Positions 1 to 64,000 of a stretch of 64,000 nt of DNA are shown one piece after another. The DNA is taken from positions 1,639,001-1,703,000 of the forward strand of contig NZ_CP053746.1 in assembly GCF_013201545.1 (NCBI RefSeq). The letters are read 5' to 3'. The DNA is from Pseudomonas graminis (GTDB lineage Bacteria; Pseudomonadota; Gammaproteobacteria; Pseudomonadales; Pseudomonadaceae). The translations under genes were made by a program, and so were the position numbers. The stretch's first letter is position 1; every line of letters begins with the position of its first letter. The notes under the pieces are model-generated. The model was not told the origin of the DNA. It saw only the letters and a list, made by a program, of their open reading frames with translations, and made no database searches.

Positions 1-1043
1 TGCAGCGCACCCTGGAAGGACGCCTCGGTCAGCAGCAGGTTTTGGTGCAGGCATTTGGACCGCAAGCGGCGGAGCTGTTCGCCAAAGTACGCAACGTGCA
101 GATCGTCGCCTGCGGCACCAGCTATCACGCCGGCATGGTCGCGCGTTACTGGCTCGAAGGCTTGGCCGGCATTCCCTGCCAGGTCGAAGTCGCCAGTGAA
201 TTCCGCTATCGCAAAGTCGTGGTCCAGCCGGACACGCTGTTCGTTTCGATCTCCCAGTCCGGCGAGACGGCCGACACCCTGGCCGCGCTGCGCAATGCCA
301 AGGAACTGGGTTTCCTTGCCAGCCTGGCGATCTGCAACGTAGGCATCAGTTCGCTGGTGCGTGAATCCGATCTGACCCTGCTCACGCAGGCCGGCCCGGA
401 AATCGGAGTCGCGTCGACCAAGGCGTTCACTACGCAGCTGGTCGCACTGATGCTGCTGACGCTCTCACTGGGGCAGGTCAAGGGCACGCTGGGCGCTGGC
501 GTGGAAGCAGAACTGGTTGAAGAGTTGCGCCGCCTGCCGACCCGCCTGGGTGAAGCGCTGGCCATGGACACGACCGTGGAGAAAATTGCCGAACTGTTCG
601 CCGAGAAGAATCACACCCTGTTCTTGGGTCGTGGCGCGCAATTCCCGGTGGCGATGGAAGGGGCGTTGAAGCTCAAGGAGATCTCCTACATTCACGCCGA
701 AGCCTATCCGGCCGGAGAACTGAAACACGGCCCGTTGGCACTGGTGGACAGTGACATGCCTGTTGTCACCGTGGCACCTAACAACGAGCTGCTGGAGAAG
801 CTGAAATCCAACCTGCAGGAAGTGCGCGCACGGGGCGGCGAGCTGATCGTCTTCGCTGACGAACAGGCCGGGCTGGTCAACGGGGAGGGCACTCATGTGG
901 TTTCCATGCCCCACATCCTCGACGCCCTGACGCCGATTCTGTACACCATTCCGCTGCAACTGCTTTCGTACTACGTGGCAGTGCTGAAGGGTACGGACGT
1001 GGATCAGCCGCGTAATTTGGCGAAGTCGGTGACGGTGGAATAA
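1..1043 (+). CDS. glmS: Glucosamine--fructose-6-phosphate aminotransferase, isomerase half (5' end outside window)
   Basis: The enzyme makes glucosamine-6-phosphate from fructose-6-phosphate and glutamine, the first committed step towards UDP-GlcNAc in the cytoplasm. About 347 residues of the usual ~610 are present, in frame from base 3, so the N-terminal glutaminase domain lies upstream. Both sugar-isomerase (SIS) domains are visible: CGTSYHAG and SQSGETADT in the first, [10 protein letters not shown] between them, and [18 protein letters not shown] followed by [13 protein letters not shown] in the second. The conserved C-terminus [13 protein letters not shown] is intact. A TTG at 42 is not a real start because homology continues upstream of it. 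A hairpin terminator follows at 1117-1146. Identity is certain. Confidence 0.98.
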
Positions 1044-1070
1044 GTTATCCACAGGGCGTTGGCCAATCTC
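1008..1070 (+). other. Probable attTn7 target (glmS 3' end and downstream insertion point)
   Basis: In bacteria the last ~36 bp of glmS are the TnsD recognition sequence, and Tn7-type elements insert about 25 bp past the stop, here near 1068. The glmS end is conserved, so the site should be functional. No Tn7 end or tns gene is visible, so the site looks empty. The function comes from family knowledge; only the glmS end is seen directly. Confidence 0.6.
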
Positions 1071-1116
1071 GCCACTGTCCCAGCGAATTAGGGAATCGAA
1101 GCCCTCGACGCGTTAA

Positions 1117-1146
1117 GCCTAAAGCTCACTCCGGTGAGCTTTAGGC
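1117..1146 (+). terminator. glmS terminator hairpin
   Basis: A 13-bp perfect stem (GCCTAAAGCTCAC pairing with its complement) closes a 4-base loop about 75 bp after the glmS stop. The T-run is weak, so part of its role may be RNA stabilisation. Confidence 0.7.
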
Positions 1147-1546
1147 CATTTAAAGCGCAGTTAAGTGCGCGTTATCCTGCCGGTGAGATAAGCACAGATC
1201 TCAGGGCGTTATCGACTTTCTGAATTAGCGCCGCAATTTGATAATTGGGATTCACTTCACAAAGACCGCGCGAACTTTTCTGCATTCCTCATCACTAAGG
1301 TATCTCGGCCACGGCTGATGGCTAATTAATAGCATCTCGGTGAGCCTCGCCGACCTGCTACTAAACGCTTGCCGCTCGTCGGACTACCAGTCTCGTAACA
1401 GGCTGCAACTCTTTCTCGGTGCCTTAGTTTATTGCCCATCAAGGGTTTGCAGATTTTACAGGCGTGAATGCCCACCTGATCCAACGCTTTGGATCAACGG
1501 GATTCGATGGTAATTTGCCGCCCCTTGATTTTTCGACGGATCGAAC
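1147..1546. other. Intergenic region upstream of the CDI operon
   Basis: About 400 bp between the glmS hairpin and the transporter gene. No convincing ORF, RNA gene or clear promoter was found. It should contain the promoter of the transporter/exoprotein operon. Confidence 0.4.
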
Positions 1547-3268
1547 ATGCCCTTCTCATTGCCACGGATTCGGTTGTTGCTTTGCACTTTTCTGCTCGCG
1601 TGTGTGAGCCTGAACAGCGCCACCGCCGCCCCAACGCCCGGCGATCAGGACCTGATCCGCGACCGGCAGAACCGCTTGCTCGAAGAGCAGAGTCGCCGCC
1701 TGCAGGAGCTTCAGGACTTGCCCGGCAAGCAGACCAAGCCCGAGGCCCCGGCCACGCCGGCCGATAACCGTTGCTTCCCGATCCAGGACATTGAACTCAA
1801 GGGTGCCGACAGCCTGTCCGCCGCCGACCGCACGCGTCTGCTCAAACCCTACATCGGCCAATGCCTGGGCGTAACGCAGCTTAATGAGCTGCTCAAGGTC
1901 ATCACCGACTACTACATCGACAAGGGCCGCGTCACCAGCCGTGCCTACTTGCCGCAACAAGACCTCTCCAGCGGTCACCTGCAGGTGCTGGTGGTCGAAG
2001 GCAAACTCGAAGCGTTGAAAGCCGCCGAGGGCAGCACTGTGACGGACCGCGAACTGGCCATGGCCTTTCCCGGCAAGGTCGGCGAGGCGCTCAACCTGCG
2101 CGAGATCGAGCAACTGGTGGACCAGCTCAACCGATTGCCCTCCAGGCAGGCGCAAATGCGACTGACCCCGGGCCAGCAGATCGGCGGCAGTGAAGTGGTG
2201 GTCAACAACGTCCCGCAAAAACCTTGGCGCGCCAGCCTGTCGCGCAATAACGACGGCCAGGAAAGCACCGGTGAACAGCAATGGGACGCTGGGCTGGAAT
2301 GGGATAGCCCGCTGGGCCTGGGCGACCAAGTGATACTGCGCAGCGGCCACGACGCGGTAAGCGACCACCAGAAAACCTCGAAAAACAACATGCTGTATTA
2401 CAACGTGCCGTGGGGCTGGTGGAACTTCAGCTACACGTACAGCGAAAGCGACTATCGCACCTACGGCGAGACCGACAGCAGCAAATTCAAGCTCAATGGC
2501 GACAACGAGAACCACCAACTGCGCGCCGAGCGGGTGATCCATCGCGACGACGTGAGCAAGACCTCGGTGAACGTTGGCCTGGCCCATCTGCGTACCAACA
2601 ACTACGTCCTCGACGTGCGCACGGAGCCGAGCAGTAACCGCCTCAGCGAACTCCAGCTCGGCCTCAACCACGGTCGGCGCATCGGCAATGCGTTCGTCAA
2701 CCTTGACCTCGGCATGCAGAACGGCATCGGCTTGCTCGATGCCCAGTCTGAAGAAGAACGCGATGAGTTCGGCAATCGGCAGGCCAATTCGCGCTACCGC
2801 AAATACACCGCCACCGTCAGTTACCTGCAGCCGTTCACGCTGTGGGGCGAGTCGTTCAGCTTTTCCAGCCTGGCCACCGGTCAGCGCAGTGAAGACATTC
2901 TCTTCAGCCCGCAGCGCATTAGCCTGGGTGGCTCGGCCTCGGTACGCGGTCTCAAGGACCAGCAGCTGACCGGCGACAGCGGCGGTTACTGGCGCAACGA
3001 GGTGCGCTGGGCACGCCCCGTAACGCTGGATTGGATGCGCCCGGCCTTTGCCGAGTACGGCACCAGCGTCGGCTACGACCAGGGCGTGATCAGCAACGAC
3101 CGCTACAACGGCGACGTACATGGTCGCGTGTCCAGTAATTCTCTGGAGCTGTTCGCTCGGGGCAAGTACGTCAGCACCACCGTGACCTTTGCCCATTCTT
3201 TAGAAAGACCGGGAGTAGTCACCGAGCGCGAAGCGCCAATCTACTTCCGCATGGATTTCTTCCTGTAA
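1547..3268 (+). CDS. cdiB: CdiB/TpsB-type outer-membrane transporter of two-partner secretion
   Basis: A 573-residue Omp85/TpsB-family pore that exports the partner exoprotein encoded immediately downstream. A signal peptide covers about residues 1-28 (hydrophobic core LLLCTFLLACVSL, then ATA). A charged linker helix follows, then POTRA-1 from about residue 75 (CFPIQDIELKGADSLS) and POTRA-2 from about residue 150. The rest is a 16-strand-type beta barrel that includes the loop-6 VRG motif (GGSASVRGLKDQ) and ends in an aromatic C-terminus (FFL). Length is typical of the family. Only 31 bp separate it from the exoprotein gene, so the two are surely co-transcribed. Whether the pair is classed as CDI or haemolysin-type depends on the partner, whose C-terminus supports CDI. 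Confidence 0.93.
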   Translation: MPFSLPRIRLLLCTFLLACVSLNSATAAPTPGDQDLIRDRQNRLLEEQSRRLQELQDLPGKQTKPEAPATPADNRCFPIQDIELKGADSLSAADRTRLLKPYIGQCLGVTQLNELLKVITDYYIDKGRVTSRAYLPQQDLSSGHLQVLVVEGKLEALKAAEGSTVTDRELAMAFPGKVGEALNLREIEQLVDQLNRLPSRQAQMRLTPGQQIGGSEVVVNNVPQKPWRASLSRNNDGQESTGEQQWDAGLEWDSPLGLGDQVILRSGHDAVSDHQKTSKNNMLYYNVPWGWWNFSYTYSESDYRTYGETDSSKFKLNGDNENHQLRAERVIHRDDVSKTSVNVGLAHLRTNNYVLDVRTEPSSNRLSELQLGLNHGRRIGNAFVNLDLGMQNGIGLLDAQSEEERDEFGNRQANSRYRKYTATVSYLQPFTLWGESFSFSSLATGQRSEDILFSPQRISLGGSASVRGLKDQQLTGDSGGYWRNEVRWARPVTLDWMRPAFAEYGTSVGYDQGVISNDRYNGDVHGRVSSNSLELFARGKYVSTTVTFAHSLERPGVVTEREAPIYFRMDFFL

Positions 3269-3299
3269 TTCAACGCCCCGTTACATCGAGAATCTGACA

Positions 3300-6200
3300 A
3301 TGGACGTTCGCCAATTTGCCTTCCTCGCCCGCCAACCTTCTGCTGCGCTGAAGCCGCGGGACTCGTTCTTCGGTCTGCCCAAGCGCGGCCTGGTGCTGAT
3401 CCTGATCAACGCGCTGTTCTGGCAGCCGCTGCTGGCCCAAGCCGAAGGCATCGTGGTCAGTGCGCCGGGCACCACCGTAGGCCAGGCGGGCAACGGCGTG
3501 CCCGTGGTGAACATCGCCACGCCAAACGGCAGCGGCCTGTCCCATAACAAGTTCCAGGACTACAACGTCGGCCCCAACGGCGTGATCCTCAACAATGCCA
3601 CCGGCACTGTGGCTAACACCCAGTTGGGCGGCTACATCGTCGGCAACCCCAACCTCAAGGGCGGCGCGGCCAACGTTATCCTCAACGAAGTCACCGGCAG
3701 CAACCCCAGCCAGTTGCGCGGCTACACCGAAGTGGCGGGGCAGTCGGCCAAAGTCATCGTTGCCAACCCGTACGGCGTCACCTGCAGCGGCTGCGGCTTC
3801 ATCAACACACCGAACGTCACCCTCACCACCGGCAAGCCAGTGCTCGACGCGAACGGCCAACTGAAAAGCTACCAGGTCGACGGCGGTGCCGTGACCATCG
3901 ACGGGGAAGGCTTGAACGCCAGCAACGTCGACCGCTTCGACATCATCACTCGCTCGGCCAAGATCAACGCGCAGATCAATGCGCGCGAACTGAATGTGAT
4001 CGCCGGTCGCAACGATGTGGACGCCCAAAGCCTGACAGCCACACCCCGCGCCGACGACGGCAGCACCAAGCCCGAGCTGACGATTGACTCGTCGGCTCTG
4101 GGCGGTATGTATGCTGGCGCAATCAAGCTGGTGGGCACCGAAGCGGGTGTGGGCGTGAAGCTCGACGGCACGCTGGCGGCCAGTGGCGGGGATATTCAAC
4201 TGGATGCCAATGGGCGCCTGAGCATGGCCCAGGCGGCGGCCACCGGTAACGTCAGGGTTACGGCGCAGAGCGTTAATCTGGCTGACAAGGTTTACGCTGG
4301 TACAGCGCTGGAGGTGCAAACCCAGGGCGATCTCACCAGTAGTAAAAGTTTGGCAGCACGCGACCGCATCGCACTCTCCAGCGGCGGCACTTTGACCAAC
4401 CGCGACATTATTGAAGCCGGCGTCAACAGCGATAACACCCGCAACGTAACGGGCGATGTGAGCCTGCGTGGCAAGGGCATCATTAATAATGGCGCCAGCG
4501 TCATTGCCAGCCGTGGGTTGAGCGTAGATGCCCAGACCCTCAACAACCAGGGCGGCACCCTGAGTGCAAAGCAGCACGCACAGATCAACGCCACCTCGGT
4601 CGACAACCAGAACAAAGGGCGCATTCTCAGTAACAACAGCCTGACCATCACGGCTGGCAGCCTGCAGAACACCCAAGGTGGGCTCGTCACCAGCGACGGC
4701 GCACTGACCGTGTCCGCAGGCGATGTGCAAAACCGTGGCGGTGAACTCTCCAGCCTTGACACTGCAACCCTGACGGCTGCCACTTTGGATAACTTCACCG
4801 GCCTGATCACGGCTGGCAAGGCGTTGAGCCTGAATGTCGGTGCCCTCAACAATCAGAACGGGCTGATCACCAGCCAAGGCACCGTCGCCGTGGCTGGCAA
4901 TAGTCTGGACAACCGTCAGAAAGGCCTGGTCGCCGGTATCGGCGGCGTGCAGGTGAACGTGGGCAACACCGACAACCGCAACGGCGAGTTGTCGAGCCGG
5001 GCGAGTGTGTCGGTCACCGGCACGCAGCTGGATAACAGCGACGGCGGTCTGGTAATCGCCGGTAGCGGATTGAACCTGAACGTCGATCAATTGCTTAACC
5101 GCAACCGAGGGCTCATCAGCAGCGAAAAGCTGCTGAGCGTAACGGCGGGCACTCTGGCCAACCGCGCAGGTACGCTCTCAAGCGCTGGCCCGCTGACCAT
5201 CAGCACGCGCGGCGCTGTGGACAACCAGGGCGGGCGACTGGTGACCGACGGCAGCCTGAACCTGACCAGCGCAAGCCTGGACAATAGTCAGAACGGCACG
5301 CTGAGCGCGCGTGAGTCTGCGCAGATCACCACGTCCGATCTGAACAACCAGCAAGGCGGCCAGTTGACCAGCGCCGCCAGCTTGACCCTGGAACTCAATC
5401 GTGGCCAGTTCAACAACCAGGGCGGGCTAATCAACGCACCGCTGCTGATGCTCAACAATCTGAAGAATGTGAATAACCAGGGCGGCGAAATTTCCAGCAG
5501 CCAGGCATTCACGCTCACCGCTGACAACCTGGACAACAGCAACGGCAAACTGCTCAGCAATACCGCGCTCACCCTGCGCATCGGGCAGGCCTTGGCCAAC
5601 GTCAAAGGCATGATCGCCGCGGCGTCGGTGGATGCCCAGGCTGCAACCCTGGACAACAGCGGCGGTACCGTCACCAGCCGTGGCGATACTCTGCTCAACG
5701 TTGCTGGCCAACTGGTCAACCGTGATCAGGGCCTGCTGAACGCCGCCAACACCCTGACCTTGAACAGCGCAGGCGTGGACAACCAGAACGGCTCGCTGCT
5801 GGGCAGTGCGATTGCATTGGACTTCGACACGGCAACCGGCGACCTGAATAACGCCGGTGGCCTGATCACCACCGCAGGCAACCTGAGCATCACTCACCTG
5901 CGCGACCTGACCAACAGCGGCGGTGAACTCTCCAGTGCGCAATCCCTGAACCTCAACGCCCGCACCCTCAACAACAATAACGGCAAGCTGATCAGCAATA
6001 ACTTGCTGGTCCTCAATGCCGACCAACTAATCAACCAGAATGGCCTGATGTCCGGCTGGCAAGGGTTGACCGTCAGCGGCGCGAACCTGGACAACCGCAA
6101 CAACGGCACATTGTCGAGCCGTTATGGCGACCTCAATGCCACGCTGACCGGCAGCCTGCTCAACAGCGGTGCGGGTGCGCTGGTCAGCCAGAAGGCGCTG

Positions 6201-9200
6201 ACCATTAACGCTGGCGAACTGGATAACAGCGCCAACGGTGTGCTGTCCAGCGCCGCCGGCCAGACGCTCACAGTGGGCGGTTTGCTGAACAATGCCCAAG
6301 GCGGCGTGATCGACAGCGCTGCGACGCTCAGCCTTAACGCACAGAACCTGGATAACACCGCCGGCAGCATCAGCGGCGGCACCGCCACCACCCTCGACCT
6401 GCTCGCGACGCTGACCAATACCAACGGCAAATTAGCCAGCGGTGGCCCGCTGCTGATCAGCCGTGTAGCGCAGATCAACAACCAGGGCGGTCAACTCGCC
6501 AGCCAAGGGCTGCTGACCCTGTTGACCGGCGGCCTGGATAACCGCAAGCGCGGCACGTTGGCCGCCAACGACCGCGTGAACATCACCGCCAGCGGCTTGG
6601 TGCAGAACGGCAGCGATGGTTTGATCTATAGCCAGAACGCCGACCTCACGCTCACCGCCAACCGTCTGGACAACGGCAAAGGCGCCGTGCAAAGCCAGAA
6701 TGGCCTGACTCTCGACGTGGCAGACGCCATCGACAACCAGAGCGGCAAACTGATCGCCCAGGCCGGCGACCTGAATGTCAACGCCGCCAGCCTCGACAAC
6801 AGGGGCGGCACCCTCGCCAGCCTCAAGGGCTTGCTGCAAACCCGCGTCGTCGGCGTGCTGCGCAACGGCTATGACCTCAACAACAATCGCCAGGGCGGCG
6901 TGATGCAGGGGCAGACCCTGGACCTGCAAGCCGGCGCCGTGGACAACTATGGCGGGCGCATTTCCGCCCAGGACGGCAACGGCCTGGTCACCACTGGCAA
7001 TTTCGACAACCGCAACGGCGGGTTGTACGCCAAAAGCCTGATGCGAGTGGTTGGGCACGACTTCGATAACAGCGGCGATAACGATGGCCAGATTGCCGCC
7101 GGGCAGATCGACCTCGACCTGAGCGGCGCCCTCAATAACCGCCTGGGCATCATCGAAAGCGAATCCACCCTCAAGGTCCGCGCCGCCAGCCTGGATAACC
7201 AGACCGGCCGTCTGCGCGCGCTGGGCAACACTGGCACTACCGAGTTCGCCATTGGCGGCCTGTTCGATAACCGCAACGGCGTGCTGGAAACGGCCAACAC
7301 CAACCTGGCACTGAATGCCGGCAGCCTGCAGAACCTCGGCGGTAATGTGCTGCACGTGGGTACCGGTAACTTTGGCATTGCGCCCGCCAACCTCAACGAC
7401 GTCGGCGGCAGCCTGGTGACGCAGGGCGACCTGACCATCACCCAGGACAACTGGACCAACAGCAGCGTCATCCAGGCCGGGCAACTCACAGTCAACGTCA
7501 ACACCCTCAACCAGACAGCAACGGGGCAATTGCTTGGCGCGCGGCGCTTTATCGGCAACGGCGGCAACTGGACCACCAACGGCCTGATCGCCAGCGACGG
7601 CGACCTCGACCTGACGTTGAGCGGCGCCTTGAACAGCACCGGACGCATCAGCAGCCTGGGTGCATTGAACCTCACTGCCGCGCAGGCGAACTTGAGTGAG
7701 ACCGCCAGCATCGCCGGTGGTGGCGTGACCAGTGCAACCATCAGCGGCGTCCTGAACAACCATGGCCGCCTGACCTCGGCAACCGACCTGCTGATTAACG
7801 CGGGCACGCTGAACAACTACGCCACCCTGGGCAGCGGGCAAAACCTCACCGTCACCACCGGCGCGTTGCTCAACGACCACGGCCTGATCTTCAGCGGTGC
7901 CGACATGAGCATGCGCGTCGCGTCGTTGAACAACAGCTACGGCGACATTTACAGCATGGGCAACCTGAGTGTCGATCGCGACGGCAAGGGCGGGTTGGCC
8001 GACAGCATTATCAACAGTTCGGCGAGCATACAGAGTGATGGTGACCTGAGCCTCGCAGCGGCAGTGATGCGAAACGAGCGCGCGGTGCTGACTACCAACG
8101 ACGGGGGCGTCTATACCGCTTCGATTACCGAAATGCCGTGCCGGCGGGGCGCCGATTACGCTGGCGACTGCGACGGTGGGAAGGTCAACCACTTGTGGGA
8201 GGTCGTGCAGCGCGACAAGCTCGAAGTCCTTCAGGCCAGTGCGGCATCGCTCATCAGCGCGGGAAGAAACATCACCCTGACCGGCGGCCAGTTGCTCAAC
8301 TCGAGCAGCAGCATCGGCGCCGCCGGCATGATCAACATCACGGTCAACAACCTGACCAACACGGGCATCGAGACTGGCGAAACCGAAACCTGGCGCTTGT
8401 TCCGCTCCGAGCGCACCCGCGACGCGAGTGACTGGTATGCGTTGGCGGCAGACTTCAATCGCAAGTACTCGGTTGGCGGCGCCGCCTATAACCCCAATGA
8501 TCTGGGTGGCCTGGAAGCCGCCATGGCAGCTTTCATCGGCACCACTGAAAAGGAAAGCGTCTCGCTGCGCCGTGTCACCAAAATTGCTACGGGCGACCAA
8601 CGTTACGCCGGCATCATCCAGGCTGGCGGCGCGGCCACTGTCGTCACCCAGAACAACATCGATAACACCGTGGTGCGTCCTGGCTATACCTATGTGGGCG
8701 CGGGCGCCAAAACCGGTACCGATGCTACAGGCGCCAGCGGCGCTACCGGTTACTCGACCCGCATCACCCTTAACCAGCAATTACCTCCTGATCTGGCCCA
8801 GCAGCAGATCAACCCGCTGAGCTTGCCCGGCTTTACCTTGCCCAGCGGGCAGGGCGGCCTTTTCCGCCTCAGCGGTCAAAGCGCCAGCGCGCCCGCCAGC
8901 ACTGCGCCTCAGGGCTGGACCCTGAGTGGCGGCACCGTTGACCGTGCGCCGGCCAGTGCCCCGATCGTACCCGGCAGCAGCACATCGGCCGACGGTGTAG
9001 TCATCAATCGCGTGCAAGGCCTGCCGGACAGCCTGTTCGTCTCCAACCCGCAGAAATACCTGATCGAAACCAACCCTGCGCTGACCAACCTCGGTCAGTT
9101 CCTCAGTTCCGATTACCTGCTGTCCAAACTGGGCTATGACCCGGACCAGGCGCAGAAACGTCTGGGTGATGGTTTCTATGAACAACGCTTGATCCAGCAG

Positions 9201-12200
9201 GCCATCATCGCCCGCACCGGCCAGCGCTTCATCGACGGTCTTACCAGCGATACGGCGATGTTCCAGTACCTGATGGACAACGCGATCGGCAGCAAGCAGG
9301 CGCTTAATCTGTCGGTGGGCGTGAGCCTTACCGCCGAACAGGTCGCCGCCCTGACCCACGACATCGTGTGGATGGAAAACGCCACCGTTGCCGGCCAGCA
9401 AGTTCTGGTGCCGGTGCTCTACCTGGCCCAGGCCAATAACCGCCTGGCGCCAAACGGCGCGCTAATCACCGGCAGCGATCTCAACCTGGTGTCCGGCACC
9501 GACCTCAACAACGTCGGCACCCTGCGCGCCACCAACAACCTGGCCGCCAGCGCCGGGCGCAACATGGTCAACAGCGGCCTCACCGAAGCCGGCAACCGCC
9601 TTGACCTGCTCGCCGGCAATAGCCTGACCAACCGCGCCGGCGGCATCATTGCCGGACGAGATGTCAGCGTGGGTGCGATCAGCGGTGACGTGCTCAACGA
9701 ACGCAGCGTAACCAGCCACCAGAGCAGCAGCGGCTACCGCACCGAACGCACCGACTTTGTCGACAACGCGGCGCGCATCGAAGCCGCCAACAGCCTGACC
9801 CTGCAGGCCGGACGTGATGTCAACAGCACCGGCGGCGCGCTGAAAAGCGGCACCGACACCCGGATACAAGCCGGGCGCGACGTAAACCTGGCTACCGCCG
9901 AACAGCGCACTGCCAATAGCGTCGGCACTCGCTCACGCAGTAGCAGCGTGGCCCAGTACGGCACCGTTGTGGAGGCGGGGCGAGACTTCCAGGTTGTGGC
10001 TGCGCGGGACATAAGTGCGATTGGCAGCCAGTTGAATGCAACGCGTGATCTGGCGATGGTGGCCAATGGGAATTTGAACCTGGCTTCAGCGGCGAATGAA
10101 CAGCATTCGGCCTCTAACTCCAAGAAGGTCACCCAACAGGAAGACCATGTTCAGCAAGTGGGCACATCGCTTGTGGCCGGTGACAACCTTTCCCTGAGCG
10201 CAGGCAATGACCTCGCCCTCAGCGCAAGCCGCGCGAGCGCGGGCAAGGAAGCCTACCTTTACGCAGGCAATGATCTGGCGCTGAACGCCGCGCAGAACAG
10301 CGACTACAGCTATTACCGCAAAACTAAAACCAGCAGCGGGTTGTTGTCCAGCAGCTCGAAAACGCGTATCGACAGCAGTAACCAGATCAGCCAGCAGGGT
10401 TCTTCCATCAGCGCTGATACGGTCGTCGTGCGTGCCGGTCGAGACATCGGCACGGTTGCCAGTGACGTGGTTTCTACCAACGCCACCAGCCTGATTGCCG
10501 GGCGCAATGTGGTGATCGACGGCGCGACGGAAACCTTTGAACAAAGCCATTCGTCTTCAACCAAAAAATCAGGCCTGCTGAGCACGGGTGGCATCGGCGT
10601 CACGTTGGGCTCAAGCAGCAACAAGAACACGTTCACCAGCAGCACCGAAACCACCCGGGCCAGCAACATAGGCAGTGTGCTGGGCAGCGTGGATGTGCAG
10701 GCTGGCAAAGACCTGACCATTCGCGGCTCTGACGTGGTTGCCGGTAAGGACATCAGCCTGATTGGGCAAAACGTCAGTGTCCTGGCTTCTGAAAACAACA
10801 ACCGCAGCGAGCAGACGGCCAAAAGTAAAACCAGTGGTTTGACCTTGGCACTCTCCGGCACTGTGGGAAGCGCGGTGGACTCCGCTTACAAGACCGCCAA
10901 GCAAGCCGAGAACGAGGACGACAGCCGCCTCTCGGCGCTGCAAGGTGTTAAAGCAGGGTTGACCGGCGTACAGGCCTGGCAAGCAGCGCAGCAAGACGGC
11001 GGAATGACCGGGGATAACGCTGCGCAGTTCGTAGGTATCAGCCTCTCCGTGGGCTCGCAAAAGTCCGAATCCAGACAGACCCAAGAGCAAACCCTTAGCC
11101 AGGGCAGCAGCCTGACGGCCGGCAATAATCTCACCATCGTGGCGGACGGTAATGGTACGCCTGGCGAAGCGGGTGATATCCATGTTCAAGGCAGCAAGCT
11201 GCAGGCCGGTAACGAAATGCGGCTGGCGGCGGAGCACGATATTCTCCTGGAAGCTGCGGCGAATAATCAAAAACTTGATGGCAAAAACAACAGCAGCGGC
11301 GGAGCGCTTGGCATCAGCCTTGGCGTGGGTTCCGAAGGCGGTGGCCTGAGCGTTTTCGCCAATGCGAACAAGGGCACCGGAAACGAGAAGGGCACCGGCA
11401 CCACCTGGACGGAGACAACGCTGAACGCCGGTAGGCAGGTCAGCCTAGTCAGCGGGCGTGACACTGCCCTCAAGGGCGCGCAAGTCAGCGCAGACAAAAT
11501 CACCGCCACGGTTGGTCGCGACCTCACCCTGCAAAGTCTGCAGGACACCGATGACTACAAATCCAAACAGACGGATGTCAGCGGGGGCATCAGCTTCGCA
11601 ATCATCGGCAGCGGTGGTAGCGCAAACCTGAGCGTCAGCAAAAGCAAGATCGACTCCAACTATAAGAGTGTGCAGGAGCAGACCGGCCTGTTCGGCGGCA
11701 AGGGCGGGTACCAGATCGATGTGGGTAACCATACCCAACTCGATGGCAGCGTGATTGCGAGCACTGCGTCGCCGGACAAGAACCGCCTGAGCACGGGCAC
11801 GCTCGGGTGGAGCGTCCTAAAGAACAAGGCCGACTACACCAGCCAGTTGCAGAGCGCGAGCGTCAGCAGTGGCAGCGATGGCACCAATGCTTTCATCAGC
11901 AATATGCCCACCGGCACCTTGATCGCCTTCAACCATGGCGACAGTGCCAGCGGCACGACCTCATCGGCCATTTCCAACGGCACTCTCGACATCCGCGACC
12001 CTGCCAACCAGCAGCAGGACGTTGCGACGCTGAGCCACGATGTTGACCACGCCAACGACAGCATCAGCCCCATCTTCGATAAGGAGAAGGAGCAGAAGCG
12101 GCTGCGGCAGGTGCAGTTGATTGCGGATATTGGTGCTCAAACCGTCGATATTGTGCACACGCAAGGCGAGCTCAACGCCAAAGAGGCGGGTCGCAAAGAA

Positions 12201-13754
12201 CTGGCCGGGAAAGGTAATGATCAGCCGACGCCAGAACAAATCGCTGCCAGCGATGCGTACAAAAAAGTCATGGCTGACTACGGCGTGGGCGGTGACTACC
12301 CTCGCGTGGCTCAGGCCGTAACAGCGGCGCTGCAAGGGTTGGTGGGGGGCGATATCGGCTCAGCCATTGCGGGCGCATCGGCGCCTTACCTGGCACAGGT
12401 CATCAAGAAATCGACTGGCGATAACACCGCGCTCAATATCATGGCCCATGCCGTATTGGGCGCGGTGGTGGCGCAGGCACAAGGCAATTCTGCGGGAGCG
12501 GGGGCTGCAGGAGCTGCGACAGGCGAGCTTATCGCGCACCAACTCTATCCGGGCACGGCAACGGCGGATCTGACGCAGCAGCAAAAAGAAACGGTCTCAG
12601 CGCTGTCGGGCTTGGCGGCAGGGCTGGCTGGGGGGATTGCTGGTGGTGATCTGAGCGGTGCGGTGACGGGCGCGCAGGCGGGAACAAATGCTGTTCAGAA
12701 TAACTACCTGAGCAAAGCGCAGAAAGCCCAGAGAGACAAGGAGATGGAGGGGTGTCCGAGTGTGGTGTGCAGGACAGGCACTGCTACCAAATGGACAGCG
12801 ATTGATATCGCCCAGGATGCCGTTTTTACAGCAGGCATAGCCAAAGGTGCTGTTCTGGGTCTAAACGACACCGTTGATGGCATCGTGCGCACGGCGGGTA
12901 ATCTCACGGAGACTTATTCGGCGCTGAAAGCGGTAGTTGAGAGCGGTGGTGTTTGGGACTCGGTCAAGCAGTCGTACGTCGACCGTATCGATCACTTGCA
13001 AGCGCAGTATGAGGAGGCCGGGGCCAGTGGTGCATTTGAGGCTGGAGCCGAAACTGGAAGGCTGATCAGTGATATGGCTGCGGTTCTTTCAGTCGGTGGT
13101 GGCGCGTTGAAGGGGGGGGCCTTGCTGGCGGAAAAAGTTACGGCTAAGGTTGCTGCCAAGGCAGAGCTGGCGGGTGCGAAAGCAACCCCTTCAGGTTTGG
13201 TTTCTGGAGAAACTGGCTTTGTAGATACCGGTAAAGCTGCTGCTAACGATGCGGATTTCTGGGGTCCAAAAGATAGCCCAGCCCCTATAGTGGGGGGATT
13301 GGATCTTTCGAAGGTTGATGTATTGACCATAAAAGACGCACGCAAGCTTGAGGGCGAAAATAAAGGTTTGATCTTCGTACAAGAACCTCAGGGAGATTTT
13401 AGTAAGCCGTTCGTGAAATTCGAAGCGGGTACAACAGGAGCGTTTTCAGACGTTCTGTCGCAGCGGAAGGCGGTGCCTGCAATTCGGTTTGACAACCCGA
13501 ATCCTAACGGTAACAATTTCGTGAAGTTTGATGGCATTGAGGATTTCAATGGTATTACCTTAATTGACCGAAAAACAGCACTGACATCGTTTGATAAGCA
13601 GATTCAAAGTGTTCAGCGAGTCTCGAATGCGTTGCGACAAAACCCTGGTATCAAAGCAGTTTTTGAATTTCCAAGTCAAAAAGCGGCTGATAGAGCAACT
13701 AATATTTTGATTCAGCAAAATATCAGAAACATTACTGTGAGGGTTGCACCCTGA
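3300..13754 (+). CDS. cdiA: CdiA/TpsA-type filamentous exoprotein with C-terminal toxin
   Basis: A 3484-residue haemagglutinin-repeat effector. An extended signal peptide (about residues 1-49, ending LLAQA) precedes the TPS secretion domain (about 50-260, with NGVPVVNI, GLSHNKFQDYNVG and NPYGVTC). Residues ~380-1600 are degenerate ~20-residue beta-helix repeats rich in LDN and NNQGG. A second repeat block runs at ~2080-2800, followed by a DUF637-like region. The pretoxin segment ends in VQNN (residues 3132-3135), a variant of the VENN motif that marks the toxin junction in CdiA proteins. The last ~349 residues are then the toxin. Near its end D3411 and D3423-x-K3425 could be a PD-(D/E)xK nuclease site (inference). 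Base composition becomes AT-richer from about 13.2 kb, as expected for an exchangeable tip. Confidence 0.93.
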   Translation: MDVRQFAFLARQPSAALKPRDSFFGLPKRGLVLILINALFWQPLLAQAEGIVVSAPGTTVGQAGNGVPVVNIATPNGSGLSHNKFQDYNVGPNGVILNNATGTVANTQLGGYIVGNPNLKGGAANVILNEVTGSNPSQLRGYTEVAGQSAKVIVANPYGVTCSGCGFINTPNVTLTTGKPVLDANGQLKSYQVDGGAVTIDGEGLNASNVDRFDIITRSAKINAQINARELNVIAGRNDVDAQSLTATPRADDGSTKPELTIDSSALGGMYAGAIKLVGTEAGVGVKLDGTLAASGGDIQLDANGRLSMAQAAATGNVRVTAQSVNLADKVYAGTALEVQTQGDLTSSKSLAARDRIALSSGGTLTNRDIIEAGVNSDNTRNVTGDVSLRGKGIINNGASVIASRGLSVDAQTLNNQGGTLSAKQHAQINATSVDNQNKGRILSNNSLTITAGSLQNTQGGLVTSDGALTVSAGDVQNRGGELSSLDTATLTAATLDNFTGLITAGKALSLNVGALNNQNGLITSQGTVAVAGNSLDNRQKGLVAGIGGVQVNVGNTDNRNGELSSRASVSVTGTQLDNSDGGLVIAGSGLNLNVDQLLNRNRGLISSEKLLSVTAGTLANRAGTLSSAGPLTISTRGAVDNQGGRLVTDGSLNLTSASLDNSQNGTLSARESAQITTSDLNNQQGGQLTSAASLTLELNRGQFNNQGGLINAPLLMLNNLKNVNNQGGEISSSQAFTLTADNLDNSNGKLLSNTALTLRIGQALANVKGMIAAASVDAQAATLDNSGGTVTSRGDTLLNVAGQLVNRDQGLLNAANTLTLNSAGVDNQNGSLLGSAIALDFDTATGDLNNAGGLITTAGNLSITHLRDLTNSGGELSSAQSLNLNARTLNNNNGKLISNNLLVLNADQLINQNGLMSGWQGLTVSGANLDNRNNGTLSSRYGDLNATLTGSLLNSGAGALVSQKALTINAGELDNSANGVLSSAAGQTLTVGGLLNNAQGGVIDSAATLSLNAQNLDNTAGSISGGTATTLDLLATLTNTNGKLASGGPLLISRVAQINNQGGQLASQGLLTLLTGGLDNRKRGTLAANDRVNITASGLVQNGSDGLIYSQNADLTLTANRLDNGKGAVQSQNGLTLDVADAIDNQSGKLIAQAGDLNVNAASLDNRGGTLASLKGLLQTRVVGVLRNGYDLNNNRQGGVMQGQTLDLQAGAVDNYGGRISAQDGNGLVTTGNFDNRNGGLYAKSLMRVVGHDFDNSGDNDGQIAAGQIDLDLSGALNNRLGIIESESTLKVRAASLDNQTGRLRALGNTGTTEFAIGGLFDNRNGVLETANTNLALNAGSLQNLGGNVLHVGTGNFGIAPANLNDVGGSLVTQGDLTITQDNWTNSSVIQAGQLTVNVNTLNQTATGQLLGARRFIGNGGNWTTNGLIASDGDLDLTLSGALNSTGRISSLGALNLTAAQANLSETASIAGGGVTSATISGVLNNHGRLTSATDLLINAGTLNNYATLGSGQNLTVTTGALLNDHGLIFSGADMSMRVASLNNSYGDIYSMGNLSVDRDGKGGLADSIINSSASIQSDGDLSLAAAVMRNERAVLTTNDGGVYTASITEMPCRRGADYAGDCDGGKVNHLWEVVQRDKLEVLQASAASLISAGRNITLTGGQLLNSSSSIGAAGMINITVNNLTNTGIETGETETWRLFRSERTRDASDWYALAADFNRKYSVGGAAYNPNDLGGLEAAMAAFIGTTEKESVSLRRVTKIATGDQRYAGIIQAGGAATVVTQNNIDNTVVRPGYTYVGAGAKTGTDATGASGATGYSTRITLNQQLPPDLAQQQINPLSLPGFTLPSGQGGLFRLSGQSASAPASTAPQGWTLSGGTVDRAPASAPIVPGSSTSADGVVINRVQGLPDSLFVSNPQKYLIETNPALTNLGQFLSSDYLLSKLGYDPDQAQKRLGDGFYEQRLIQQAIIARTGQRFIDGLTSDTAMFQYLMDNAIGSKQALNLSVGVSLTAEQVAALTHDIVWMENATVAGQQVLVPVLYLAQANNRLAPNGALITGSDLNLVSGTDLNNVGTLRATNNLAASAGRNMVNSGLTEAGNRLDLLAGNSLTNRAGGIIAGRDVSVGAISGDVLNERSVTSHQSSSGYRTERTDFVDNAARIEAANSLTLQAGRDVNSTGGALKSGTDTRIQAGRDVNLATAEQRTANSVGTRSRSSSVAQYGTVVEAGRDFQVVAARDISAIGSQLNATRDLAMVANGNLNLASAANEQHSASNSKKVTQQEDHVQQVGTSLVAGDNLSLSAGNDLALSASRASAGKEAYLYAGNDLALNAAQNSDYSYYRKTKTSSGLLSSSSKTRIDSSNQISQQGSSISADTVVVRAGRDIGTVASDVVSTNATSLIAGRNVVIDGATETFEQSHSSSTKKSGLLSTGGIGVTLGSSSNKNTFTSSTETTRASNIGSVLGSVDVQAGKDLTIRGSDVVAGKDISLIGQNVSVLASENNNRSEQTAKSKTSGLTLALSGTVGSAVDSAYKTAKQAENEDDSRLSALQGVKAGLTGVQAWQAAQQDGGMTGDNAAQFVGISLSVGSQKSESRQTQEQTLSQGSSLTAGNNLTIVADGNGTPGEAGDIHVQGSKLQAGNEMRLAAEHDILLEAAANNQKLDGKNNSSGGALGISLGVGSEGGGLSVFANANKGTGNEKGTGTTWTETTLNAGRQVSLVSGRDTALKGAQVSADKITATVGRDLTLQSLQDTDDYKSKQTDVSGGISFAIIGSGGSANLSVSKSKIDSNYKSVQEQTGLFGGKGGYQIDVGNHTQLDGSVIASTASPDKNRLSTGTLGWSVLKNKADYTSQLQSASVSSGSDGTNAFISNMPTGTLIAFNHGDSASGTTSSAISNGTLDIRDPANQQQDVATLSHDVDHANDSISPIFDKEKEQKRLRQVQLIADIGAQTVDIVHTQGELNAKEAGRKELAGKGNDQPTPEQIAASDAYKKVMADYGVGGDYPRVAQAVTAALQGLVGGDIGSAIAGASAPYLAQVIKKSTGDNTALNIMAHAVLGAVVAQAQGNSAGAGAAGAATGELIAHQLYPGTATADLTQQQKETVSALSGLAAGLAGGIAGGDLSGAVTGAQAGTNAVQNNYLSKAQKAQRDKEMEGCPSVVCRTGTATKWTAIDIAQDAVFTAGIAKGAVLGLNDTVDGIVRTAGNLTETYSALKAVVESGGVWDSVKQSYVDRIDHLQAQYEEAGASGAFEAGAETGRLISDMAAVLSVGGGALKGGALLAEKVTAKVAAKAELAGAKATPSGLVSGETGFVDTGKAAANDADFWGPKDSPAPIVGGLDLSKVDVLTIKDARKLEGENKGLIFVQEPQGDFSKPFVKFEAGTTGAFSDVLSQRKAVPAIRFDNPNPNGNNFVKFDGIEDFNGITLIDRKTALTSFDKQIQSVQRVSNALRQNPGIKAVFEFPSQKAADRATNILIQQNIRNITVRVAP
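4400..7900 (+). repeat. Tandem degenerate haemagglutinin-type repeats inside cdiA
   Basis: Repeating units of about 60-65 bp encode short beta-helix coils with recurring LDN, NNQGG and LTSxG patterns. DNA words such as AACAACCAGGGCGG recur. These are coding repeats, not a CRISPR or satellite array. Confidence 0.8.
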
Positions 13755-14422
13755 TGACTACGCATAAGCTTGAATTTCGTCACAGGCCAAAATTTTCAGA
13801 GCCTATTGAAAAACGGCACGAAATTTTTTTGGAAAAGTTGTCCGGCTTAGGCAAGCCTTGGGATTTGGCGGGTGCTGTAGAAGTTCCCGATATTGAAGAC
13901 GAGCTTGTTATTTCTGTTTCTTTAGATAAGGTTCTTCCAAAGGGAATAAAAGGCCGAATTGTATATTCTCTTAGAAGTGAAAAATATCTAGAAGATGATG
14001 CTCAATTTGATGACTCTCTATTCGTTGACTTTTCGATTGCTAAAACTGATTATTCGGACTTGTTAAAGAGGGTTTTCCCTGCGTACGTACAGGCCTTTGG
14101 TGCCTATAGAGCCGCGCTGCATGATTGGTCGGTTACTAGAAGCGACTGGCCGGCAGTAGTAGCTGCATGCGATGCTACGAAAAAAGATGTTAACGGGAGA
14201 GATGGTGTTTTTCGTATAAACGCGGTCAATTATTTTGATGAGGAGTTGTGCCTTCGCGCATTTGGGAAAAGTCCTCAACAGATTATTAGCTGTCTCAAGG
14301 GGCACGTTGAGGAAGCGTCGGAGTTGGACGGAGGTGTGTTGATTGTTGTTAGCTATACGCCGCTGTCTACCAGCGAGATAGCTACTGCTGGAGAGCGACT
14401 AAAAAAGCTTTTGGTTGAGTGA
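13754..14422 (+). CDS. cdiI: Probable CDI immunity protein for the expressed toxin
   Basis: A 222-residue, acidic, cytoplasmic protein with no signal peptide. Its ATG overlaps the cdiA stop (TGATG), the tight coupling usual for cdiA-cdiI pairs. I do not recognise the family. The assignment rests on position: it directly follows the toxin tip and is as AT-rich as the tip. Expected role is to bind and neutralise the toxin delivered by sister cells. It might instead be an unrelated small gene acquired with the tip, but the overlap argues against that. Confidence 0.75.
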   Translation: MTTHKLEFRHRPKFSEPIEKRHEIFLEKLSGLGKPWDLAGAVEVPDIEDELVISVSLDKVLPKGIKGRIVYSLRSEKYLEDDAQFDDSLFVDFSIAKTDYSDLLKRVFPAYVQAFGAYRAALHDWSVTRSDWPAVVAACDATKKDVNGRDGVFRINAVNYFDEELCLRAFGKSPQQIISCLKGHVEEASELDGGVLIVVSYTPLSTSEIATAGERLKKLLVE

Positions 14423-14730
14423 TGCGGGGGGTTAGGTCCAAAAGCGCAGGGCGAACTGGCGCACTCTCAATGCTGACGACTTGTCGCCCTGCGTGCGGTA
14501 CGCATGTGATCTCCAAGCCCGATAAGCCCGCCCAATGGAAAAGTGTACCGATGGGGCTGCCTATTTAAAACTGTAAGTCTTGGTTTCGGATGAAGAAGTT
14601 TGCTTGCTAGTTGGATAAAACATGCATGGATAGATGGTGAATAGCCTTTGTAGGAATATCATTAATACCAGCCTCGCGCCGCGTTTTTGCACCGTATCCC
14701 CACCCACCCAGTAGCCTTCTTGCACTAAAG
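14423..14730. other. Junction region between immunity gene and displaced toxin module
   Basis: About 300 bp without a credible gene. It ends abruptly at about 14731, where the sequence becomes homologous to cdiA from 11841 onwards. This looks like the scar of a recombination or insertion event. Confidence 0.5.
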
Positions 14731-15349
14731 CTGCCAGTTGCAGAGCGCGAGCCTCATCAATGGCAGCGATGGCACCAATGGTTTCATCAGCAATATGCCC
14801 ACCGGCACGTTGATCGCCTTCAACCATGGCGACAGTGCCAGCGGCACGACCTCATCGGCCATTTCCAACGGCACTCTCGACATTCGCGACCCTGCCAAAC
14901 AGCAGCAGGACGTTGCGACGCTGAGCCACGATGTTGAACACGCCAACGACAGCATCAGCCCCATCTTCGATAAGGAGAAGGAGCAGAAGCGTCTGCGGCA
15001 GGTGCAGTTGATTGCGGATATTGGCACTCAGACAGTAGACATCGTGCGGACCCAAGGTCAGATCGATGCCGATAAAGAGGCGCGTGCTGAACTTGATAAG
15101 CGTGGCGTCAAGGAGCCTGGAAAAGATGCTAAAAAAGAGGAGGTCGAAGCCTACCAGCAGCAGCTGATTGCCACTGATGCTTACAAACGGATCATGGCTG
15201 ACTACGGGGTCAGCGGGAATTACCCACGTGTCGCACAGGCGGTGACAGCGGCATTGCAAAGGGCTGGTTGGGGGCGATATCGGCTCAGCTATTGCGGGCG
15301 CATCGGCGCCTTACCTGGCACAAGTGATCAAAAAATCGACTGGCGATAA
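14731..15349 (+). pseudogene. Displaced copy of the cdiA pretoxin region (frameshifted, no start)
   Basis: From 14731 the DNA repeats cdiA bases 11841 onward at high identity. The encoded protein segment contains the same NMPTGTLIAFNHGDSASGT stretch as CdiA. It lacks a proper start, a signal and a TPS domain. A single extra A in the run ending at 15260 shifts the frame relative to cdiA (CdiA reads ALQGLVGGDI; this copy reads ALQRAGWGRY). The homology then continues in the frame of the following ORF. A short divergent indel near 15055-15180 also distinguishes the copies. It is a silent cassette that could act as a recombination donor for changing the CdiA tip. Confidence 0.8.
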
Positions 15350-16589
15350 CACTGCGCTCAATATCATGGCCCATGCGGTAATGGGTGCGGTGGTGGCGCA
15401 GGCACAAGGCAATTCTGCAGGGGCGGGGGCTGCGGGAGCTGCGACAGGCGAGCTCATCGCGCGCCGACTTTATCCGGGCACGGCAACGGCGGATCTGACG
15501 CAGGAGCAAAAAGAAACGGTCTCAGCGCTGTCTGGCTTGGCGGCAGGGCTGGCTGGGGGGATTGCTGGTGGTGACCTGAGCGGTGCAGTGACGGGCGCGC
15601 AGGCGGGGACAAATGCTGTTCAGAACAACCTACTCTCGAACACGTACGGTGTCGAACGGCTGGACAAGACGAGTCTGGCGCTCTATGAAAAGCTTAAAGC
15701 CGCCGGGATCGGAAGCATTGATGAATTGCAGAAGCGGTTCACTGGCTGTGCTGGCGATGGTGAGTGTGAGCGCGGCATTCGCAATGCATATCGACAGCAG
15801 GAAAAACAGGCAGGGGAAACACTCGTCGGACTCTATAAGGCCGGCAAGTTGAGTCAGGAAGAACTTGCTGTCCTCGTCACGGACTACTCCATCGCCATGA
15901 TGGCTGGGGCCAAGGAAGGGCAGCTGAGTTCCGATTCTGGGGGCTATGGCGACATTTATTCCCTGTCCGGGATTGATTGGACTCCGATGGGTGTGATCGG
16001 TAATCCCTATCTGGATGCGATCAAAAAGAGTGGACAAATTGCGCAGTGGAGACGAGAGGGGCTAAGCGAAGAAAAAATCAATGAGCTAGCCCACAAAAGT
16101 GGTTTGGTCGACTCGATGTTGGTACCGGTGGATGTTCCTGGTATTTTGAATATCGTGGATAATGGCGCATCCAAGGAAGATGTTCTAAGATCTGTGTTAG
16201 TGGCGGGGTTTGGCAAGCTCGCGAAAGATAGTGCAAAAGCAAAAGGCCAGATTGCACCTGAGGTAATTAGTCCTACTTATCGAGAGCTTCAGGGATTGAA
16301 TAACGGATTCCAAGCGCATCACATCTTGCCTCAATATTTGGGGAAGATGCTGGGATATACGAAAAATGACATGCTGGATTACCCAGCGACTCTAATTACC
16401 CAGTACTCTCATACGGGAAAGGTGAATCCTGATGCTATGCATAAAGCTATCAGTAAATATTTGCCTCCCATGGTAGGCGGTAAGCCGGCTACGTATACTT
16501 CCGGTCAAATAAGCTCGGGGTTGCAAAAAGCTTATGGCGATATAGGGCGGCCCGAATTGTTTGACTCAATAAAGCATCTGATTAAATAG
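15324..16589 (+). CDS. Orphan CdiA C-terminal module with AHH/HNH-type nuclease toxin
   Basis: 421 residues from a GTG that has no visible ribosome binding site, so it may not be translated by itself. Residues 1-102 match the CdiA pretoxin region and end in VQNN (99-102), after which the sequence is unrelated to the expressed tip. Near the end AHHILPQ (H332, H333) is the hallmark of the AHH branch of the HNH/endonuclease VII toxin superfamily, so the likely activity is nucleic-acid cleavage (inference). The next gene starts 10 bp downstream and is the probable cognate immunity protein. The module is typical of orphan cdiA-CT/cdiI pairs parked behind a main locus. Confidence 0.72.
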   Translation: MIKKSTGDNTALNIMAHAVMGAVVAQAQGNSAGAGAAGAATGELIARRLYPGTATADLTQEQKETVSALSGLAAGLAGGIAGGDLSGAVTGAQAGTNAVQNNLLSNTYGVERLDKTSLALYEKLKAAGIGSIDELQKRFTGCAGDGECERGIRNAYRQQEKQAGETLVGLYKAGKLSQEELAVLVTDYSIAMMAGAKEGQLSSDSGGYGDIYSLSGIDWTPMGVIGNPYLDAIKKSGQIAQWRREGLSEEKINELAHKSGLVDSMLVPVDVPGILNIVDNGASKEDVLRSVLVAGFGKLAKDSAKAKGQIAPEVISPTYRELQGLNNGFQAHHILPQYLGKMLGYTKNDMLDYPATLITQYSHTGKVNPDAMHKAISKYLPPMVGGKPATYTSGQISSGLQKAYGDIGRPELFDSIKHLIK

Positions 16590-16599
16590 GTATGCAAGC

Positions 16600-17046
16600 A
16601 TGACTGATAAGCAGATATATGAATTAGCCATTGATGATCTTGCTTGTTTTGGTGTTTGGTACTTTCCTATGGATGAATCTGCGGAAGATGAGTTAACAGT
16701 CCGCCCTCTCCTTGATAAGGAAACTTGTACTGACGCTCAAATAATCGTTCGCGCTAGTTTTGTTGGGGGAGATGATTCTAGTTACTTTGGCTATCTGTAC
16801 TGGGATAGCAGTGGGGAAGTTGAGTACTTGAAGCCTGTCATTCTTCTTGAAGATGGCTCATTTGTTACATTCTGGAATGGGATGGTTGAACCTTCTTGGG
16901 TAGACTACTCTGCAAGAGCTCAAGAGTTAAGGAGCGGACTTCCTTTTTCATATGTTTCAGATTCTCTGCTCGAGCTGCCTGAAATTTCAGGAAAGCTTGA
17001 GGGGCTATATTATCTAGATGGAGATCACATTTCCTGGAAAAGTTGA
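16600..17046 (+). CDS. Probable immunity protein of the orphan AHH nuclease module
   Basis: A 148-residue acidic cytoplasmic protein, AT-rich, starting 10 bp after the orphan toxin with no membrane or signal segment. I do not recognise the family. Its role is inferred from position only. Keeping it alone would protect the cell from neighbours carrying this toxin. Confidence 0.62.
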   Translation: MTDKQIYELAIDDLACFGVWYFPMDESAEDELTVRPLLDKETCTDAQIIVRASFVGGDDSSYFGYLYWDSSGEVEYLKPVILLEDGSFVTFWNGMVEPSWVDYSARAQELRSGLPFSYVSDSLLELPEISGKLEGLYYLDGDHISWKS

Positions 17047-17562
17047 TGGTGCAAAAAAGCAGGTGACGCTGCTAAAAAGTTAGATGATGTTCTAGTTCCC
17101 ATCGTGACATTCCCTAGGTAAGTCGATGGTGCAAAAAAAAGCACTGGCGGTACTGTGAAAAGGTAGATGATCTTGCCGCTACTGGTATACCGGTTAGTAC
17201 AACACCCCAAAAATCAGAAATGATGTCGGCGCTGATCTTGGTGCTGGAGCGCGCTTAAAGCTCAGTTATACAAATAGGAAAGAATTCCTTTACGGTACTT
17301 CAGGTAGAGTTAGTCCAAGTTGGTGTTTGCAAAGCATATGCGGCGTGGAAGTGAAGGACTACAACATTGCAAAAAATAAAAACGGGCTGATTAGCAATGC
17401 TTCCAAAAAAGCCATCCAGCGAGCTGAAATTTACCGAAGGGAATGCAGCAGCAAGTCGTTATTGATATTCGAGAGCAAGCTGTTACGCCTGTGCAACGGG
17501 CGCAATTTTTTCGTGGAATAGTTAAGAAGTCAAATGGAGCCATGAGGTCTCTCATCCATTAG
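17043..17562 (+). pseudogene. Decayed CdiA toxin tip with PD-(D/E)xK-like core
   Basis: Translated piecewise, this stretch gives two related linker remnants (AGDAAKKLDD near 17055-17085 and a similar KKVDD segment near 17155-17170). A toxin core follows: GTSGRVSPSWC, then GVEVKDYNIAKN (E-V-K at 17348-17356), then SNASKKAIQRAE. After a one-base loss near 17427-17431 the homologous frame continues as NLPKGMQQQVVIDIREQAVT and ends at a TAG at 17560-17562. At least one more stop or frameshift lies near 17190-17200. The pattern resembles nuclease tips of filamentous haemagglutinins, where the EVK is part of a PD-(D/E)xK site. The toxin is clearly dead. Confidence 0.68.
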
Positions 17563-17574
17563 GTTTAAAACAGA

Positions 17575-17931
17575 ATGAAAAACGTAGGTGTTCTTGCAGA
17601 GATGACAATAGATGTCTTAGGTCCAGCCTCTGACGTTGACTGTTTTTTCAAGTCAGTAGTGTTTTTTCTTGAGGACGGCCAAAGAGGTAGTAAGTATCCC
17701 TCGGTTACAGAGAAGCTTTATTGCCGCTCTTTAGGTAAAAACGAATTGGCTGAATTGAAGGTAGATTTAGAGAATGTAAGAGCGGAGTTTAATGGCATTA
17801 TTGCGGACAGCTTTAACATAAGCGCTTTCGGGGTGGACGAGAAAAATACCCGTTTGCTTCTGAATGGTAATACTCTGGCTGAAGTCAACTGCATCCCTTC
17901 TGCACCCACCCTGACGACCTACGGTCAATGA
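17575..17931 (+). CDS. Intact immunity-like protein left behind the decayed toxin (possible Imm70-like)
   Basis: A 118-residue soluble protein starting 13 bp after the end of the toxin remnant. The segment FFKSVVFFLEDGQRGSKYP followed by a short helical region recalls, from memory, the Imm70 immunity family; this needs a profile search. The reading frame is clean although its toxin is frameshifted, which fits selection for protection rather than attack. Alternative: an unrelated small protein. Confidence 0.6.
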   Translation: MKNVGVLAEMTIDVLGPASDVDCFFKSVVFFLEDGQRGSKYPSVTEKLYCRSLGKNELAELKVDLENVRAEFNGIIADSFNISAFGVDEKNTRLLLNGNTLAEVNCIPSAPTLTTYGQ

Positions 17932-17988
17932 GGCTCAAGGTTTCCCTCGCCGCGTCGATAGCTTCTCAAGTCACTGCGAGCGGCCCCC

Positions 17989-19305
17989 ATGTTTAATACC
18001 CGGTTAAAAGACAAAATCCAGCAATTGGAAAAACGGCTGGGGGCCCTTGAGCAGGTCAAGGCAACGCTGGATCTCGAAACCGTATCCGTCACGTTGGATG
18101 CGGGAGGCGTCATCCTGGAGGTGAATGCTCTGTTTGAAACAGAGCTGGGATATACCCAGGCTGAATTGTCCGGTCGTGCCCTGCGTGAATTCAGTCCTTC
18201 TGAACTGAGCGGTGACGTACATCAGCGTCGGGCTCTGGATGCAGTTGCCCAGGGCAAGCATTACAGCGGCACGTTGCGCCTGTGCAGCCGTGAAGGTCGA
18301 CACGTCTGGCTACGAGCAATGGTCATACCCTTCGCAGGTGACAGCGGGCGGGTCGAACGCATCGTTTTGTATTCAAGCGTGCTGACGAGGACTATTGAAG
18401 CCTCTAGGGAGAACGAAGCACTGGTGGGGGCTCTGATGCGCTCCACTGCCGTTATCGAGTTTTCTCTGGATGGGCTAGTGCTGACAGCCAATCAGAATTT
18501 TCTGGACGCTATGGGCTATACGCTTCCCCAAATCCTGGGCAAGCACCACCGAATCTTTTGCGTGCCATCCGACGCTCAGTCAGAAGAATACGATCGGTTT
18601 TGGCAGACCCTTAGACAGGCATCCTATGTCGCGGGAAGGTTTTGTCGGGTGGATAAATCTGGCAACGAGGTATGGCTGGAGGCGTCCTACAACCCAATCG
18701 TGGATGCCAATGGCAAGCTGTACAAGATTGCCAAATTAGCCTCCGTTATCACCGACCAGGTCATCCGTGAGCGCGCTGTATCCGAGGCAGCCGGCATGGC
18801 CCACGGCACGTCGGTCCGAACCAATGCCAGCGCACAGCAAGGCCGCGAAGTCATTCAGAACACCGTCACGACCCTCAATACGCTTTCGGCATTGATGGAA
18901 GATGCTGCCCATGGCATTGAAGCACTGGATGCCCAGAGCCAGGAAATCGGCACCATCGTCAAAACCATTGGCAGCATCGCTGACCAGACCAATCTGTTGG
19001 CCTTGAACGCAGCGATCGAAGCCGCACGTGCCGGGGAACAGGGCCGGGGTTTTGCTGTGGTCGCCGACGAGGTCAGAAACCTGGCCCTTCGAACCACTAA
19101 AGCGACCGCGGAAATCTTCGAGGTCGTGAAAAACAACCAGGTTCTGGCGTCCAGCGCCGTGACCATGATCGGTAAAAGCAGGCAGCAGGCCGGCGCGGCG
19201 CTGGATTTGGCCAGTGAGGCGGACGAGGTGATCAAGGACATTCAGCAAGGTGCCAACAGTGTTGTGGTTGCCGTTGAGCAGTTCTCGGGTCAAGCCGGGC
19301 AGTAA
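17989..19305 (+). CDS. Soluble PAS-PAS methyl-accepting chemotaxis protein (BdlA-like architecture)
   Basis: 438 residues without any transmembrane segment. A short N-terminal coiled coil ([16 protein letters not shown]) is followed by two PAS domains (about 25-140 and 150-265), the second with HHRIFC and an NPIVDANGK end typical of Aer/BdlA-type PAS. A compact MCP signalling domain then carries the conserved hairpin tip ([20 protein letters not shown] and [12 protein letters not shown]), which contacts CheA/CheW. The layout matches BdlA, a cytoplasmic sensor linked to biofilm dispersal in Pseudomonas. The signalled input is unknown. It is downstream of and unrelated to the CDI array. Confidence 0.88.
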
Positions 19306-19375
19306 TGGTTGCTGCAATGCTTCACGTCTGCACCTCTCAGTGACCCCAAGGTAAAGCGCGATCCAGGTGATCTTT

Positions 19376-19642
19376 ATGCTCGATGTTCTCAAGCAATCCA
19401 TCAACGATCTGCATAAGGTCGACCGGCCCAGACTGGAAGATGAGTGCGACGCGCTACTTATTCGGATCGAGCAGGCACGAACAGAAGGGACTGTGACTGG
19501 CGAACAGGCTACACAGCTGTTCTATGATGTCCGGAACGAACGTTCACGGTGCTTCCGCAGTGGAAGCCAGCGGCGCATGGACAATCCCGGAGCTGGCCTC
19601 TCATCGCGGGACTCGATAGGCATGAGCCCCATGATTAATTGA
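19376..19642 (+). CDS. Small hypothetical protein
   Basis: 89 residues from the ATG at 19376, which has an AGGTG-like ribosome binding site about 8 bp upstream. The first ~55 residues are helical and charged (LDVLKQSINDLHK, LLIRIEQARTEG); the C-terminal third looks disordered. I do not recognise it. Coding status is only moderately supported. Confidence 0.4.
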   Translation: MLDVLKQSINDLHKVDRPRLEDECDALLIRIEQARTEGTVTGEQATQLFYDVRNERSRCFRSGSQRRMDNPGAGLSSRDSIGMSPMIN

Positions 19643-19673
19643 AAGATGTTTTCAAAGTCTTGTCCGAACTGAA

Positions 19674-20606
19674 TCAAGCCACCTGGCCCGCGCTTTCAAT
19701 CTCCCGCGCATGCCCCTTCGCGGTCTTGCCCGCCTGCCGCACGGCCCATTTCATGAACTCCGCTATCGCCCATTCTTCACGCCGCTCTTTGGCGCAATAG
19801 ACGAAATAGTCGAACTTGAGCTCTGCCGTGGCATTGGTGACCTGCACCAGCCGTTTGCTTTGCAGAGCCTCGGAAGCGAAGACGCTGTTGACCAGTGCGA
19901 TGCCTTGACCCGCACAAGCCGCACTTATCAACAGGGATTCGTCGCCATAGCTGGAACCCTGAATCATCTTGCGATTGCTCATGCCGAATGCGTTCATCCA
20001 GACCTTCCAGTAATTGCGCTCGGTGTCCTGCAGGAGCGGGAACGTCAGGCAATCCTGCGGGCTCTCGATATTGCGCTGGGTGCTGAGCAGGTGCGGGCTG
20101 CACACGGGGATCAGGTAGGACGACCACAGGTGCGTCGCGTGGTTGTCGCAACAGGCCGCCGTCTCACGCTGTATGCAGATATCCACATGGCCGTGCTTGA
20201 GCTCCGAAAGACCGTTACAGATCTGAATCGATATCTCGACGTTGGGGCAGCGCTCTTTGAAGCTGCTCAGTGCCGGGATCAGCCAGGAGCTGGCAATGGT
20301 AGAGGTCGTGCTGATCACCAGGCGCGTCTGACGTGGCGCCTTGAGTGCGGCACGCGACCAGGCTTTTTCGATGACGTCAAAGGTGCCGGCGAGTTCGTCG
20401 AACAGGCTGCGTCCGGATGGGGTGAGCTGGATGCCCTTGGCGTCTCTCTCGAACAGGCGCCTGCCGATCTGGTCCTCCAACCCTTTGATCTGCTGGCTGA
20501 TGGCGGCCGGCGACACACACAGCTGATCCGCTGCACGTTTCATGCTGCCGGCCTTGCACACCTCAACGAACGTGCGGAGGGCTATCAACGGGATCGCTCT
20601 GCTCAT
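19674..20606 (-). CDS. LysR-family transcriptional regulator (GcvA-like)
   Basis: 310 residues from the ATG at 20606; an upstream in-frame start at 20645 is possible. The N-terminal winged helix-turn-helix (AADQLCVSPAAISQQIKGLE) is of the GcvA/AmpR type, and the C-terminal effector-binding domain runs from about residue 90. It faces away from the biosynthetic operon but lies on the same side as the exporter gene, which is read in the same direction just upstream. A pathway-specific role is inferred from position. The ligand is unknown. Confidence 0.88.
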   Translation of the reverse strand: MSRAIPLIALRTFVEVCKAGSMKRAADQLCVSPAAISQQIKGLEDQIGRRLFERDAKGIQLTPSGRSLFDELAGTFDVIEKAWSRAALKAPRQTRLVISTTSTIASSWLIPALSSFKERCPNVEISIQICNGLSELKHGHVDICIQRETAACCDNHATHLWSSYLIPVCSPHLLSTQRNIESPQDCLTFPLLQDTERNYWKVWMNAFGMSNRKMIQGSSYGDESLLISAACAGQGIALVNSVFASEALQSKRLVQVTNATAELKFDYFVYCAKERREEWAIAEFMKWAVRQAGKTAKGHAREIESAGQVA

Positions 20607-20774
20607 CCTGCATACCTCGCCGTGAGTGTGCTGCAAGTGAGCCAAGTGACGGAAAAGCGTCTTTGAGTTGCCATCGGATGAATCCCCAAAGCGTTCTTAT
20701 CACCCGACGCTGGATATTTCAGGCACAGCCGGGCCCGGCCGGGTGTTTACCCGGCGCCCTGGATAACGTTGCTG

Positions 20775-21698
20775 TCAGGTTGTGGCGGCGCGGTCTTGAG
20801 GAACAGGTGCCGGCTTCGGCTTGCTTTGGCTCAACACGAACCATACGGCCAGGCAGATGAGGCCGCCGCCGTAAAGGTGTCCGGCAGAGAACTTTTCACC
20901 CAGGAACATCACCCCCCACAGGACGCCGAAGGGCGGAATCAGGAAGGTGACGGTTAGCGAGCGGACCGGCCCGATGTCGGCGATCAGGCGGAAGTACAGA
21001 ATGTAAGCGCACGCCGTGCACAAGAAACCAACGGCTGCCAGTGATAGCCACACGGTTGAGTCGCCCCAGGTGGCTGGCGGGTTGACGGTCGCGGAGACGG
21101 CGAAGAAGGGCAGCAGAAACAGCGTCGCGCCAATCTGGCTACCGAATGCCACGAGCTTGGCATCCAGTCCTCCCCGATCGCCGATCCACTGACGGGTCAG
21201 GAAGCCTGCGGCGCCGTAGCAACTGGTCGCGACCAGGCAAGCGAGTGCGCCCATCACCACCGACGTGGTGAACGTCACCGGGCCTGTGGTGGTGAGTAAG
21301 GTTATGCCCAGCAAACCAAGAAATACGCCTATGGCTTTCTTGGGCGTCAGTGAGTCACTGAAAAACACAGAACCTATCAATACGCCCATCAATGGAGTGG
21401 TCGCATTCAAGATTGCGGAATAACCTGCGGGTAATAACAGGGCCGCCATGCTGTACATCAAAAACGGAATGCCGGAGTTGATGATGCCCAGGATTAAGGT
21501 GGATTTGAACTTGCCGTTGAACTCATGCCGGGTTCTTAAAATGGCCAGAATCACCATCAAGCCAATAGCGCCGAGCAACACGCGAAAGAAAGCGGTCGGC
21601 AACGCGCCCAATACCGGGGCAGCAACGCGCATGAACAGAAAACTGGCTCCCCAGATGGCGGCCAGAACAATCAGTCGAACGTAGTCGGAGACTTTCAT
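20775..21698 (-). CDS. EamA/DMT-family transporter, probable metabolite exporter
   Basis: 307 residues from the ATG at 21698, preceded by a GGAAG ribosome binding site; the longer ORF upstream has no membrane character. About ten hydrophobic segments form two EamA repeats (AAIWGASFLFMR at the start of the first). Members export amino acids and related small molecules across the inner membrane. It sits between two LysR genes and diverges from the second, which leads into the predicted hydrazine/diaminopropionate pathway, so export of the product or self-protection is a reasonable inference. Confidence 0.85.
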   Translation of the reverse strand: MKVSDYVRLIVLAAIWGASFLFMRVAAPVLGALPTAFFRVLLGAIGLMVILAILRTRHEFNGKFKSTLILGIINSGIPFLMYSMAALLLPAGYSAILNATTPLMGVLIGSVFFSDSLTPKKAIGVFLGLLGITLLTTTGPVTFTTSVVMGALACLVATSCYGAAGFLTRQWIGDRGGLDAKLVAFGSQIGATLFLLPFFAVSATVNPPATWGDSTVWLSLAAVGFLCTACAYILYFRLIADIGPVRSLTVTFLIPPFGVLWGVMFLGEKFSAGHLYGGGLICLAVWFVLSQSKPKPAPVPQDRAATT

Positions 21699-21814
21699 TG
21701 CGCTTCCTTTCTTGATCCGTATCGCTGATCCGCTGACCGAAAAGTTGTTGATTGACGCTCCTCGAGTCGGGGTGTGATGATTTGAGCAGTGTCTAGGGCG
21801 GTGCTCAAGCGAGC

Positions 21815-21843
21815 TTTTCTTAAGCACATTAGATTTTCTTAAC
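21815..21843 (+). promoter_or_regulatory. Direct repeats upstream of the second LysR gene
   Basis: TTTTCTTAAG (21815-21824) and TTTTCTTAAC (21834-21843) are near-identical and spaced 19 bp, about two helical turns, in the divergent eamA/LysR promoter region. They could be an operator for the LysR protein. The core CTTAA reappears in inverted form before the cupin operon (23018-23034). Confidence 0.4.
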
Positions 21844-21854
21844 CGAGGTCAGGC

Positions 21855-22763
21855 ATGAAATTCCCGCCCCTGCACGCGCTGTTGTGTTTTGAAGCGACGG
21901 GGCGCCACGCCAGCATGAAAGGCGCGGCCGGTGAGCTGTTCGTGACCCCTGCGGCCATTAGCCAACAGATCGCCAAGCTCGAAAAAGCCGTTGGCGTCAC
22001 GCTGTTCATCCGCAACACCAAGCGCCTGGAGCTGACTGCCGAGGGCAAGATCTACCTGCGGGCCATTCGTCCCGCGCTCGGGCAGATATCCGACGCGACT
22101 CAGCGTCTGATGAGCGACAACGGCCCCAATACAATCACTGTCAGCTGCACCAGCGGCTTTGCGATGCAATGGCTGCTGCCCCGCCTGCCTGATTTCCAGG
22201 CCATCTGCCCCGGCATCGAGGTGCTGATCAGCACCACTAACAGGCTGGTTGATTTGCTCGGCGACGGTGTCGACTTCGCCGTGCGCCACGGCCTTGGGCG
22301 TTACCCCGGTCTGGAAGTGGAGATGCTGATCAACGACCGACTGCAGCCTGTCTGCAGCCCCTCGCTGCTGCCGGATTCCCGGTATCTGTCCTCGCCCATT
22401 GACCTGAAAAGCTACAACCTCCTGCATGACGAACACCGTGAAGACTGGGCATTATGGCTCCGTGCAGTGGGTATCGAAGATGGCGAGGCCGCTGTTCACA
22501 AAGGTTCGGTGTTCGTAGATTCCAACGGGGTCATCGAGGCCGCCCTGGCGGGGATGGGCATTGCGCTGGTGCGTCGTTCGCTGATTCGGGAAGAGCTGGC
22601 GTCCGGCCGATTGGTCGTACCGTTTCGCGCGACGATCGACACGCCGATTGCCTACTACCTGGTTTATGACGAGACGGCCATTCTCCCCAAATCCAGCAAA
22701 CTGTTTCGCGACTGGCTAGTGTCTCAGGCCGTCGCCAGTCAGCGTGAATTCACCACGCGATAG
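21855..22763 (+). CDS. LysR-family transcriptional regulator (GcvA-like)
   Basis: 302 residues. The DNA-binding domain has AAGELFVTPAAISQQIAKLEKAVG near its start, and a full effector-binding domain follows (about 90-295). A GAGG ribosome binding site precedes the ATG. It diverges from the exporter gene and lies about 400 bp before the biosynthetic operon on the same strand. It is the best candidate for the local activator of the pathway and the exporter; its ligand is unknown. Confidence 0.9.
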   Translation: MKFPPLHALLCFEATGRHASMKGAAGELFVTPAAISQQIAKLEKAVGVTLFIRNTKRLELTAEGKIYLRAIRPALGQISDATQRLMSDNGPNTITVSCTSGFAMQWLLPRLPDFQAICPGIEVLISTTNRLVDLLGDGVDFAVRHGLGRYPGLEVEMLINDRLQPVCSPSLLPDSRYLSSPIDLKSYNLLHDEHREDWALWLRAVGIEDGEAAVHKGSVFVDSNGVIEAALAGMGIALVRRSLIREELASGRLVVPFRATIDTPIAYYLVYDETAILPKSSKLFRDWLVSQAVASQREFTTR

Positions 22764-22806
22764 TTCGGACTTACGCACCCCAGTCTGCGTTGTGGCCACT
22801 GACGTT

Positions 22807-22863
22807 TTCCCGGCTAAAGCCGGTCCTACAGTAATTATGTGTAGGACTGGCTTTAGCCGGGAA
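22807..22863. repeat. REPIN-type inverted repeat
   Basis: Two 24-bp arms (22807-22830 and 22840-22863) of the CCCGGCTAAAGCCGGTCC type, in opposite orientation with one mismatch and a 9-bp spacer. Another single copy of the same unit is at 39816-39838. This is a Pseudomonas REP family. Located after a LysR gene, it may also end transcription. Confidence 0.85.
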
Positions 22864-23017
22864 GCGGGCAGTGCGTACACCCTCAATTTCTGCGGTGTCA
22901 TAAAGTGTTGGTTAGTTATCAACGCAGTTAAGTCCTGCTTCAGTGTCCACGGGTGATACACCCACGCTGTTAAATCCAGTCAACTTACTGATTATTCAAA
23001 CAATTAAGCCAACGCCT

Positions 23018-23034
23018 GTTAAGTCAAACTTAAC
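23018..23034. promoter_or_regulatory. Palindromic candidate operator before the cupin/MetRS-like operon
   Basis: GTTAAGTCAAACTTAAC is a 7-3-7 perfect inverted repeat. Further GTTAA-type half-sites occur nearby at about 22927 (GTTAAGTC), 22969 (GTTAAATC), 23003 and 23090. The cluster sits 130-240 bp upstream of the first structural gene, the usual place for LysR-type or similar operators. The binding protein is not known. Confidence 0.5.
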
Positions 23035-23167
23035 CGCTGCTTACGGATTTCTAGTTTGCCCACTGGGGCACTTTTCTTCAGTTTATCCCTTAACTGGCAC
23101 GCGCCCGTCAGCTCAGTCTGGCGCCGATAGAACAGCGAGCAGGATGCTCTGGCTGAAGGAAAACCTC

Positions 23168-23611
23168 ATGACTGATTTCGATATTTTTCGCCCTATGGCG
23201 TGGGACAAACTGGTTCATGAATATGATCTGGATGGCGCAAGGTTACTGCCGTGGAACGGCTATCCGACGCCCATCGGCGGTGGCTGGTGCGTCGTGCGAC
23301 CCCACACCAAATCCTTGTCGCACACCCAGATAGACCAGGAATTCTTTATCGGCATCAAGGGTACCGCTCAGTTGATCGTGGGAGATCAGACCTACCCGTT
23401 CACCATGGGTGACATCGCCGCCATTCCCAAACACACCGATCACTATGTATTCAACGACACTGACGGAGACTTCCACTTCTACGTCGTGTGGTGGGACCGA
23501 GATTCCGCCAACCGCTTTCTCGATGAAGATGCCCGGCAGGCACTGGCCTCCAATGAGTTCGCCCTGCACAAGGCGACGGTTCATGACGTGTCCGATCAGA
23601 GGGCGTCGTGA
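23168..23611 (+). CDS. Small cupin, probable N-N bond-forming partner
   Basis: 147 residues from the ATG at 23168, which follows an AAGGA ribosome binding site; longer in-frame extensions are leader sequence. A single cupin barrel is visible with likely metal ligands H52, Q54, E58 (motif 1) and H89/H92 (PKHTDHY, motif 2). Its stop overlaps the start of the MetRS-like gene (TGATG). In hydrazine-forming enzymes such as Spb40 and Tri28 a cupin is fused to a MetRS-like domain and converts an N-hydroxy-amino-acid ester into an N-N linked product. Here the two appear as separate, translationally coupled proteins. Function is inferred from this pairing. Confidence 0.82.
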   Translation: MTDFDIFRPMAWDKLVHEYDLDGARLLPWNGYPTPIGGGWCVVRPHTKSLSHTQIDQEFFIGIKGTAQLIVGDQTYPFTMGDIAAIPKHTDHYVFNDTDGDFHFYVVWWDRDSANRFLDEDARQALASNEFALHKATVHDVSDQRAS

Positions 23612-25119
23612 TGGGCAAGTTACTCGTGACGATCACGCCGCCCACGCCAAATGGTGATTTGCATATCGGTCATATGGCGGGGCCGTTTCTCGCGGCAGAT
23701 ATCTTCACCCGCGCCCAACGTCAACGCGGTCACGATTGCACCCTCGTCTCATACTCCGATGACTATCAGTCCTACATGTTGCGGCGAGGAATCGAGCTGG
23801 ACCGGGCGCCTCAAACACTTGCGCTGGAGAACACCGACAAGATCAACGACACGCTGAAGAAGATGGGTATTGAAGTCGACTTCTGGATGCGCCCGTACGG
23901 CAACAGCTACTTCAAGAACGCCGTCGAGGAGATGTACGAGTACGCGGTAAAGGCGGGGGCCATTTACAAAAAAGTCAGCCAGGAACCGTATTGCGAAGAC
24001 TGTGATAAGTGGGGCTACGAAGCCTTTGGGCGGGGCAACTGCGACCACTGTGGCTCGGACTCGGATGCCAGCCAGTGCGAAGAGTGCGCGCACACGCCCA
24101 ATGCCTCGAAGATGAGTAACTTCCGCTGCAAGTTATGTGCGACGCCCATGATCTGGCGTCCCATTGAGCGTGAATTTCTGGCGCTGTCGAATTTCCGCAA
24201 CCACCTCAAAAGCACGTTCGAACATGCGCCACTACGGCCATTCATTCGCCGTTTCCTGGAGGAGGAATTCGAAATCGGTCCGGCGGACTGGGGCATTACC
24301 CGGCCTTACGATGGCGGGCTGGATCTCAAGCCCGATGGCAGCCGGCGCATACACACCTGGGTCATGGGCCTGTCCGGTTACCTGGCGGCCTTTCGCGAAT
24401 ACCTCAACGAACACAAGCTTGCGCCGTGGGAGTACGACGAATACTGCCGCTCCGGCAAAGGCCGCCTGGTGCACTTTCTGGGCTATGACTGTGCCTTCAG
24501 CCACATGATGGTTTACCCCTCGCTGCTGCAGACCATGCACGGCTATCGCATGCGCCAGACCTTCTACACCAACCAGTTCCTGACCTTGAACTGCAAGAAC
24601 CTTTCCACCAGCCGCAACTATGCGATCTGGGCGCGGGACCTGGTGGCCGACGCCTGCACTGACAGCGCGCGCTTCTATCTGGCGTTGATCGCGCCGGAGC
24701 AGGATACCGATGACTTCGATGTCGAGAAGTTCTCCGCCTGGCGTGAACACACCTTCAATGAGGTCCTGGCCAAACTGGCCACCCAGGCTGAGCGCGAACG
24801 GGTGGACGGCGACAGCCTGAAAGTCAGTGCGGCAGACGCTGCGGCCCTCAAGATTCTGGTCGCGCGCTGGTTCGAAGCCACGTCGGTGGATCACTTCAGC
24901 ATGAAGGGGCTCGCCGTGCTGCTGTCGGACATCATCAACGCCGCCCGTGATCGTCAGACCCTCGGCAAGCGGATTCTGCCGTACATGGCGCTGATCGGTG
25001 CCATCGGCGCGCCGGTGTTCCCGGATCTGGCGAAACAGATCCTGCGCTATTGCCGCTTTACTGAAAAAGAAGTCCTGCAGCAGCTGGTGTATGTCAGCGC
25101 GGTCGAGTACGAAATCTGA
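23611..25119 (+). CDS. Methionyl-tRNA-synthetase-like enzyme, probable amino-acid ligase in hydrazine formation
   Basis: 503 residues resembling class I MetRS but not a housekeeping enzyme. The HIGH signature is intact (H18-I-G-H21). Cys pairs of a zinc knuckle lie around residues 129-190 (CEDC, CDHC, CEEC, CKLC). The KMSKS loop is replaced by KNLSTS (329-334). It is shorter than MetRS and is co-translated with a cupin. In the s56-p1 and triacsin pathways such proteins activate glycine and load it on the hydroxylamine of an N-hydroxylated amino acid, after which the cupin rearranges the ester to an N-N bond. Glycine as substrate here is an inference. Confidence 0.82.
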   Translation: MGKLLVTITPPTPNGDLHIGHMAGPFLAADIFTRAQRQRGHDCTLVSYSDDYQSYMLRRGIELDRAPQTLALENTDKINDTLKKMGIEVDFWMRPYGNSYFKNAVEEMYEYAVKAGAIYKKVSQEPYCEDCDKWGYEAFGRGNCDHCGSDSDASQCEECAHTPNASKMSNFRCKLCATPMIWRPIEREFLALSNFRNHLKSTFEHAPLRPFIRRFLEEEFEIGPADWGITRPYDGGLDLKPDGSRRIHTWVMGLSGYLAAFREYLNEHKLAPWEYDEYCRSGKGRLVHFLGYDCAFSHMMVYPSLLQTMHGYRMRQTFYTNQFLTLNCKNLSTSRNYAIWARDLVADACTDSARFYLALIAPEQDTDDFDVEKFSAWREHTFNEVLAKLATQAERERVDGDSLKVSAADAAALKILVARWFEATSVDHFSMKGLAVLLSDIINAARDRQTLGKRILPYMALIGAIGAPVFPDLAKQILRYCRFTEKEVLQQLVYVSAVEYEI

Positions 25120-25139
25120 CCGAGAGGCGCGCGACGACG

Positions 25140-26264
25140 ATGAAAACTTCATTTGATGTGATCGTGATCGGGGCCGGCATCATGGGCGCTTCGATCGCAG
25201 CGGCGCTGGTTGAAAGCGGCCTCGATGTGGCGCTGATGGAGAAAGGCATCGCTGGCGCCCAGGGCGCAACGCGGGACACGGGCGGCATCGTTCGCGGTCT
25301 GGAGCTGGACGCCGCGCTGCGTCCGTTGACCCGGCGCGGATCACTTTACGGCAATCCAGGCATCGTCCACGCCCTCTACGAAAGCGCACTTAACCGCAGT
25401 GGCGTCGCTTACATCGCCAGCGCCGAAGTGTGCGGGCAATACCTGGAGGCGGTGGACAGCGAAGGCTGTGAGGGCATTGAACTGCACGCATCCGTCGATG
25501 CATTGGATAACGGCCGTTTCTCGCCATTCTGTGCCGGGGAATGCCTCCTTATCGAACGTAAGGGCGGCACGGTGGATGCCCGTGTCACGGTTTCGAACCT
25601 GTGCCGCTACGTCAGTGAAAAAGCGACGTACCTCGATCACCTTGCCGTGGATCGCTGCGTCGAACTGGACGGCCATGTTCAGGTTCATGCCGGCAAGCTG
25701 TGCCTGGAAGCGACGTGGGTGGTCGATGCCTGTGGCGCCAGCGGCCCTTTGCCCCGGCCGAGCAACGCCGTGCACGCGCGGACGATCCCCTTCACGCGCT
25801 TCGGCTGCGACCAGGCCCCGAGCATGCCGATCGTTGCTCACCATCTGAATACCTACCTGCTGCCGCTTGGACGCAATCTCGTGCAAGTGGGCGGCCAGCG
25901 ACGCCAGCGCGCAGAACATGCGGATCAGCTGAACCTGGCGCCGCTGGATAACGAGCAAGACGTTATGGACCGCGTCTCTCGTCTCGGCTACGACCGGCAC
26001 CACAGTTTGCCGGTGGTCACACAGGTCGGCTGGGACGCGTACACCGAAGACGGTCGCCCGCTGATCGGCCGTTCCAGCGCCAAGAGCCACGTCTTTATAG
26101 CCACCGGATTTTGCGGGATCGGCTTCAAAATGGCACCCAATGTTGCAGAGCTGCTGGCATTCGAGCTGGGCGGATTGATGTCCGGCGTGTCGATGGATGC
26201 GGCTTATAGATCGGTCATGGAAGCGTTCCGCCCTTCGCGATTCGCAGAGGTGGTGTTGTCATGA
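25140..26264 (+). CDS. FAD-dependent amino-acid oxidase (DAO family)
   Basis: 374 residues with an N-terminal Rossmann motif GAGIMG (11-16) and the DAO-family C-terminal FAD contact around DGRPLIGRSS and ATGFCGIGFKMAP. It starts 20 bp after the MetRS-like gene. In the hydrazinoacetate pathways (for example Tri27) a homologous oxidase cleaves the N-N linked amino acid to release hydrazinoacetic acid. The same step here is an inference from family and neighbours. It could instead oxidise another secondary amine, as glycine or sarcosine oxidases do. Confidence 0.83.
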   Translation: MKTSFDVIVIGAGIMGASIAAALVESGLDVALMEKGIAGAQGATRDTGGIVRGLELDAALRPLTRRGSLYGNPGIVHALYESALNRSGVAYIASAEVCGQYLEAVDSEGCEGIELHASVDALDNGRFSPFCAGECLLIERKGGTVDARVTVSNLCRYVSEKATYLDHLAVDRCVELDGHVQVHAGKLCLEATWVVDACGASGPLPRPSNAVHARTIPFTRFGCDQAPSMPIVAHHLNTYLLPLGRNLVQVGGQRRQRAEHADQLNLAPLDNEQDVMDRVSRLGYDRHHSLPVVTQVGWDAYTEDGRPLIGRSSAKSHVFIATGFCGIGFKMAPNVAELLAFELGGLMSGVSMDAAYRSVMEAFRPSRFAEVVLS

Positions 26265-27208
26265 TGCGCCTGGGTATCTGCGCGGCACTCGACGTCGGCA
26301 CCACACTGCACGCGCGCGGTTTCTTGCGCAGCGTGTACCTGTCCAGTCACCTGTTCCCCCATGTACGCCGCGCGCGCCATTTCTATTTTGATGACGGCGC
26401 CAGCGCTGAAGGCGGCCGTGCGGCTGCAAGGCATTTCATCGACGCGAAGGTGGATGCTGTGATTGGTCATTTTGCTTCGGACTCTGCCGCAGCAGTTGTT
26501 GAAAGTTATGCACAGGCCGGAATTCCGTTGATCCTGCCCGCGTCCACCTGCGCAGCCTTGACCGACGCCGGGAAAACCACGTTCCGCATTTGTGCGTCTG
26601 ACCGAATGTTGGCCACACGCCTTATCGAATTTGCCAAAGCTGAAGGCCTGCACAGGCTCGCTTTGTTCACTGACCCGAGCCTGCATGGGCGTCAGCAAAT
26701 GCATGAACTGCGTGAGGCAGCGCAGTTATCCACAGTCGAAGTGGTCGACGATGTGAATAACGCCGATGCCGTGGTGTTTTGCGGTCGCTTGAAAGCCAGT
26801 CGGCAGTTCCTTGTGGATAAGCGCGCTAATGGCTGCGAATTGCCCCTTTTCTTTACCGACGATGCCGCTTCGCCTGCGCTGGTGGAAGGATTGAAACGAA
26901 CCGGCACGGTGTTCGTCATCAGCTTCCCCATGGCGGGAGATCTGGCAGAGGCGCAGTCATTCGATGCGACTTATCAACAGATCTACGCCGAACAGGCGCC
27001 GGTTTACGCCGTCGAGACGCTTGCAGCGTTTGCCTTGGTGGACCGAGCCGCCGCTGATCAGCGCGAACTGCTGGACGCGCTACGTTTTGATCACTTTGCC
27101 ACCCCTGCCGGCCCTGTCAGCTTCCGCGACGGGGAGAACAATCACGCGCGGGTTTCGCTGTGGGTTTACACCGACGAGCACGCCCATGAACGACGTCTGC
27201 TGTGTTGA
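26261..27208 (+). CDS. Type-I periplasmic-binding-fold protein without signal peptide
   Basis: 315 residues overlapping the oxidase gene by 4 bp. The sequence follows the Leu/Ile/Val-binding protein fold (DAVIGHFASDSAAAV, GIPLILPASTCAALTDAG, FRICASDRMLATRLIEFAKAEG), but the N-terminus starts directly in the first beta strand and has no signal peptide or lipobox. It should therefore be cytoplasmic. Cytoplasmic members such as AmiC act as ligand sensors, so it may sense a pathway intermediate or act as a binding partner. No transporter permease is nearby. Function unknown. Confidence 0.7.
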   Translation: MMRLGICAALDVGTTLHARGFLRSVYLSSHLFPHVRRARHFYFDDGASAEGGRAAARHFIDAKVDAVIGHFASDSAAAVVESYAQAGIPLILPASTCAALTDAGKTTFRICASDRMLATRLIEFAKAEGLHRLALFTDPSLHGRQQMHELREAAQLSTVEVVDDVNNADAVVFCGRLKASRQFLVDKRANGCELPLFFTDDAASPALVEGLKRTGTVFVISFPMAGDLAEAQSFDATYQQIYAEQAPVYAVETLAAFALVDRAAADQRELLDALRFDHFATPAGPVSFRDGENNHARVSLWVYTDEHAHERRLLC

Positions 27209-27262
27209 AGCGGCCTGCCCAAACGCTTGCCACGTCTTTTGAAACTTTCAGGAAGAATGACC

Positions 27263-28621
27263 ATGACTCAGTATGAAACCGAAGGTGTGCGTGAATCGCT
27301 GGACGTCATTTCGGTCGGCTTCGGCCCGGCCGGTATCGCACTGGCTTGTGCGCTGGAAGATGACGCGGAAGACAACGGCAGAAAGCCTTTCCAGCGCGTG
27401 CGGTTCTTCGAAAAAGGGCGTGATTCAACCTGGCATGGCGCGTTTCTGCTGGCCGGTACAGACATCAACCACCATGTGTTTCGAGACCTGGTGACGCCGC
27501 GCAATCCGCGCAGTCGATTTTCCTTCGCCATGTACCTGAAGGAGATGGGGCGGCTGTACAAATTCGGATTGCTCGGACGTCCGGCCAGCCGGGTCGAATG
27601 GTCCGACTACATCGCATGGGTCGCTGCGCAACTCCAGGACTACGTTGCCTACGACGAAGGCGTGCTCGATGTATTACCGGTGGCGGAAAAGGGCATCCTG
27701 AAGGGCGTGGATGTCGTAACGGCCAAGGGCACTTATCGCACCAAGCGGCTGGTGCTTTCCCACGGCAGCCTGCCCCGGATACCGAACGCATTCAGCCCGC
27801 ATCTCGGCGGTCGTGTCTTCCACACGTCCCAGTACCTGAAAAACATCCACCTCGGCGGCGGTCCGATCGCCCAACGCTGGCTGGTGCTGGGCTCGGGTCA
27901 GAGCGCGGGCGAAGCGGTGACGCACTTGCTCGGTGCCGCGCCCACCACGCAGGTGCATTCGGTGCACCGCGGTGTGGGTTTCAAGGTGGGACAGCTGGGA
28001 CAGTTCCCCAACATGGCGTTCCTGCCGGAGCACGTCGACTATTTCCACGACCTGGAGCCGGGCCGCCGCAACCGGGTGTTTGAAGAAATCCGGTCGACCA
28101 ATTACGCAGGCATCGACGTCGACGAGAGTCAGTCGCTTTACTCCTTCATGTACGAAGGCGAGGTCACCGGCCACCGACGTCTGAACTTGCATGCGTGGTC
28201 CGAAGTGACGTCGGTGGAAAAGGTGGGCGATGCCTATTCGGTGGTGCTGCGTGACAGCAATACCGGCGTTGAAACCGTGCTGTACGTCGACGGGATTGTC
28301 CTGGGCACCGGCTACGAACAGCTCGCAGTGCCGCCGCTGCTGACCCTGCTGCAACCCTGGCTGGTGCGCGACGAGGACGGCACGCTTGCGGTCGACCGGC
28401 ATTACCGCGTTGCCCTGCAGCACAGCGAGGGCGTGCAGATTTTGGCCAACGGCACGTCGGAAAAGACCCACGGAATCAGCGACGCTCAGTCGTTTTCCAT
28501 GGTCGCCCTCCGTGCGCAGCACCTGACCGATGCGTTGCTGGCGACCCAGCCCCGGCAGCGCGCGCCGGTGGTGACCATGCCGAGCTACACCCGGCCTGCA
28601 CGCGTCGAGGCACGGCCATGA
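27263..28621 (+). CDS. Flavin-dependent amino-acid N-hydroxylase (lysine/ornithine N-monooxygenase family)
   Basis: 452 residues from the ATG at 27263, seven bases after AGGAAG; upstream in-frame starts are poorly placed. FAD motif GFGPAG (19-24), NADPH motif GSGQSAGE (210-217) and the late GTGY motif mark the class B N-hydroxylating monooxygenases. These enzymes convert the side-chain amine of lysine or ornithine to a hydroxylamine. In hydrazine pathways (Spb38, Tri26) the hydroxylamine is the electrophilic nitrogen used by the cupin/MetRS-like enzyme. Lysine is the likely substrate by analogy; diaminopropionate, made by the next two genes, is another possibility. Confidence 0.88.
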   Translation: MTQYETEGVRESLDVISVGFGPAGIALACALEDDAEDNGRKPFQRVRFFEKGRDSTWHGAFLLAGTDINHHVFRDLVTPRNPRSRFSFAMYLKEMGRLYKFGLLGRPASRVEWSDYIAWVAAQLQDYVAYDEGVLDVLPVAEKGILKGVDVVTAKGTYRTKRLVLSHGSLPRIPNAFSPHLGGRVFHTSQYLKNIHLGGGPIAQRWLVLGSGQSAGEAVTHLLGAAPTTQVHSVHRGVGFKVGQLGQFPNMAFLPEHVDYFHDLEPGRRNRVFEEIRSTNYAGIDVDESQSLYSFMYEGEVTGHRRLNLHAWSEVTSVEKVGDAYSVVLRDSNTGVETVLYVDGIVLGTGYEQLAVPPLLTLLQPWLVRDEDGTLAVDRHYRVALQHSEGVQILANGTSEKTHGISDAQSFSMVALRAQHLTDALLATQPRQRAPVVTMPSYTRPARVEARP

Positions 28622-29637
28622 ACTTCATTTCCCACATCGTCGGCGATTCGAACTTCGTCAGGGTAAAAGGCTTGGGTTTTGAAAACCTGCACCTGAAGCT
28701 TGAGTCCTGCAACCCTGCGGGCTCGATCAAGATGAAGACGGCCATTGGCTTGATCGATTCCTACGCGGAGCGCCGACTTATCCACAAGGACACCGTGCTG
28801 ATCGAGTCCTCGTCCGGGAACCTCGGCGTGGCGTTGGCGATGATCTGCGCCGAGCGCGGTTACAAGTTCTGCTGCGTCGTCGACCCCAACACCAACCTGC
28901 ACAACATCAAGATGATGGAAGCCTTTGGCGCGCAGATCGTCATCGTCACCGAGCGCGATGACAACGATGGCTATCTGGGCACCCGCATTCGTTACATCCG
29001 CGATGCCGTGGCCCGCGATCCCCGTCATCTGTGGCTCAACCAGTACAGCAACCCGGCCAACGCCAAGACCCACGAACACACCACGGCGCGCTCGATTCAT
29101 ATCGCGTTTCCGGCGCTGGACTACCTGGTCGTCGGCGCCGGCACCACCGGTACCTTGATGGGCTGTGTGCAGTATTTCCGCAAGCATTCGCCGCGCACCG
29201 AGATCATCGCGGTGGACAGTGCGGGTTCGGTGACTTTCGGTCAGGCACCCGGCCCGCGCTTCATTCCGGGACTTGGCTCCAGCCAGATGCCGCCGATATT
29301 CCGCGCCCATCAGTTGCACAAGCAGCAAGTGGTGGATGAGCGCGCCACCGTGGCCATGTGTCGCTGGCTGGCGAAATCCAATGGCGTCCTGGCCGGCGGC
29401 TCCACCGGGACCGTGGTGGCCGGGTTGGCCTCGCCCTCGCTGGGGATTCCCAAAGACGCCGTTGTCGTGGCGATTTCCCCGGACGCCGGCGAGCGTTACC
29501 TGGAAACCATCTACAACGATGAGTGGGTCATGCAGAAGTTCGGCCGCGCCGAGCTGACTGCGCTCAGCTCGCAACCGATCACCCGGTATCTGAAGCAGTA
29601 CGTCCACACGTTCGAGGGAGAAGCGCTGAATGTCTGA
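28618..29637 (+). CDS. SbnA-like PLP enzyme (N-(2-amino-2-carboxyethyl)-glutamate synthase)
   Basis: 339 residues of the cysteine-synthase fold. The Schiff-base lysine is K38 in NPAGSIKMK, the SSGNLG loop (65-70) binds the substrate carboxylate, and GAGTTGT binds the PLP phosphate. Its start overlaps the hydroxylase stop (ATGA). SbnA joins O-phosphoserine and glutamate; paired with SbnB it gives L-2,3-diaminopropionate (Dap). The direct adjacency to an SbnB-like gene supports that reaction over cysteine synthesis. A beta-substitution using a hydrazine nucleophile is an alternative worth keeping in mind. Confidence 0.88.
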   Translation: MNFISHIVGDSNFVRVKGLGFENLHLKLESCNPAGSIKMKTAIGLIDSYAERRLIHKDTVLIESSSGNLGVALAMICAERGYKFCCVVDPNTNLHNIKMMEAFGAQIVIVTERDDNDGYLGTRIRYIRDAVARDPRHLWLNQYSNPANAKTHEHTTARSIHIAFPALDYLVVGAGTTGTLMGCVQYFRKHSPRTEIIAVDSAGSVTFGQAPGPRFIPGLGSSQMPPIFRAHQLHKQQVVDERATVAMCRWLAKSNGVLAGGSTGTVVAGLASPSLGIPKDAVVVAISPDAGERYLETIYNDEWVMQKFGRAELTALSSQPITRYLKQYVHTFEGEALNV

Positions 29638-30637
29638 CTTTCACGTGATCCCCGGCGCAGTCATCAAAGACATCCTCGACAGCCACGCCCACGACATGGT
29701 GCGGCGCATCGAGCAGGTGTATCTGCAGCACCACGACGGCCAGACGCTCAACCCGGACAGCTACTTTCTGCGTTTCCCTAAACAGCCTGCCAACCGGATC
29801 ATCGCGCTGCCGGCGGCGCTGGAGGGAGAGGATGCCGTGGCCGGGATCAAGTGGATCTCGAGCTTTCCCGGCAATGTCGCTCAGCAGAAGCCCAGGGCGT
29901 CAGCCGTGGTGATCCTCAACGACCGCGAGACTGGCTATCCCTTCGCCTGCCTAGAAGGTGCGCAGATCAGCGCGGTGCGAACGGCTGCTTCGGCGGCGTC
30001 GGGCGCCTACTGGCTCAACGGTCAGTCACGTAAGGCTGCATGCGTAGGATTTATCGGGGCTGGGGTGATTGCCCGCACCATCGCGCGAATGCTCAGCGTT
30101 GAAGGATGGGATATCGGCCACGCCGTTGTGCACGACTTTGACATGGCGTCTGCAGACGCTTTGACAGGCTTTATCGAAGATGTCGACTTATGCACAGCCC
30201 GGACTGGCTCGCTGGAACAGGCGTTGGCAGCCGATCTGGTGATCTTCGCCACCACGGCCGGCGAGCCTTACGTCAAACCGCCTTTGGCATTTCGCGCCGG
30301 GCAGGTTGTGTTGAACATTTCGTTGCGGGACATCGCGCCCCAGTTGCTACTGGAGGCGAACAACCTCTGCGACGACATCGAGCACTGCATGAAGGCCAAC
30401 ACATCGCCGCATCTGGCCGAGCAATTGACCGGCAGCCGCGCTTTCGTGAACGGCACGCTGGCCGGCCTCATCCGTGGCGAGGTCGAGCTTGATCCTGCGA
30501 AGCCCTCGATCTTCTCGCCTTTCGGCCTGGGCGTGTTGGACCTGGCCTTGAGCAAATTCATCGTCGACACCGCACTGGCAGAATCCCGTGGCATCGCCAT
30601 TGAGTCGTTCTTCGGAGAAACCCTGAGATGGAACTGA
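29630..30637 (+). CDS. SbnB-like dehydrogenase of the ornithine cyclodeaminase family
   Basis: 335 residues overlapping the SbnA-like gene by 8 bp. The NAD-binding motif GFIGAG lies at 140-145, and the N-terminal domain has the KWISSFPGN and VVILNDRETGYPFACLEG pattern typical of the SbnB branch of the OCD/mu-crystallin family. SbnB oxidatively hydrolyses N-(2-amino-2-carboxyethyl)-glutamate to Dap and 2-oxoglutarate. The pair therefore predicts Dap supply for the product of this operon, as in staphyloferrin B and viomycin-type pathways. Confidence 0.87.
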   Translation: MSDFHVIPGAVIKDILDSHAHDMVRRIEQVYLQHHDGQTLNPDSYFLRFPKQPANRIIALPAALEGEDAVAGIKWISSFPGNVAQQKPRASAVVILNDRETGYPFACLEGAQISAVRTAASAASGAYWLNGQSRKAACVGFIGAGVIARTIARMLSVEGWDIGHAVVHDFDMASADALTGFIEDVDLCTARTGSLEQALAADLVIFATTAGEPYVKPPLAFRAGQVVLNISLRDIAPQLLLEANNLCDDIEHCMKANTSPHLAEQLTGSRAFVNGTLAGLIRGEVELDPAKPSIFSPFGLGVLDLALSKFIVDTALAESRGIAIESFFGETLRWN

Positions 30638-32430
30638 GCGCAGCGCTGGCCGGCGAAAAGTTATCCCCAGGCTCTGATAAACCCGCCATCAGACTCGGTA
30701 TCGTCGGTTGCGGCTCACGCGGGCTGACGGTGCTTGAGCGCATCTGTGCGCTGGCGGTCAATACGCCCCGGCAGATCGAGGTAAACGTATTCGACCCCCA
30801 GACCCCGGGGCCAGGCTTGCACGCCGTCGACCAGCCTGAATACCTGATGCTCAACACCGTTGCCTCGCAGATTTCGATGTTTCCAGACACGGCCGCCCTC
30901 GACGGGCACACAGGACGCCAAGGACCCAACTTTTACGAATGGTGCCTGCGTTTTAAATCGACTGAACGCAGCGTACGACCCAACGAATTCCTGCCGCGCC
31001 GCTGGCTGGGGGAGTATCTGGCGTGGACTTACGAGGAAGTCGTTCGCAGTCTGCCGGGGAACGTGCGCGTCGTTCATCATCCGCACGCTGTGGATAACAT
31101 TGAGCACACCGACATGGGCCAGTTTGTTCTTTCCACAGCCGAGGTCGAGTGTTCGGTGGATTGGCTGGCAATCACAGTGGGTCATGCGCGGCGGTTGCAG
31201 GATGATGATAAGGAACTGCCCGGAGCGTTCACAAAGGAAGCACACCTTGATTCGCGCGATTTCAAGTTATCCACAGAAGCGGTTGGCATCGAAGGATTAG
31301 GCCTGACCGCCATGGACGTCGTTGCCGATCTGACGGTTGGTCGCGGAGGCCAATTCACCAAATGGGCGGAAGGCTTACGCTATAAGCCCAGTGGGCGAGA
31401 GCCGCGTATCTATATGTTCTCGCGCAGTGGTCTGCCGTATCGCACACGGCCGGACATCGTGCCTCATCGGACCTCGAATGCGGCACTGATTTTTACGTTG
31501 TCGGCTATCGCTAATCTGCGAACGGAAAACCCTGCCGGATTGGATTTCGAGCAGCAGGTCCTGCCGTTGATTAAGGCTGAAATGCTCGCGGAATACTTCG
31601 GGATGATCGCCTCCCAAAAAGGCGAATCGGCAGTGAGGATCAAAGCGGAAGTTGCGCGCGCGTATTACTCAGGCCGGCTTGAAACCATGTCGTCAGAAAT
31701 GACAGCACGTTTCAACTCGCCGCCACTGGACGAGACTGTGTATAACCCGCGCATGTCTATCATGGAATCTGCTGACTACGCCCAGGCCATGCGCGCATTC
31801 ATCGAACGCGACATCGGGCAGAGCCTTTTGGGACTTGATGCAAGCCCGATTAAAGCCGCGGTTGAGGTGTGGAGAAGTTGTCGTGAGCAGCTCCGCCGCG
31901 TTGTGGATAACCGAGGGCTAACAGCTGATTCGAGCCGTATCTTTTTCGGAGAATATGCGCCGCACGTCAATCAAATGGTGGCCGGGCCGCAAAAGGAACG
32001 TCACCAGGAGCTGCTGGCTTTGGCCGACGCAGGAATTGTCCATTGGGTGCGCCATGCTCAAGTTATCCACAGTGCCGAGGGAGCGGGGCCGGAAGTGGTA
32101 CTCGCGGGCAATCTGGCGATGCCCTTAAATAGAATTATTAAGGCTCACGTCAGCACTGCCTGTGACATATCGTCGCTGCCAAAGATCATTCGCTCGCTAC
32201 AGAGCAACGGAATTATCCACAGTCTGGCCGAGAACGGTGAGGGCGTGCTTGTAGACGGTGAAGGCAAAGCACAACCGAATCTGTGGATAACCGGCCCACT
32301 GGTGGAAGGGTCGACCTACTACAACCACTATGTCCCATCCTCGGGCAGTTATTCCCGTGCCTTCGTCGATGCCGACCGAATTGCTCGTGAGATGTTGGGG
32401 TTGAATGTGGACGTCAGGGCAATAGTTTGA
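30628..32430 (+). CDS. FAD/NAD(P)-binding protein of unknown reaction, last gene of the operon
   Basis: 600 residues overlapping the previous gene by 10 bp. The N-terminal dinucleotide-binding motif is GIVGCGSRG (24-32), in the style of the FAD-NAD(P)-binding family PF13454 (recognised from memory). MLNTVASQISMFP and a NEFLPRRWLGEYL stretch also fit that family. The C-terminal half is unlike the classical hydroxylases and I cannot assign a reaction. Being translationally coupled to the Dap genes, it probably oxidises Dap or a later intermediate. Six perfect TTATCCACA words (either strand) lie in its second half and middle, unrelated to any repeated peptide. Confidence 0.8.
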   Translation: MELSAALAGEKLSPGSDKPAIRLGIVGCGSRGLTVLERICALAVNTPRQIEVNVFDPQTPGPGLHAVDQPEYLMLNTVASQISMFPDTAALDGHTGRQGPNFYEWCLRFKSTERSVRPNEFLPRRWLGEYLAWTYEEVVRSLPGNVRVVHHPHAVDNIEHTDMGQFVLSTAEVECSVDWLAITVGHARRLQDDDKELPGAFTKEAHLDSRDFKLSTEAVGIEGLGLTAMDVVADLTVGRGGQFTKWAEGLRYKPSGREPRIYMFSRSGLPYRTRPDIVPHRTSNAALIFTLSAIANLRTENPAGLDFEQQVLPLIKAEMLAEYFGMIASQKGESAVRIKAEVARAYYSGRLETMSSEMTARFNSPPLDETVYNPRMSIMESADYAQAMRAFIERDIGQSLLGLDASPIKAAVEVWRSCREQLRRVVDNRGLTADSSRIFFGEYAPHVNQMVAGPQKERHQELLALADAGIVHWVRHAQVIHSAEGAGPEVVLAGNLAMPLNRIIKAHVSTACDISSLPKIIRSLQSNGIIHSLAENGEGVLVDGEGKAQPNLWITGPLVEGSTYYNHYVPSSGSYSRAFVDADRIAREMLGLNVDVRAIV

Positions 32431-33226
32431 GTGCCCTGCCAGTAGAGCTGGCTCCAGCTGGGTAGTCACTGCGCCCCTGTGTCCCCGGCAAGTACTTGCG
32501 TCGAATGCGCTCCAGCTCACCCGTCTTGTTCAGGCTGTCGATCGCGCTGTTGATCCGCGGCAACCACGAGGCGTATTGCGGCTGAAGCTTGAACACCAGC
32601 GGCGCTTCGCTGAGTCGTGCGCCCTGGACGAACTGGCCGGGATCGAGATCATTGCTTGAAATCAGCTCATCAAAGATGTCGTCGACCATGGCGATGGCGT
32701 CGACGCGCTTGCTCTGGAGCAGCTTGATCAGCGCCTCGTCTTTGGAGGTTTCCAGACGGGTCAGGCGTCGCTTCTCGATGGCCGGGTCCAAGGCCCGGTA
32801 GTTGTAGCCCCGAACCATGCCGATCATGAGGTGCTCAAGTTGGGCGATGGTCTGGCAGCGCGCAGGGTGATCGGCCAGAAAATAGAGGTGCTCTTTGACC
32901 GTGGAGTAGGGTTTGGAGAACACGTATCGGCGTTGCTCCTCGGGGCTGTTCCAGATCAGTGAGTCGGCGTAGTTGATATCAATCTCGCCCTTGCGCAGCA
33001 TCGACTGCAGGCGGTTGACCGGGTAGGTGACGAAGGTAACGTCCAGGCTGGCCAGCTTCATTACACGTCGCGCGATGTCGATGGAGATCCCTGCGAGATG
33101 ACCGTCCTTGTCTTCGTAGGCATAGGGCTTCCACTGGGCTCCGCCCGCGACATACGGCTCAGCCACGGCTGGCAGCATGAGCAGCCCGAGCACATAACCA
33201 ACGATGAATCTTCCTCGAAGCCCCAT
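32414..33226 (-). CDS. Periplasmic solute-binding protein (family 3, amino-acid type)
   Basis: 270 residues with a signal peptide (VLGLLMLPAVAEP). The SBP_bac_3 fold is visible: GGAQWKPYAYEDKDGHLAGISIDIARRV near the start, DINYADSLIW in the middle and a C-terminal NKTGELERIRRKYL helix. It converges on and overlaps the flavoprotein gene by 17 bp. No permease or ATPase is adjacent, so it is an orphan binding protein of the type common in Pseudomonas. Link to the biosynthetic operon is not shown. Confidence 0.85.
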   Translation of the reverse strand: MGLRGRFIVGYVLGLLMLPAVAEPYVAGGAQWKPYAYEDKDGHLAGISIDIARRVMKLASLDVTFVTYPVNRLQSMLRKGEIDINYADSLIWNSPEEQRRYVFSKPYSTVKEHLYFLADHPARCQTIAQLEHLMIGMVRGYNYRALDPAIEKRRLTRLETSKDEALIKLLQSKRVDAIAMVDDIFDELISSNDLDPGQFVQGARLSEAPLVFKLQPQYASWLPRINSAIDSLNKTGELERIRRKYLPGTQGRSDYPAGASSTGRALKLLP

Positions 33227-33322
33227 ACGTTCCCCCGGCAGCGTGTCTGCCCCTGATCGTAAGGTAGCAGCAAGACATGTCCAGTAAATGTCGTATTGCC
33301 ACTATTCGTCGCTGCAGCACAT

Positions 33323-33355
33323 AAAAAAACCCGCGCTGACAGGGTCAGGCGGGTT
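33323..33355 (-). terminator. Rho-independent terminator of the glycosidase gene
   Basis: On the minus strand a GC-rich stem (AACCCGC..CTGAC with its complement, one bulge) is followed by a run of seven T, about 30 bp after the glycosidase stop. Confidence 0.8.
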
Positions 33356-33385
33356 GGCACAGGTGCGGTCGTCAGGCGTCGCGGC

Positions 33386-34669
33386 TCAGACGTCAGGGCT
33401 CAGGCGAATGATTTTCGGAAACTCCGTCAGCGTCAGCCGGGCCGAGCAGCGCTGGGCATCGCACACCCACTGCTGCGGGGAGTCGGTCATGCCTTTGTCT
33501 GGCGTTTGCGTATCGAGGATGCGCATCGGTCTGTTTTTCATGGCTGGAGCGCTGATGGTGACTTCGTGCTCGCGACCGCTGACCCAGGCCACCAGAATCC
33601 GCTCGCGGCCATTGCTGAATACCAGTTGGAAGACGCCGTCGGACTGCAGGCTGTTAGCCGGCTCGTAGGTGAAATCAGGCAGGTAAGGGCTGATGGCCTT
33701 GAGCACCGCATAAGCCGGTTTCGCACGGAGGTTGATATCGAGCAGGCCGAAGTTGTGCTCCTGCTCGGTACGGTTGGTGCCATCGTTGATCAGGTCATAC
33801 CACCACATGCCTTTGACGTTCGGCAGCGTGCGGATGAGGAAGTAAGCGCGGGCCAGGTATGCAGACTGGCGCTCGGGGCTGACGCCGCAATTGCCATTGT
33901 GGCTCGGCCAGCTCATCTCGGTCAGATACAGCGGGACCGGCCTGCCGACCTTGGCGGTGATTCGACGGTCCAGATCCCGCATCCAGCCGACCCAGCTTTC
34001 CGGCGTGTTGCGGTAGCTGCCTTCGCAGTGCACATAGGGATGCAGCGAGAGGCCATCGGCGTACTTCATCACCCCTGCGGCCAGGATGCGATCGACGAAG
34101 CCACTCTTGATACCCAGGTTCGTTACGGCGCCGGCGAGTATGAGCGCCTGGGGATTGTTTTTGCGGATGATGGGTGCCGCGTCACGGACCAGCGCGACGT
34201 AGTCATTGCTCAGGCGCGCATCAGCCGGGCCGTCCAGGTCCCACTCGTTCCAGACCTCATAAAACTTGACCGGATTGCCCAACTGGCGAGTGAGGTAATC
34301 CACATAGTTCAGGTAAGGGATCTTGACCTCAGGCTTGCGCGGCTTTGCGCCGCCCTGATATGAGCTGCCGTATCCCAGAATCACCATCGGCGTGAGATTC
34401 AGTCCCTTGGCAGAGCTCAGCCATGCGCGCCACGGCGCAATGATCTGCATCTGGCCCCGCACCGGTTCGGCCGTAGACCAAAAGGCGTCATCGCGTATCG
34501 ACTTGACGCCCGCCTCGCTCGCCATCTGGAGGCTGCGCAGCGGTTGCCCGGTGTTATTCATCGAATGGGTGGCAACGCCGACGATAAACGGCTCGGCCAG
34601 CGCGACGTTAGCGGCGAACAGGGCCGCAATGATTGCCAGAGCACTCAGGCCGATGCTGCGGATGCTCAT
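33386..34669 (-). CDS. Exported glycoside hydrolase of clan A (PslG/GH39-like)
   Basis: 427 residues with an N-terminal signal peptide (ALAIIAALFAANVALA). A TIM barrel carries the clan-A catalytic pair: acid/base E142 in VWNEWD and nucleophile E251 in LTEMSW. LSLHPYVHC and MWWYDLINDG lie on the barrel strands. A small beta domain follows from about residue 350. The pattern resembles glycosidases of exopolysaccharide loci such as PslG, which trim polymer in the periplasm. Its neighbour downstream in the reverse direction of transcription is a Wzy-like protein, so a role in polysaccharide processing is likely. Substrate unknown. Confidence 0.82.
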   Translation of the reverse strand: MSIRSIGLSALAIIAALFAANVALAEPFIVGVATHSMNNTGQPLRSLQMASEAGVKSIRDDAFWSTAEPVRGQMQIIAPWRAWLSSAKGLNLTPMVILGYGSSYQGGAKPRKPEVKIPYLNYVDYLTRQLGNPVKFYEVWNEWDLDGPADARLSNDYVALVRDAAPIIRKNNPQALILAGAVTNLGIKSGFVDRILAAGVMKYADGLSLHPYVHCEGSYRNTPESWVGWMRDLDRRITAKVGRPVPLYLTEMSWPSHNGNCGVSPERQSAYLARAYFLIRTLPNVKGMWWYDLINDGTNRTEQEHNFGLLDINLRAKPAYAVLKAISPYLPDFTYEPANSLQSDGVFQLVFSNGRERILVAWVSGREHEVTISAPAMKNRPMRILDTQTPDKGMTDSPQQWVCDAQRCSARLTLTEFPKIIRLSPDV

Positions 34670-34682
34670 AGGGTTGCCTCGA

Positions 34683-35987
34683 TCAACTCAGACCCGGCAG
34701 GCCGTTCCATGTGGGTACCTCATGGGGCTTTGGGGCCGGCAGCCTGCCCCGCGATTTCATGGCCAGCGCATGCCCGATCGCCATGCCCAGGAACATGTTG
34801 GCGAGGGTCACTTCCAGCGTATCGGTCGTCCAGCTGACAATGCAGATGCAGAAACCTGTCACCAGCAACGCCTGGCCGTAGCGGCTGGCACTGTCGGCAA
34901 GGATGAAAAACAACGGGATGTGCAGGGCGTAGAGAAACAGCCCGGCCAGACCAAACGTCGCCCACAGGTAAACTACGGTGCTGTCGGACACCATGAAGAT
35001 GTCAGCGCCGGGAACCGGGAAGGCGGCCACGGCGCTGCCAACCAGGCCGAAGCCCACACCGGTGAACGTTCGATCATCGTCCATCAGCGTCCGAATGACG
35101 TTGGGCCAGGTGTTGATGAGTCGGTCGTAGATGGACGCCAGCGAACTGGTGGCCGAGATCTTGTTGGGATCGAAGTCGGTCATCATCGCCACGAAGGGCA
35201 GCGACATACCGAGTACGACCGCGACAAGGATGGTCGCCCGGGCCGTCCAGCGAAACCGCATCATCATCAGCAGACCGGTTCCGCCGATGAACGCCAGTGC
35301 TGGCGCTTTACTTGTGGTCAATATCACCCCGGCGAAGCCGATCACGCAGACCGTCAAACCCAGCAATTTCGAGCGCAGGGTCGCCATCAGGTAAAGGCTG
35401 AGAACCGAGATGATAATGGCCAGTGAGCTGGAAATCCGCGCAAAACCCGCCGGGCGGTCCATGTCTTCGGAGGTCCATGCCGTGTTGGCGCTCAGCTCGG
35501 TACCGCCGACGGTGTAGCTGTAGCCCTTCCACGGCAGACTGACATACCGGTCGAGGGCAATACCGCCCAGCGAGGCCAGCAGGCAAAAGGCAATCGCCCA
35601 CATGAAGAGGCGCTTGTGGCGAATGATCTGGTCGCCGCAGGCGATCCCGAAAAGCAGCGGGCTTATCCCGTACAACGCGAATGCGAAATTCCCGGCCTGG
35701 GCGCCATTCAGCGCTGCCCATCCTGCCGACAGCAACAGCACCAGCAGGCTCAGCCAGACGCCCGGCCCGGCCTTGAAACTGCGCAGTTCAAGTGCGAAGA
35801 ACAGCAGACACGCGATCTTAGGTGCGTAGAGCAATACGGAAATCCCTGCCTGATCCAGATAGAAACGCAGGGCCCCGTTGAAGGTCTCCACCAGCATCAG
35901 GCTGATCGCAACCAGCGCGATTGCCGTGGATTTATTGAATGAAAGCAATGAAGGTTTTTCAACGTAAACGGGGGAAGTCGACATCAT
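34683..35987 (-). CDS. O-antigen ligase/polymerase-like membrane protein (Wzy/WaaL type)
   Basis: 434 residues from the ATG at 35987, six bases after a GAGGGG ribosome binding site. About 10-12 hydrophobic segments and a large periplasmic loop (roughly 290-350, with NTWPNVIRTLMDDDRTFTGVG) fit the Wzy_C family. It is transcribed before the glycosidase with 13 bp between the genes, so they form an operon. No glycosyltransferases flank the pair, so it acts on a polymer made elsewhere, or is a remnant of a larger locus. Confidence 0.8.
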   Translation of the reverse strand: MMSTSPVYVEKPSLLSFNKSTAIALVAISLMLVETFNGALRFYLDQAGISVLLYAPKIACLLFFALELRSFKAGPGVWLSLLVLLLSAGWAALNGAQAGNFAFALYGISPLLFGIACGDQIIRHKRLFMWAIAFCLLASLGGIALDRYVSLPWKGYSYTVGGTELSANTAWTSEDMDRPAGFARISSSLAIIISVLSLYLMATLRSKLLGLTVCVIGFAGVILTTSKAPALAFIGGTGLLMMMRFRWTARATILVAVVLGMSLPFVAMMTDFDPNKISATSSLASIYDRLINTWPNVIRTLMDDDRTFTGVGFGLVGSAVAAFPVPGADIFMVSDSTVVYLWATFGLAGLFLYALHIPLFFILADSASRYGQALLVTGFCICIVSWTTDTLEVTLANMFLGMAIGHALAMKSRGRLPAPKPHEVPTWNGLPGLS

Positions 35988-36443
35988 GTGCAGCCCCTCG
36001 GGAGCATTTGTACGTGTGATAAGCGTCAGCGTGCGAAGCAAAACGCCGTGCGGGAAAGGCTACTCCCCGGGCAGCGCGGGTATTGCCATCGACGGCGTGC
36101 AATCGCGATGATTTGGGTGGTCGCAGCGGGAGAAATGAAGAGCGTTTCGGTTCCCTTGCGAGCGGCGCGACAGGGGTATATCAGCCGCAGATCGGAAGGC
36201 TGTCAATCAATTAGTCAAATTTTCGGACGTATTTAATCAGCGCTAAATATCGGGGCTTGTAACTTGTTGATTTAATTAGGGGATAGAAAATTGGCGCTGT
36301 TTAAAAGAGAGGAAATCGTCGTCGATTAACGAGTTTCTATGACTCATTTTCGTTACAAGTGCGGCGTATCCACCGCTGAGTATTCAGCGGCGAATACGCC
36401 ATTTCCCAAGATTGAATCGCGCTACGCCATTAGCCGATCACGC
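35988..36443. other. Intergenic region between the Wzy-like gene and opgD
   Basis: 456 bp. The left part should hold the promoter of the Wzy/glycosidase operon. It turns AT-rich at 36200-36330. A two-part hairpin is at 36363-36400. No credible gene was found. Confidence 0.4.
36363..36400 (-). terminator. Interrupted hairpin downstream of opgD
   Basis: Outer arms GGCGTAT/ATACGCC and inner arms CCGCTGA/TCAGCGG are perfectly complementary with symmetric 3-base internal loops and a 4-base apex. It lies 44 bp past the opgD stop and has no T-run. It may be a terminator or an mRNA-stabilising structure. Confidence 0.5.
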
Positions 36444-38063
36444 TCACGTGTAGCGGCGCTTGTCCGCTGCGGGCGGGAAATACTGGTACAGCCAGGTCTC
36501 GCTCAGCGTGCGATCACCGGTTTTGATGAACATGCGCATTTCCACCGGCTCCACGGAATCGCTGGTCGGGTACCAATCGAACGTCACGCGGAAACCCTTG
36601 ATGTCCGGGAGCACCAGCACATTGAAATCCTGGACTTTGCCGTGGGACACGGTGACCACTGGCTCGATGCCCGAACCTTCCGGCAACCGGTCCAGCCCGC
36701 CACCGTTGAAGTCCACGGCGAAACGGCGCGCCCAGACGTCCGGGTAGTGCTCGCCCGGTGCCCAGCCTTCGATGAAACCGCCCATACCCGAGCGCGTGGC
36801 GTGCACTTGAGCCAACGGCGTGCTGACCGGGGGCAGGGGGCTCCAGTAGAGCTTGTAGCCGTAGTTCATCGACATGCCGGCCTTGACCGGCACTTTTGGG
36901 TTCCAGAACGCGACGATGTTATCCAGGGTTTCGCCGGTGGTTGGCAGTTCCAGCAGATCGATGGAGCCTTCGCCCCATGCCGTCGTCGGCTCGACCCACA
37001 GGCTTGGCCTGCGGTGGTACCAGTCCACGGTGTCCTGATAGGTCTTGAAATCGTGGTCGGTCTGCACCAGGCCAAAGCCCTTCGGGTCTTTGTCGGCAAA
37101 GGCGTTGAACTGGATCTTGGCCGGGTTATTAAGCGGACGGCAGATCCATTCGCCATTGCCGCGCCACATGGCCAGCCGGTCGGAGTCGTGGATTTCCGGG
37201 TGAAGGGTGTCGCACATGCGGCGTTCGTGAGTGCCGCAGCTGAACATGCTGGTCATGGTCGCAATGCCCAACTGCTCGATGTCAGCCCGCGCATTGATGT
37301 GCGCATCAATGTCCATCACCACGCGGTCTGCCTGGCAATCGATGTCGAAGCGGTACGCGCCCGTTGCGCTGGGAGAGTCCAGCAGCGCGTAGACCACAAA
37401 CCGTGTGGCGTCTTTGGTTGGCTTCTCGAACCAGAACTGTGTGAAGTCAGGAAATTCTTCAGGGCTGTGGGCGTAAGTGTCGATCGCCAGACCCCGGGCG
37501 GAAAGACCGTATTGCTTATTGCTGTCGATCGCCCGGAAGTAGCTGGCGCCCAGAAACGACAGGATGTCGTTGATCGCGATCTCGGGGGCTTTGAACAGTT
37601 TGAAACCCGCAAAGCCCAGGTCGCCCTTGAGCTGACTCTGGTCGATGCGACTGGCTTCGTAGTTGAACAGCTCGGGGCGGAAATGCACTTCACGCGCCTG
37701 CTGGGTTGCCGGGTCGACGCTGTACATGCGCACCGGAGTCTTGAAGCCCGCGCCGACGTGGAAGAAATGCACGTCCAATTGGCCTTTCACGTCATTCCAC
37801 AGTGAATGGCCGGCGTCGTACTTGATCGCGTTGAACTGCTGAGGCGTCATGTTCGCCAGGGTAGGCGGCAGTGTCTGCTTGGTGCTGACGTAAGGCTTGC
37901 CGGCCATCTGTTTGGCGTTGTCCTGCAAGGTCTTGAAGTCAAAGTGTTCGATGTCGCCATCGGCCGCCGCAGCCAGTGCGCGTGCCGCATAAAGACCTGA
38001 GGCGGGCAGCGCGCTGTAGGCTGCCAGCGCCATGGACGCTTTCAAGAGATTCCTGCGATTCAT
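36444..38063 (-). CDS. opgD: Glucan biosynthesis protein D (osmoregulated periplasmic glucans)
   Basis: 539 residues from the ATG at 38063; a GAGG ribosome binding site lies upstream and the longer ORF is untranslated leader. A twin-arginine signal ([20 protein letters not shown]) directs folded export. The mature part has the MdoG/OpgG fold with [21 protein letters not shown] and [10 protein letters not shown]. OpgD shapes the backbone of periplasmic beta-glucans, which matter for osmotic adaptation and, in plant-associated pseudomonads, virulence. Confidence 0.95.
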
Positions 38064-38256
38064 ATGGTGAAGCCTCTGAAGATGCTGTGCCTTCCTGCAC
38101 AAAAAAGTGCGCTTTCCCAATCCTTGCCGAACGCAAATTACCAACAAACAGATAACAATCTCGGCATCTTGTTCGCGCAAAGGGAAAAAAATCGTTTCAG
38201 GGCACAACCGATTTCGCTTCAACGTGTTGCTCGCGCGGCCGATTTGGCCGCGCATT

Positions 38257-39657
38257 TCAAGCCTGGGTGGTATGCCCCCCGACAGCCATCGCTGCCTGCC
38301 GCAGCGCCTCAGACCGTGTCGGATGGGGGTGGCAGGTCAGGGCAATGTCCTCGGCGGAGGCGGCGAACTCCATCGCCACGCAGTACTCCGCGATCATCTC
38401 GCTGACGCTGGGGCCAACGAGGTGTACACCGAGAATCTCATCGGTGCGCTCGTCCGCCAGCACTTTCGCGAAGCCGTCTGTTCCGTGATTGACCTTGGCG
38501 CGGCTGTTGGCACTGAACGGGAATTTGCCCACCTTGTAAGCGCGATCTTCCTCCTTCAGTTGCTCTTCCGTCTTGCCGACGCTGGCCAGCTCGGGCTGGG
38601 TGTAGATGACGTTGGGGATCAGGTTGTAATTCAGCTCACCCTTCTTGCCGACGATTCGCTCGACACACACGCCGGCTTCATCCTCCGCCTTGTGAGCGAG
38701 CATTGGGCCGGACGTCACGTCGCCAATGACCCAGATGCCATCTACCGCCGTTCGATGCCCCTTGTTGGGCAAAACGCCGCGCTTGTCCACCTCCAGGCCG
38801 ACGGTTTCCAGGCCCAGCCCTTTCGTCACCGGGCGACGGCCGATGGACACCAGCACGTAGTCCGCTTCGATTTGCTCGGCTTCGCCACCGGCGGCGGGTT
38901 CGATGGTCAGCGTGACGCCGGTATCTGCAGCAACAGCAGAGGTGACCTTCGAGCCGAGCTTGAATGCCATGCCCTGACGCGACAGCGAGCGATGCAGCGT
39001 CTTGCCCGCCTCAAGGTCCGTGCCGTGGGCGACATGGTCGAGAAATTCGACCACCGTCACCTTCGCCCCCAACCGGCGCCAGACCGAGCCCAGCTCAAGA
39101 CCGATGACCCCCGCGCCAATTACCACCAGATGCCTGGGCACCTCGCTCAACGATAACGCGCCGGTGGAATCGAGAATGCGTTTGTTGTCGATGGTCACGC
39201 CTGGCAGGGGCGTCGGCTCGGAGCCGGTGGCGATGATGATGTCCTTGGCGGTCAATTCGGTTTCGGCACCCGCAGCGTCGGTGACGATGACCTTGCCGGG
39301 CCCGGCGAGGCGGCCCCAGCCTTTGATCCAGTCGGCTTTGTACTTGCGAAACAGAAACTCGATGCCCTTGGTCAGGCCCGTCACGCTTTCGACCTTTTGC
39401 GCCATCATCTGTGTCAGGTTTAGCGTCGGCGTGACTTCGATGCCGAGCTTCTTGAATGCCTCGCCCGTTGCCGCCTCATACAGCTCCGAGGCGTGAAGCA
39501 ACGATTTCGAAGGAATGCAACCCACGTTCAGGCACGTACCGCCCAATGTTTCACGGCCTTCGATGCACGCCACTTTCAGGCCTTTCTGACCCGCATGGAT
39601 CGCCGCGTTGTAGCCGCCGGGGCCGCCACCAATGATGACAACGTCGTAATGGCTCAT
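38257..39657 (-). CDS. lpdA: Dihydrolipoamide dehydrogenase, stand-alone paralogue
   Basis: 466 residues. FAD motif GGGPGG (10-15), redox disulfide [16 protein letters not shown] motif [10 protein letters not shown], and the C-terminal catalytic HPHPTRSE are all present. The enzyme reoxidises lipoamide of 2-oxoacid dehydrogenase complexes or the glycine cleavage system. No E1 or E2 genes are adjacent, unlike the sucAB or bkd copies, so this is one of the extra Lpd proteins found in Pseudomonas. Which complex it serves is unknown. Confidence 0.93.
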
Positions 39658-40076
39658 GAACGTACTCCTTCAGGGAATCGACAATGGAGGGAAGCGTAGC
39701 CGTGTCTGGGCAAATGTCGCGCGTCAGCAAGGTCGCTTAAATGATGGGCGTAATATTTCTCCCCGTGCACTTCAAAGTCAAGTGGGTGGACCAATCGCTA
39801 TTCCCCTCGCATCTCGTAGGACCGGCTTTAGCCGGGAAGGCGCACTCCTGACTTTCCAAGGATTCAAACCGATACGACGGCAGGCGACGTTTACCTGTCT
39901 GCTGCCTGTCTGACCCCCCATCCAGCGCCGCGCAAACGAATAATGAGACGAAAATTTCACGATTTCTGTTATATCGTAACGCCCTGTGTCAGCGTGGCTT
40001 GGCGCCGCGTAATTGCAACGCCGGAGAGTGGGCGGAAGGGTAATGATTACAGCGTTAAACGGGCTTTGGAGTTGCA
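39658..40076. other. Intergenic region with a REP unit
   Basis: 419 bp between divergent genes. Apart from the REP unit at 39816-39838 no gene or clear site was recognised. It should contain the promoters of lpdA and of the SPFH/ATPase operon. Confidence 0.4.
39816..39838 (-). repeat. Single REP unit
   Basis: GTAGGACCGGCTTTAGCCGG is the same unit that forms the inverted pair at 22807-22863, here without a partner. Confidence 0.8.
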
Positions 40077-42044
40077 ATGCGGGTTGATCTGGATGATGAG
40101 TGCGTTGCACCGGCGAGCCTACCGCGATTTCAGCAGGCGGCTGTTCAATCGACACGTCTTTCACGGCTGACGTATCTGACAGGAGCGATGGGTATCATCG
40201 GTCTGGTGGTGTCGCTTTTCGTTGACCTCTTTTCTCCCAATTCGCTGTGGACGGCGGTGCTGACCAACAGCGCCGCGAGCCTGCTCGTACTGGCCGGGGC
40301 GTTGCAGTCGGCCCACGTCGTCAGCCAGTGGCGCGCCGGCGTCATGGCACCGCCCTCTGCGGCTGCCTCTGACGATGAAGCGCTGCTTAATGGCGACGAG
40401 CAGGGCTGGTACGACCGCGTGCTTGGACGCATCAGCGGTGCTGGCACTTCGATGGTCGGCCAGGTCGGATTGCCAGTGTTCTGGCTGGCAGGCTGGGCGT
40501 TGCTGTCGCTGGTCAGCATTGGCCTGATCTGGAACCTTGCCTTGGCAGGCAGCAATGTCGGCCTCGTCGGTAACGTAATCGGCGGTTTGCTCCTGTTGAT
40601 CGCGTTTGCGCTGCTGGTGCTGGAGCGGCAATTCAGCAATGAGTCCGAGGCCAGTTGGCCTGAAGCCGAGCAAGTGGCGCAGATCACCAAGGTCGCCATC
40701 GGGACGCTACTGGTTACCGCGTTCTGCCTGTTTTTCTCTTCCGTTGATCGCGTATGGCCCGCCCGGCTTGCGGTGTTGATCGGCCTGTTGCCTGGGCTGG
40801 TCGCCGTCGAGTTACTCATCCGTGCCTTCTTGTCCGTCTTTAGCCCGCGCAACGAACGCCTTGAACCGCGCCTGATCGCCAGCAGCTTCGTTGCCGGCCT
40901 GTTGCGCTGGCCGCCGCGTCCGCTGCTGGCGCTGCAAAACGAACTGCACAACCGCTTCGGCATCGACCTGCGGCAGATCTGGGCGTTTACCTACATGCGC
41001 CGCGCCTTTCTGCCGGTGCTGGCGGTCATCATCGGCCTCGGCTGGTTGCTGAGCGGTGTTCACGAAATCCCCATACAAGGCCGTGGCATTTACGAGCGGT
41101 TTGGCAAACCGGTTGAAGTCCTCGAGCCGGGTCTGCATGCCGGTTTGCCTTGGCCGTTCGGAACAGTGCTGGCGGTGGAAAACGGTGTGGTTCACGAATT
41201 GGCGACCAGCGTCTCGGAGGGGGCGGGCGCCGAGCAGACCCTTGACCCTGCCGAAGGCCCGCCGCCTGCCATTGCCAACCGGCTGTGGGACGCCACGCAC
41301 ATCAATGACAAATCGCAAGTGATCGCCAGCGGCTCAGGAGACAAGCAAAGCTTCCAGATCGTCAACATGGACGTGCGCTTTGTGTATCGCATCGGATTGT
41401 CGGACGAAGCCGCGCTGGCCGCGACTTACAACAGCGCCGACATCCCCAGTCTGATTCGCAGCACCGCCAGCCGCGTGCTGGTGCACGACTTTGCATCCCG
41501 CACTCTCGACGAGTTACTTGGCGAGCAGCGCAATGATCTGGCGGCCGACATCGGCGACGCCGTACAGCGCGACCTGAAAAAACTCGACAGCGGTGTAGAA
41601 ATTCTCGCCACCGTGGTCGAGTCGATTCATCCGCCAGCAGGTGCGGCCAACGCCTATCATGCGGTCCAGGCCGCACAGATCAGCGCTCAGGCGTTGATTG
41701 CCCGAGAACGCGGCGCGGCGGCTGATCAGGCCAACGTGGCGCAATTACACGCCAGCATGGCCCATGACCAGGCGGCCGCGAGTTCGCGAGAAGTGATGGC
41801 GACAGCGCAAGGTGCGGATTTGCGTTTCAGCGCCGAACAACAGGGCTACGCCAAAGCGGGCCAGGCATTTCTGCTGGAGCAGTACTTCAGTCAGCTGACC
41901 CAAGGGCTGACCCACGCCAAGTTGCTGGTGCTGGATCATCGGCTTGGCGGCACCAGCGCGCCGACCATCGATTTGCGATCTTTTACCCTACCGGTCGACC
42001 CCGCAGCGTCGACTCAATCAGCTGACCAGCCCTCGGCTGAATAA
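40077..42044 (+). CDS. Membrane SPFH/HflK-type protein with extra N-terminal membrane domain
   Basis: 655 residues. Roughly six hydrophobic segments in the first ~330 residues precede a canonical SPFH domain (EIPIQGRGIYERFGKPVEVL, GLHAGLPWPFG) and a C-terminal Ala/Gln-rich coiled coil. HflK/HflC modulate the FtsH protease in the inner membrane, but this version is much longer than HflK (~400). It is the first gene of a four-gene operon that ends in a P1B ATPase, so its job is probably to scaffold that pump or its turnover (inference). Confidence 0.82.
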   Translation: MRVDLDDECVAPASLPRFQQAAVQSTRLSRLTYLTGAMGIIGLVVSLFVDLFSPNSLWTAVLTNSAASLLVLAGALQSAHVVSQWRAGVMAPPSAAASDDEALLNGDEQGWYDRVLGRISGAGTSMVGQVGLPVFWLAGWALLSLVSIGLIWNLALAGSNVGLVGNVIGGLLLLIAFALLVLERQFSNESEASWPEAEQVAQITKVAIGTLLVTAFCLFFSSVDRVWPARLAVLIGLLPGLVAVELLIRAFLSVFSPRNERLEPRLIASSFVAGLLRWPPRPLLALQNELHNRFGIDLRQIWAFTYMRRAFLPVLAVIIGLGWLLSGVHEIPIQGRGIYERFGKPVEVLEPGLHAGLPWPFGTVLAVENGVVHELATSVSEGAGAEQTLDPAEGPPPAIANRLWDATHINDKSQVIASGSGDKQSFQIVNMDVRFVYRIGLSDEAALAATYNSADIPSLIRSTASRVLVHDFASRTLDELLGEQRNDLAADIGDAVQRDLKKLDSGVEILATVVESIHPPAGAANAYHAVQAAQISAQALIARERGAAADQANVAQLHASMAHDQAAASSREVMATAQGADLRFSAEQQGYAKAGQAFLLEQYFSQLTQGLTHAKLLVLDHRLGGTSAPTIDLRSFTLPVDPAASTQSADQPSAE

Positions 42045-42055
42045 GGAGTCTTCCC

Positions 42056-43096
42056 TTGAGTCTGTTTCACTCCCACGATCATCACGACCATTCCGGTCAC
42101 GACCACAGCGGTCACGGCCATGGCGGCCACCATCACGGTCATCACCATGGCGAAGCCTCCGGCCCGGCTGTCTTTCCGTGGCGTCGTGCTGCGCTGGCGG
42201 CGGTGCTGATTGCCTTCGCGGTCGCGGCGGCAAGTCTGGTGCAGGTGCGCTCCGGCGAGGCGACGGTCATCACGCGCTTCGGCAATCCGGCGCGAGTGCT
42301 GCTCGATCCCGGCCTGAGCTGGCGCTGGCCGGCGCCATTCGAAGCAGCGATCCCCGTCGACCTGCGTTTGCGCACCACCTCGAGTGGCTTGCAGGACGTC
42401 GGTACCCGTGACGGCCTGCGCATCATCGTTCAGGCGTACGTGGCGTGGCAGGTGCAGGGCGATCCGGACAACGTGAAGCGCTTCATGCGCGCCGTGCAAA
42501 ACCAGCCGGACGAAGCCGCGCGGCAGATCCGCACCTTCGTCGGCTCTGCACTCGAGACCACCGCCGCGAGCTTCGATCTGTCGAGCCTGATCAACACCGA
42601 CGCCAATCAGGTGCGCATCGCCGATTTCGAAAACCAGCTGCGTCAGCAGATCGACAAGCAACTGCTGACCACCTACGGGGTTCGCGTCCTGCAAGTGGGG
42701 GTCGAACGTCTGACGCTGCCATCGGTGACCCTCAATGCGACGGTCGACCGCATGCGCGCCGAGCGCGAAACCATCGCCACCGAGCGCACCGCCATCGGCA
42801 AGCGCGAGGCTGCGCAGATCCGTTCTGCCGCCGAACGCGACGCGCGGATTGTCGAGGCCGACGCCACCGTGAAAGCCGCCGACATCGAGGCGCAATCCCG
42901 CGTGGAAGCGGCGCAGATTTACGGCCGCGCCTACGCCGGTTCGCCCCAGCTGTACAACTTGCTGCGCTCGCTGGACACCCTCGGCACCGTGGTGGGACCA
43001 GGCACAAAACTGATTCTGCGCACCGATGCCGCACCGTTCCGGGTGCTCGTGGACGGCCCGCCGACTCTGGATGGCAAGGCTGGAACGCAGCCATGA
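42056..43096 (+). CDS. SPFH/HflC-type protein with histidine-rich N-terminus
   Basis: 346 residues from a TTG start, seven bases after AAGGAG. Residues 5-32 are packed with His (HSHDHHDHSGHDHSGHGHGG), a likely metal-binding tail on the cytoplasmic side. One transmembrane helix (about 45-62) precedes the SPFH domain (VRSGEATVITRFGNP) and a coiled coil. His-rich tails are unusual for HflC; with a P1B ATPase in the same operon they suggest Zn, Co or Ni binding or delivery. Confidence 0.85.
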   Translation: MSLFHSHDHHDHSGHDHSGHGHGGHHHGHHHGEASGPAVFPWRRAALAAVLIAFAVAAASLVQVRSGEATVITRFGNPARVLLDPGLSWRWPAPFEAAIPVDLRLRTTSSGLQDVGTRDGLRIIVQAYVAWQVQGDPDNVKRFMRAVQNQPDEAARQIRTFVGSALETTAASFDLSSLINTDANQVRIADFENQLRQQIDKQLLTTYGVRVLQVGVERLTLPSVTLNATVDRMRAERETIATERTAIGKREAAQIRSAAERDARIVEADATVKAADIEAQSRVEAAQIYGRAYAGSPQLYNLLRSLDTLGTVVGPGTKLILRTDAAPFRVLVDGPPTLDGKAGTQP

Positions 43097-44160
43097 CCGA
43101 GCACGACGCTGCGCACATCGAGCGGCCGGTGGTGAACAGCCCTTGGCTGCAGGCCAATCGGCTGGCGTTTCTGGGATTGTATGTCGTGACCCTGCTGGCG
43201 GCGGTTGGCTGGGCGGTCTCCAACGTGCGAGAAATCGATCCACAGAACCGCGCCGTCGTGTTTCGCTTCGGCGAGCTGGACCGCGTGCAGAACGCCGGTT
43301 TGCTGGTGGCCTGGCCACAACCGTTCGAGCAAGTGGTGCTGCTGCCTTCCGCTGACCGCGTGATCGAGCGGCACGTCGAAACGCTGTTGCGCTCACCCAT
43401 TGCGTTGGCGGCCGACAAGATCACCAGTTTTGCGACGCCGATGAGCGACGCGCTGGCAGGCTCGGGCTATCTGCTGACGGGTGACGCTGGCGTCGTACAG
43501 CTCGACGTGACGGCGTACTACAAAGTGACAGACCCACGGGAGTTCGTGCTGCAAGGCGAGCATGTGCTGCCGGCGCTGGATCGTCTGGTCAATCGCAGCG
43601 CCGTAAGCCTTGCTGCAGCGCGTGACCTGGACACCATTCTGGTGGCGCGTCCCGAGCTGGTCGGCTCTGACAGCCAGTCTGCCGAGCGTCGCGAACGCCT
43701 GCGCGGCGACCTGGTGCAGGGCATCAACATGCGGCTTGGCGAGCTGACGGCCACTGGCGTGGGTCTGGGCGTTGAAGTCGTGCGGGTCGACGTGCAGTCC
43801 AGTCTGCCGGCGGCTGCGGTAAACGCGTTCAACGCGGTGCTGACTGCCAGTCAACAAGCCGATCAGGCCGTGGCGAACGCGCGCACTGACGCAGAGAAAC
43901 TCAACCAGACCGCCAATCAGCAGGCTGACCGCACCCTGCAGGTCGCCCATGCGCAAGCATCCGAGCGGCTGGCCAAGGCGCAGACCGACACCGCTGCGGT
44001 GACCGGGCTGGCGCAGTCGATGCAGAACAAGAGTGATCCCGGATTGCTGCTGCGGATCTACCGCGAGCGGGTGCCCGCCATCCTGAAACAGGCGGGTTCA
44101 GTGACCACGGTCGACCCCCGCGACGATTCCCGTCTGATCATTCAGGGAGCTGACAAATGA
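43093..44160 (+). CDS. SPFH/HflK-type protein
   Basis: 355 residues from the ATG at 43093, overlapping the previous stop (ATGA). One transmembrane segment (FLGLYVVTLLAAVGWAV), an SPFH domain (REIDPQNRAVVFRFGEL), then a coiled coil (ASQQADQAVANARTDAEKL). It probably forms a hetero-oligomeric membrane ring with the preceding protein, as HflK and HflC do. Genuine hflKC genes sit near hfq and hflX, so this is a second, specialised set. Confidence 0.86.
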   Translation: MTEHDAAHIERPVVNSPWLQANRLAFLGLYVVTLLAAVGWAVSNVREIDPQNRAVVFRFGELDRVQNAGLLVAWPQPFEQVVLLPSADRVIERHVETLLRSPIALAADKITSFATPMSDALAGSGYLLTGDAGVVQLDVTAYYKVTDPREFVLQGEHVLPALDRLVNRSAVSLAAARDLDTILVARPELVGSDSQSAERRERLRGDLVQGINMRLGELTATGVGLGVEVVRVDVQSSLPAAAVNAFNAVLTASQQADQAVANARTDAEKLNQTANQQADRTLQVAHAQASERLAKAQTDTAAVTGLAQSMQNKSDPGLLLRIYRERVPAILKQAGSVTTVDPRDDSRLIIQGADK

Positions 44161-46112
44161 GTGGCGAAGCCGTGCATAACCATTCCCACGAACCTTCCCA
44201 TAAGCATGCCGAGCCCGCCGCGCCTGGCAGCATGCTGACCAGCCGCGAACAGCGCAGCGCCGCCCGGCAGTTGACGCTGGCGATGCTTGCCCTCGGCCTG
44301 CTCGCGCTGGGGCTGGTCTGGCGATTTTTCTCGCCCGAGCAAGTTGGGGTCAGTCAGCTGCTGTTGGGCGCCGCCTCTCTGCTGGTGGCCATCCCGGTGG
44401 TCAGTGCCGGTTGGCACAGCCTGCGTTATCCCAGCCTGCACGGCATTACCGATCAACTGATTGCCCTGGCCATGCTCGGCGCCTGGGCAACGGGCGATCT
44501 GATGACCGCCGCGCTGCTGCCGATCATCATGATCTTCGGCCACGTGTTGGAAGAGCGCAGCGTGATCGGCTCTCAGGAAGCCATTCAGGCACTGGGCCGC
44601 CTGACCCGCAGCCATGCCCGGCTGATCGATAAGGATGGCGCGATCCGCGAAGTCGACAACGGTACGTTGATTGCTGGTGACCGCGTTGAAGTGCGCGCCG
44701 GTGACCGCGTACCGGCTGACGGCTTGGTGATCTCGGGGCAGGCCAGCCTCGATACGGCGCCCATTACCGGAGAGTCGGTTCCGCTCGAGGCGCGCGCCGG
44801 CATGGAGGTCTTTGGTGGCGCGATCAACCTCGACGGGCTGCTGCGCATTGAAGTGACGCGCATCGGCAACGAGTCGACCCTGGGCAAGGTCATCGCGCTG
44901 ATGCAAAGCGCCGAACGCTCCAAACCGCCCATCACTCGCCTGTTGGAAAAGTACGCGGGCAGCTACATGGTGCTGGTGCTGTTGATCGCGGCCGTGACCT
45001 GGTTCATCACCAATAACGCCCAGGCTATGCTGGCGGTGCTGGTCGCCGCGTGTCCCTGCGCGTTGGTGCTGTCGGCGCCCGCGACAGCCATTGCCGGTAT
45101 TGCGGTCGCCGCGCGCCACGGCATTCTGATCCGCAGTTCGGCCTTTCTTGAAGAGCTGGCTGACCTCACTTCGCTGGTCGTCGACAAGACCGGCACACTG
45201 ACTTATGGGAGTTTGCGCCTGCAGTCAGTTCAGGCCGAGGAGGGCGCAGGTGACGACGTTATTGCGCTGGCGGCAAGCCTGGGTTCGGCGAGCAGCCACC
45301 CGGTCAGTCGCGCGCTGGCGACGTTGGTCGGCAAGGATCATCTGCTTCCTCTGGACGACATTCGTGAGCGCCAGGGGCTGGGCGTCGTTGCACAGACCGC
45401 CCGGGGTGAAGCGGCGTTAGGGCGGCCTGAGCTCTTCGCACAGTTGGGAATCGCGACCTCGCCGATCCCCGATCACGATGGCCCGATTGCCGGGCTCGCG
45501 CTAAATGGCCACTTCTTGGCCTGGATGCTGCTGGCCGACAGCCTCAAGCCTGAAGCACGTCAGGCGCTGAGTGAGCTGCGCGAGCTAGGCCTGGGTCGAC
45601 AGTTGTTGCTGACGGGGGATCGGCAGAGTGTCGCCGACAGCCTGGGTCACGAGGTCGGCATCGGCGACATCCACGCCCAGGCGTTGCCTGAGGACAAGCT
45701 CAATCGGGTCATGAGCGAAATCAAAAAGGGCTTTCGCCCAATGGTCGTCGGCGACGGCATCAACGACTCGCTGGCGTTGAAGGCCGGCGTAGTCGGCGTC
45801 GCGATGGGGGCGGGTGGGGCGGACATCGCGTTGGCCTCCGCCGACATCGTGTTGATCGGCAATGACCTGCGCCGCCTGGGCACCTGTGTGCGACTGAGCC
45901 GTCAGTGTCGCCATACCTTGCAGGTGAACGTAATCATCGGGCTTGGCTGGACGCTGGCCATCGTCGCCATGGCGGCCTTCGGTGTGCTGGGTGCGGCAGG
46001 CGCCATGATCGCGGCGGTCTTGCATAACCTCAGCACGCTGCTGGTACTGGGTAATGCTGGGCGACTGCTGCGTTTCCACGAGCCCATCGCGAAGTTTCAT
46101 AATCCCTCCTGA
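44157..46112 (+). CDS. P1B-type heavy-metal ATPase
   Basis: 651 residues overlapping the SPFH gene by 4 bp. Actuator motif TGES, transmembrane CPC (C299-P-C301), phosphorylation site DKTGTLT (D343), the SSHPVSRA histidine-proline motif and the hinge GDGINDS (532-538) are all present. No N-terminal HMA domain exists; a short His-rich tail (HNHSHEPSHKH) may replace it. The CPC type covers Cu and Zn/Cd/Pb pumps; the His-rich partners favour Zn-group metals or Cu, and the metal cannot be decided here. Confidence 0.92.
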   Translation: MSGEAVHNHSHEPSHKHAEPAAPGSMLTSREQRSAARQLTLAMLALGLLALGLVWRFFSPEQVGVSQLLLGAASLLVAIPVVSAGWHSLRYPSLHGITDQLIALAMLGAWATGDLMTAALLPIIMIFGHVLEERSVIGSQEAIQALGRLTRSHARLIDKDGAIREVDNGTLIAGDRVEVRAGDRVPADGLVISGQASLDTAPITGESVPLEARAGMEVFGGAINLDGLLRIEVTRIGNESTLGKVIALMQSAERSKPPITRLLEKYAGSYMVLVLLIAAVTWFITNNAQAMLAVLVAACPCALVLSAPATAIAGIAVAARHGILIRSSAFLEELADLTSLVVDKTGTLTYGSLRLQSVQAEEGAGDDVIALAASLGSASSHPVSRALATLVGKDHLLPLDDIRERQGLGVVAQTARGEAALGRPELFAQLGIATSPIPDHDGPIAGLALNGHFLAWMLLADSLKPEARQALSELRELGLGRQLLLTGDRQSVADSLGHEVGIGDIHAQALPEDKLNRVMSEIKKGFRPMVVGDGINDSLALKAGVVGVAMGAGGADIALASADIVLIGNDLRRLGTCVRLSRQCRHTLQVNVIIGLGWTLAIVAMAAFGVLGAAGAMIAAVLHNLSTLLVLGNAGRLLRFHEPIAKFHNPS

Positions 46113-46388
46113 GCCCCATTCCCCGGCCCTGCGCTGATAGTGCCGAGTTAGAGGGCTCCACTAAGTATTAAAATTTGCTTGAGCTTTGAAGAACTCTGTT
46201 ACAAATTAAGTTCAGTCTTGTTCGGGGTGATCCATTTGCAGGCGTCACATTGGCTCGAATTCTGGGGCACAGGGTCGTACCCGTTGTAGATTCGTCGTCG
46301 TTCAAACCAGCCGATCGCCTGACGGCTCCTGATCTGGAGCCGGTTATGGACTACCCTTTTCCATGTAGCTGGATCAGGGGGATTTTAT

Positions 46389-47573
46389 ATGCTCGCGCAA
46401 CTTCCACCGGCGTTACAGAACCTTCATCTGCCGCTGCGTCTCAAGCTCTGGGACGGCAACGAACTCGACTTGGGAAATGATCCCCGCGTCACGATCGTGG
46501 TAAAGGACCCGTCTCTCGTTTCCGATTTCACCCACCCAAGTCTGGGCCTTCTTGGCAGTGCTTTCGTTGAGGGCCGGCTTGAGCTGGAAGGCTCGATCAG
46601 CGAAGTGGTCCGGGTGTGCGACGAGCTGACCAAGGCGCTGGTCGACGAGGACGACGACAACCTCCCTGTGCGCACCGAGCACGACAAGGCCACCGACGCT
46701 GCGTCGATCTCCTACCACTACGACCTCTCCAATGACTTCTATCGCCTGTGGCTGGACCGAGAAATGGTCTACTCCTGCGCGTATTTCAAGACCGGTAACG
46801 AGACGCTCGATCAGGCCCAACAGGACAAGTTTCACCATCTGTGCCGCAAGCTGCGCCTTAAGCCCGGGGAATACCTGCTCGATGTCGGCTGTGGCTGGGG
46901 AGGCCTCTCTCGCTTTGCCGCGAGTGAATACGGCGTCAAGGTATTCGGCATCACGCTGAGCCGCGAGCAGCTGGCGCTGGCCCAGGAGCGGGTGCGCGCG
47001 GACGGTCTGCAGGACCGTGTCGAGCTGCAGCTGCTCGACTACCGGGATCTGCCCAAGGACGGCCGCTTCGACAAGGTCGTCAGCGTCGGCATGTTCGAGC
47101 ATGTCGGCCACGCCAATCTCGAGCTGTACGCGAAATGTCTGTTTGATGCGGTGAAGGAGGGCGCTCTGGTGATGAACCACGGCATCACCGCCAAGCACAC
47201 CGACGGGCGACCTGTAGGGCGCGGCGCCGGTGATTTCATTGATCGCTATGTATTTCCCAATGGTGAGCTGCCGCACCTGTCGATGATCACTGGATTCATC
47301 AGTGAGGCCGGTCTGGAAGTGGTCGATGTGGAAAGTCTGCGCCTGCATTACGCCAAGACGCTCGAACACTGGAGCGCCCGCCTGGAAGAGAAGCTCGACG
47401 TCGCCGCTGCGATGGTGCCGGAACAGGCGCTGAGAATCTTTCGGTTATACCTGGCTGGCTGCGCGTATGCGTTTTCCAAGGGCTGGATCAATCTGCACCA
47501 GATCCTGGCGGTGAAACCCCATGCGGACGGCAGCCATCATCTGCCGCTGACGCGGGATGATTTGTACCGGTGA
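46389..47573 (+). CDS. cfa: Cyclopropane-fatty-acyl-phospholipid synthase family protein
   Basis: 394 residues from the ATG at 46389, behind an AGGGGG ribosome binding site. A SAM-binding motif LDVGCGWGGLSRFAA sits in the middle; YDLSNDFYRLWLD and MVYSCAYF are the conserved Cfa substrate-side motifs, and MFEHVGHANL follows. It methylenates unsaturated acyl chains of membrane phospholipids, typically in stationary phase. The Pseudomonas genus has several paralogues, so the exact symbol is uncertain. The upstream 276 bp hold no other gene. Confidence 0.92.
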   Translation: MLAQLPPALQNLHLPLRLKLWDGNELDLGNDPRVTIVVKDPSLVSDFTHPSLGLLGSAFVEGRLELEGSISEVVRVCDELTKALVDEDDDNLPVRTEHDKATDAASISYHYDLSNDFYRLWLDREMVYSCAYFKTGNETLDQAQQDKFHHLCRKLRLKPGEYLLDVGCGWGGLSRFAASEYGVKVFGITLSREQLALAQERVRADGLQDRVELQLLDYRDLPKDGRFDKVVSVGMFEHVGHANLELYAKCLFDAVKEGALVMNHGITAKHTDGRPVGRGAGDFIDRYVFPNGELPHLSMITGFISEAGLEVVDVESLRLHYAKTLEHWSARLEEKLDVAAAMVPEQALRIFRLYLAGCAYAFSKGWINLHQILAVKPHADGSHHLPLTRDDLYR

Positions 47574-47664
47574 GTGCCCCAAGCCTGTGGGAGTCAGCTG
47601 ACTTCCACAGACTGTGGTTCATCAAACATGACAGCGCCGCCGATGGATCTGCGAGCAAGGAAAC

Positions 47665-47757
47665 TGTGGGAGCGAGCTTGCTCGCGAAGAGGTCGGTAGG
47701 TCCGCTGACGTTGTCAGCGGTTGAAGCACTGTCTTCGTGAGCAAGCTCACTCCCACA
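47665..47757. repeat. REPIN (two inverted REP units)
   Basis: TGTGGGAGCGAGCTTGCTCG at 47665 pairs with the inverted copy ending in GCAAGCTCACTCCCACA at 47757, with a partly self-complementary middle (CCGCTGACGTTGTCAGCGG). This is an intact copy of the element that the IS110 insertion at ~51.6 kb disrupts. Confidence 0.9.
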
Positions 47758-47823
47758 AGGGCTGCGGTCCTGCATGCCATCGTAGCGTCTGGGCAACACG
47801 GAGGGAGTATTGCTCCACCGCAT

Positions 47824-49263
47824 CTACAGAATCGGCGAAATCAGCCTGGCAACCCGCATTCCCAACTGCTGCAAATGATGGGTCTCTTTGCTTTCTTCGC
47901 TGGAGATCTCGTGGGAGAGGGCAAAGTCATCGATCAGCATGGTTTCGACCTCGCGTGCGAAGTCTTCGTCCACGGTCAGCAGCATGAGTTCGAAGTTGAG
48001 CCGGAACGATCGGTTGTCCAGGTTCGCGCTGCCGATCGCCGAGATCGCGTTATCCACCAGCACCACCTTCTGGTGCAGGAAGCCGGGCTTGTAGCGAAAG
48101 ATACGAACGCCTGCGCGAACGGCTTCGAAGGCGTACAGGCTGGAAGCGGCATATACCGTGTAATGGTCGGGGCGCGACGGCAGCAGCAGGCGCACATCTA
48201 CTCCGCGCAGGACCGCCAACCTCAGCGCCGCCGATACGGCCTCATCGGGAATGAAATACGGTGTCGTGATCCACACCCTTTCAGTCGCCGCGTGAATGGC
48301 TTCGACGAAGAACAGCGAGCAGGTTTCCTGCGCATCGGCCGGGCCGCTGGCGAGTAACTGGCACAGCACGCCGTCTTCCGGGTAACTGTCCGGCAGGATC
48401 AGCGGTGGTATCTCGCGGGTTGCCCAGAACCAATCTTCGGCAAACGATTCCTGCAAACACGCTACGACAGGTCCGACAACGCTGATGTGGGTGTCGCGCC
48501 ATGGCGCCAGCGGCGGTTTGAGGCCGAGGTATTCATCACCCACATTGTGCCCGCCAACGAAGCCTTTGATGCCATCCACCACGACGATCTTGCGGTGATT
48601 ACGGAAGTTGATCTGGAAGCGCGTCAGCCAGCCGCCCCGGGTTGCGAACGCCTTTATCTGCACGCCGCCGTCGCGGAGCTTATCGATGTAACGCGCCGGC
48701 AGCGCGTGGCTGCCGATGCGGTCGTAGAGCACATGGACGGCGACGCCTTCTGCGGCTTTTTCCAGCAACAGCCCTTGCAGGCGGCGACCGAGATCATCGT
48801 CGTGGATGATAAAAAACTGCACGAACACCACTTGCCGGGCGCCTTTGATGGCCTCGAAGATTGCGCCAAACGTTTCATCGCCGTTGATCAACAGCTTCAC
48901 TTCGTTGTTCGCCAGGCACGGCATGCGTCCCAGCTTCGGCATCGCGCGCAGGGAGCGATAAGCGTCCGAGCGCCGCGCCGCCACGGCCTCTTCAATCCAT
49001 GGTTTCCAGTTGAAGTCGGCAATCGCCACGCGCATTTCGGTGTTCGCCTGACGCCGCGCCTTGATGTACGCGTCGAACGTACTCCTGCCGAAAACCAGAT
49101 ACGGAATCAGCGCGACATAGGGGATGAAGATGAGTGGCATTGCCCAAGCGATTGAGCCTTGAGCCGTACGCACAGTGAGTAAGGCGTGGATTGCTGCGAC
49201 AATGCCCAGCAGATGAGTGAAACCCAGCAAATAGCCAAAGAAATACGGGCTGTGGTAATCCAT
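47824..49263 (-). CDS. cls: Cardiolipin synthase (phospholipase D family)
   Basis: 479 residues from the ATG at 49263. Two N-terminal transmembrane segments are followed by two HKD motifs ([13 protein letters not shown] and [11 protein letters not shown], each H-x-K-x4-D). The enzyme condenses phosphatidylglycerol to cardiolipin at the inner membrane. The length matches ClsA-type enzymes. It is convergent with cfa, with a REPIN between. Confidence 0.95.
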
Positions 49264-49438
49264 GCGCAACCTTGTGCCATAAGCTTATCGGTGTCTAACA
49301 GACCACATGGCGCCGGGATTGTCGCTATTTTATTGAAGCTGCAACTGGCTGCCCGATCTGTCGTCTAACCGTCATCGTTCAGTGACCTGCCGGCAGGTCG
49401 CATCAAGATGCCCAAGAGTCCTAAAGGAAATCCGATTC

Positions 49439-49960
49439 ATGAAAAAGCGCGTACTGGCGTTGATGGTTTGTCTGGCTGCGCCCCTTGCACAGGCTCAGGT
49501 GTTGCAGCCCGGGCTGTGGGAGTTGAGCTCAAGCAACATGCAGGTGGACGGCCAGCAAATGCCGGACTTGCAGGTAATGCTGTCCCAATTGCAGATGATG
49601 GCGCCGCAGCAGCGCGCGGCCATGGAACAAATGTTGGAAAAACAAGGCGTTACTTTGGGTGGTAAGGGCGTTCGTATTTGCCTCACGCAGGAGCAGGTCA
49701 AGAATGAGCAAATTCCGCTGACTGATCCGAAGTCGGGCTGCACCCAGCAGATCACAGAACGTACCGGCGCTACCTGGAAGTTCAAGTTCAGTTGCCCTCG
49801 CGCCCAAGGCACCGGCACTGCACAGTTCCTCAGTGACCGTGAGTTCAATATCCATGTCATCGGCTCATTCAATGCAACGGGCCAGCAGCAGAACGGTAGC
49901 ATGGACACCCGCGCTGTCTGGCTGGGCCAGCAATGCGGGACGGTAAAACCTAGAACCTGA
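49439..49960 (+). CDS. Exported DUF3617-type protein
   Basis: 173 residues from the ATG at 49439, after an AAAGGA site. A signal peptide (MKKRVLALMVCLAAPLAQAQ) is followed by the DUF3617 pattern: QPGLWELSSSNMQVDGQQMP, a Cys in the central ICLTQEQV, and paired Cys in the second half (GCTQQITE, KFSCPRAQG). Function unknown; family members are periplasmic. A strong terminator follows directly. Confidence 0.85.
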   Translation: MKKRVLALMVCLAAPLAQAQVLQPGLWELSSSNMQVDGQQMPDLQVMLSQLQMMAPQQRAAMEQMLEKQGVTLGGKGVRICLTQEQVKNEQIPLTDPKSGCTQQITERTGATWKFKFSCPRAQGTGTAQFLSDREFNIHVIGSFNATGQQQNGSMDTRAVWLGQQCGTVKPRT

Positions 49961-49978
49961 TTTGTAACTTTCCAAAAG

Positions 49979-50003
49979 CGCCCTGACCTGTCAGGGCGTT
50001 TTT
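49979..50003 (+). terminator. Rho-independent terminator
   Basis: A nine-bp perfect stem (CGCCCTGAC with its complement), a two-base loop and five T. Confidence 0.92.
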
Positions 50004-50024
50004 GTTGGTGCACAAAAAGGGTAG

Positions 50025-50040
50025 TGTTCCACGTGGAACA
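50025..50040. other. parS centromere site
   Basis: TGTTCCACGTGGAACA is a perfect 16-bp palindrome identical to the Pseudomonas chromosomal parS consensus bound by ParB. It lies in the intergenic region before the amidase gene. A weak half-like sequence (TGTTTCACATGA) follows at about 50048. The location agrees with an origin-proximal region, where parS sites concentrate. Confidence 0.85.
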
Positions 50041-50206
50041 TCTTGTTGTTTCACATGAGATTTTCGGCCTTAGGCGTTGAACATACTGATTAAAACCCTC
50101 GCCTTTCTTATAAAAAGCTTCATCTTCGTCCGATATTCCGGCTGTTATATTGTAACCATTATCATCCATCTCTGAGCCGGGATGCTCTTCGCCATCGGAA
50201 CGTGCC

Positions 50207-51445
50207 ATGCACCGACGTCAACTGCTGCTCAATATGCTTTTGGGCAGCGCCGCCTTTGCGCTTCCTTTCTCAGTCAACGCAACGCAGATCCGGAACGCCC
50301 GCTTGTGGCGGTCCGATAGCAAGTTGCGGCTGGTTTTTGACCTCAGTGGCCCCGTGCAGTACAAAACCTTCACGCTCAGCGCGCCTGAACGGATCATCAT
50401 TGATGTCAGCGGCGCGCGGCTTGAGGGCAACTTCAGCCAGCTCGCGCTGGAAAACACGCCGATCAAATCCATTCGTTCCGGCCACTTCGGTCAAAACGAC
50501 ACGCGCATCGTGCTCGATCTGACATCACCCGTGCAGCTCAGCAGTTTTCTGTTGGGGCCAGAAGGCGCGCAGGGCAACCGCCTTGTTATGGATCTGGGGC
50601 ATGACGAGCTTTCCCGTCCTCCAGTGCAGCTCGCCGCAGCAGCGCCTTTGGCGAAAGAGCCACCCGCGCAGAACCCTGGAAGGGACCGTTCCAAGCGCGA
50701 CATCATGGTGGTCGTCGACGCAGGTCACGGTGGCAAAGACCCCGGCGCCGTCGGCTCGAAGGGAGAGAGGGAGAAGGACGTCGTGCTGTCCATCGCGCAG
50801 TTGCTCGCCAAGCGTTTGAAGCGAGAAAAGGGTTTTGATGTGCGCCTGGTTCGCAACGACGACTTTTTCGTGCCGCTGCGCAAGCGCGTGGACGTCGCAC
50901 GCAAATACAACGCTGACATGTTCATCTCGGTCCACGCCGACGCAGCCCCTCGGCTGACGGCCTCCGGCGCGTCGGTGTTTGCCTTGTCGGAGAACGGCGC
51001 GACATCCGCGACGGCACGCTTCATGGCCCAGCGTGAAAACGGCGCCGACCTGATCGGCGCGACCAGTTTGCTAAACCTGAAAGACAAGGACCCGATGCTG
51101 GCCGGCGTGATACTCGACATGTCGATGAACGCCACAATCGCTGCGAGTCTGGACTTGGGTCACACCGTACTGGGCAGCCTGGAAGGAATCACGACGCTGC
51201 ACCAGAAACGCGTGGAACAGGCCGGTTTTGCGGTGCTGAAGTCACCGGATGTCCCATCGATTCTGGTCGAGACCGGCTTCATCTCCAACAGCCGCGACAG
51301 TCAGCGCCTCGTCACCGCGCGCCATCAGCAGGCCGTTGCCGATGGGTTGTTTGATGGCATGAAGCGCTACTTCGAGCGGAACCCGCCTGCAGGCTCGTAC
51401 GTGGCCTGGCGGCAAGAGCAAAAGGCGAATGAGGCGTTGGTCTGA
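50207..51445 (+). CDS. N-acetylmuramoyl-L-alanine amidase (AmiA/AmiC type)
   Basis: 412 residues. The N-terminus MHRRQLLLN could be a Tat signal, as in AmiA/AmiC. An AMIN septum-targeting domain (about 26-130) is followed by a zinc amidase_3 domain with ligands H173 (DAGHGGKDPG), E188 and H243 (SVHADA) and the catalytic region near SILVETGFISN. It cleaves peptidoglycan stem peptides at division sites, with EnvC/NlpD-type activators elsewhere. In Pseudomonas this gene is commonly near the cobW genes, as here, although an IS110 now separates them. Confidence 0.94.
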   Translation: MHRRQLLLNMLLGSAAFALPFSVNATQIRNARLWRSDSKLRLVFDLSGPVQYKTFTLSAPERIIIDVSGARLEGNFSQLALENTPIKSIRSGHFGQNDTRIVLDLTSPVQLSSFLLGPEGAQGNRLVMDLGHDELSRPPVQLAAAAPLAKEPPAQNPGRDRSKRDIMVVVDAGHGGKDPGAVGSKGEREKDVVLSIAQLLAKRLKREKGFDVRLVRNDDFFVPLRKRVDVARKYNADMFISVHADAAPRLTASGASVFALSENGATSATARFMAQRENGADLIGATSLLNLKDKDPMLAGVILDMSMNATIAASLDLGHTVLGSLEGITTLHQKRVEQAGFAVLKSPDVPSILVETGFISNSRDSQRLVTARHQQAVADGLFDGMKRYFERNPPAGSYVAWRQEQKANEALV

Positions 51446-51538
51446 CGGACTAAGTCATGAGGCAGAATGTGCAAGTTCGCTCTCATCAAACTGACACCAC
51501 TGCAGATGCACCTGCCTTAAACACCCATTGTGGGAGCG

Positions 51539-51615
51539 AGCTTGCTCGCGAAGAGGTCGGAACATCCGCTGCATGTATAGCGCCTGGAACACCGTCTTCG
51601 TGAGCAAGCTCACTC
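51539..51615. repeat. REPIN interrupted by the IS110 element
   Basis: Matches the intact REPIN at 47665-47757 from TGTGGGAGCGAGC up to GAGCAAGCTCACTC at 51615, then stops matching. The expected continuation CCACAA is missing and IS sequence starts. Candidate continuations on the far side are CTCCCAC at 53110 and CTCCCACA at 53302. Confidence 0.8.
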
Positions 51616-51655
51616 TCATCAAACAAAAAATAAGCCTTTGATTTTGTTGCACAAT

Positions 51656-52987
51656 TCAAGAGGCCTTCACCAAGTCTAATCCCAGTTTTCGTGCCTTGCG
51701 CAGCAAGGCACGAAACTGCTTTTCTTTGCTCCGTTCTTCAAACGCTTCGATCCCCTGCTCAACATAGGGCTGGCCCTTGGTCAACATGGCGTAGATCAGC
51801 CGTGCAAGCTGATGAGCCGTGGCCTTGATCGCGCAACTGGTGTCCATCCGCGCCAGTCGGGCTCTATGGCTGGCGCCGATAAAGCTTTTATCGTTTCGCG
51901 CGTTGGACGCCGCTTGCTTGAGTGCCTGGGCTGCGTTGTTGAGGGTTTTCTGACTTTTACCCGACAGTGGGCGACCACCCGAAATCCGTGTCGGTGGTGC
52001 CACGCCCAGCCATGAGCAGAAATGCTCCATCGTGGGAAATCGGGACAGATCAGGTCCAATCTCACCGGCAATGACCAAGGCTGTATCGACGCCGATGGTC
52101 GGTATGGCGGTGAGATCAACGCCCATGACGCGCCAAAGTGACTGATGTAGGGCCGCCTGATCTGCTGCGCAGCGGTGAGGGCTACGCAGGATTTTTCGTG
52201 AGGGTTGCGGGGCTTCTTCGCGCTCGGGCAACTGACTCAGCGCGTCCGTAATTGCCTTGTCGCACGCGCCAATCTGCTGTTCAAAAAAGTCGTAGCACTG
52301 CACTTCTTGCTCAAGCGCATGTAGATGTTCCAGGCGCCAATTACCGTGCAGGCTGCGGGCGATGGTCTCTTTGCTGGCCTTGATACGCCGATCAGTCAAC
52401 TCGGCCAGAGCAGCCGGATCGCGCTCGCCGGCAATAATTGCACGAAGGATTTTCATGCCGGTCACGCCCGAAATATCGCTAATGACGTTGGCGAGCTGAA
52501 TGTTCATCTGGCTCAGCGCTTTTTGCATACGGTTCAATGTCTGGGCCTGATTGCGAACCTTGCCGGCTCGTTGGCGAATGAGCGCCCGCATGGAACAGAT
52601 GGCATCGTCAGGGCGAAAGGCTCCGCGTAGCAGGCCATGGCTCATCAGTTGACATATCCACTGGCAATCGAGGACATCGGATTTACGACCGGAAATCTGC
52701 CGAGTTGCGCGTGAGTTGACCAGATAGACCTTGAAGCCTCGCGCATCAAGAAGCTCAAACAGTGGAATCCAGTAGACGCCGGTGGCTTCCATGGCCACGA
52801 CCTCTATCTTCAGACTTTCAAGCCAGTCGGCCAGCTTGATGAGGTCGTCGGTGAAGGAGGAAAAGCTGCGTACCGATTGCTTGTGGTCACGATCAACGGC
52901 GACCCAATGCTCACGGCTGCCGATGTCGATACCGGCACAATGCGGATGGACCCGTTCAAAACGCTGTCTGGATTGCTTGCGCGCCAT
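51656..52987 (-). CDS. IS110-family DEDD transposase
   Basis: 443 residues from the ATG at 52987, after a GAGGAA ribosome binding site; an upstream in-frame start lacks support. The N-terminal RuvC-like DEDD domain has D21 (CAGIDIGSREHWVAV), E67 (VVAMEATG) and SDVLDCQW. The C-terminal transposase_20 domain has IPTIGVDTALVIAGEIG and the catalytic-serine region near PPTRISGGRPLSGKS. It recombines DNA by bridge-RNA guidance in this family. The reading frame is intact, so the element may be active. Confidence 0.95.
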   Translation of the reverse strand: MARKQSRQRFERVHPHCAGIDIGSREHWVAVDRDHKQSVRSFSSFTDDLIKLADWLESLKIEVVAMEATGVYWIPLFELLDARGFKVYLVNSRATRQISGRKSDVLDCQWICQLMSHGLLRGAFRPDDAICSMRALIRQRAGKVRNQAQTLNRMQKALSQMNIQLANVISDISGVTGMKILRAIIAGERDPAALAELTDRRIKASKETIARSLHGNWRLEHLHALEQEVQCYDFFEQQIGACDKAITDALSQLPEREEAPQPSRKILRSPHRCAADQAALHQSLWRVMGVDLTAIPTIGVDTALVIAGEIGPDLSRFPTMEHFCSWLGVAPPTRISGGRPLSGKSQKTLNNAAQALKQAASNARNDKSFIGASHRARLARMDTSCAIKATAHQLARLIYAMLTKGQPYVEQGIEAFEERSKEKQFRALLRKARKLGLDLVKAS

Positions 52988-53170
52988 GCTAATTCCTCGC
53001 AGGATGATGGGCGCGCGGGGCACACGGTGGCGAAAGGGTTCACTCTCTCATACGTGGTCACGGCTAGCCGTGCCGACAAGGACTCTACGCCGATACCGTG
53101 CGGGCCACTCTCCCACGCGGGTGCTGTCACACCAATGTGAGTACCGGCCTCTGTCCCGCGCTCCTCAATC
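52988..53170 (-). ncRNA. Candidate bridge RNA region of the IS110 element
   Basis: IS110-group elements encode a structured guide RNA in the non-coding end upstream of the transposase. This stretch has no ORF and contains hairpin-forming words such as CACGGCTAGCCGTG near 53062-53075. No guide loops were mapped to the REP target, so the call rests on family knowledge plus position. Confidence 0.45.
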
Positions 53171-53180
53171 CTAGCAAAGC

Positions 53181-53214
53181 AAGAGCGGCTGCCCCTGACG
53201 GGGCAGCCGCTCTT
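53181..53214. terminator. Strong hairpin terminator
   Basis: AAGAGCGGCTGCCCC pairs perfectly with its complement over 15 bp around a 4-base loop, followed by CGCTTTT on the plus strand. It may belong to the amidase transcript before the IS inserted, or to the IS end. Confidence 0.75.
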
Positions 53215-53381
53215 CGCTTTTCAAGGTATTCGCATCACCACAGGAGATGAGTCGTGCACCCTGTTTGCTGCGCGACAGCGCGGCGCGTAGCGGCGGGACG
53301 GCTCCCACATGGACAGTGTTTGCCAGGGAGCCAGCACGGCGTATGACGACGGAATCTTCCCTCATTCCTGCAGGGGTCAGG

Positions 53382-53771
53382 TCACCGACAACCCATCACT
53401 CGGTCGCAGGTGATCTTGGTCCGGCTTCCACTCGAACTCGATACCCGACTGATCGTCGTCCAGCCCACTTTCTGAATGTACCCCACCCAGATTTCACCGT
53501 CCGATGCCAGGCCGGTGAAGAACGTCAGCGAGCCATAGCGGCTGTTGGTCTGGGCCCAGCGGCGCTTGCCCGCACTTTCAAAGCCGCGCACGAACATCGT
53601 TTTCCCTGCCACCGCCACGCTGTACGTGTTGTTGTCGGCATCGATGCAGGCCAACAGCGTCGCGGTGCGCGTGCACAACGCCTTGTCCAGCCTTGGCGAG
53701 GGAGGGAGCGCAAACGCCTGCGTGCTCAGCACCAGCGAACACCCTGCCAACAACGAAAACAACCGAGTCAT
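53382..53771 (-). CDS. Small exported hypothetical protein
   Basis: 129 residues with a signal peptide (LFSLLAGCSLVLSTQAFA). The mature part contains four Cys (C33, C42 and two near the C-terminus), probably disulfides, with repeated short beta-strand patterns. I do not recognise the family. It diverges from the Zur-box-controlled cobW gene with 86 bp between, so it may share that regulation. Confidence 0.65.
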   Translation of the reverse strand: MTRLFSLLAGCSLVLSTQAFALPPSPRLDKALCTRTATLLACIDADNNTYSVAVAGKTMFVRGFESAGKRRWAQTNSRYGSLTFFTGLASDGEIWVGYIQKVGWTTISRVSSSSGSRTKITCDRVMGCR

Positions 53772-53806
53772 GAAACTGCCTTAAAAAAGATTAGCGCCTG
53801 CGTATC

Positions 53807-53819
53807 GTTATACTATAAC
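53807..53819. promoter_or_regulatory. Zur box upstream of cobW
   Basis: GTTATACTATAAC is a perfect palindrome matching the Zur core GTTATANTATAAC. It lies 38 bp before the CobW start and 35 bp from the divergent small exported protein gene. It predicts derepression under zinc limitation. Confidence 0.82.
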
Positions 53820-53857
53820 GTAAAAAGCGATCACATCCGCACTCTGGTGAAACCTTC

Positions 53858-55060
53858 ATGAACCGTCTTCCCGTTACCGTTCTGTCCGGCTTTCTTGGCG
53901 CGGGCAAAAGCACGCTGCTGAATCACATCCTGCGCAATCGCGACAACTTGCGCGTCGCTGTGATCGTCAACGACATGAGCGAGATCAACATCGACGGCAG
54001 CGAGGTTCAGCGGGACGTCAGCCTCAATCGCGCGGAAGAAAAACTGGTGGAGATGAGCAACGGCTGCATTTGCTGCACCCTGCGCGAAGACTTGCTGGAA
54101 GAGGTCAGCCGGCTGGCCCATGAAGGCCGGTTCGACTATCTGCTGATCGAATCCACGGGCATTTCCGAGCCGCTTCCCGTGGCGGAGACCTTCACCTTTC
54201 GCGATGAGCTGGGCCGGAGCCTGGCCGATGTCGCCCGCCTCGACACCATGGTGACGGTGGTCGATGGCCTTAATTTTCTGCAGGACTTCAACGCTGCAGA
54301 GAGTCTGGCCTCGCGCGGAGAGACCCTGGGCGAGGAGGACGAGCGCGCGATCACTGATCTGCTGATTGAGCAGGTCGAATTCGCCGACGTGATCCTGATC
54401 AGCAAGATCGACCTGATCAGCTCAACCGACCGGCGAGAGCTGATGGCAATTTTGCGGCGGCTCAACAGCCAGGCAGAGATTCTGCCGATGGTCATGGGCG
54501 CCGTGCCCCTCGGCAAGATTCTGGACACGAGCCGTTTCGATTTCGAACGTGCGGCTCAGGCACCGGGCTGGCTCAAGGAGTTGCGCGGCGAGCACACGCC
54601 AGAGACCGAAGAATATGGCATCGCGTCCACGGCTTATCGGGCGCGTCGGCCGTTTCATCCACAGCGATTTTTCGACTTCCTGAATGCGCCGTGGGAAAAC
54701 GGCCGACTGCTGCGCTCGAAGGGCTTTTTCTGGCTCGCCAGCAAGCACGAGGACGCCGGCAGTTGGTCCCAGGCCGGCGGCTTGATGCGTCACGGTTTCG
54801 CCGGTCGTTGGTGGCGCTTCGTGCCCAAGGCGCAGTGGCCGCAGGACGACGAAAGCACCCAGGTGATCATGCGCAGCTGGGAAGCCGAGACCGGCGACTG
54901 CCGTCAGGAACTGGTGTTCATCGGTCAGAACATCGACTTTGCCCGGCTGGCGGCAGAGCTTGATCAATGCCTGCTGACCGATGCCGAGATGGCGGGCGGC
55001 GTTGCAGACTGGCGCTCGATGCCTGATCCGTTTGGCGACTGGTACGGCGACGCGGCGTAG
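53858..55060 (+). CDS. CobW/COG0523-family GTPase, probable zinc metallochaperone (ZigA-like)
   Basis: 400 residues. Walker [10 protein letters not shown] (11-19), the metal-binding CICC motif (70-73) in [19 protein letters not shown] and the SKIDL base-recognition motif mark a G3E GTPase. A C-terminal CobW_C domain carries [11 protein letters not shown]. With the Zur box upstream, it should deliver zinc to client enzymes under zinc starvation, like the Zur-controlled CobW proteins of Pseudomonas and Acinetobacter. Cobalamin-related roles are unlikely. Confidence 0.9.
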
Positions 55061-55072
55061 CACCCGTCTGAC

Positions 55073-55444
55073 TCACTGCGTTTTCCAGATGCCCTTGCTC
55101 TGCTGCTCGCAGAACGGTTTGAGAAACGCTGCGTCGCTGGCAACGCCGTAATAGTGAATGTTCTGCCGATAGGGCATATTGGCCACCCGCGCGTTGCTGC
55201 ACTGGCCAAATGACCCGGAGGGGCACTGTTCCGAGTACGTGACGTCGGTTTTCTGATCCTTGAGCTGAGGTTTGCAGAACCCGTCATGGAACAGGTCTGG
55301 CGGGATGTTCAGATTCTCCTGACAGACCTTGACGTCCACTCGCTCGCCTTGGCTGTGCACGACGCACGACTCCGCCCAGACCTGCGTCGACGTCATCGCC
55401 AACAGTGCCCACGTCAGCCGTATGGGCAGCCAGATTGCTCGCAT
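55073..55444 (-). CDS. Small exported cysteine-containing protein
   Basis: 123 residues from the ATG at 55444, preceded by GGAGGT at good spacing. A signal peptide (LTWALLAMTSTQVWA) leads into a mature domain with six Cys (SCVVHS, VKVCQEN, GFCKPQ, EQCPSGSFGQC, PFCEQQ) suggesting three disulfides. Unrecognised. It is convergent with the first cobW gene and faces the second. Confidence 0.7.
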   Translation of the reverse strand: MRAIWLPIRLTWALLAMTSTQVWAESCVVHSQGERVDVKVCQENLNIPPDLFHDGFCKPQLKDQKTDVTYSEQCPSGSFGQCSNARVANMPYRQNIHYYGVASDAAFLKPFCEQQSKGIWKTQ

Positions 55445-55486
55445 CAATTACCTCCGTCAGCGCTCACTTCAGGAGCGATCTCAAGA

Positions 55487-56458
55487 ATGGCCGACATGCT
55501 GCAGAACATCCCCACTCATGTCATTACTGGCCCTCTAGGTGCCGGCAAGACGAGCCTGATCAGGCATCTTCTCAAGCAGAAACCGGCGGCCGAGCGCTGG
55601 GCTGTGTTGATCAATGAGTTCGGCCAGATAGGCCTGGATGCTGCGCTGCTGACGACCGACGACGATGGTATCGCACTTGGCGAAGTGGCTGGCGGTTGCC
55701 TGTGCTGCGTCAATGGCGCGCCTTTTCAGATTGGCCTCGGCCGGCTGTTACGCAAGGCCAGACCGGACCGCTTGTTCATCGAGCCCTCCGGGCTGGGGCA
55801 TCCGGTTCAGTTGATCAAGCAATTACAGGAGGCGCCCTGGGTTGGGGTCCTGGCGATCCAGCCCAGTGTCATTGTGCTCGACGCCCAGGCACTTGCCCAA
55901 GGCAAAGCGCTGCCGGACACCCAGCGAGACGCCCTCGCACAAGCTGGCCTGCTGCTAATGAACAAGTCCGAAGGGCTAAACGCGTCCACGCGAAAGGCGA
56001 TCACCGATGCGCTGCCTGTTCGCCCGCTGCGCTGGACTGACCACGGTGTATTGTCCCTGGCTTCGTTGCCCGGCATCGACGTCAGCGCTCAGGCTGGCTC
56101 AGACAATCCGGCCGTACCCCGGTCATTGGCCCAACTCCCCGCAGTGTGGGCAGACCCGATGACGCCGGTCTGCCTGAGCCAGCAACAGGCAGAGGGCTGG
56201 AGCATTGGCTGGCGCTGGCACCCTGAGCGAGTATTCAATGCGGCGAGCGTGCAGATTTGGCTGCAAAGCATGGGCTGGCGGCGCGCCAAGCTGGTTATCC
56301 ACAGCGAAAAGGGATGGATCTCGGGCAATGGGCTGAACGGGAGCACGCTGGAATGGGCATCGAGTGAGTGGCGCAAGGATTCTCGCCTTGAGCTGATCTT
56401 CGACGTGCCCCAAGACGAAGATGCTTTGCAGAGAACCCTAGCGGCCTGTCTGCGCTAG
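55487..56458 (+). CDS. Second CobW/COG0523-family GTPase
   Basis: 323 residues from the ATG at 55487, behind AGGAG. Walker A GPLGAGKTS (15-23), CLCC (71-74) in GGCLCCVNG, and EPSGLGHP are present; the C-terminal domain is shorter than in the first copy. The metal and client are unknown. Its start region has no Zur box that I can see, so regulation may differ from the first copy. Confidence 0.88.
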   Translation: MADMLQNIPTHVITGPLGAGKTSLIRHLLKQKPAAERWAVLINEFGQIGLDAALLTTDDDGIALGEVAGGCLCCVNGAPFQIGLGRLLRKARPDRLFIEPSGLGHPVQLIKQLQEAPWVGVLAIQPSVIVLDAQALAQGKALPDTQRDALAQAGLLLMNKSEGLNASTRKAITDALPVRPLRWTDHGVLSLASLPGIDVSAQAGSDNPAVPRSLAQLPAVWADPMTPVCLSQQQAEGWSIGWRWHPERVFNAASVQIWLQSMGWRRAKLVIHSEKGWISGNGLNGSTLEWASSEWRKDSRLELIFDVPQDEDALQRTLAACLR

Positions 56459-56478
56459 AGCGAGTTACCCACAGAGGG

Positions 56479-56871
56479 TCACTGCTTCCACTTGTTGTGT
56501 TCCTGACGCCACTGGCTGAGCTGGATGATTTCGGCGGTGGGCTTCGGGTCTTTGATTTCGAACGGGTAGGGCGCCAGCTCGATCTGGGCCGCGTGGGCAC
56601 CGAACATGGTGATCGTGCCGGGATGCCGATGCTCGCCGGTGACGGTGAACTCAAAGTTATAAATCCGCGCCAGGCGCTTACGGCCTTCATTGTCGCGTTT
56701 GAAGGCGACTCGTTTCAGCGCCACGTTGCCGTCAAGCAACTCGAGTTCGAGTTTGGCGCAATGCTGTTTGACGCGTTCGAGCGCCCGTTCGCGCAGGCCA
56801 TGGGCGTGCCACAGCCAGGCGCCGGCAGTCGCCAGCAGCATGAGGACGAAAATGTTGCCCAGGGTCAGCAT
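56479..56871 (-). CDS. DUF3301-type membrane-anchored protein
   Basis: 130 residues. One N-terminal transmembrane helix (GNIFVLMLLATAGAWLWHAHG) precedes a soluble domain with LELLDGNVALKRV and YNFEFTVTGEHRH, the usual DUF3301 pattern. Function unknown. It converges with the second cobW gene and diverges from pdxY. Confidence 0.82.
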   Translation of the reverse strand: MLTLGNIFVLMLLATAGAWLWHAHGLRERALERVKQHCAKLELELLDGNVALKRVAFKRDNEGRKRLARIYNFEFTVTGEHRHPGTITMFGAHAAQIELAPYPFEIKDPKPTAEIIQLSQWRQEHNKWKQ

Positions 56872-57005
56872 GGAAAAGGAACTCCAACAGAAGGCTTGCA
56901 GCTTAACTGCGTCGGGTGACAGACAGCCATAGCCCGAAAGTTTAATTTCGCTTCACTTCGTCCGGCATCGCCACTACTGTGCCTTCCCGGTCTCAGGAAC
57001 CTGTC

Positions 57006-57872
57006 ATGAAACGTACGCCCCATCTACTCGCCATCCAGTCGCATGTCGTGTTTGGTCACGCCGGCAACAGCGCAGCCGTGTTCCCTATGCAGCGTATCGG
57101 CATCAATGTCTGGCCGCTGAATACCGTTCAGTTCTCCAACCACACTCAGTATGGACACTGGGCGGGGGAAGTCCTGGCGCCGCAGCAGATTCCGGCGTTG
57201 GTCGAGGGCATTGCCGCGATAGGCGAGCTGGGCAATTGCGATGCGGTGCTGTCGGGTTATCTGGGGAGCGCAGCGCAGGGACGGGCGATTCTGAGCGCCG
57301 TTGCGCACATCAAACGCGCCAATCCACGCGCGCTGTATGTGTGTGATCCGGTGATGGGGCACCCGGAAAAGGGCTGCATCGTGCCGCAGGAGGTCAGCGA
57401 TTTCCTGCTCGATGAGGCCGCAGCGGTTGCTGACTTTCTGTGTCCGAATCAGTTGGAGCTGGACAGCTTCTCCGGCCGCAAACCTGAATCGTTGCTCGAC
57501 TGCGTGGCCATGGCGCGAGCATTGCTGGCCCGAGGCCCCAAGGCGGTAGTCGTCAAGCACCTGGCCTACCCGGGAAAACCCGCAGACGGCTTTGAAATGC
57601 TGCTGGTGACCGAGCACGAAACCTGGCACCTGCGTCGGCCGCTCCTGGCATTCCCTCGACAGCCGGTCGGCGTGGGCGATCTGACTTCCGGGCTGTTCCT
57701 GTCCCGCATTCTGCTCGGTGACGACCTGCGTAGCGCCTTCGAATTCGCGGCGTCAGCGGTGCATGAAGTGCTGCTGGAAACCCAGGCCTGCGGCAGCTAC
57801 GAGCTGGAGCTGGTGCGCGCGCAGGACCGAATCGCTCACCCGCGCGTCAGGTTCGAAGCGGTCCGGCTGTAA
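57006..57872 (+). CDS. pdxY: Pyridoxal kinase
   Basis: 288 residues from the ATG at 57006, after AGGAACC. Ribokinase fold with [17 protein letters not shown] near the start, [10 protein letters not shown] for substrate and Mg binding, and the [15 protein letters not shown] anion-hole/catalytic-Asp motif. It phosphorylates pyridoxal in the B6 salvage pathway. Length is standard. Confidence 0.94.
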
Positions 57873-57890
57873 ACCGAACCCGGTGCTGGC

Positions 57891-58376
57891 TTAAACCGGC
57901 TCATCCTTGATTTCACGATAACGCTTCTCCAGTTCCTGACGGATCTGGCGGCGTTGTTGTGCCTGCACGTAACGGCGCTTGTCCTCGCTGTTGGCCGGTG
58001 TCAGCGGCGGTACGCTGGCAGGTTTGCGCTGGTCATCCACCGCCACCATGGTGAAGAAGCAGCTGTTGGTATGACGAACCGAGCGCTCGCGGATGTTTTC
58101 GGTCACCACCTTGATGCCCACCTCCATGGACGTATTGCCGGTGTAGTTGACCGATGCCAGGAACGTGACCAGCTCGCCGACGTGAATTGGCTCACGGAAA
58201 ATCACCTGATCCACCGACAGGGTTACCACATAACGCCCTGCGTAACGGCTCGCGCACGCGTAGGCCACTTCGTCGAGGTACTTCAGAAGCGTCCCGCCGT
58301 GCACATTGCCGGAGAAGTTGGCCATGTCCGGGGTCATCAATACAGTCATCGACAGCTGGGCGTTTCCGGGTTCCAT
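57891..58376 (-). CDS. Acyl-CoA thioesterase, hotdog fold (YciA-like)
   Basis: 161 residues from the ATG at 58376; a GTG at 58388 is also possible and neither has a clear ribosome binding site. NFSGNVHGGTLLKYLDEVAY carries the catalytic Asp of the hotdog helix, and VDQVIFREPIHVGELV and NTSMEVGIKV follow. It hydrolyses acyl-CoAs in the cytoplasm. The C-terminal ~30 residues are a charged helix. Confidence 0.9.
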   Translation of the reverse strand: MEPGNAQLSMTVLMTPDMANFSGNVHGGTLLKYLDEVAYACASRYAGRYVVTLSVDQVIFREPIHVGELVTFLASVNYTGNTSMEVGIKVVTENIRERSVRHTNSCFFTMVAVDDQRKPASVPPLTPANSEDKRRYVQAQQRRQIRQELEKRYREIKDEPV

Positions 58377-58687
58377 AGCGTTGCTCACGGTCTAAAAAGG
58401 GTCAGAAGGCACCTTACTCGGGTGCTCGAATGCAGATTGGCGACAAAACCATCGATACCGGGACGCCAACGGCCGCTCCGCCGTCACGCCCTGTACCCAT
58501 CTGTTTCCATATATTGCACTGGCTTCTCGCGCTTTTGTGCGGTGTTAACCTGCGGAAGCCCTTGGATGGGGTAAATCCTGCGTCTCAGTCAGAATATTCA
58601 GGCCTCGTTGGCGAGTTTTCGTACAGCAGTCGTCTCTCTTTCAGGCGGATACGCGTATTTCACCGATTGCCAGCAGGAGCAGCGCCC

Positions 58688-60442
58688 ATGCATGCCATCA
58701 GTTTCATTCAAGACCTGGCTGTGATCATGCTCGTCGCTGGCGTCGTAACGGTGGTGTTTCATCGGCTCAAGCAACCGGTGGTGCTGGGCTACATCGTCGC
58801 CGGCTTCATCATCGGCCCGCACACCCCGCCGTTTGGCCTCATTCACGACGAGGACACCATCAAGACCCTCGCCGAACTCGGCGTGATCTTTCTGATGTTC
58901 TGCCTCGGCCTGGAATTCAGTCTGCGCAAGCTGTTCAAGGTCGGCGCGACGGCGTTCATTGCCGCGTTTCTCGAAATCATGCTGATGATCTGGATCGGTT
59001 ACGAAATCGGCCAGTTCTTCGCCTGGAACACCATGGATTCGCTGTTCCTGGGTGCCATTCTGGCGATCTCGTCCACCACCATCATCGTCAAAGCGCTCAA
59101 CGACCTGAAGATGAAAAACCAGCGCTTCGCCCAGCTGATTTTCGGTGTGCTCATTGTTGAGGACATCCTCGGCATTGGCATCATCGCGCTCTTGTCAGGC
59201 ATCGCCGTGAGCGGCACGGTCAGCTCCGGTGAGGTGTTTTCCACGGTCGGCAAGCTGTCGCTATTCATGATTGTCGCGCTGGTCATCGGCATTCTGGTCG
59301 TGCCGCGGTTGCTGGCTTATGTGGCGAAGTTCGAAAGCAACGAGATGCTGCTGATCACGGTGCTAGGCCTGTGCTTCGGGTTTTGCCTGCTGGTGGTCAA
59401 ACTCGAGTACAGCATGGTGCTGGGCGCATTTCTCATCGGTGCGATCATGGCCGAATCCAGGCAACTGGCCAAAATCGAGCACTTGGTCGAGCCCATCCGT
59501 GACATGTTTAGCGCGATCTTCTTCGTCGCAATCGGCTTGATGATCGATCCGAAGATTCTGCTCGATTACGCCTGGCCCATTGCCGTGATCACCGTCGCCG
59601 TGGTGCTGGGCAAGATGATTTCCTGCGGGCTTGGCGCTTTTATCGCCGGCAACGACGGCAAGACCTCCTTGCGGGTGGGAATGGGGCTGTCACAGATCGG
59701 CGAATTCTCCTTCATCATCGCAGCGCTGGGGATGACGCTGCAGGTCACCAGCGATTTTCTCTACCCGGTCGCCGTGGCGGTTTCCGCGATCACCACGCTC
59801 TTGACCCCTTACCTCATCCGCGCAGCCGATCCGCTGTCGCACACGCTGGGCGCCATTGTTCCTGCACGCATGGCACGTGTGTTCGGAATGTACGGGGAGT
59901 GGCTGCGCAGCATTCAGCCTCAAGGGCAGGGCGCGGTGTTGGCGGCAATGATCCGCAAGATTCTGCTGCAAGTCGGTATCAATCTGGCGCTGGTCATCGC
60001 CATCTTCTTCACCGGGGCATTTTTTGCGGAGCGGATTGGCGTGTATTTCAGCGATTGGGTCAGCGATGTCGGGCAGCAAAAAGCCTGGATCTGGGGTGCG
60101 TCGTTGCTGCTGTCACTGCCGTTTCTGATCGCTGCTTATCGCAAGCTCAAGGCGCTGTCGATGCTGCTGGCAGAGATGAGCGTGAAGCCGGAGATGGCGG
60201 GCAGGCACACAGCGCGCGTCCGTCGGGTGATCGCCGAAGTGATCCCGCTGCTGTCATTGATGGTGATTTTCCTGCTCATCGCATTGCTGTCATCCAGCAT
60301 GCTGCCGACGCGTGAGTGGTTAATGCTGATCGTCGTTGTGGCGGCCGTAGTGGCTGCGGTGCTGTGGCGCTGGTTCATCCGGGTGCATACGCGGATGCAA
60401 ATCGCGTTGCTCGAAACCCTGGGCAATCATCCAGAGCCCTGA
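58688..60442 (+). CDS. KefB/CPA2-type cation:proton antiporter
   Basis: 584 residues from the ATG at 58688, after AGGAG; the longer ORF upstream is not coding. The CPA2 membrane domain is clear (QPVVLGYIVAGFIIGPHTPP, GVIFLMFCLGLEFSLRKL, SSTTIIVKAL, VEDILGIGIIAL). Extra transmembrane segments replace the usual C-terminal TrkA-N nucleotide-binding domain, so ligand gating as in KefB/KefC is unlikely. Substrate probably K+ or Na+ against H+. Confidence 0.9.
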   Translation: MHAISFIQDLAVIMLVAGVVTVVFHRLKQPVVLGYIVAGFIIGPHTPPFGLIHDEDTIKTLAELGVIFLMFCLGLEFSLRKLFKVGATAFIAAFLEIMLMIWIGYEIGQFFAWNTMDSLFLGAILAISSTTIIVKALNDLKMKNQRFAQLIFGVLIVEDILGIGIIALLSGIAVSGTVSSGEVFSTVGKLSLFMIVALVIGILVVPRLLAYVAKFESNEMLLITVLGLCFGFCLLVVKLEYSMVLGAFLIGAIMAESRQLAKIEHLVEPIRDMFSAIFFVAIGLMIDPKILLDYAWPIAVITVAVVLGKMISCGLGAFIAGNDGKTSLRVGMGLSQIGEFSFIIAALGMTLQVTSDFLYPVAVAVSAITTLLTPYLIRAADPLSHTLGAIVPARMARVFGMYGEWLRSIQPQGQGAVLAAMIRKILLQVGINLALVIAIFFTGAFFAERIGVYFSDWVSDVGQQKAWIWGASLLLSLPFLIAAYRKLKALSMLLAEMSVKPEMAGRHTARVRRVIAEVIPLLSLMVIFLLIALLSSSMLPTREWLMLIVVVAAVVAAVLWRWFIRVHTRMQIALLETLGNHPEP

Positions 60443-60479
60443 ATCAGCCTCGAAGTGCGTGCCTCGAGGCTGATTCAGG
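60438..60479 (+). terminator. Long hairpin at the antiporter 3' end
   Basis: CCTGAATCAGCCTCGA (60438-60453) pairs perfectly over 16 bp with 60464-60479. The arm overlaps the stop codon. There is no T-run, so it may serve convergent genes in both directions or stabilise the mRNA. Confidence 0.65.
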
Positions 60480-60494
60480 AGAGGGCAATGAGTC

Positions 60495-60902
60495 TCAGCT
60501 TTCCAGCCAGACGTCCCGCGCCCAGTGCCAGACGGATTCCCAGCTTTCTTCGGTGACGAGTTCTTCTTCGCCAGACCACAGCACCACAGTGCCGTCTTCT
60601 TCAACGCAGTAGTAATCCTCCCCATCCTGACAGATCGGGATCAGGTCGCGCGCCACCCCGATGTCCCAAGCGGTCGCCGCCACTTCCGGCAAATACGTAC
60701 GGGAGCCCGGATCGGTGACAGTGACGGGCTCAAGGCTGCCGTAGACCACGTCGCTGACGGTCAGCAAGAACTCCTTGAAGACGAAGGGGATATTGATGAA
60801 CAGTTGCTCCTCAACCTCGACCAACTGATCTTCATCAGGCAGCTCGAGCGGGACAGGGACCGGTTCATTGGCTTCACGGAGTTGTTCGATGACTTCTTCC
60901 AC
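60495..60902 (-). CDS. SMI1/KNR4 (SUKH) family protein
   Basis: 135 residues from a GTG. Very acidic, with the SUKH pattern: LREANEPVPVPLELPDEDQL, IPFVFKEFLLTVSDVVYGSLEP and ICQDGEDYYCVEEDGTVVLW. SUKH proteins are often immunity proteins for toxins, but no toxin is nearby and this gene sits among housekeeping genes, so a conserved cellular role is as likely. Confidence 0.82.
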   Translation of the reverse strand: MEEVIEQLREANEPVPVPLELPDEDQLVEVEEQLFINIPFVFKEFLLTVSDVVYGSLEPVTVTDPGSRTYLPEVAATAWDIGVARDLIPICQDGEDYYCVEEDGTVVLWSGEEELVTEESWESVWHWARDVWLES

Positions 60903-60974
60903 GACGTGGATCCTCTAACGATTTGCGCGGGTTATACAGTAGCTCAAAGGCATCGCCAAATTAACTTGGCTTCT

Positions 60975-61009
60975 ATAAAAAGCAGAACCCCGGAACAAGT
61001 CCGGGGTTC
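60975..61009 (-). terminator. Rho-independent terminator of the Tim44-like gene
   Basis: Minus strand: GAACCCCGG and its complement form a 9-bp stem with a 7-base loop, followed by a T-rich tract (CTGCTTTTTATA). Confidence 0.88.
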
Positions 61010-61030
61010 ATTTGCAGCAGCTCAGCGGTA

Positions 61031-61885
61031 TTAGCCGTTCTGGCGGATACCTGCCACCAGCCAAGGCTGGTTGTCGCCCTGAGCGCGTTCCATGTTCCAG
61101 CTTTCGCTGAAGACTTCGCCCTGATCGAAGCGCGACGTTTTCGACACACCGCTGAAGGTCAGCGTGGCGATGGTCTTGTCGGCGCGGTCATCCAGACCGT
61201 CGAGCTGCACGGAAAGGTTGTCGATGAACGTGGACTGAAAGCCTTCACCGAGATCGGCGCGTTCTTTCTTCAGGAACTGCAGCATCTGCGGGGTCACGAA
61301 CTCGGAGATCTTATCCATCTCGTTCGCATCCCAGTGCTGTTGCAGCGACTGGAAGTGGCTGCGGGCCGCTTCAATAAAGCGTTCTTCGTTGAACCAGGCT
61401 GGCGCGTTGATCACTGGACGGGCTGCCGCTGCTGGAGCGGAACCGCCGAAGATCGAGTTCTGGGCCGGTTGTGGTTGTTCGAAGGTTTCACGCTGGTAAG
61501 GAGCACCGGCGGGAGCCATCTGTGGCTGCTGTTTGCGTCGACGGGCCGCGATGAAGCGGAAGATCACGAAGGCGATGATCGCCATGATCAGGATGTCGAA
61601 GAACTGCATGCCCTCGAAGCCACCGCCCATGAACATGGAGGCCAGAAGACCACCGGCGGCGAGACCGGCCAGTGGGCCCAGCCATTTGGAAGCACCGCCC
61701 GCAGCAGGCGCAGGACGGCCAGCGGCATTAGGTGCTGCGGCAGGAGTAGAAGGAGCTGTTTGACGCGCCTGGTGACTTGGCGCCGAGCCCATGCTCTTGC
61801 CACCACCGAAACGCGCAGCATTGACATCAAGGCTCATGGTGAGCCCGATGATCATTGCCAAAGCGATGCTAAGAAAACGTTGCAT
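61031..61885 (-). CDS. Tim44-like domain membrane protein
   Basis: 284 residues from the ATG at 61885. A signal or anchor segment (SIALAMIIGLTMSLDVNA) is followed by a low-complexity Ala/Pro/Gly linker, a Gly-rich hydrophobic segment, a second transmembrane helix (FFDILIMAIIAFVIFRFIAA) and a C-terminal Tim44/MRPL45 domain (about 165-284, with ARSHFQSLQQHWDANEMDKI). Function in bacteria is unclear. Confidence 0.88.
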   Translation of the reverse strand: MQRFLSIALAMIIGLTMSLDVNAARFGGGKSMGSAPSHQARQTAPSTPAAAPNAAGRPAPAAGGASKWLGPLAGLAAGGLLASMFMGGGFEGMQFFDILIMAIIAFVIFRFIAARRRKQQPQMAPAGAPYQRETFEQPQPAQNSIFGGSAPAAAARPVINAPAWFNEERFIEAARSHFQSLQQHWDANEMDKISEFVTPQMLQFLKKERADLGEGFQSTFIDNLSVQLDGLDDRADKTIATLTFSGVSKTSRFDQGEVFSESWNMERAQGDNQPWLVAGIRQNG

Positions 61886-62090
61886 AAGGGAATTCCCGTT
61901 TGTGGATTGCACGCGCGCCATGTTGCACAGGACAAATGGGGATGACCAGCGGCCATATGTTTCCGGCTTTTGCGTGAATCTTCACCTGCCTGTCCTACTT
62001 GGGTTGTAGGCAGATGAAGAAAGTTCTGTAGGAAAGATGGGGGGTGGATGTGGGAATGCAAGGGGGCATTAACGCATCGCCAGTCGTCGA
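61886..62090. other. Intergenic region between the Tim44-like gene and uvrD
   Basis: 205 bp downstream of uvrD and upstream of the Tim44-like gene. No gene or clear hairpin was recognised. Confidence 0.4.
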
Positions 62091-64000
62091 TCACACAGGC
62101 TCAAGCTTCGCGTACCCCAGCATCAGCCACTTGCTGCCTTCCGAGAAATTCACCTGGACCCGTGCCTGAGCGCCTGAACCCTCGAAGTTGAGGATCACGC
62201 CTTCACCAAACACCGCATGCTGCACGTGCTGACCCAGGGAGAACTGGCTCTGCGGAATGGCTTCGCCATCGAACAGACGACTTGGGGCCATGGTTTTGGA
62301 GCCGCCGAACGGACGGGTCACGCTGTTGGACAGCCGCACTTCCTGAATCAGGTTGGGCGGGACCTCCCGTACGAAGCGCGAGACCTTGTTGTAGGTTTCG
62401 CTGCCGTACAGGCGTCGGGTTTCTGCGTATGTCATCACTAGATGCTGCATCGCGCGGGTGATGCCCACGTAAGCCAGACGACGCTCTTCTTCCAGACGCC
62501 CCGGCTCTTCCAGGCTCATCTTGTGCGGAAACAGGCCTTCTTCCATGCCCACCAGGAAGACGTACGGGAACTCCAGACCTTTGGCGCTGTGCAGCGTCAT
62601 CAACTGAATGCTGTCTTCGTGCTCATCCGCCTGCGTATCGCCTGCCTCCAACGAGGCGTGCCCGAGGAATGCAGCCAGCGGCGTCAGGTCTTCCTCTTCG
62701 TCACTGTTCTCGAAAGCGCGCGCGGCGCTGACCAGTTCCTCAAGGTTTTCCACCCGGGCCTGGCCTTTCTCGCCTTTTTCTTCCTTGTGGTACGTGATCA
62801 GGCCGGACTGCTCGATGACCGTTTGGGTCATCAGGTGCAGGGGCATGTCTGCGGCCTTCGCGGCGAGGTTTTCGATCAGTTCGATGAACGCGCCCAGCGC
62901 GCTCGCCGCACGACCGGCCAAGCCTTTGTTGGCGACCAGCAGGCGCATGGCCTCCCACATCGACACGTCGGCATGGCGCGCGTGCTCGCGGATGGCTTCG
63001 ACGGTTTTCTCGCCGATACCGCGAGGTGGAACGTTGATCACCCGCTCCAGCGCTGAATCGTTGCCGCGACCGTCAAGCAGGCGCATATACGCCATGGCGT
63101 TCTTGATTTCGGCGCGCTCGAAGAATCGCTGGCCACCGTAGATACGGTACGGGATGCGCTCGCGCAGCAAGGCTTCTTCAAGTACCCGTGATTGGGCGTT
63201 GGAGCGGTACAGAATGGCGATGTCGCTGCGCGCGAGGCCGGTCTTGATCGCGCTTTCAATGGTCTCGACCACGTAGCGCGCTTCGTCGTGTTCGTTGAAT
63301 GCTGCGTAAAGGCTGATCAGTTCGCCATCGCCGACGTCCGTCCACAGCTCTTTGCCCAGACGCCCGGTGTTGTTGACGATCAAACCGTTGGCGGCCTTGA
63401 GGATGCTCGCGGTGGAGCGATAGTTTTGCTCCAGGCGAATGGTCTCGGTGTCGGGGAAGTCTTCGGAATACTGATGAATATTCTCGATCTTCGCGCCGCG
63501 CCAGCCGTAAATGGACTGATCGTCGTCGCCGACCACCATCAGGCTGTCGCCACCCTGGGCGAGCAGGCGCAACCAGGCGTATTGAACGGCGTTGGTGTCC
63601 TGGAATTCGTCCACCAGCACGTGGCGGAAACGACGCTGGTAATGCGCAAGCAGGCTCGGGTTGTCGCGCCAAAGGTCCAGCGCCCGAAGCAGCAACTCGG
63701 AGAAGTCAATAACGCCAGCGCGCTGACAGGCCGCTTCGTACGCCTCGTAGACCGACTTCATGGTCGTTAGAAACAGGTCGCCCGAAGCCTGAATGTGCTT
63801 GGGGCGCAGCCCTTCGTCCTTCTGCCCATTGATGAACCACTGCGCCTGCCGTGCCGGCCAGCGCTGCTCATCAAGATTCAGCTCGCGCATGACGCGCTTG
63901 ACCAGTCGCTGTTGGTCATCGCTGTCAAGAATCTGGAAGCTTTGATTCAGCCCCGCTTCCTGCCAGTGCGCCCGGAGCAGGCGATGCGCCAGGCCGTGGA
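62091..64000 (-). CDS. uvrD: DNA helicase II (5' end outside window)
   Basis: The translation runs in frame to the window edge with UvrD homology upstream of residue M at 63890 (HGLAHRLLRAHWQEAG, ILDSDDQQRLVKRVM), so the N-terminus with Walker A lies outside. Visible helicase motifs: VDEFQDTNAVQYAW (II), VVGDDDQSIYGWRGA (III), LEQNYRS (IV), IQLMTLHSAKGLEFPYVFLVG (V) and YVGITRAM (VI). A C-terminal Tudor-like tail (VQHAVFGEGVILNFEG) binds RNA polymerase in UvrD/PcrA. It unwinds DNA in excision and mismatch repair. Confidence 0.97.
   Translation of the reverse strand, partial: HGLAHRLLRAHWQEAGLNQSFQILDSDDQQRLVKRVMRELNLDEQRWPARQAQWFINGQKDEGLRPKHIQASGDLFLTTMKSVYEAYEAACQRAGVIDFSELLLRALDLWRDNPSLLAHYQRRFRHVLVDEFQDTNAVQYAWLRLLAQGGDSLMVVGDDDQSIYGWRGAKIENIHQYSEDFPDTETIRLEQNYRSTASILKAANGLIVNNTGRLGKELWTDVGDGELISLYAAFNEHDEARYVVETIESAIKTGLARSDIAILYRSNAQSRVLEEALLRERIPYRIYGGQRFFERAEIKNAMAYMRLLDGRGNDSALERVINVPPRGIGEKTVEAIREHARHADVSMWEAMRLLVANKGLAGRAASALGAFIELIENLAAKAADMPLHLMTQTVIEQSGLITYHKEEKGEKGQARVENLEELVSAARAFENSDEEEDLTPLAAFLGHASLEAGDTQADEHEDSIQLMTLHSAKGLEFPYVFLVGMEEGLFPHKMSLEEPGRLEEERRLAYVGITRAMQHLVMTYAETRRLYGSETYNKVSRFVREVPPNLIQEVRLSNSVTRPFGGSKTMAPSRLFDGEAIPQSQFSLGQHVQHAVFGEGVILNFEGSGAQARVQVNFSEGSKWLMLGYAKLEPV

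What the first reader, a model, noticed from the sequence alone, without database searches (positions are those of the whole stretch)
23168..32430. Operon combining hydrazine (N-N bond) chemistry with diaminopropionate synthesis
Eight tightly overlapping genes encode a cupin, a MetRS-like ligase, a DAO-type oxidase, a PBP-fold protein, an N-hydroxylase, SbnA-like and SbnB-like enzymes and a 600-residue flavoprotein. N-hydroxylase + cupin + MetRS-like + oxidase matches the hydrazinoacetate module of s56-p1 and triacsin pathways. SbnA/SbnB is the Dap module. I know of no described pseudomonad product that joins the two, and there is no NRPS, carrier protein or ATP-grasp. The product may be a small free amino acid with an N-N bond, exported by the EamA protein.
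Basis: partly seen in the sequence, partly recalled or inferred. Interest (0 to 1): 0.93.

Follow-up and report, generated by a model that had tools for sequence, protein, structure and literature searches.

The report
Diaminopropionate-fed nitrogen–nitrogen bond operon
Eight overlapping or closely spaced genes, found in the same order in 50 related bacterial loci, encode a predicted pathway that would make an unusual diamino acid and then likely build from it a small compound with a rare nitrogen–nitrogen bond, whose identity is unknown.

Summary
The eight genes are real, intact and in the stated order. Of 72 loci with a related MetRS-like gene, 53 carry SbnA and 50 of those keep all eight genes in order. 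The other 19 lack SbnA/SbnB; 13 of them carry a diaminobutyrate transaminase, and none of the 72 carries both. So the diaminopropionate (Dap) pair most likely feeds the N-N chemistry. The 600-residue flavoprotein is a full-length homologue of L-aspartate N-hydroxylase (CreE/FzmM family) with changed aspartate-contacting residues. In the 72 loci it occurs only with SbnA. Twelve other pseudomonad genomes carry SbnA-SbnB-flavoprotein as a separate six-gene operon (one with a broken SbnA). I read the window as two joined modules, Dap N-oxygenation plus hydrazine formation, predicted to give a Dap-derived N-N amino acid. Which of the two N-oxygenases hydroxylates Dap is open. The hydrazinoacetate (s56-p1/triacsin) match and EamA export are not supported. 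Two catalytic features of proven hydrazine synthetases differ here, so membership is unproven. The MetRS/cupin/NMO association in P. syringae and Photorhabdus was reported in 2010 (PMC2922099); a Dap-fed version was not found in my eight answered searches.

The parts
23168..23611 (+). cupin; predicted N-N-forming partner of the MetRS-like protein (module H)
   Evidence: Cupin_2; best solved relative plu4264, 4mv2/4q29, E 1.6e-42; metal-site residues H52, Q54, E58, H92
23611..25119 (+). MetRS-like ligase, 502 aa; predicted to adenylate an amino acid and load it on an N-hydroxy amine (module H)
   Evidence: tRNA-synt_1g; paralogue clade apart from housekeeping MetRS; loop NLSTSR
25140..26264 (+). 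DAO-family FAD oxidoreductase; predicted to cleave the hydrazine conjugate (module H)
   Evidence: PF01266, 3.5e-30; found in 53 of 53 SbnA loci
26261..27208 (+). class I periplasmic-binding-protein fold without signal peptide; predicted cytosolic amino-acid binder (module H)
27263..28621 (+). lysine/ornithine-type flavin N-monooxygenase NMO (module H)
   Evidence: PF13434, 2.2e-72; best solved relative 5cqf, 497.5 bits; tree
28618..29637 (+). SbnA-like PLP enzyme, Dap synthesis step 1 (module D)
   Evidence: TIGR03945 393.6 bits, cut-off 349.95
29630..30637 (+). SbnB-like dehydrogenase, Dap synthesis step 2 (module D)
   Evidence: TIGR03944 386.5 bits, cut-off 326.9; fused to SbnA in 31 of 51 loci where both were found
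30628..32430 (+). FNB: 600-aa CreE/FzmM-type flavin N-oxygenase, predicted substrate Dap or a Dap derivative (module D)
   Evidence: NAD_binding_9; only PDB match with E below 1e-10 is 8cp2/8cp5, E 3.7e-48 over residues 22-588; residues
21855..22763 (+). GcvA-type LysR regulator upstream; flank of the P. graminis-type loci only, not part of the conserved unit
   Evidence: present in 16 of 16 P. graminis-type loci
20775..21701 (-). EamA transporter, divergent flank; not shown to belong
   Evidence: PF00892

Best explanation
The operon encodes homologues of enzymes for a predicted two-module pathway in which L-2,3-diaminopropionate (Dap), predicted to be made by SbnA and SbnB, would be N-hydroxylated and then likely joined through a nitrogen-nitrogen bond to a second amino acid by the MetRS-like and cupin proteins. 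Module D is SbnA-SbnB-FNB: Dap would be made from O-phosphoserine and glutamate (known SbnA/SbnB chemistry, recalled), and FNB, a CreE/FzmM-type N-oxygenase, would most likely oxygenate a nitrogen of Dap. Module H is cupin-MetRS-DAO-PBP-NMO: the MetRS-like protein would adenylate an amino acid and pass it to the N-hydroxy amine, and the cupin would rearrange the ester to a hydrazine, as PyrN does. The DAO enzyme would then release a Dap-derived hydrazine, plausibly 3-hydrazinoalanine, the one-carbon-shorter analogue of the Apy10 product. The PBP would hold an amino-acid intermediate or product in the cytosol, and NMO would supply a second N-oxidation. Shown by my calls: gene content, order, co-occurrence, homology and residue changes. 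Inferred: every reaction, the order of steps, the FNB/NMO division of labour, and the product.
For: Supply-module exchange: of 72 loci, 53 have SbnA, 13 have a diaminobutyrate transaminase, 0 have both and 6 have neither (transaminase identity for four representatives). The cupin metal-site Gln and the MetRS loop Asn follow the exchange exactly: the Gln is in all 53 SbnA loci and the window and in no other row of 78; the Asn is in the same 54 rows plus the fragmentary L064, of 85 rows. SbnA and SbnB are fused in 31 of 51 loci. FNB is in 50 of 53 SbnA loci and 0 of 19 others. In 398 Pseudomonas genomes, all 29 with a MetRS-like protein at 46% identity or more also have FNB and an over-cut-off SbnA; these overlap with the 72 loci and are not independent. 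Another 12 genomes have SbnA-SbnB-FNB-GST-permease-MocR in one order, without a close MetRS-like gene (SbnA broken in L104), which ties FNB to Dap rather than to the hydrazine. FNB keeps R266, R409, R412 and N62 of the solved Asp N-hydroxylase in 51 of 51 sequences, but lacks R577 in 51 of 51 and has D/E at N413 in 49 of 51. Precedent for MetRS/cupin/NMO/DAO chemistry, including diaminobutyrate as the hydroxylated amine: PMC11705231 section 15 and PMC8664883 passages.
Against: The cupin has Gln at the position of PyrN His52 / RHS1 His65; PyrN H52A is severely impaired and RHS1 H65A loses zinc. The KFSTSR-loop lysine is Asn in this clade, and a lysine of that motif, K458, is essential in PyrN; that K458 is this lysine is my inference. 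The NMO clade of the window includes the second NMO of Photorhabdus and Serratia, whose 3 genomes have no SbnA or SbnB over the cut-offs, so this NMO type does not need Dap. FNB's solved relative oxidises iteratively past the hydroxylamine, whereas MetRS/cupin needs a mono-hydroxylamine. The acidic residue at position 413 is also in FNB homologues of unrelated clusters, so it is weak evidence for Dap. Nine further genomes have 30-35% FNB homologues; in the three fetched no SbnA was found. No reference hydrazine synthetase with assayed activity was in my tree. No metabolite data exist.
Confidence: 0.5

Rival explanations
1. Same pathway, other division of labour: NMO hydroxylates the beta-nitrogen of Dap for the MetRS/cupin step, and FNB is a late tailoring oxygenase acting on the hydrazine or the alpha-amine.
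For: Characterised MetRS/cupin pathways in the review use a lysine/ornithine-type NMO as the hydroxylase. NMO is in 53 of 53 SbnA loci and its clade is sister to the NMOs that accompany the diaminobutyrate transaminase. Such an enzyme would stop at the hydroxylamine.
Against: SbnA-SbnB-FNB stands alone in 12 genomes, so FNB needs no hydrazine. In Photorhabdus and Serratia an NMO of the window's clade coexists with a diaminobutyrate-type NMO and no Dap synthase.
Confidence: 0.3
2. FNB oxidises an amine to a nitroso or nitro compound and the product is a nitro, nitramine or N-nitroso-hydroxylamine (alanosine-like) amino acid rather than a free hydrazine.
For: FNB's only solved relative is the iterative Asp N-hydroxylase. 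In alanosine an N3-hydroxy-Dap intermediate and CreD/CreE homologues have been proposed (PMC11705231 passages).
Against: No CreD-type lyase lies among the eight conserved genes. FNB lacks R577 and mostly N413, and the engineered N413E enzyme did not hydroxylate aspartate. Alanosine uses no MetRS-like protein that I know of (recalled).
Confidence: 0.1
3. The MetRS-like protein is a peptide ligase and the product is a modified dipeptide, as proposed in 2010 before hydrazine synthetases were known.
For: PMC2922099 sections and passages proposed a Met-Lys dipeptide for this MetRS/cupin/NMO family; cupin and loop residues here differ from proven hydrazine synthetases.
Against: Later work showed that family members form N-N bonds (PMC8664883 passages; PMC11705231). 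The catalytic cupin Glu is kept in all 78 rows.
Confidence: 0.05

Closest known systems
Actinopyridazinone pathway, Apy9/Apy10/Apy11 (PMC11705231 section 15)
   Same: N-hydroxylated short diamino acid (diaminobutyrate), MetRS/cupin N-N bond formation, DAO-type cleavage that keeps the diamino acid
   Different: Diaminobutyrate and alanine; Streptomyces; no PBP or CreE-type enzyme mentioned in the section read. Sequence not available here, so its place in my tree is untested
por cluster of Pseudomonas orientalis, Por9/Por11 (PMC11705231 section 15)
   Same: Pseudomonad hydrazine synthetase with its N-hydroxylase
   Different: Glycine conjugates of N-hydroxy-diaminobutyrate or a second N-hydroxy amino acid (L-28, which I take to be ornithine-derived); no Dap module mentioned
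s56-p1 Spb38-40, triacsin Tri26-28, azaserine, PyrN (PMC11705231, PMC8664883)
   Same: NMO, DAO-type enzyme (s56-p1, triacsin) and MetRS/cupin chemistry
   Different: Lysine-derived; didomain proteins; HxHxxxE metal site in PyrN; hydrazinoacetate released in the first three, glutamate conjugate in PyrN
Paralogous MtRS/cupin/lysine N6-monooxygenase neighbourhoods (PMC2922099, 2010)
   Same: Same core, listed for P. syringae and Photorhabdus; PBPs, cysteine synthase, ornithine cyclodeaminase and diaminobutyrate transaminase noted among neighbours
   Different: Read as dipeptide synthesis; in the part read, the cysteine synthase and cyclodeaminase were not recognised as a Dap pair and no module exchange was described
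CreE/FzmM L-aspartate N-hydroxylases (PMC10404684)
   Same: FNB is homologous over its length; arginine cluster and flavin-site Asn kept
   Different: Asp-contacting N413 and R577 changed; no CreD partner in the operon
SbnA/SbnB of staphyloferrin B (PMC3179956, search listing only)
   Same: Dap synthesis pair over curated cut-offs
   Different: No siderophore synthetase in the window's operon

Membership tests
MetRS-like/cupin hydrazine synthetase (PyrN, Spb40 type) | MetRS paralogue distinct from housekeeping MetRS, with adjacent or fused cupin | tested here: met
   Tree of 84 sequences; adjacent cupin found in 70 of 72 loci, 53 of 53 with SbnA
MetRS-like/cupin hydrazine synthetase (PyrN, Spb40 type) | Catalytic cupin Glu (PyrN E56, RHS1 E69) and last metal-site His | tested here: met
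   E58 and H92 positions conserved in 78 of 78 rows
MetRS-like/cupin hydrazine synthetase (PyrN, Spb40 type) | Second metal-site His (PyrN H52, RHS1 H65) | tested here: not met
   Gln54 in the window and all 53 SbnA loci; Asn in 12 and His in 12 other rows
MetRS-like/cupin hydrazine synthetase (PyrN, Spb40 type) | Lysine of the ATP-binding loop (PyrN K458) | tested here: inconclusive
   KFSTSR lysine is Asn here, but PyrN itself was not in the alignment; the match to K458 is inferred
MetRS-like/cupin hydrazine synthetase (PyrN, Spb40 type) | ATP-dependent N-N bond formation | not testable with these tools
   Needs enzyme assay; filed as 'works like', not as a proven member
SbnA/SbnB Dap synthase | Both enzymes over curated equivalog cut-offs and adjacent | tested here: met
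   fused in 31 of 51 loci
CreE/FzmM aspartate N-hydroxylase | Full-length homology and catalytic arginine cluster | tested here: met
   E 3.7e-48, residues 22-588; R266, R409, R412 in 51 of 51 and R13, R416 in 49 of 51
CreE/FzmM aspartate N-hydroxylase | Aspartate-contacting Asn413 and Arg577 | tested here: not met
   N413 is D/E in 49 of 51; R577 absent in 51 of 51
CreE/FzmM aspartate N-hydroxylase | CreD-type lyase partner in the cluster | tested here: not met
   None among the eight genes by Pfam; elsewhere in the genome not searched
Spb39/Tri27/Apy10 oxidative cleavage enzyme | DAO-family FAD enzyme in the cluster | tested here: met
   PF01266, 53 of 53 SbnA loci
Spb39/Tri27/Apy10 oxidative cleavage enzyme | Which C-N bond is cleaved | not testable with these tools
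   Needs assay

The most novel reading that the evidence does not exclude
The operon fuses a self-standing Dap N-oxygenation module (SbnA-SbnB-CreE-like enzyme) with a PBP-containing hydrazine module. The CreE-like enzyme, not the lysine/ornithine-type NMO, makes the hydroxylamine used for N-N bond formation. The released product is a free Dap-derived hydrazino amino acid, held by a cytosolic amino-acid-binding protein and used as an antimetabolite by plant-associated pseudomonads.
Probability: 0.25. Interest if true: 0.87.

Novelty: new variant of a known kind. Interest (0 to 1): 0.7.

Why it matters
Of the hydrazine synthetase pathways in the review section I read, none uses Dap, although N-hydroxy-diaminobutyrate is used. 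A Dap-fed version would extend the substrate range of enzymatic N-N bond formation and predicts a new small amino acid in many pseudomonads, including species of the P. syringae complex. It also links a CreE-type N-oxygenase to Dap, both in this operon and in a separate six-gene operon, and recasts a recurring 'ABC transporter substrate-binding protein' as a likely cytosolic pathway component. Each step can be tested with single purified proteins.

Tried and rejected
Hydrazinoacetate (s56-p1/triacsin) assignment: rejected as unsupported, because the nearest relatives are diaminobutyrate-associated and motif residues differ. EamA as dedicated exporter: not supported. Nitrite generation by FNB: no CreD-type partner in the operon. 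Siderophore: no siderophore synthetase in the eight genes. Acidic residue at FNB 413 as proof of Dap binding: weakened, since it also occurs in FNB homologues beside aminomutase and asparagine-synthase-like genes. R276 of the Asp hydroxylase aligns poorly (R in 4 of 51, other residues) and is not used. DEC hits beside Paraburkholderia loci L024/L025 (24-25% identity) taken as unrelated. MetRS amino-acid choice could not be deduced: the pocket study cited in the review is not held. Gene trees for SbnB and FNB did not resolve whether the six-gene operon predates the fusion; in the SbnA tree the two are sister groups. A second structure job and a viral fold search were not used.

Limits: the 72 loci come from a scan for two peptide patterns, so relatives without them are missing; the genus counts share strains with those loci. 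The gene table for loci used tblastn at 40% query coverage. Detection of cupin failed in L064 and L074.
Full report
Check of the observation. The eight ORFs at 23168-32430 are intact, on one strand, and five of seven junctions overlap. The window lies in a single 5.52-Mb contig. Eighteen of the 19 genomes in that search gave a match; apart from the window's own gene these were at 22-30% identity, as for housekeeping MetRS or other tRNA synthetases.

Spread. A scan of one genome per species with an alignment of MetRS-like proteins gave 72 confirmed loci. By tblastn, 53 have SbnA, and 50 of these have cupin, MetRS, DAO, PBP, NMO, SbnA, SbnB and FNB in that order. L024 and L052 stop at contig ends, and L024 has the first 236 residues of FNB. 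L050 is broken: on the same contig, SbnB and FNB lie about 8 kb from SbnA in the other orientation (L110). Record titles place these loci in Pseudomonas (P. graminis-type, P. syringae complex and others), Burkholderia and Paraburkholderia. SbnA and SbnB are one ORF in 31 of the 51 loci where both were found.

Exchange of the supply module. The 19 other loci (Photorhabdus, Serratia, Kordia, Fischerella, Vibrio and others) lack SbnA, SbnB and FNB; 13 carry a class III aminotransferase. Four representatives of it score best against diaminobutyrate-2-oxoglutarate transaminase models. No locus has both supply modules. Two residues follow the exchange exactly: the second metal-site position of the cupin is Gln in all 53 SbnA loci and the window and in no other row of 78, and the MetRS loop residue before the STS motif is Asn in the same 54 rows plus the fragmentary L064, of 85 rows. 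The simplest reading is that the diamino acid is the amine that becomes N-hydroxylated and enters the N-N chemistry.

The flavoprotein. FNB has one PDB match with E below 1e-10, the L-aspartate N-hydroxylase 8cp2/8cp5, over almost its whole length. From PMC10404684 (abstract, passages, sections 4 and 8): that enzyme oxidises aspartate repeatedly to nitrosuccinate, and changing Asn413 to Glu abolishes aspartate hydroxylation. Across 51 FNB sequences R266, R409, R412 and N62 are invariant, R577 is absent in all, and N413 is acidic in 49. So it is predicted to be an N-oxygenase of another substrate. In 398 Pseudomonas genomes, SbnA over its cut-off is in 43: 29 with the MetRS-like operon gene at 46% identity or more, 11 with SbnA-SbnB-FNB elsewhere, and 3 without an FNB match at 1e-40. 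All 29 also have FNB. Twelve genomes, one with SbnA in pieces, have SbnA-SbnB-FNB-GST-lactate-permease-like-MocR in one order without a close MetRS-like gene. This makes SbnA-SbnB-FNB a module of its own and Dap FNB's most likely substrate. Against overreach: nine more genomes have 30-35% homologues, and the three of these fetched had no SbnA nearby.

The hydrazine module. In the tree, the 54 Dap-type MetRS-like sequences group together (support 0.81), sister to Photorhabdus and Serratia, then to the other diaminobutyrate-associated and related sequences, then to didomain types with the NMO-DAO-didomain order; seven housekeeping MetRS lie apart. The NMO tree has two sister clades: 57 sequences (window, 53 SbnA loci, and the second NMO of the two Photorhabdus and one Serratia loci) and 14 others, 11 of them from loci with the transaminase. 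The Photorhabdus and Serratia genomes have no SbnA or SbnB over the cut-offs (0 of 3). So the window-type NMO does not depend on Dap, and which enzyme hydroxylates Dap stays open. I favour FNB, with the NMO reading as the main rival.

Comparison with what is known. MetRS/cupin pairs that join N-hydroxy amines to amino acids are established (PMC8664883 passages; PMC11705231 section 15), including diaminobutyrate in Apy9 and a pseudomonad example in Por11. The MetRS/cupin/NMO association in P. syringae and Photorhabdus was reported in PMC2922099 (2010; passages, abstract, first part of section 7), which also lists cysteine synthase and ornithine cyclodeaminase among neighbours and proposes a dipeptide. 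Literature searches listed no paper on a Dap-fed hydrazine pathway or a SbnA-SbnB-CreE-like operon; subscription papers, including the 2024 phylogeny-guided survey, could not be read. PMC12154649 and PMC13061610 were seen as passages only.

Membership. Two features speak against simply filing this as a hydrazine synthetase: Gln at the second metal position and Asn in the ATP loop. It may still work like one. FNB fails the aspartate-binding test and is not an aspartate hydroxylase by sequence.

Verdict. A real, widely kept operon; a new variant of a known kind; the reactions and product are predictions.

Noticed in passing
L101-L104, L117-L124 (other pseudomonads): Standalone six-gene operon SbnA-SbnB-FNB-GST-lactate-permease-like-MocR in 12 genomes of the 398 searched; SbnA is in pieces in L104. 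The GST hints at an electrophilic product. No description found in my searches.
   Followed up: partly
L105:7792-13888 (and L111): More distant FNB homologues (30%) beside a KamA-family aminomutase-like gene and an asparagine-synthase-like gene with a transporter; possibly another N-oxygenase pathway.
   Followed up: partly
L082 (Pantoea agglomerans plasmid): cupin, MetRS-like, FAD oxidoreductase, MFS, ATP-grasp, cytosolic-type PBP and GNAT genes together; no N-monooxygenase is annotated within the 17 kb fetched.
   Followed up: no
L081 (Xenorhabdus plasmid pXT29): A 28.9-kb plasmid carries a diaminobutyrate-type cluster with adenylation, GNAT, ornithine-type monooxygenase and ectB-annotated genes beside Tn3 and recombinase genes.
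   Followed up: no
L050 / L110: In P. syringae pv. cilantro 0788_9 the operon is split: SbnB and FNB lie about 8 kb from SbnA in the opposite orientation.
   Followed up: partly
L070 / L107: The contig titled Pantoea sp. Cy-639 is the same sequence as a genome that the search tool counts in the window's genus; the record name is probably wrong.
   Followed up: yes
L057, L059, L060: Photorhabdus and Serratia clusters carry two N-monooxygenases of different clades plus a PLP decarboxylase next to the diaminobutyrate transaminase cluster; the role of the second one is unexplained.
   Followed up: partly
G026: A genome labelled same species as the window carries only a diverged (49%) MetRS-like gene; either the label is wrong or two operon versions occur under one name.
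   Followed up: no
187 Escherichia plasmid records gave MetRS-like matches below 60% identity; not examined.
   Followed up: no
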